Positions 1 through 17,046 of a DNA stretch of 17,046 nucleotides are shown here, piece by piece. The stretch is from Thermococci archaeon (lineage in GTDB: Archaea; Hadarchaeota; B88-G9). Below the pieces are notes generated by a model. That model was not told the DNA's origin. It ran no database searches and worked only from the letters and a program-made list of their open reading frames with translations. Within the stretch, counting starts at the first letter, position 1; each line of letters begins with the position of its first letter. The position numbers and the translations under genes were made by a program. Location of the stretch: contig QMUK01000017.1 in the NCBI GenBank assembly GCA_003660555.1, positions 1 to 17,046 on the forward strand, given 5' to 3'.

Positions 1-1
1 C

Positions 2-1225
2 AACAACTACCTTCTAGTGATAGAGAACGGAACCATAAAGCAGATAAGAAGGAGAAAAAGTGTAGAAGAGAAGAGAGAAGCGAAAGAAGTTCAAATACTA
101 ATTCCAGGGTTAGTGAATTCCCACACTCATCTGCCAATGAGTCTCTTCAGGGGAACGGTGGAAGACTTCCCATTGAGCGAGTGGCTTCCTAAGGTGTGGG
201 ACATAGAGAAGAGACTGAGCAGAAAGGACTGCTATTACGGAGCGTTGTTGAGCCTAGTTGAATGCACCAGAAATGGAATAACTACAGTGTGCGACATGTA
301 TTTCCATGAGGAAGAAGTAGCTAAAGCAGTTCAAGAGTCTGGATTGCGTGGATTTCTCTCATATGGAATGATAGACCTAGGAATGGAGGATCTCAGGGAG
401 AAAGAACTAGAAGAAACAATGAAATTCTTGGATTACATATCAGGAGAGAAATTCGATAGAATAAAGGCCACTTTGGGTCCTCACTCTCCATATACCTGCT
501 CTAAAGAGCTCCTTTTAGAAGTAAAGAGAATATCGAAAGAGAAGAATCTGAAGATACAGATGCACATCTCTGAAACAGAGGAAGAAGTCATGGAAGTAAA
601 AGAGAGAGAAGGGCTGAGACCAGTGGAGTACTTAGAGAAGATAGGTTTCCTTTCCGGAGAGGAGATACTATCGCACGGAGTGCATCTCTCTGAGAGAGAG
701 ATCTCCATTCTGAGCATGAGGGGGAGTAGTGTAGTTCACAATCCAATTAGCAATCTTAAACTTAGTTCCGGAGTTGCTCCAATTTCTGAAATGGTGGAGA
801 GAGGAGTAAACCTGCTCCTAGGAACAGACAGTGCTGTCAGCAATAATAGCTTGGACATGTTTCAAGAGATGAAGGTATCCTCTCTTGTAATGAGGTCTAT
901 GGGAAAGACAGTGCCACCTGAGAGGTACTTCCAAATGGCTACTTCTAATGCAGGTAAAGCCCTAGGAATAAAAATCGGAGAAGTGGAAGTAGGATATCGC
1001 GCAGACTTAGTTTTCTTGGAGAAAGGGCCAAATCTGGTTCCATTCGAGGGATATATCTCTCTAGTTTACTCAGCGAATCCATCTAACATAGTGGGAGTAA
1101 TGGTCGATGGGGAAATCTTATTCCAAGAGGGAGAATATCTTAGAATTGACGCTGAGAGAATTCTCAGAAAAGCGGAGAGGAGATATCATGATGGAATCAG
1201 GTCTGAAGAAGATAAGATGGGCTGA
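2..1225 (+). CDS. dadD: 5'-deoxyadenosine / S-adenosylhomocysteine deaminase, amidohydrolase family (5' end outside window)
   Basis: A cytosolic zinc-type amidohydrolase that converts the adenine of 5'-deoxyadenosine, methylthioadenosine, S-adenosylhomocysteine or adenosine to hypoxanthine. Metal and catalytic motifs appear in order: GLVNSHTHLP (HxH, near nt 107-136), QMHISETEEE (His plus Glu, near nt 556-585), SHGVHL (near nt 671-688) and GTDSAVSNN (near nt 821-847). The frame is open to the left edge: residues NNYLLV precede the GTG at nt 17, and family members carry further N-terminal beta strands, so the real start lies upstream and the GTG is not chosen. The 3' end overlaps the SAH hydrolase-like gene by 38 nt, which suggests translational coupling and a shared role in clearing SAM-derived nucleosides. 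Substrate preference cannot be read from the sequence; guanine, cytosine or atrazine-type deaminases are less likely given the neighbour. Confidence 0.85.
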   Translation, partial: NNYLLVIENGTIKQIRRRKSVEEKREAKEVQILIPGLVNSHTHLPMSLFRGTVEDFPLSEWLPKVWDIEKRLSRKDCYYGALLSLVECTRNGITTVCDMYFHEEEVAKAVQESGLRGFLSYGMIDLGMEDLREKELEETMKFLDYISGEKFDRIKATLGPHSPYTCSKELLLEVKRISKEKNLKIQMHISETEEEVMEVKEREGLRPVEYLEKIGFLSGEEILSHGVHLSEREISILSMRGSSVVHNPISNLKLSSGVAPISEMVERGVNLLLGTDSAVSNNSLDMFQEMKVSSLVMRSMGKTVPPERYFQMATSNAGKALGIKIGEVEVGYRADLVFLEKGPNLVPFEGYISLVYSANPSNIVGVMVDGEILFQEGEYLRIDAERILRKAERRYHDGIRSEEDKMG

Positions 1226-2399
1226 AAAGAACATGAAAGTCCTAGGGAAGATAAGAAGGAAATTCTCTGAGGAAAAACCTTTCGATGGGATTAGAATAGG
1301 CATAGCTTTGCATCTAGAGGCTAAGACGGCAGTCTTGATAGAAACTTTGGTGGAAGGAGGAGCAGAGGTCTATGCCACGTCCTGTAATCCGTTGACTACT
1401 CAGGACGACGTTGCCATGGCAATATCTGAGATAGCCGAGGTGAGAGCTTGGAGAGGGGAAACAGAAGAAGAATACTACGAGAACCTCAGATTTGTCCTAA
1501 GGAATTCCGACTTCGTAATAGACGACGGAGCGGATCTAATAGTATTAAACCACTTAGAGGGCATAGGCAACCCAAAAGGAGCTTGCGAGGAGACAACAAC
1601 TGGTATAAGGAGAGTAAATGCACTAGAAAGAGAAAGAAAGCTGAAATTCCCAGTTATAGGTGTAAACGATTCGAAGATGAAGTACCTCTTTGACAACAGA
1701 TTTGGAACTGGGCAATCGGTCATAGACGGGATAATGAGAAGCACGAATTCACTATTAGCAGGAAAGAACTTCGTAGTGATAGGATATGGATGGTGTGGCA
1801 GAGGCATAGCCATGAGAGCTAGGGGAATGGGCGCCAAGGTAATAGTCTGTGAAGTAGATCCCGTTAGGGCAGTGGAAGCACTCCTAGATGGCTTCGAAGT
1901 GATGAAGATATCAGAAGCATCTAGAATAGGGGACTTCTTCGTCACTGCTACTGGCTGCAAAGACGTATTGAGGAGAGAACACTTCTTGGAGATGAGAGAA
2001 GGAGCAATTTTAGCGAATGCTGGACACTTCAATGTGGAGATAAACCTAAGAGATCTAGAGGAGATATCCACGGAAATTAAAGAAGTCAGAAATTGTGTTA
2101 GAGAATACAGGCTCAGAAACGGGAGAAGGATATATCTCCTCGGCGAGGGAAGGTTGGTCAATCTGGTATGTGGTGACGGACATCCAATAGAGATAATGGA
2201 CATAAGTTTCTCTCTACAGGCTCTTTCCATGAGGTATCTCTCTGAGAATTATCCTGAAATGGAGAACAGGGTATACGAAGTACCAAAGGAGATAGAGGAA
2301 GAGGTTGCTTTGGAATTTCTAATGAGTAGAGGAAAATCAATAGATTCTCTGACAGAAGAACAAGCTAAATACCTAGAGGACTGGACTCTAGGGACCTAA
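1188..2399 (+). CDS. ahcY: S-adenosylhomocysteine hydrolase family protein (possibly S-inosylhomocysteine hydrolase)
   Basis: An NAD-dependent cytosolic hydrolase that splits S-adenosyl- (or S-inosyl-) homocysteine into homocysteine and nucleoside, relieving product inhibition of methyltransferases. Visible family blocks are HLEAKTAVLIETL, CNPLTTQDD, DDGADL, EETTTGIR, VNDSK..LFDNRFGTGQS, the Rossmann glycine motif GYGWCGRG (residues 199-206), ANAGHFN and GHPIEIMDISFSLQAL. At 403 aa it is the usual archaeal size and lacks the Lys-Tyr tail of eukaryotic and many bacterial enzymes. I chose ATG 1188, preceded by GAGAGGAG; ATG 1191 is equally possible, while an in-frame start at 1107 would overlap the upstream gene by 119 nt. 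Next to a DadD-like deaminase it may act on S-inosylhomocysteine, as described for Methanocaldococcus. Family assignment is firm; the substrate is inferred. Confidence 0.93.
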   Translation: MMESGLKKIRWAEKNMKVLGKIRRKFSEEKPFDGIRIGIALHLEAKTAVLIETLVEGGAEVYATSCNPLTTQDDVAMAISEIAEVRAWRGETEEEYYENLRFVLRNSDFVIDDGADLIVLNHLEGIGNPKGACEETTTGIRRVNALERERKLKFPVIGVNDSKMKYLFDNRFGTGQSVIDGIMRSTNSLLAGKNFVVIGYGWCGRGIAMRARGMGAKVIVCEVDPVRAVEALLDGFEVMKISEASRIGDFFVTATGCKDVLRREHFLEMREGAILANAGHFNVEINLRDLEEISTEIKEVRNCVREYRLRNGRRIYLLGEGRLVNLVCGDGHPIEIMDISFSLQALSMRYLSENYPEMENRVYEVPKEIEEEVALEFLMSRGKSIDSLTEEQAKYLEDWTLGT

Positions 2400-2909
2400 G
2401 TATTCTTCGAGAACTTCCTTGTACATCTCTTCCCTAGGTATTCTCACTATTCTCTCCTGTAGTTTTCTCGAAATTCCGTGGCTGTTTCCCACTCCTTTGT
2501 CTACTGGTAGAGTAGGAATACATTAAGAAGAGATTTCATCCGAGAATCTTCAAGACCAATGGAATGAGACCACATCTCTTTTTCCCAATGAGTGGCTCAG
2601 ACCTTAGTAGAGAAGAGGGTCTGGTAGCCATTACTGTTCTCCTTGGTACCCTTGAGCTAGGGTCACGCCTAGTTTGAGAATTTTAGAGAGACGTTCTTCG
2701 TCGTATTTCCCATTCAATGTAAGAGAACTAGTCTCTCAAGACTTTTGACGTCTTTCACTACTCTCCTCGTTCCTCTTCATTATCTCTAGGCCTCTTCGTC
2801 TGAGGACATGATCTTAAACACTTCTTTAATTGTTTCATCCGGAAAGTCTGTCTCCTTTTTGAGCTCTTCAATGGATCCAGGGATTGAAGATGCTCCAAGG
2901 TATCTCCAT
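2388..2909 (-). pseudogene. Decayed paralogue of the adjacent protoglobin-like gene
   Basis: This stretch has no long reading frame, but read on the minus strand in shifting frames it aligns end to end with the intact gene at 2986-3549. It starts ATGGAGATACC (nt 2909 downward), the same eleven bases as the intact gene. ETIKEVFKIMSSDEEA matches GIIEEVISSLSQNERA (near 2789-2840). LTLNGKYDEER matches LTLEGNYDEEH (near 2690-2722). LIPLVLKIL matches LVVPLLKAL. NLFLMYSYSTSRQRS matches NLALMLDSYEEARKRS (near 2490-2534). LQERIVRIPREEMY matches LQERLISISSKEIY (near 2424-2465). In-frame stops and at least four frame changes separate these blocks, the proximal-histidine region is scrambled, and no ribosome binding site precedes the ATG. 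Its last codons overlap the 3' end of the SAH hydrolase gene. It is a dead or dying duplicate; programmed frameshifting cannot explain so many breaks. Confidence 0.8.
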
Positions 2910-2985
2910 TCTGTTTATTAGTCTTAAGGACGTCACTGCCCATCGAATAAAAGACCCTCTCTTCGTGGAACTCATGACCCTAATC

Positions 2986-3549
2986 TTATCCACGTCTTTT
3001 TTCGGAATACTCATCGTAAATTTCCTTAGATGAAATGCTTATCAGTCTCTCCTGTAACTCTCCTTTAATTCCAGTCGCCCTCTCTAAGCTCCTTTTCCTT
3101 GCCTCTTCATACGAGTCTAACATTAATGCTAAGTTCCAGTAGAGAGCCTTTAACAATGGAACAACTAATTCAGCTTTGTTTGACTTGAGCAACACTCTAA
3201 TCATCTCTCTTGAGAAGACCCCCATAGTCGAAACCATCAGTCTCTCTGGGACCCCCTCTCTACAATGAGCCAATCCTATTTTAAAGACTCTAGAGGCGTG
3301 TTCCTCGTCGTAATTACCTTCCAGAGTTAGATTCAACCATTCACGAAATAGTTCCTTGGCTCTCTCTATACTGAGTCCAGACGCCTTAACGATTTCTACA
3401 GCTCTTTCATTTTGGGAAAGAGAGGATATCACCTCTTCTATTATCCCATCCATGTTTTCCTTGATTAGTCCACTTGCTTCTCCTCTAAGTATACTTATTT
3501 CCTCATTTGATAGGCCTATGTACTTTTTTATCTCCTCCGGTATCTCCAT
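2986..3549 (-). CDS. Protoglobin-like single-domain globin sensor protein
   Basis: A 187 aa all-alpha protein that looks like a protoglobin or the sensor domain of globin-coupled sensors, which bind haem and gases such as O2, CO or NO. The key block is KIGLAHCREGVPERL (residues 90-104), in which His95 sits where the family's proximal haem ligand lies. The preceding LTLEGNYDEEH and the later NLALMLDSYEEARKRSLERATGI also have the family look, and the length is close to the roughly 195 aa of known archaeal protoglobins. No output domain is attached. Helix B (near residues 28-44) lacks the aromatic distal residues usual in protoglobins, so ligand chemistry may differ, or the protein may be a haem-free relative of the RsbR N-terminal type. 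I chose ATG 3549, with GGGGGTGA just upstream and the same first codons as the decayed copy; GTG 3555 is the alternative. Haem binding is inferred. Confidence 0.72.
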   Translation of the reverse strand: MEIPEEIKKYIGLSNEEISILRGEASGLIKENMDGIIEEVISSLSQNERAVEIVKASGLSIERAKELFREWLNLTLEGNYDEEHASRVFKIGLAHCREGVPERLMVSTMGVFSREMIRVLLKSNKAELVVPLLKALYWNLALMLDSYEEARKRSLERATGIKGELQERLISISSKEIYDEYSEKRRG

Positions 3550-3581
3550 CTTCACCCCCTTTGGGAAGTAAACGGACTCAA

Positions 3582-3588
3582 CTTATTG
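3582..3588 (-). promoter_or_regulatory. Possible TATA-like element for the protoglobin-like gene
   Basis: Minus-strand CAATAAG lies about 26 bases before a predicted start site near 3559. That would leave a leader of about ten bases holding the GGGGGTGA ribosome binding site. Positional argument only; the box is weak. Confidence 0.3.
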
Positions 3589-3681
3589 CCTTTTCCATCG
3601 AGAATAATGTGGATAGACAGCACATTTGTGGAATCATGGGACACTGAGGAATTCACCGCTCTTCAGCTTTAAGCAATTGTT

Positions 3682-3700
3682 AGTGGTGTCGAACACCGCT
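3682..3700. repeat. Inverted repeat / hairpin, 8-bp arms with a 3-nt loop
   Basis: AGTGGTGT, loop CGA, ACACCGCT: eight consecutive pairs, one a G-U wobble if transcribed from the plus strand. It lies 136 bases upstream of the TBP start and about 133 bases upstream of the protoglobin-like start, so it could be an operator, part of an unrecognised RNA, or chance. No poly-T follows, so it is not an obvious terminator. Confidence 0.5.
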
Positions 3701-3803
3701 CTAGTTCCAGAATTGAAGATGGTCAGTCATCCAAGTGAGAGATAATTCGGTGGACAACCCCGGATTACCTAACTACTTATGGTTTTGATTGTTTGACTAT
3801 TCA

Positions 3804-3818
3804 TTTATAAGCTTTTCC
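3804..3818 (+). promoter_or_regulatory. TATA-box promoter of the TBP gene
   Basis: TTTATAAGCTTTTCC has a good archaeal TATA box (TTTATAAG, 3804-3811). A start site 26-27 bases downstream of its centre falls at about 3833-3835, at or just before the GTG start, so the transcript would be leaderless or nearly so. The last ten bases recur at the same spacing before thiC. Confidence 0.6.
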
Positions 3819-3835
3819 GCCCTACATATAAAAAG

Positions 3836-4423
3836 GTGCCGAGCTTGGAGTTGAGTAAGGAGGAAATAGAGAGAATAGTCAAGGAAGCTGAAGTCAACAT
3901 AGAGAATGTGGTGGCCTCAGCCTCTTTGGATCATGATATAAATCTCACAGCTATAGCTACAGCACTAGATGACATAGAATATGAACCCGAACAATTCCCC
4001 GGAGTTGTGTATAGGTTAGATGATCCGAAAACGGCAACTCTTATATTCAGCTCTGGAAAGTTCGTTTGCACAGGCGCGAAGTCCCCAGAAGATGCAAAAA
4101 GAGCTATAATGAAGGTAGTAGAGAAATTGAAGGAGATAGGGATAGATATACGATCTGAGCCAAAGATAGAGGTCCAAAACATAGTGGCATCAGCCAATCT
4201 CAAAGCAAGCTTAAATCTGAATGAAATAGCTCTCCAGTTAGAGAACTCAGAGTACGAGCCTGAACAGTTCCCTGGTCTAATATACAGACTAGATGATCCC
4301 AAGGTAGTCCTCCTTCTCTTCGGCTCTGGAAAAGTGGTTTGCACAGGGGCGAAAAAGGTAGACGACATAGCTAGAGCAATATACAGAGTTATATCTGATC
4401 TGAGAGATTTAGGGCAAATGTGA
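3836..4423 (+). CDS. tbp: TATA-binding protein (archaeal TBP)
   Basis: The general transcription factor that binds the promoter TATA box and recruits TFB and RNA polymerase. The 195 aa protein is the classic saddle of two direct repeats, roughly residues 19-100 and 108-190. The repeats share VASA, YEPEQFPG, YRLDDPK and CTGAK motifs, with IENVVASASL opening the first and VQNIVASANL the second. Family length is about 180-200 aa. The GTG at 3836 lies at the predicted transcription start, which suggests leaderless translation; TTG 3845, with AAGGTG upstream, is a less likely alternative. It heads the long plus-strand cluster, nine bases before the OB-fold gene. An acidic C-terminal tail, present in some archaeal TBPs, is absent. 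Confidence 0.97.
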   Translation: MPSLELSKEEIERIVKEAEVNIENVVASASLDHDINLTAIATALDDIEYEPEQFPGVVYRLDDPKTATLIFSSGKFVCTGAKSPEDAKRAIMKVVEKLKEIGIDIRSEPKIEVQNIVASANLKASLNLNEIALQLENSEYEPEQFPGLIYRLDDPKVVLLLFGSGKVVCTGAKKVDDIARAIYRVISDLRDLGQM

Positions 4424-4432
4424 GGAGATGGT

Positions 4433-5059
4433 ATGGCCTTTAGAAGAGAAATAGCATTCAAACTATACTTAAAAGAAATATCCAATGGGAAATACGATAA
4501 AGAGGAGAGAGTACTGACTCTAAGCAACGGTTTAAAGGTCAGGAGAGTACACGTCATTGGCACAGTTGTGTCGAAATACGAGGGGAAAGAGAAGAACTAC
4601 CTAGCTCTTACAATAGATGATGGCTCAGACACAATAAGGCTAAAAGTCTGGGGAGAAGATATTCCGAAATTAGCGTCAATTGAAATAGGAGACACAGTGG
4701 ACGTAATAGGTAGGATTCGAGAGTACGGCGGAGAGTTGTACATATCTCCGGAGATAGTTAGGAAAATAGAGGATCCTAACTTCGAGATACTGAGGGAACT
4801 GGAGATGATAAAGTCTTATGTATCCAGGAGGGGAAAAACCGAGGAGCTAGAAGTCGAAATGGTACCAGAGGAAATAGATAAAAGAGAACAGCTCCTAAGA
4901 CTCATAGAGGAAAAAGACTATGGAGAAGGAGTTAGCATGGATACTCTCTCCGAGGAATTGAGTTTAGATGAGGAGGAGTTATCGGACTTGATAATAGAAC
5001 TGCTAAACGAAGGAGAAATATATGAACCAAAGCCAGGAGTTTACAGGAGGGTGCTGTAA
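4433..5059 (+). CDS. RPA32-like single-stranded DNA-binding protein (OB fold plus winged helix)
   Basis: A 208 aa protein with an OB fold at about residues 36-112, in the family style (VHVIGTVVSK, ALTIDDGSDTIRLKVWG, GDTVDVIGRIREYGG, LYISPEIVRKI). A charged linker and a C-terminal winged helix of about 60 residues follow (MDTLSEEL, DEEELSDLIIELLNEGEIYEP, GVYRRVL). This order matches the RPA2/RPA32 subunit of replication protein A, so it probably binds single-stranded DNA, alone or with a larger RPA subunit not seen here. ATG 4433 is preceded by GAGGAG at good spacing, nine bases after TBP. It could also be a general OB-fold RNA-binding factor, since its neighbours are translation genes. The domain layout is visible; the partner and role are inferred. 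Confidence 0.78.
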   Translation: MAFRREIAFKLYLKEISNGKYDKEERVLTLSNGLKVRRVHVIGTVVSKYEGKEKNYLALTIDDGSDTIRLKVWGEDIPKLASIEIGDTVDVIGRIREYGGELYISPEIVRKIEDPNFEILRELEMIKSYVSRRGKTEELEVEMVPEEIDKREQLLRLIEEKDYGEGVSMDTLSEELSLDEEELSDLIIELLNEGEIYEPKPGVYRRVL

Positions 5060-5060
5060 A

Positions 5061-5468
5061 ATGTATGACTACCACACCCTACTGAAGAGAGCCAGAGACT
5101 CTCTTCCAAAGAGCATCCTTGAAAAGAAGAGGTTTGAGATGCCTAGAGTAGTTTCCACTATAGAAGGGAATAGAACTGTAATAAGGAATCTGAAAGAGAT
5201 ATCTGAAACACTGAATAGAGACGAAGAACACATAATGAAATACTTACTGAGAGAGCTAGCTACTGCAGGAGGGATAGAGGGAGGAAAGGGAGTCCTCCAG
5301 GGGAGGTTCTCCAATAAATTCATATCCGATAGAATAGAGAAATACGTAAGGGAATTCGTTTTGTGTCCGATATGCAAGAGACCAGACACTAAGATCATCA
5401 GAGAGGGAAGAGTATACATGTTGAAATGTGAGGCCTGTGGAGCAAAAAGTCCACTGAGACATCTCTGA
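5061..5468 (+). CDS. eif2b: Translation initiation factor aIF2 subunit beta
   Basis: The beta subunit of the heterotrimeric factor that brings initiator Met-tRNA to the small ribosomal subunit. The 135 aa protein has the full archaeal layout: an N-terminal helix (YDYHTLLKRA), the central alpha/beta domain (RFEMPRV, GNRTVIRNL, HIMKYLLREL) and a C-terminal zinc ribbon with Cys102, Cys105, Cys123 and Cys126. I chose ATG 5061, two bases after the upstream stop, with AGGAGGG at 5045-5051 and the conserved MYDY start; a longer frame from 5022 would run into the upstream gene. It lies directly before DUF424, a common partner of this gene in archaea. Confidence 0.96.
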   Translation: MYDYHTLLKRARDSLPKSILEKKRFEMPRVVSTIEGNRTVIRNLKEISETLNRDEEHIMKYLLRELATAGGIEGGKGVLQGRFSNKFISDRIEKYVREFVLCPICKRPDTKIIREGRVYMLKCEACGAKSPLRHL

Positions 5469-5479
5469 GGGGGATCGTC

Positions 5480-5773
5480 TTGATTAGAGTCAAAGTCCAT
5501 AGGAAAGAAGGAGAAGTCATAGTAGCAATATGCGATGAGGAGCTCCTCGGAAGAGAGTTTAAAGAAGGAAGATTCGTTCTAAGGGTTGAAGAGGGATTCT
5601 ATGGTGGGGATCTAATGACTCTAGAAGAGGGAATAAACCAAATAGGGAAATGCACCATAGCCAACCTAGTTGGGGAGAGAATAGTACGCGCAGCTATAGA
5701 GGCTGGATACGTAAGAGAGGAGAACGTACTGATTATAGGAGGAGTTCCACACGCCCAATTGGTGAGAATATGA
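5480..5773 (+). CDS. DUF424 domain protein
   Basis: A 97 aa archaeal protein of the DUF424 family, recognisable by RVKVHRKEGEVIVAICDEELLG, GDLMTLEEG, ANLVGERIVRAAIEAG and VLIIGGVPHAQLV. Its biochemical role is not established. Its recurrent position beside aIF2-beta and NMD3 suggests a part in translation or ribosome maturation. The start is TTG 5480, eleven bases after aIF2-beta, with the strong site GGGGGATC just before it. The stop codon overlaps the NMD3 start as ATGA, so the two are likely coupled. Confidence 0.85.
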   Translation: MIRVKVHRKEGEVIVAICDEELLGREFKEGRFVLRVEEGFYGGDLMTLEEGINQIGKCTIANLVGERIVRAAIEAGYVREENVLIIGGVPHAQLVRI

Positions 5774-6576
5774 GGAAATTCTGCTATAGGTGTGGGAAAG
5801 AGGACGTTAAACTAATAGATGGATTGTGTGACTCCTGCTTCTTGGAGAAGAACTACCCCGAGATACCGGAAATAAAAGTGGAAAAATGTCCTGTTTGTAA
5901 TTCCGTCAGAAAGGGGAGGAAGTGGATTAAAAGCAGCCTAGAGGAACTATTAATGGGAGAAATTAAGAGAAAGACAACGTTTCCCGGAAAAATATTGGAA
6001 TTAATGGTAACTTCCATTTCAGACGGTTCCTATTCAGTTGAAATGACCCTGTCCAATACATCAGGATCCGTTTTCTCTGTAGAATTAGAGGGGAAAATAG
6101 ACCTAACAGAGAAGATCTGTCCAGAATGCTCTAAATTACTCCAGGGAGTACACACTGCCAAGGTCCAGCTAAGGGGCTTCAAGGAAGAAGAACTAGCATC
6201 AATTCTCGATCTAACTAATTCAATCGAGTTTAACTCAGACAATCCAATAGTGGAAATAAAACAGAGAAAAGAGGGGCTAGATCTAATGTTCTTGTCATTA
6301 GGGGACGCTAGAAAGTTTGTTAGGGAAGTAAGGAAGAGATATGGAGTCGAAATAAAGGAAAGCAAGAGACTGGTCGGTAGAGACAGGTCTACAGGCAAGA
6401 ATAAGTACAAATTCACAATATCTGTTAGAATTAAGTTAAGAGAGGGAGAAAGGGTGAAACTAGATGGGAGAGACATGCTGGTAAAGAGAGTCTCTAGAGA
6501 CAAGGTGGTTTTAGTGGATAGAAGAGGCAGAGAAAGGACTTATCCAGTGAAGAGGGTAATGAGAACAGGAAGGTAG
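5770..6576 (+). CDS. nmd3: NMD3-like 60S/50S subunit export or maturation factor
   Basis: The archaeal homologue of Nmd3, which binds the large ribosomal subunit during late maturation. Zinc-binding CxxC pairs are visible: Cys5/Cys8, Cys20/Cys23 and Cys40/Cys43, with a further CPEC after residue 115. The VQLRGF block is also characteristic. The C-terminal part (EGERVKLDGRDMLVKRV...RTYPVKRV) looks like a small beta barrel. I chose ATG 5770, which overlaps the DUF424 stop; the open frame continues upstream but would read DUF424 in another frame. At 268 aa it is shorter than the roughly 350 aa of many archaeal NMD3 proteins, so a peripheral part of the family fold may be missing. Confidence 0.88.
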   Translation: MRKFCYRCGKEDVKLIDGLCDSCFLEKNYPEIPEIKVEKCPVCNSVRKGRKWIKSSLEELLMGEIKRKTTFPGKILELMVTSISDGSYSVEMTLSNTSGSVFSVELEGKIDLTEKICPECSKLLQGVHTAKVQLRGFKEEELASILDLTNSIEFNSDNPIVEIKQRKEGLDLMFLSLGDARKFVREVRKRYGVEIKESKRLVGRDRSTGKNKYKFTISVRIKLREGERVKLDGRDMLVKRVSRDKVVLVDRRGRERTYPVKRVMRTGR

Positions 6577-6580
6577 TACC

Positions 6581-6829
6581 ATGGGAGAAAGTAAGGCAAG
6601 AATAAGAATATCCTACCACAGGGAAGTGTCCGAGAAGATCTTTCTCTCCATATCCCCCGAGGAGAGTGGAGAAGTGCTGAGAAGAAATGGGGAAATATTA
6701 ATTAAGTTGAAGGCTAATACCCCAAACAGACTCTTAGGAAAAATAAATTCTTGCCTGGAATCTATTATAGTGTCCGAGAACGTTTTAGGTGGGATATGCT
6801 TTGAGAAAGGGGAAGAGAAGGGAGAGTAA
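6581..6829 (+). CDS. pcc1: Pcc1-like KEOPS complex subunit
   Basis: An 82 aa protein that fits the CTAG/Pcc1 pattern: an N-terminal beta strand (ARIRISYHREVSEKIF), a serine-proline turn (ISPEES), a strand in EILIKLKANT, then a helix with the family N-S signature (LLGKINSCLESIIVSENVL). Pcc1 is the dimerising small subunit of KEOPS, which makes the t6A modification of tRNAs. ATG 6581 comes four bases after NMD3; the 3' end overlaps the aIF1A start. The family match is from pattern only and the protein is short, so some doubt remains. It is a real gene on grounds of packing and codon use. Confidence 0.62.
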   Translation: MGESKARIRISYHREVSEKIFLSISPEESGEVLRRNGEILIKLKANTPNRLLGKINSCLESIIVSENVLGGICFEKGEEKGE

Positions 6830-7112
6830 CGGGGATGAACTGAAAGTCAGGATACCTAGGGAGGGAGAGGTACTCGGAATAGTGACGCAGATGTTGGGAG
6901 CAAATCATCTAAGGGTGATTTGCCAAGACGGGTACGAGAGAACCTGCAGAATTCCAGGGAAACTCAGGAAAAGGAGATGGATAAAGGAAGGAGATGTAGT
7001 CCTAGTAAAGCCCTGGGTAGTCCAAACCGATGAGAGAGGAGACGTAATTTGGAGATACTCTCAGACAGAAGCGAATTGGCTTAGAAGAAGAGGATTCTTG
7101 AAATTAGAATGA
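6801..7112 (+). CDS. eif1a: Translation initiation factor aIF1A
   Basis: An OB-fold factor that binds the A site of the small ribosomal subunit and helps start-codon selection. The body is classic: KVRIPREGEVLGIVTQMLGANHLRV, CRIPGKLRKRRWIKEGDVVLVKPW, and the tail TEANWLRRRGFL. No ATG is available in frame. I chose TTG 6801, which gives the usual short basic N-terminus (RKGKRRESNGDE) and has AGGTGGG seven bases upstream; GTG 6789 is the alternative. Either start lies inside the Pcc1-like gene, an overlap of about 29 or 41 bases. Confidence 0.95.
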   Translation: MRKGKRRESNGDELKVRIPREGEVLGIVTQMLGANHLRVICQDGYERTCRIPGKLRKRRWIKEGDVVLVKPWVVQTDERGDVIWRYSQTEANWLRRRGFLKLE

Positions 7113-7116
7113 GTTA

Positions 7117-7125
7117 GAGGTGATC
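7117..7125 (+). promoter_or_regulatory. Ribosome binding site that decides the RIO1 start
   Basis: GAGGTGATC is a nine-base match to the usual archaeal 16S 3'-end complement. It covers the possible GTG start at 7120 and sits three bases before TTG 7129, which argues for the TTG. The same GGTGAT core stands three bases before the ATGs of the KH gene (7900) and Top6B (8480). Confidence 0.6.
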
Positions 7126-7128
7126 TTC

Positions 7129-7899
7129 TTGCCTGAGGACATAGATAGAGTAGAAGAATTGATAGATAGAGAGAGGATGAAGGAAAAAGATTCAGACCTA
7201 CTCAAGATAATAGACGGAGTATTTGATAAGTCCACTCTCATGGCTCTCTATGACCTAGTCAATCACGGAGTATTCGAAGTGCTCCAAGGAGTAATAAGCA
7301 CTGGTAAAGAAGCACACGTATTCAGGGCACTTGATAAGAACGGGGATTACTTAGCGGTCAAGATATTCAGAACTGCTACAACAGATTTTCGAGATAGCAT
7401 ATGGAAGTACATAGACGGAGACCCGAGATTCACAAATATAAGGAAGAATAAATGGTATCTGATGAAGTTATGGGCGAAGAAAGAGTACAAAAATCTAAGA
7501 AGGGCTTATGATTCTGGAATAAGAGTTCCCGAGCCAATAAGGGTATCAGGCAACGTTCTAGTAATGGAATTCATTGGAGACAACGGAAATCCAGCACCAC
7601 TAATGAAGGATTCCCCCCCAGAGGATCCAGAGGAGACCTTTCATCTTCTGATCAGATACCTCAGGAAACTCTACTGGGATGCCGAGTTAGTTCACGGAGA
7701 CATTAGCGAATACAACGTGATGATGTGGGACAATCCCGTACTAATAGACTTCTCTCAAGGGGTGCTGAAGAGACACCCAGCTTCTGCCCCCCTCCTTAGA
7801 AGAGATATACAGAATCTGGTGAGATATTTCAGCAAACTCGGAGTAGAGACAGGAGATCCAATGGACATATTCTCAGACATCGTCGAAGAAGGTGATTGA
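7129..7899 (+). CDS. rio1: RIO1-family atypical serine protein kinase
   Basis: An atypical kinase/ATPase needed in small-subunit rRNA maturation. Seen in order (256 aa numbering): nucleotide loop STGKEA (57-62), AVK with Lys78, the RIO1 insert RTATTDFRDSIWKYIDGDPRF (81-101), MEFIGDNG hinge (146-153), catalytic HGDISEYN (189-196) and metal-binding IDFSQG (206-211). The STGKEA loop and the TTDF/GDPRF insert identify RIO1, not RIO2. Length is typical. The gene lies between aIF1A and the Dim2-type KH gene, fitting 30S maturation; its last codons carry that gene's ribosome binding site. Confidence 0.96.
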   Translation: MPEDIDRVEELIDRERMKEKDSDLLKIIDGVFDKSTLMALYDLVNHGVFEVLQGVISTGKEAHVFRALDKNGDYLAVKIFRTATTDFRDSIWKYIDGDPRFTNIRKNKWYLMKLWAKKEYKNLRRAYDSGIRVPEPIRVSGNVLVMEFIGDNGNPAPLMKDSPPEDPEETFHLLIRYLRKLYWDAELVHGDISEYNVMMWDNPVLIDFSQGVLKRHPASAPLLRRDIQNLVRYFSKLGVETGDPMDIFSDIVEEGD

Positions 7900-8460
7900 A
7901 TGTGGGATTATAGAGAATACCTTAGGATTCCAAGGGAAAGGGTAGGGTTAGTAATAGGAGAAGGAGGAAAAGTCAAGAAAGAAATAGAAAGGCTAACCAG
8001 TACCAAGATAACAGTTAGCAGTGACGGAGAAGTAATAATAGAGCCGAAAGGAGAGTTAGATGATCCTCTAGCTGTATGGAAGGCCAGAGATGTTATAAGG
8101 GCTATAGCCAGAGGCTTCTCCCCCGAAAAAGCAATGGACATAGTCAAAAAAGATCTAGTTCTAGAGATAATAAATCTTGAGGAATTTTTAAGTACTAGGA
8201 AGGCCATAACGAGACAGAAGGCTAGAGTAATTGGTAGAGAAGGAAAAGCAAAGGCGAAAATAGAGGAAACAACTGGGACTAGTATTTCCATACATGGCAA
8301 GACAGTTTCCATAATAGGCCAGCCCGAAGAGGTGGAATTGGCAAGAGAAGCGATAATCAAGCTATTGAGAGGCTCACCGCATGGTTCAGTTTATAAATAT
8401 TTAGAGAGAAGAAAGAGAGAGCTTAAAGGAAAGAAACTCCTTTCAATGTGGGAATACTGA
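7900..8460 (+). CDS. Dim2/Pno1-type KH-domain RNA-binding protein
   Basis: A 186 aa protein with two KH domains, the archaeal counterpart of Dim2/Pno1, which binds the 3' end of small-subunit rRNA and helps its processing. KH1 (residues 4-70) carries the loop GEGG in RERVGLVIGEGGKVKKEI; KH2 (roughly 75-165) carries GREG in QKARVIGREGKAKAKI. The linker DPLAVWKARDVIRAIARGFSPEKA and the tail GSPHGSVYKYLERR are family features. ATG 7900 follows the RIO1 TGA with no gap, and its GGTGAT site lies inside the last RIO1 codons, so translation is probably coupled. The co-operon with RIO1 matches their joint role in eukaryotes. Confidence 0.93.
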   Translation: MWDYREYLRIPRERVGLVIGEGGKVKKEIERLTSTKITVSSDGEVIIEPKGELDDPLAVWKARDVIRAIARGFSPEKAMDIVKKDLVLEIINLEEFLSTRKAITRQKARVIGREGKAKAKIEETTGTSISIHGKTVSIIGQPEEVELAREAIIKLLRGSPHGSVYKYLERRKRELKGKKLLSMWEY

Positions 8461-8479
8461 TCCTTGATAGGGTGATTCA

Positions 8480-10261
8480 ATGGCCCTAGCTGACGAATTA
8501 TTCAGAGAATTCAGATCAATGAGTGTTAGTGAATTCTTCAGGAAGAACGCAGCTATGCTGGGATACACAGGCAGGATAAGGTCTCTGACTACCATAGTTC
8601 ACGAAGGAGTGACTAACGCCATAGACGCTGGAGAGGAGTGCGGAAAACTCCCAAACGTCTACATAAGAATAGAAAACTTAGGAGATGGTGGTAGATACAG
8701 GATAACTATAGAAGACAACGCATCTGGAATCCCAGAGAAGTACATCCCAGAGGTATTCGGAAAGATGTTGGCTGGAAGCAAGGCCCATAGAAACATGCAG
8801 AGCAGAGGCCAGCAGGGATTGGGTATAAGCGGGGCAGTACTATTCTGTCAGACTTCTTCTGGAAAACCCGTGAGGGTAATAAGCTCTACCGGAGAGAAGG
8901 GGATTATAGCTGAAGTCATGATAGATGTTGAGAAGAATAAGGGAAAAGTCTCAAAAAAGGAAGAATTTGATCCGAAGGGGTGGATGGGAACTAGAGTAGA
9001 AATGGAAGCGAAGGGAGTCTCCTATAACAGATCGAAGTACGGGGCTTTCAATTATTTGAGATTGACCTCATTAGCGAATCCTCACGTCCAGATAGAATTG
9101 ATAGAGCCAGATGGGACCAAAGTGCTTTTCGAAAGAGTGACTGAAGAATTGCCGAAACCTCCGAAGGAAGTCAAACCACACCCATATGGAATAACTGCTG
9201 ATGATTTACTTAGATTAGCCAGAGAGAAAGGAGGAGAGAGGAAGTCACTTAAGACAATTCTGGTAAAGGAGCTCTCAAGGTTCAGTGATAAGAGGGTCAG
9301 GGAGCTCAAGGAGAAAATGGCTCTCATTCTACTTTCAAGAAAACTAGAAACCCAAATAGAAGACTTAGACAAATATTTGAGTGAAATACAGGACGAAGAG
9401 GAGAAAAGAAGAATAAAGAAGATCTACTCAGGATTCCTCTCTCAGGCAGCTAAGATACTCAGAAAAGAAGCCAGATACTTAAATTGGGAGGAGGCAGATC
9501 TAATAGTAAATGCTTTCTCTAGGATGAAGCTCCTAGCTCCGCCTACAGAGGGACTAAGCCCGATAGGGGAAGAGAACATAAGTAGAACGATGAAAGCAGT
9601 TTTAAATCCAGAATTCGTTGCCTGTGTCACTAGGCCACCTAAGACCTATAGGGGAGGAATACCGTTCCAAGTGGAAGTAGGCATAGCATATGGGGGGCAA
9701 GTAGACGAGGAGGGAATAGAGGTATTCAGGTTCGCCAATAGGACTCCATTACTATTCGACAGGGGAGGTTGCGCTATAACTGAGGCGGTGAAATCCATAG
9801 ATTGGAAGAGATATGGAATAGACCCAAACAAGGATAAAGTAGCCCTTTTAGTGAACATAGTCTCGGTGCACATCCCTTACACATCAACGGGGAAGCAAGC
9901 AATAGCGGACGTTCCGGAGATATCCAAGGAAATAAGATTGGCAGTTATGGAAGTAGCTAGGAAGCTCATGAGATATGTAAAGAGAAAGAAGAGGGAAATG
10001 GAGAAGGAAGCCAAGATGAAAGCCCTTCTCAAGTACGTTCCGGAAGTGGCAAAGGCCATGTCTAGGCTAACAGGAGCGTCTGAGGAGGAAATAGAAACTG
10101 AGCTATCCGAGTTAATATCCAAGAAGTATTTATCATCAGAGGATTTCAGCGAAGAAGAGAGAGAAGAAGCTATTAAAAAAGAAGAAAAGGTAATTCTAAT
10201 TAGTAATGGTGGTGGTTTAGATGAAGGTAGCAGAAAAGAGGCTGAGACAACTCGGGAATAG
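8480..10261 (+). CDS. top6B: Type IIB DNA topoisomerase VI subunit B (ATPase)
   Basis: The GHKL-type ATPase subunit of topoisomerase VI, which captures and passes a duplex through the break made by subunit A. The N-terminal ATPase shows the N-box HEGVTNAIDAGEE (catalytic Glu and Mg-binding Asn kept), EDNASGIP, and the hallmark FGKMLAGSK...QSRGQQGLGISGAVL. A helical middle region follows, then the transducer domain with the TSTGKQAIA switch-lysine loop. At 593 aa it is in the upper family range, with an acidic C-terminal extension after about residue 530. The second ATPase motif reads DNASG where DxGxG is usual. ATG 8480 has GGTGAT three bases upstream; the end overlaps Top6A by 41 bases. Confidence 0.97.
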   Translation: MALADELFREFRSMSVSEFFRKNAAMLGYTGRIRSLTTIVHEGVTNAIDAGEECGKLPNVYIRIENLGDGGRYRITIEDNASGIPEKYIPEVFGKMLAGSKAHRNMQSRGQQGLGISGAVLFCQTSSGKPVRVISSTGEKGIIAEVMIDVEKNKGKVSKKEEFDPKGWMGTRVEMEAKGVSYNRSKYGAFNYLRLTSLANPHVQIELIEPDGTKVLFERVTEELPKPPKEVKPHPYGITADDLLRLAREKGGERKSLKTILVKELSRFSDKRVRELKEKMALILLSRKLETQIEDLDKYLSEIQDEEEKRRIKKIYSGFLSQAAKILRKEARYLNWEEADLIVNAFSRMKLLAPPTEGLSPIGEENISRTMKAVLNPEFVACVTRPPKTYRGGIPFQVEVGIAYGGQVDEEGIEVFRFANRTPLLFDRGGCAITEAVKSIDWKRYGIDPNKDKVALLVNIVSVHIPYTSTGKQAIADVPEISKEIRLAVMEVARKLMRYVKRKKREMEKEAKMKALLKYVPEVAKAMSRLTGASEEEIETELSELISKKYLSSEDFSEEEREEAIKKEEKVILISNGGGLDEGSRKEAETTRE

Positions 10262-11306
10262 GATGCTTCAGGAATTAAAGAGAGGAAATTCCCCATACAT
10301 AGAGATCCCTGTAAGAGCTTTGGGGAACGTTTACTTCGACTCTGAGAGGAGACTACTCCAGTTAGGGGAAAAGAGTGGAAGGAGATACTTCCTGAACCTA
10401 GCTCACGCTAAGAAGTTCATGCAGACTCTTTTGGTAGCCTCCTACTGTTTGGAATTGATACAAAAGGGAAAGCACGCTAGTCTCAGAGATGTATACTATG
10501 CTCTGAAGAGGAATCTTCCGAATTCCAAAGAAGTAACCTTTCAGGATCAATCCGAATCAAATCCAGTAATAGAGGATCTAGAAGTATCACTCAACCTTCT
10601 GAGGGAGGAGCTACACATTTCCGCAGACAGAAAAGGCTACCTAATAGGGAACATAGTGCTCAGAGAGAGAGTGGTAGACGAGACCTTTGAGATAGATGCC
10701 TCGCAACTCGGGACAGGAGGTTGGGGAATCCCAAGCAACGTCGAGGAAATAGAATTCCTAGACATACAAGCAGATTACGTGCTGGTAATAGAAACTGGAG
10801 CGATGTTCGAGAGATTAGCAGAAGAGAGATTCTGGAAAAAGAACAACTGCCTCATGGTAGCCACTAAGGGTCAGCCTAGCAGGGGGACTAGGAGGTTAAT
10901 ACATAGGCTTTACTACGAGGCCAATTTACCAGTTTACGTCTTCACAGACGGAGATCCATATGGCTGGTACATATACAGTGTGATAAAACAAGGAAGCATA
11001 AATCTGGCCTATCTATCAGAGAAACTAGGAACTCCAGATGCCAAGTTCCTCGGAGTCACCATGAGCGACGTTGACAAATACAATTTGCACGGACAAGTCC
11101 ACAAACTAAAAGAGGGAGACATAAAAAGAGCCAAGGAGCTGAAGGACTACCCCTGGTTCAAAAACGAAGAGTGGCAAAGGGAGATAAACCTCATGTTGGA
11201 GAAGAAGATACGTATAGAGCAACAGGCTTTTAGCAGCAAGAGTTTGGAGTACGTAGCAGAAGTTTATCTTCCAGAGAAAATAGAGAAGGAGGACTTCCTA
11301 CCCTAG
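10221..11306 (+). CDS. top6A: Type IIB DNA topoisomerase VI subunit A (Spo11-like)
   Basis: The DNA-cleaving subunit of topoisomerase VI, homologous to meiotic Spo11. The winged-helix domain contains SLRDVYYALKRN with Tyr92-Tyr93, of which Tyr93 aligns with the nucleophile that links to the 5' DNA end. The Toprim domain shows VLVIETGAMFERL (metal-binding Glu) and FTDGDPYGWYIY with Asp243 and Asp245. The C-terminal core DAKFLGVTMSDVDKYNL is also typical, and 361 aa is the normal length. ATG 10221 lies inside the end of Top6B, preceded by GGTGGTGG, so the two subunits are probably made in coupled amounts. Confidence 0.97.
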   Translation: MKVAEKRLRQLGNRMLQELKRGNSPYIEIPVRALGNVYFDSERRLLQLGEKSGRRYFLNLAHAKKFMQTLLVASYCLELIQKGKHASLRDVYYALKRNLPNSKEVTFQDQSESNPVIEDLEVSLNLLREELHISADRKGYLIGNIVLRERVVDETFEIDASQLGTGGWGIPSNVEEIEFLDIQADYVLVIETGAMFERLAEERFWKKNNCLMVATKGQPSRGTRRLIHRLYYEANLPVYVFTDGDPYGWYIYSVIKQGSINLAYLSEKLGTPDAKFLGVTMSDVDKYNLHGQVHKLKEGDIKRAKELKDYPWFKNEEWQREINLMLEKKIRIEQQAFSSKSLEYVAEVYLPEKIEKEDFLP

Positions 11307-11315
11307 GGGATTCCC

Positions 11316-11744
11316 ATGAGGGTATTAGTTGCTGGAGTCTTTGATCTCTTGCATCCCGGCCACCTCTACTTTTTGAGGAGAGCAAAGGAAATGGGGAGAG
11401 AGCTAATAGTGATAATAGCTAGGGACGAGATAGTCCTAAAGGAAAAGGGAAGACATCCAGTGATTCCAGAGAAACAAAGGAGAGAAATGGTTGAAGGACT
11501 CAAGCCAGTTGATAGGGCCATACTTGGGGACAAAGAAGACTTTCTGAGACCTGTAGAAGAAATAAATCCAGATTTAATAGTTTTGGGACCAAATCAAGAG
11601 GTAAACGAAGATGAATTACTCAAAAAACTCAGAGAGAGAGGAATGAAATCCAAAATCGTGAGAATAAATGAGAAGTATGAATGCGAGCTGAACAGTTCTT
11701 CTAAGATAATAAGTAGGGTCCTAGAGTTATTCGGAAGGGATTAG
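11316..11744 (+). CDS. ribL: Archaeal FAD synthetase RibL (FMN adenylyltransferase)
   Basis: A small nucleotidyltransferase of the glycerol-3-phosphate cytidylyltransferase group that transfers AMP from ATP to FMN, making FAD. The 142 aa protein shows GVFDLLHPGH (residues 7-16, with the two catalytic His), IARDEIVLKEKGRHPVIPEKQR, ALKPVDRAILG-like GLKPVDRAILG, PDLIVLGPNQ and the C-terminal SSSKII. The RDE and ILG contexts and the cysteine near the C-terminus resemble Methanocaldococcus RibL more than a lipid-type cytidylyltransferase. It sits nine bases after Top6A and directly before the DUF1614 gene. The other flavin gene in the window, ribH, is about 3 kb away on the other strand. Confidence 0.88.
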   Translation: MRVLVAGVFDLLHPGHLYFLRRAKEMGRELIVIIARDEIVLKEKGRHPVIPEKQRREMVEGLKPVDRAILGDKEDFLRPVEEINPDLIVLGPNQEVNEDELLKKLRERGMKSKIVRINEKYECELNSSSKIISRVLELFGRD

Positions 11745-11745
11745 T

Positions 11746-12459
11746 TTGATCAGATATCACTTACCTATGCACAAGAGGATACTACTACTCTTCTTACTGG
11801 TTTCCTTCTCTTATCTCATGATACTTTTCCTAATGGGAGGATTCTCGAGACTTTTCGAGTCAATAGGACTAAATAGAGGGGAGTCTCTCTTTATAGCAAC
11901 ACTCATACTCTTCTTGTCTTTGGCACTGAGTGGAGTAAATGTCCCAATACTCGAATTGGAAAGGGAGTGTTTCGTTCCCTCTGAGAGATTCATAGTCTTT
12001 TTCGGGATACCATATCCAATTCCAGAATTCAAGAGGGAGAGAACGGTAATTGCAATAAATTTGGGTGGAGCCCTCATACCCATATTAGTTTCTATTTATT
12101 TACTCCCATTCATGCTTAAGGAGATAGGGATACTGCCTATAATTCTATCTTTGGGATTCGTCTCCCTAGTGAGTTTCTCTGTTTCCAGAGTAATTCCAGG
12201 GGTGGGAATAGTCACTCCAGCACTTGTCCCACCAATGAGTTCTGCTCTAATTTCCTCTGCATTTGGAGAAGTGGCAGTTCCTTTAGCTTACTTCTCCGGA
12301 ACCATGGGCACCCTAATAGGAGCAGACGTAATGAGGCTAATTTCAGAGTGGAGTAAGATAAACTCCCCTCTAGTTAGTATAGGGGGAGCAGGAACCTTTG
12401 ACGGAATATACCTGACCGGAGTGATCTCCATAGCATTGGTCTCATTCATTTCTCCCTAA
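11746..12459 (+). CDS. DUF1614 integral membrane protein
   Basis: A 237 aa membrane protein of unknown function that fits the DUF1614 family, best seen in the C-terminal SIGGAGTFDGIYLTG block and the VIPGVGIVTPALVPP segment. About seven hydrophobic segments can be placed near residues 10-30, 45-68, 98-120, 124-145, 150-172, 175-195 and 213-235. The start is TTG 11746, one base after the RibL stop, giving the usual short N-terminus before the first helix; ATG 11767 is possible. Conserved polar residues within the helices hint at a transporter or a membrane enzyme, but nothing here decides it. Confidence 0.82.
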   Translation: MIRYHLPMHKRILLLFLLVSFSYLMILFLMGGFSRLFESIGLNRGESLFIATLILFLSLALSGVNVPILELERECFVPSERFIVFFGIPYPIPEFKRERTVIAINLGGALIPILVSIYLLPFMLKEIGILPIILSLGFVSLVSFSVSRVIPGVGIVTPALVPPMSSALISSAFGEVAVPLAYFSGTMGTLIGADVMRLISEWSKINSPLVSIGGAGTFDGIYLTGVISIALVSFISP

Positions 12460-12462
12460 GTA

Positions 12463-12475
12463 ACACACTGTGTGT
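12463..12475. repeat. Short inverted repeat after the long plus-strand gene cluster
   Basis: ACACAC-T-GTGTGT lies just after the DUF1614 stop. It could form a five-pair hairpin with a three-base loop. A pyrimidine-rich stretch follows but no clear T run, so terminator function is uncertain. Confidence 0.35.
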
Positions 12476-12541
12476 CTCCTTACCACTACTATCTCATTGC
12501 TTAGAGACTTCTCCCCTTCTCCATAAATAGTGGAATACATC

Positions 12542-12550
12542 TTATAATAA
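12542..12550 (+). promoter_or_regulatory. Possible TATA box for the IPCT/DIPPS gene
   Basis: TTATAATAA is the best TATA-like element in the 221-base spacer 12460-12680. A start site about 26 bases on, near 12572, would leave a leader of about 108 bases before the TTG at 12681. The leader contains CTGGT...ACCAG (12610-12629), a possible five-pair stem, and the ribosome site GGGGGAG at 12671-12677. No gene or tRNA is seen in the spacer. Confidence 0.4.
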
Positions 12551-12680
12551 ACGAACTCCAGCCTCTAAGTTATCCATTGAGAAAAAACACGAGGTAGAGC
12601 AAAACTTGCTGGTGCAGTGTTCAACCAGAGTGTGAGATAGTTTTTTCTCCGTTGAAATCTCTAAGCAGACGGGGGAGTCC

Positions 12681-13997
12681 TTGAAGGCTGTAATCCTAGC
12701 AGCAGGCAGAGGAAGTAGATTAGGGGAATTAACTAAGGAGAGACCGAAGGGATTAGTGAAACTCCTTGGATTGACATTACTAGAAAGGGCAATACTCTCT
12801 GCTAAGGAAGGCGGAGTAGAGGACTTCGTCATAGTAATCGGATACAAGGGAGAGAAAATAAGAGAGGAGATTGGAGATGGAAAGAGATACTCCGCGAGGA
12901 TAAGATACGTGGAAAACGAGGAATGGGAAAAAGGAAATGGTCTCTCTTTGCTGAAAGCTAGAGATCACCTATCATCAGAGAGCAGATTCATAATAATGAT
13001 GTGCGACCACGTTTTCGATCCCAGTGCTATTAAAAAACTAGTTAATTTCAAAGAGGAATATCCCTTTGTCCTCCTAGTTGACAGAGACCTATCGAGAGAC
13101 ACCGGAGAAGCGACTAGGGTTAAGCTGAGTAACAACTTAGTCATAGACATAGGAAAGGGATTGAAGGAATATCAAGCCTTAGATTGCGGGCTAATGCTAT
13201 CTACTCCCGAGATATTTCGTGCCATAGAGGAAAGCTTGAAGGTTGGAGACGACTCTCTCTCCGGGGGAATAAGAGTTCTCTCCAAGAAAGGAGGAGTTAG
13301 AGCTCTAGAAATAGATGGATTCTGGATGGACATAGATACTCCAGAGAACTTGTCTGAAGCGGAAAGGACACTACTCAATAGTTTGACTAAACCCGAAGAT
13401 GGAATAATATCGAGGTCAATAAACAGAAGGATATCCACTAGGATATCTGCCCTAATCCTGAAGAAATGGGGAAGAGTTAATCCAAACCTAATATCTGCTT
13501 TTAGTTTTCTAATAGCAATTTCATCATCTATTTTATTTGCTATTGGGTCACTAGCACTCGGAGGAATACTAGCTCAGACCTCTTCCATAATAGACGGTTG
13601 CGATGGAGAAGTTGCGAGGCTTGGATTCAGGAGATCAAAGTTCGGGGCTTGGTTGGATTCACTATTAGACAGAATAGCGGATTTCTCTATGATATTTGGT
13701 CTTTCATGGGGCTATTGGGAGCTAGCTCATGACCAAGTGGTTTGGCCTCTCTGCTTTCTATCCCTAATGGGAACTTTCCTAATAAGCTACACCGGAAGTA
13801 AGTATGAACTAGATTTCGGGGAATTGGCTGTGTTCTCAAGAGTAGATGCTACCAGAGACGTCAGGATCTTTCTCCTCATGATAGGGGCAATACTGGGAAG
13901 ACCAATAGAGACCCTACTCCTCTTGGCCGTAATAACGAATTCAATGGTAATTAGGAGAATCCTAATCACTTGGAAGAGGTGGAGGGAATCCCCCTGA
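12681..13997 (+). CDS. Bifunctional CTP:inositol-1-phosphate cytidylyltransferase / di-myo-inositol-phosphate-phosphate synthase
   Basis: A fused enzyme for the thermoprotective solute di-myo-inositol phosphate. The soluble N-terminal domain (about residues 1-235) activates inositol-1-phosphate with CTP: it shows LAAGRGSRLGELTKERPKGL (6-25), metal-binding Asp109 in MCDHVFD, and DGFWMDIDTPE. The C-terminal membrane domain condenses CDP-inositol with a second inositol phosphate; its CDP-alcohol phosphotransferase signature is complete (Asp308-Gly309, Ala312-Arg313, Gly322, Asp326, Asp330), with hydrophobic helices on both sides. At 438 aa it matches fused homologues. The start is TTG 12681 with GGGGGAG upstream. 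The last 32 bases overlap the end of the convergent gene. Phosphatase and inositol-phosphate synthase genes of the pathway are not in the window. Confidence 0.92.
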   Translation: MKAVILAAGRGSRLGELTKERPKGLVKLLGLTLLERAILSAKEGGVEDFVIVIGYKGEKIREEIGDGKRYSARIRYVENEEWEKGNGLSLLKARDHLSSESRFIIMMCDHVFDPSAIKKLVNFKEEYPFVLLVDRDLSRDTGEATRVKLSNNLVIDIGKGLKEYQALDCGLMLSTPEIFRAIEESLKVGDDSLSGGIRVLSKKGGVRALEIDGFWMDIDTPENLSEAERTLLNSLTKPEDGIISRSINRRISTRISALILKKWGRVNPNLISAFSFLIAISSSILFAIGSLALGGILAQTSSIIDGCDGEVARLGFRRSKFGAWLDSLLDRIADFSMIFGLSWGYWELAHDQVVWPLCFLSLMGTFLISYTGSKYELDFGELAVFSRVDATRDVRIFLLMIGAILGRPIETLLLLAVITNSMVIRRILITWKRWRESP

Positions 13998-14865
13998 CTC
14001 TGAGGGAAGAGGAAACGTCTCTCCCAAGAGGTAAATTCAGCGACAGCTCCAAGAGAAACTCTCCTACTCCACAGACGCAACTCTCCAATCCTAATCTCTC
14101 CGTGATTTCCTTAGGACTAGTTTTTTGGGAGAAAACTAATATCCTCTCGTTTATGGGGTTTAACTCGAACGAGAAATTCTCTCCCTCTCCTAGGACGGAT
14201 TCAGCATCCTCTGAGCAGAACTTAACTCTGACTTTTCTGGCTTTCCTCAGAAAGGACTTTACCTCTCCCTTAAGTGAGTTTCCGGAGGGAAAGACCCTCA
14301 TCTCAGAGTAGTCTTCTTGGGTGGAAATGGTTAATTTCCCCCCTCTCTCTACTTCGTATTCGAAAGAGGGAGTGAGACCACAAATTACCACACCTTTGAG
14401 ATTGCCCTCCTTTATTCTCAAACCCCTCATTCTAATTATTCCTTCTCCCTCTTTATCCACAGATATGTAATAGGGACCGAAAGGCACTTTCGCTCTAATT
14501 CCCCTTGATTCCCTCTCCGCTTTGAAGATATGTTTCACCGAGTAACTCCTGTGACTTCCGGATCCTGTGTAATACCCCTCTATTTCTATTTCTCCAATCT
14601 CGAATGTCTGCTCTTCTTGAAAGAAGATTTCTCCGGAGCGAATTGATTCCGATATGATCTTAACCTTCGAGTTCAAATCCTTGGCCTCTTTTGATATGTA
14701 ATAGGCTAGGAGGATCAGGAGAATTGGGATTAGGATCACTGGGGGAAAATTCTTGGTCAGAGGATAAAGAATCAGGAGGAACAGCACGAACAAGAAGAGA
14801 GAAATAGAGAGTACTGGGCCTACTCTCCTATATACCGGGATTACCTTCCCTTCTTTGATTTCCAA
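13966..14865 (-). CDS. Unrecognised membrane-anchored protein, two N-terminal helices plus soluble domain
   Basis: A 299 aa protein I do not recognise. Two hydrophobic segments near residues 18-36 and 42-57 are joined by a short loop with Pro41-Pro42, giving a hairpin anchor; the remaining 240 residues look soluble and rich in beta strands and glycine turns (GEIEIEGYYTGSGS, VPFGPYYISVDKEGEGIIRMRGL). Four cysteines are at 162, 217, 263 and 265; the last two form CVC. The anchor plus beta-rich layout faintly recalls GIDE/MUL1-type proteins, too weak to assign. TTG 14865 has GGAGGAG five bases upstream. It follows ribH on the same strand after 71 bases, with its own promoter candidate, and its end overlaps the convergent IPCT/DIPPS gene by 32 bases. 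Confidence 0.8.
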   Translation of the reverse strand: MEIKEGKVIPVYRRVGPVLSISLFLFVLFLLILYPLTKNFPPVILIPILLILLAYYISKEAKDLNSKVKIISESIRSGEIFFQEEQTFEIGEIEIEGYYTGSGSHRSYSVKHIFKAERESRGIRAKVPFGPYYISVDKEGEGIIRMRGLRIKEGNLKGVVICGLTPSFEYEVERGGKLTISTQEDYSEMRVFPSGNSLKGEVKSFLRKARKVRVKFCSEDAESVLGEGENFSFELNPINERILVFSQKTSPKEITERLGLESCVCGVGEFLLELSLNLPLGRDVSSSLRVRGIPSTSSK

Positions 14866-14918
14866 TTGAACTCCTCCGCGTAACAGCTGTCCCGATATTT
14901 CCCACTTCTCTGTTATTG

Positions 14919-14927
14919 CTATTTATT
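14919..14927 (-). promoter_or_regulatory. Possible TATA box for the two-helix membrane protein gene
   Basis: Minus-strand AATAAATAG in the 74-base spacer after ribH. A start site about 26 bases downstream would give a leader of roughly 32 bases containing GGAGGAG, so the gene may be transcribed independently of ribH. Confidence 0.4.
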
Positions 14928-14939
14928 GTTTTTCCTTTT

Positions 14940-15368
14940 TCACTTCTCTTCCTCTTTTCTGATCCTTCTCAGCTTCTTCAGAGATTTAACGGCAGCCTCT
15001 ACTGCTCTTTTAGCGTAGTTTACTCTAGCGTGTGCTTCTGCCCTAGTCATCCCTGGGCCAGAAATTCCTAGGGCAACTGGCTTCTCGTACTCCAAGCTGA
15101 GATCCATTATCTTCCTGACGGCGTGACTCATTATGACTTCGTCGTGCATAGTCTCCCCTTTTATCACAGCCCCGAGGGTTACTACAGCATCTATTTCCTC
15201 TCTCTTTAAGAGCTCCTTGGTAGCTAGGGGAACCTCCATTACTCCAGGAACCATCACTATTTCCTTCACTTCAGCACCTAGGAATTCAGCGTGTTCTAAA
15301 GCTAAATCCAACATCAGCTTGGTTATCTCGAAGTTGAACTCAGAGACCACTATGCCCAACCTGACCAT
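14940..15368 (-). CDS. ribH: 6,7-dimethyl-8-ribityllumazine synthase
   Basis: Catalyses the penultimate step of riboflavin synthesis, joining the ribityl pyrimidine to dihydroxybutanone phosphate. The 142 aa protein shows the archaeal pattern [16 protein letters not shown] at the N-terminus, [10 protein letters not shown] (substrate-binding loop), [13 protein letters not shown] with catalytic His75, and [28 protein letters not shown]. The C-terminus is Lys/Arg/Glu rich. I chose ATG 15368, which fits family N-termini and follows GGGGAAG; TTG 15380 is the alternative. It is transcribed away from thiC from a shared 60-base spacer. The assembly, usually a 60-mer or pentamer in this family, cannot be judged from sequence. 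Confidence 0.95.
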
Positions 15369-15383
15369 GTACTTCCCCAACCA

Positions 15384-15395
15384 GTTTCGTGAAAC
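15384..15395. repeat. Inverted repeat in the ribH-thiC spacer
   Basis: GTTTC-GT-GAAAC, five-base arms with a two-base spacer, sits between the shared TATA-like palindrome and the ribH start. That position, overlapping the predicted ribH core promoter, would suit a repressor site. Possibly chance at this length. Confidence 0.35.
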
Positions 15396-15398
15396 GTT

Positions 15399-15410
15399 GA
15401 AAAGCTTTTC
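15399..15410. promoter_or_regulatory. Palindromic TATA-like element shared by divergent ribH and thiC
   Basis: GAAAAGCTTTTC is a perfect 12-base palindrome, the only TATA-like element in the 59 bases between the two chosen starts. Counting about 26 bases from its centre gives start sites near 15430 on the plus strand (thiC, effectively leaderless) and near 15378 on the minus strand (ribH, leader of about ten bases with GGGGAAG). Confidence 0.5.
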
Positions 15411-15427
15411 CTACGATTCCCATGGGG

Positions 15428-16708
15428 ATGAATTTGCTCATGAAGGAGGCAAAGTCAGGGGAGATCAGAGAGGAAATTAAGGAGATCTCGGAGAAAGAGG
15501 GAGTTCCACTGGAATTCCTTCTGAAGAAGATATCTCAAGGGAAGGTGGTAGTACCTAGGAACCTAGAGAGGAGGGAAGAGGTGAAACTGGTAGGAATAGG
15601 GGAAGGACTCACAACCAAGGTGAACGTGAACGTGGGTACTTCTACTCTGCAGACCGACTTGGAAATGGAGCTGGAGAAAGCCAGAATAGCTGTTGAATAC
15701 GGTACCGATACCATGATGGACCTGAGCACCGGAGGAGATCTAGACGAAATAAGGAGGAAGTTAATGGAGTTTCCAGTCCCCTTTGGAACAGTTCCAGTAT
15801 ACCAAGCTTTCCTCGAAGCAATAAAAAAGAGAGGAGCAGGAGTTGAGATGACAGAGGACGATCTCTTCAAAGTCATAGAGAAGCACTTCAAGGACGGAGT
15901 CGACTTCGTTACAGTCCACTCTGGAGTAACCAAGGAGACCATAGAGAAGGCAATGGCCAGAAATGAGAGGAGAGTAGCTGGAATAGTCAGCAGGGGAGGA
16001 GCAATAATTTCTGCTTGGATGCTTCATAACGAGGAGGAAAATCCTCTGAATAAGAATTACGACTACCTTTTGGAACTAGCATCTGAGTATGACGTAGTAC
16101 TGAGCTTGGGAGATGCTCTCAGGCCCGGATCTGTTTTGGATTCAAGCGATTACTTGCAAATGGCTGAAATGCTGGAGATATCCAGATTGGTAGAGAGGGC
16201 TTGGGAGAAAGGGGTACAAGTAATGGTTGAAGGCCCAGGCCATGTGCCTTTGGACCAAGTAGCTCCCAACGTCAAGCTGGAGAAGTCCCTTTGCAAGGGA
16301 GCGCCTTATTACTTGCTGGGCCCCTTGGTCACTGACATAGCTGCTGGTTACGATCACATCTCTTCAGCAATAGGAGCAGCCATAGCATCTGCAGAGGGAG
16401 CTGACCTAATATGCTACCTGACTCCAGCTGAGCACCTATCTCTTCCGACTCCAGAAGAGGTGAAGGAAGGACTAATAGCCTCTAAGATAGCTGCCCATGC
16501 AGGAGACATAGTCAAGCTGGGGGAGAGAGCTCTAAAGAAGGACAGGGAAATATCAGAGGCTAGGAGAAACCTAGACTGGAAGAGAATATACAGCCTTTGT
16601 CTAGATCCAAAGAAGGCCAAGAAAATAAGAGAGAGGTTCTTCACGGGAGAAGGGCCTTGCACTATGTGTGGGGAACTTTGCGTGTACTTGATCCTAAAGG
16701 ACCTCTAG
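15428..16708 (+). CDS. thiC: Phosphomethylpyrimidine synthase ThiC
   Basis: A radical-SAM enzyme that rearranges aminoimidazole ribotide into hydroxymethylpyrimidine phosphate for thiamine. Conserved blocks are [90 protein letters not shown] and [17 protein letters not shown]. The cluster-binding C-terminus reads CTMCGELC (Cys411, Cys414, Cys418), spacing Cx2Cx3C, one residue tighter than the Cx2Cx4C of well-studied bacterial ThiC. It has 426 aa and no N-terminal extension. I chose ATG 15428, 16 bases after AAGCTTTTCC, matching the 17 bases seen before TBP; ATG 15422 and ATG 15440 are alternatives. Confidence 0.95.
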
Positions 16709-16726
16709 CTTTTCACCAATTCATGA

Positions 16727-16750
16727 CTTCTTTCTTCTGTTGTATTCCTT
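16727..16750 (+). terminator. T-rich tract downstream of thiC
   Basis: A pyrimidine-rich stretch with short T runs begins about 18 bases after the thiC stop and precedes the next promoter. Archaeal termination often uses such tracts, but the T runs here are only three bases long. Confidence 0.25.
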
Positions 16751-16778
16751 GACGTAAACTCTGACAGTTTCAACCCGA

Positions 16779-16791
16779 TATAATATATATA
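16779..16791 (+). promoter_or_regulatory. TATA-box promoter of the last gene
   Basis: TATAATATATATA is the most AT-rich element in the window. A start site about 25 bases downstream, near 16811, leaves a leader of roughly ten bases holding GGGTGAT at 16814-16820. Confidence 0.6.
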
Positions 16792-16820
16792 CTCAATCCA
16801 CCTAGAAAAGAAAGGGTGAT

Positions 16821-17046
16821 ATGTTGGAAGAGTCCAGAGTGGCCTTGATCTTGGTCTTAATCGCTCTGGCAATTTCAACCTGGACTCTCTTCCAAGTCCA
16901 AGAGATGGAAAGAACCTCTGAAAGAAATTATCACGAGAGATTACTTGAAACTCAGGAGAAACCAACTAGAACCTCAGAGGAGCCCAAATCATTTGAACAA
17001 AGTGAGTATCCCAAGCACGGAGAGGAACTCACAGAAAGACTTTCAG
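16821..17046 (+). CDS. Unrecognised protein with one N-terminal membrane helix (3' end outside window)
   Basis: An open frame of 75 codons that runs off the right edge. It begins MLEESR, then a single hydrophobic helix (VALILVLIALAISTWTLF, about residues 7-24), then a highly charged, Glu/Lys/Arg/Thr-rich segment (QEMERTSERNYHERLLETQ) that is likely helical or disordered, with several prolines. This is a signal-anchor layout: a short acidic N-terminus, one membrane pass and a soluble part, the orientation being uncertain. ATG 16821 directly abuts GGGTGAT; TTG 16824 would have the three-base spacing seen at the KH and Top6B genes and may be the real start. A TATA box lies just upstream. No family can be named from this fragment. 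Confidence 0.65.
   Translation, partial: MLEESRVALILVLIALAISTWTLFQVQEMERTSERNYHERLLETQEKPTRTSEEPKSFEQSEYPKHGEELTERLS

Follow-up and report, generated by a model that had tools for sequence, protein, structure and literature searches.

The seemingly empty stretch at 2388-2909 on the minus strand is, we are confident, best explained overall as a pseudogene: the remains of a paralogue that stood in tandem with the intact single-domain protoglobin gene adjoining it on the same strand (2986-3549) in the window, by which we mean the whole 17,046-nucleotide contig that was analysed. What a gene finder would leave empty here is what is left of a second globin, so that this lineage once had two protoglobins. 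The sequence-only reading had already described the stretch as a decayed second copy of a protoglobin-like gene, and its near full-length collinearity with the intact gene bears this out.

The relic and its intact neighbour

A frameshift-tolerant local alignment (Smith-Waterman, BLOSUM62) of the product of 2986-3549 (minus strand) to the minus strand of 2400-2985 yielded a score of 202, far above the maximum of 77 reached by 400 dinucleotide-shuffled sequences (46.6±7.6); this is the frame-tolerant comparison with 2388-2909 that had been proposed as a check. The plus strand of the same stretch scored 43 and other segments of the window 44±8; among segments that include neither copy, even in part, the highest score was 81. 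Residues 9-184 of the intact protein fall on window positions 2905-2403, in order and without rearrangement, and 67 of the 161 aligned codons (42%) specify the same amino acid. The blocks named in the sequence-only reading (ATGGAGATACC, ETIKEVF, LTLNGKYDEER, LIPLVLKIL, NLFLMYSY and LQERIVRIPREEMY) are all present and collinear with the intact gene. A tblastn search of the organism's own genome with the intact protein recovered, beside the intact gene itself, two pieces of the relic and nothing else: 2658-2798 on the minus strand (E=3.1e-4, 40% identity over 48 amino acids, interrupted by one TGA) and, more weakly, 2403-2486 on the minus strand (E=5). Further homologues (L025, L027 and L028) gave scores of 110-130 with the relic, against a background of about 40, and the score of 202 with the intact copy, against 47±8 for shuffled sequence, makes the relic homologous by descent to proteins of Pfam family PF11563. 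A third copy was sought throughout the window, including the gap at 3556-3835, and none was found.

The relic opens with ATGGAGATACC (2909-2899), which is identical to the eleven-base beginning of the intact gene; a spacer of 76 bases (2910-2985) separates the relic from the stop codon of that gene. Its best-preserved block is the one at 2658-2798, which corresponds to residues 48-95 of the intact protein, and its last block ends with a TAG at 2390-2388; since this block runs to the stop, 2388-2909 are the right limits, as had been proposed. The last block, up to its stop, overlaps by 12 bases the 3' end of a convergent, intact gene (1107-2399, plus strand), which probably encodes an adenosylhomocysteinase-like protein (SAHH). 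Homologues of the latter are found across the phylum at 52-57% identity, and the pair formed by an amidohydrolase and SAHH is kept in the phylum, where the relatives lack the protoglobin and their SAHH is only about 53% identical. The longest SAHH frame begins inside the upstream amidohydrolase-like gene, with whose end it shares 119 bases (1107-1225); because its homologues align from about residue 25-30, the true start probably lies some 80 bases further on.

The intact gene encodes a protein of 187 amino acids (189 if an alternative GTG start at 3555 is used), which matches the protoglobin family PF11563 with E=7.5e-18 and 65.5 bits (cut-off 25) over profile positions 7-157 of 158; solved relatives in the PDB are 8h17, 5ohe and 2w31. 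The candidate for the proximal heme histidine (F8) is H95, invariant in alignment A1, which aligns with the second His of the motif GHAHVRVG in 2w31, the proximal HisF8 (His93) of that structure, and Phe68 lies near the distal E11 position. The globin domain is followed by a tail of only about 35 residues, so the protein lacks the second domain of a globin-coupled sensor, and no further Pfam family exceeded its cut-off in the protein. By analogy with other protoglobins, the intact copy presumably makes a heme protein that binds a diatomic gas (O2, NO or CO). On its other side lies a divergently oriented, intact gene (3836-4423, plus strand), which on our own reading of its sequence we take to encode a TATA-box-binding-protein-like product; in the relatives no such gene was found within about 1.5 kb of SAHH.

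Disabling changes in the relic

Several disabling changes separate the relic from its intact paralogue, in the midst of open genes, and nowhere does it present an open frame encoding a protoglobin domain with the proximal histidine. The number of these changes varies with the penalty set on frameshifts, from 3 to 10 frame changes and from one to two stops: harsh penalties leave 3 frame changes and 2 stops, softer ones 7-10 frame changes and 1 stop, the softest penalty tried as many as 18 frame changes, and raising the penalty from 6 to 20 lowers the frame changes from 10 to 3. The earlier statement, which put the frame changes at four or more and spoke of several stops, is thus reasonable, if slightly stronger than the strictest count of three and two. 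At the position of the heme histidine the relic reads CTAGGCGTGACCCTAGCTCAAGGG, with no CAT or CAC codon in register, and it is here that the best-preserved block ends. No Shine-Dalgarno-like word was seen near the ATG of the relic, as against a GGTGA two bases before the ATG of the intact gene, and the N-terminus is partly altered too. Two isolated fragments of the relic found no match in a Pfam search.

The frame changes might in principle be artefacts of sequencing or assembly and the second copy a live gene, and the fragmentation of the assembly into 150 contigs speaks for such caution. Yet about 20 other reading frames elsewhere on the 17-kb contig are uninterrupted, against 3-10 indels within this half kilobase, and a burst of assembly errors confined to it is therefore unlikely; furthermore, indel errors alone do not account for the changes seen at the ribosome-binding site, at the position of the heme histidine and in part of the N-terminus, so that we regard this explanation as very improbable. 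Just as little probability is given to the region having been retained for another role, either as a non-coding RNA or as a 3' region shared with the convergent SAHH gene. The tail-to-tail arrangement with SAHH, whose 3' end the relic's stop overlaps, would suit such a role, but a search of the relic region against Rfam matched no known RNA family.

Origin, age and past selection of the lost copy

The placement of the duplication depends in part on how the relic is aligned. In a tree whose alignment keeps the relic in the register of the intact copy, and is biased towards the latter, the two group together with a support of 81, on branches of 1.08 (relic) and 0.24 (intact). Counting the sites at which the intact copy and its homologue L040 differ, and scoring for each which of the two the relic agrees with, the relic favours the intact copy by 29:11 when the alignment is guided by the intact copy; with the outgroups L042 and L043 as guides the counts are 23:11 (p=0.06) and 15:8 (p=0.21), respectively, and with L040 as guide only 19:16. 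A duplication within this lineage is thereby weakly supported. The relic could instead be a protoglobin that was acquired separately, or a paralogue so ancient that it predates the split from the Thermoproteota homologues: the intact copy is no closer to the relic (42%) than to L040-L042 (41-44%), the sister signal is gone under the L040-guided alignment, and one Thermoproteota genome (G262) holds four divergent paralogues. Since both outgroup guides and the tree join the relic to the intact copy, and the tandem layout on the same strand with a common ATGGAGATACC start suggests local duplication, we consider such a separate or ancient origin the less probable one, albeit of appreciable weight.

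To judge from an amino-acid identity of 42% and third codon positions near saturation, the duplication is old, as the two copies differ as much as the intact copy does from the Thermoproteota homologues and with a similar distribution over the codon: relic and intact copy differ by 0.47, 0.35 and 0.63 at positions 1, 2 and 3, the intact copy and the functional homologue L040 by 0.48, 0.36 and 0.70. When neutral mutation of the intact gene was simulated until the alignment score averaged about the observed value, the gap between third and second positions was at most 0.17, compared with 0.28 observed. An ABC analysis with a selected phase followed by a neutral phase left 28-92% (median 54%) of the relic's branch unconstrained, a loose estimate from a simple substitution model. 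These patterns suggest that the lost copy was probably functional for part of its life. That the duplicate never worked, having been freed from selection at birth and decaying ever since, would be compatible with the upper bound of 92% and with a relic branch about 4.6 times as long as the branch of the intact copy; simulated branches that were 80-100% neutral, matched for the third position, however, gave a mean score near 103 and a second-position difference near 0.40, where 202 and 0.35 are observed, and we hold it to be distinctly unlikely. As for the two scenarios offered by the sequence-only reading, a tandem duplication after which one copy lost its function is in keeping with the data, with the qualification that the duplication is old and its placement in this lineage weakly supported, while two sensors of which one became dispensable agrees with the traces of purifying selection in the lost copy; two working copies therefore fit at least as well as decay from birth.

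The following history can be proposed for the decayed tandem copy. An ancestral protoglobin gene would have been acquired, probably horizontally, since the other members of the phylum lack protoglobin, and then, some time ago, would have been duplicated head-to-tail, on the placement we infer. The two copies may have diverged to about 42% amino-acid identity partly under purifying selection, after which the downstream copy, freed of constraint, would have accumulated small indels, one or more stops, and base substitutions across the codon of the heme histidine. The single AGATACC of the relic matches the start of the intact gene (ATGGAGATACC) and also, shifted, a site a few codons further on (RYLG in the relic, KYIG in the intact copy). 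Near the relic's start, slippage between two AGATACC repeats may have deleted about 20 bases, which would explain both matches. Today the relic presumably makes no globin.

Sparse distribution and probable repeated loss of archaeal protoglobins

Protoglobins are sparsely distributed around this organism. At E<=1e-5, only 16 of the 394 archaeal relatives searched, its own genome included, hold one, and none was found in 27 other genomes of the phylum, a distribution that suggests horizontal gain. In a scan of genome contigs for homologues, a peptide pattern built from a single protein found nothing; an alignment-based scan led to four metagenome-assembled genomes of Thermoproteota (L046-L049; JAOZFH01, JAOZFN01, JAOZGC01 and JAOZFG01), which hold the closest homologues found (42-45% identity in three of them and 30% in the remaining one). 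As we read them, isolate names such as Aegir point to hydrothermal-vent samples. The genes of these four resemble the intact gene in length and tail; they differ from the window in not being arranged in tandem and in the genes beside them. No second copy, live or broken, stood clearly above background within 6 kb on either side of these homologues as far as sequence extends; a candidate at 5401-6000 of L048 (score 104) is read as the start of the gene itself. A search for homologues on plasmids and viral contigs gave none.

A second broken member of this protoglobin clade was noted in a distant archaeon (L054, G312:C170, about 1250-1801, minus strand). With 73 of 167 aligned residues identical to the intact copy (about 44%), its first half is open (105 amino acids) and is followed by several frame changes, while the adjoining reading frames are open; no intact protoglobin copy was found in G312. 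Because this genome holds a broken relative without an intact copy having been found, this small clade has probably seen loss by decay on at least two occasions. A different situation was seen in G262 (JAOZFG01), with its four divergent protoglobin-like genes on different contigs (L043/L049, L044, L045 and L024), of which L044 has no Pfam match and is without the AH motif that holds the proximal histidine. The paralogues at L044 (2025-2480, minus strand) and L045 (1029-1508, plus strand) each lie tail-to-tail with a gene for a protein of about 155 residues; these partners are 43% identical to each other, have a CPF.NL.AYV.R stretch in common and match no Pfam family, and each pair could possibly form a two-gene module.

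More broadly, the relic, its broken counterpart in G312 and the sparseness of intact copies point to gain and loss of protoglobin among archaea, a pattern that an accessory protein for gas sensing or detoxification would be expected to show. As a tentative and rather doubtful generalisation, a clade of tailed archaeal single-domain protoglobins might spread horizontally and be lost repeatedly, leaving broken copies in at least two distant lineages (the window and G312), with a diverged pair, perhaps differing in ligand range or heterodimeric, having been cut to one here. At the level of titles and abstracts, the literature offered nothing specific on pseudogenes of archaeal tandem paralogues or on protoglobins from vents. 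The relic itself should be regarded as an ordinary pseudogene of a known family and a mildly useful record of the turnover of a patchy family, which leaves the general understanding unchanged.

Compared with protoglobins and single-domain sensor globins (Pgb of Methanosarcina acetivorans, Tlr1989 with structure 8h17, and GLOBIN with structure 2w31), the intact copy shares nearly the whole domain, the proximal histidine and the absence of a C-terminal output domain, but carries in addition the C-terminal tail of about 35 residues, which is common to a small archaeal clade (L040-L043); the relic, in contrast to these proteins, keeps the family sequence only in fragments and without the histidine in register. 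With prokaryotic pseudogenes that arise by indel decay of a redundant paralogue it shares frame changes, stops, lost start signals and an intact paralogue adjoining it. From these it differs in nothing of kind; what is new is that the decayed gene is a protoglobin and that the host is an archaeon with no other member of its own family in the set of genomes returned.
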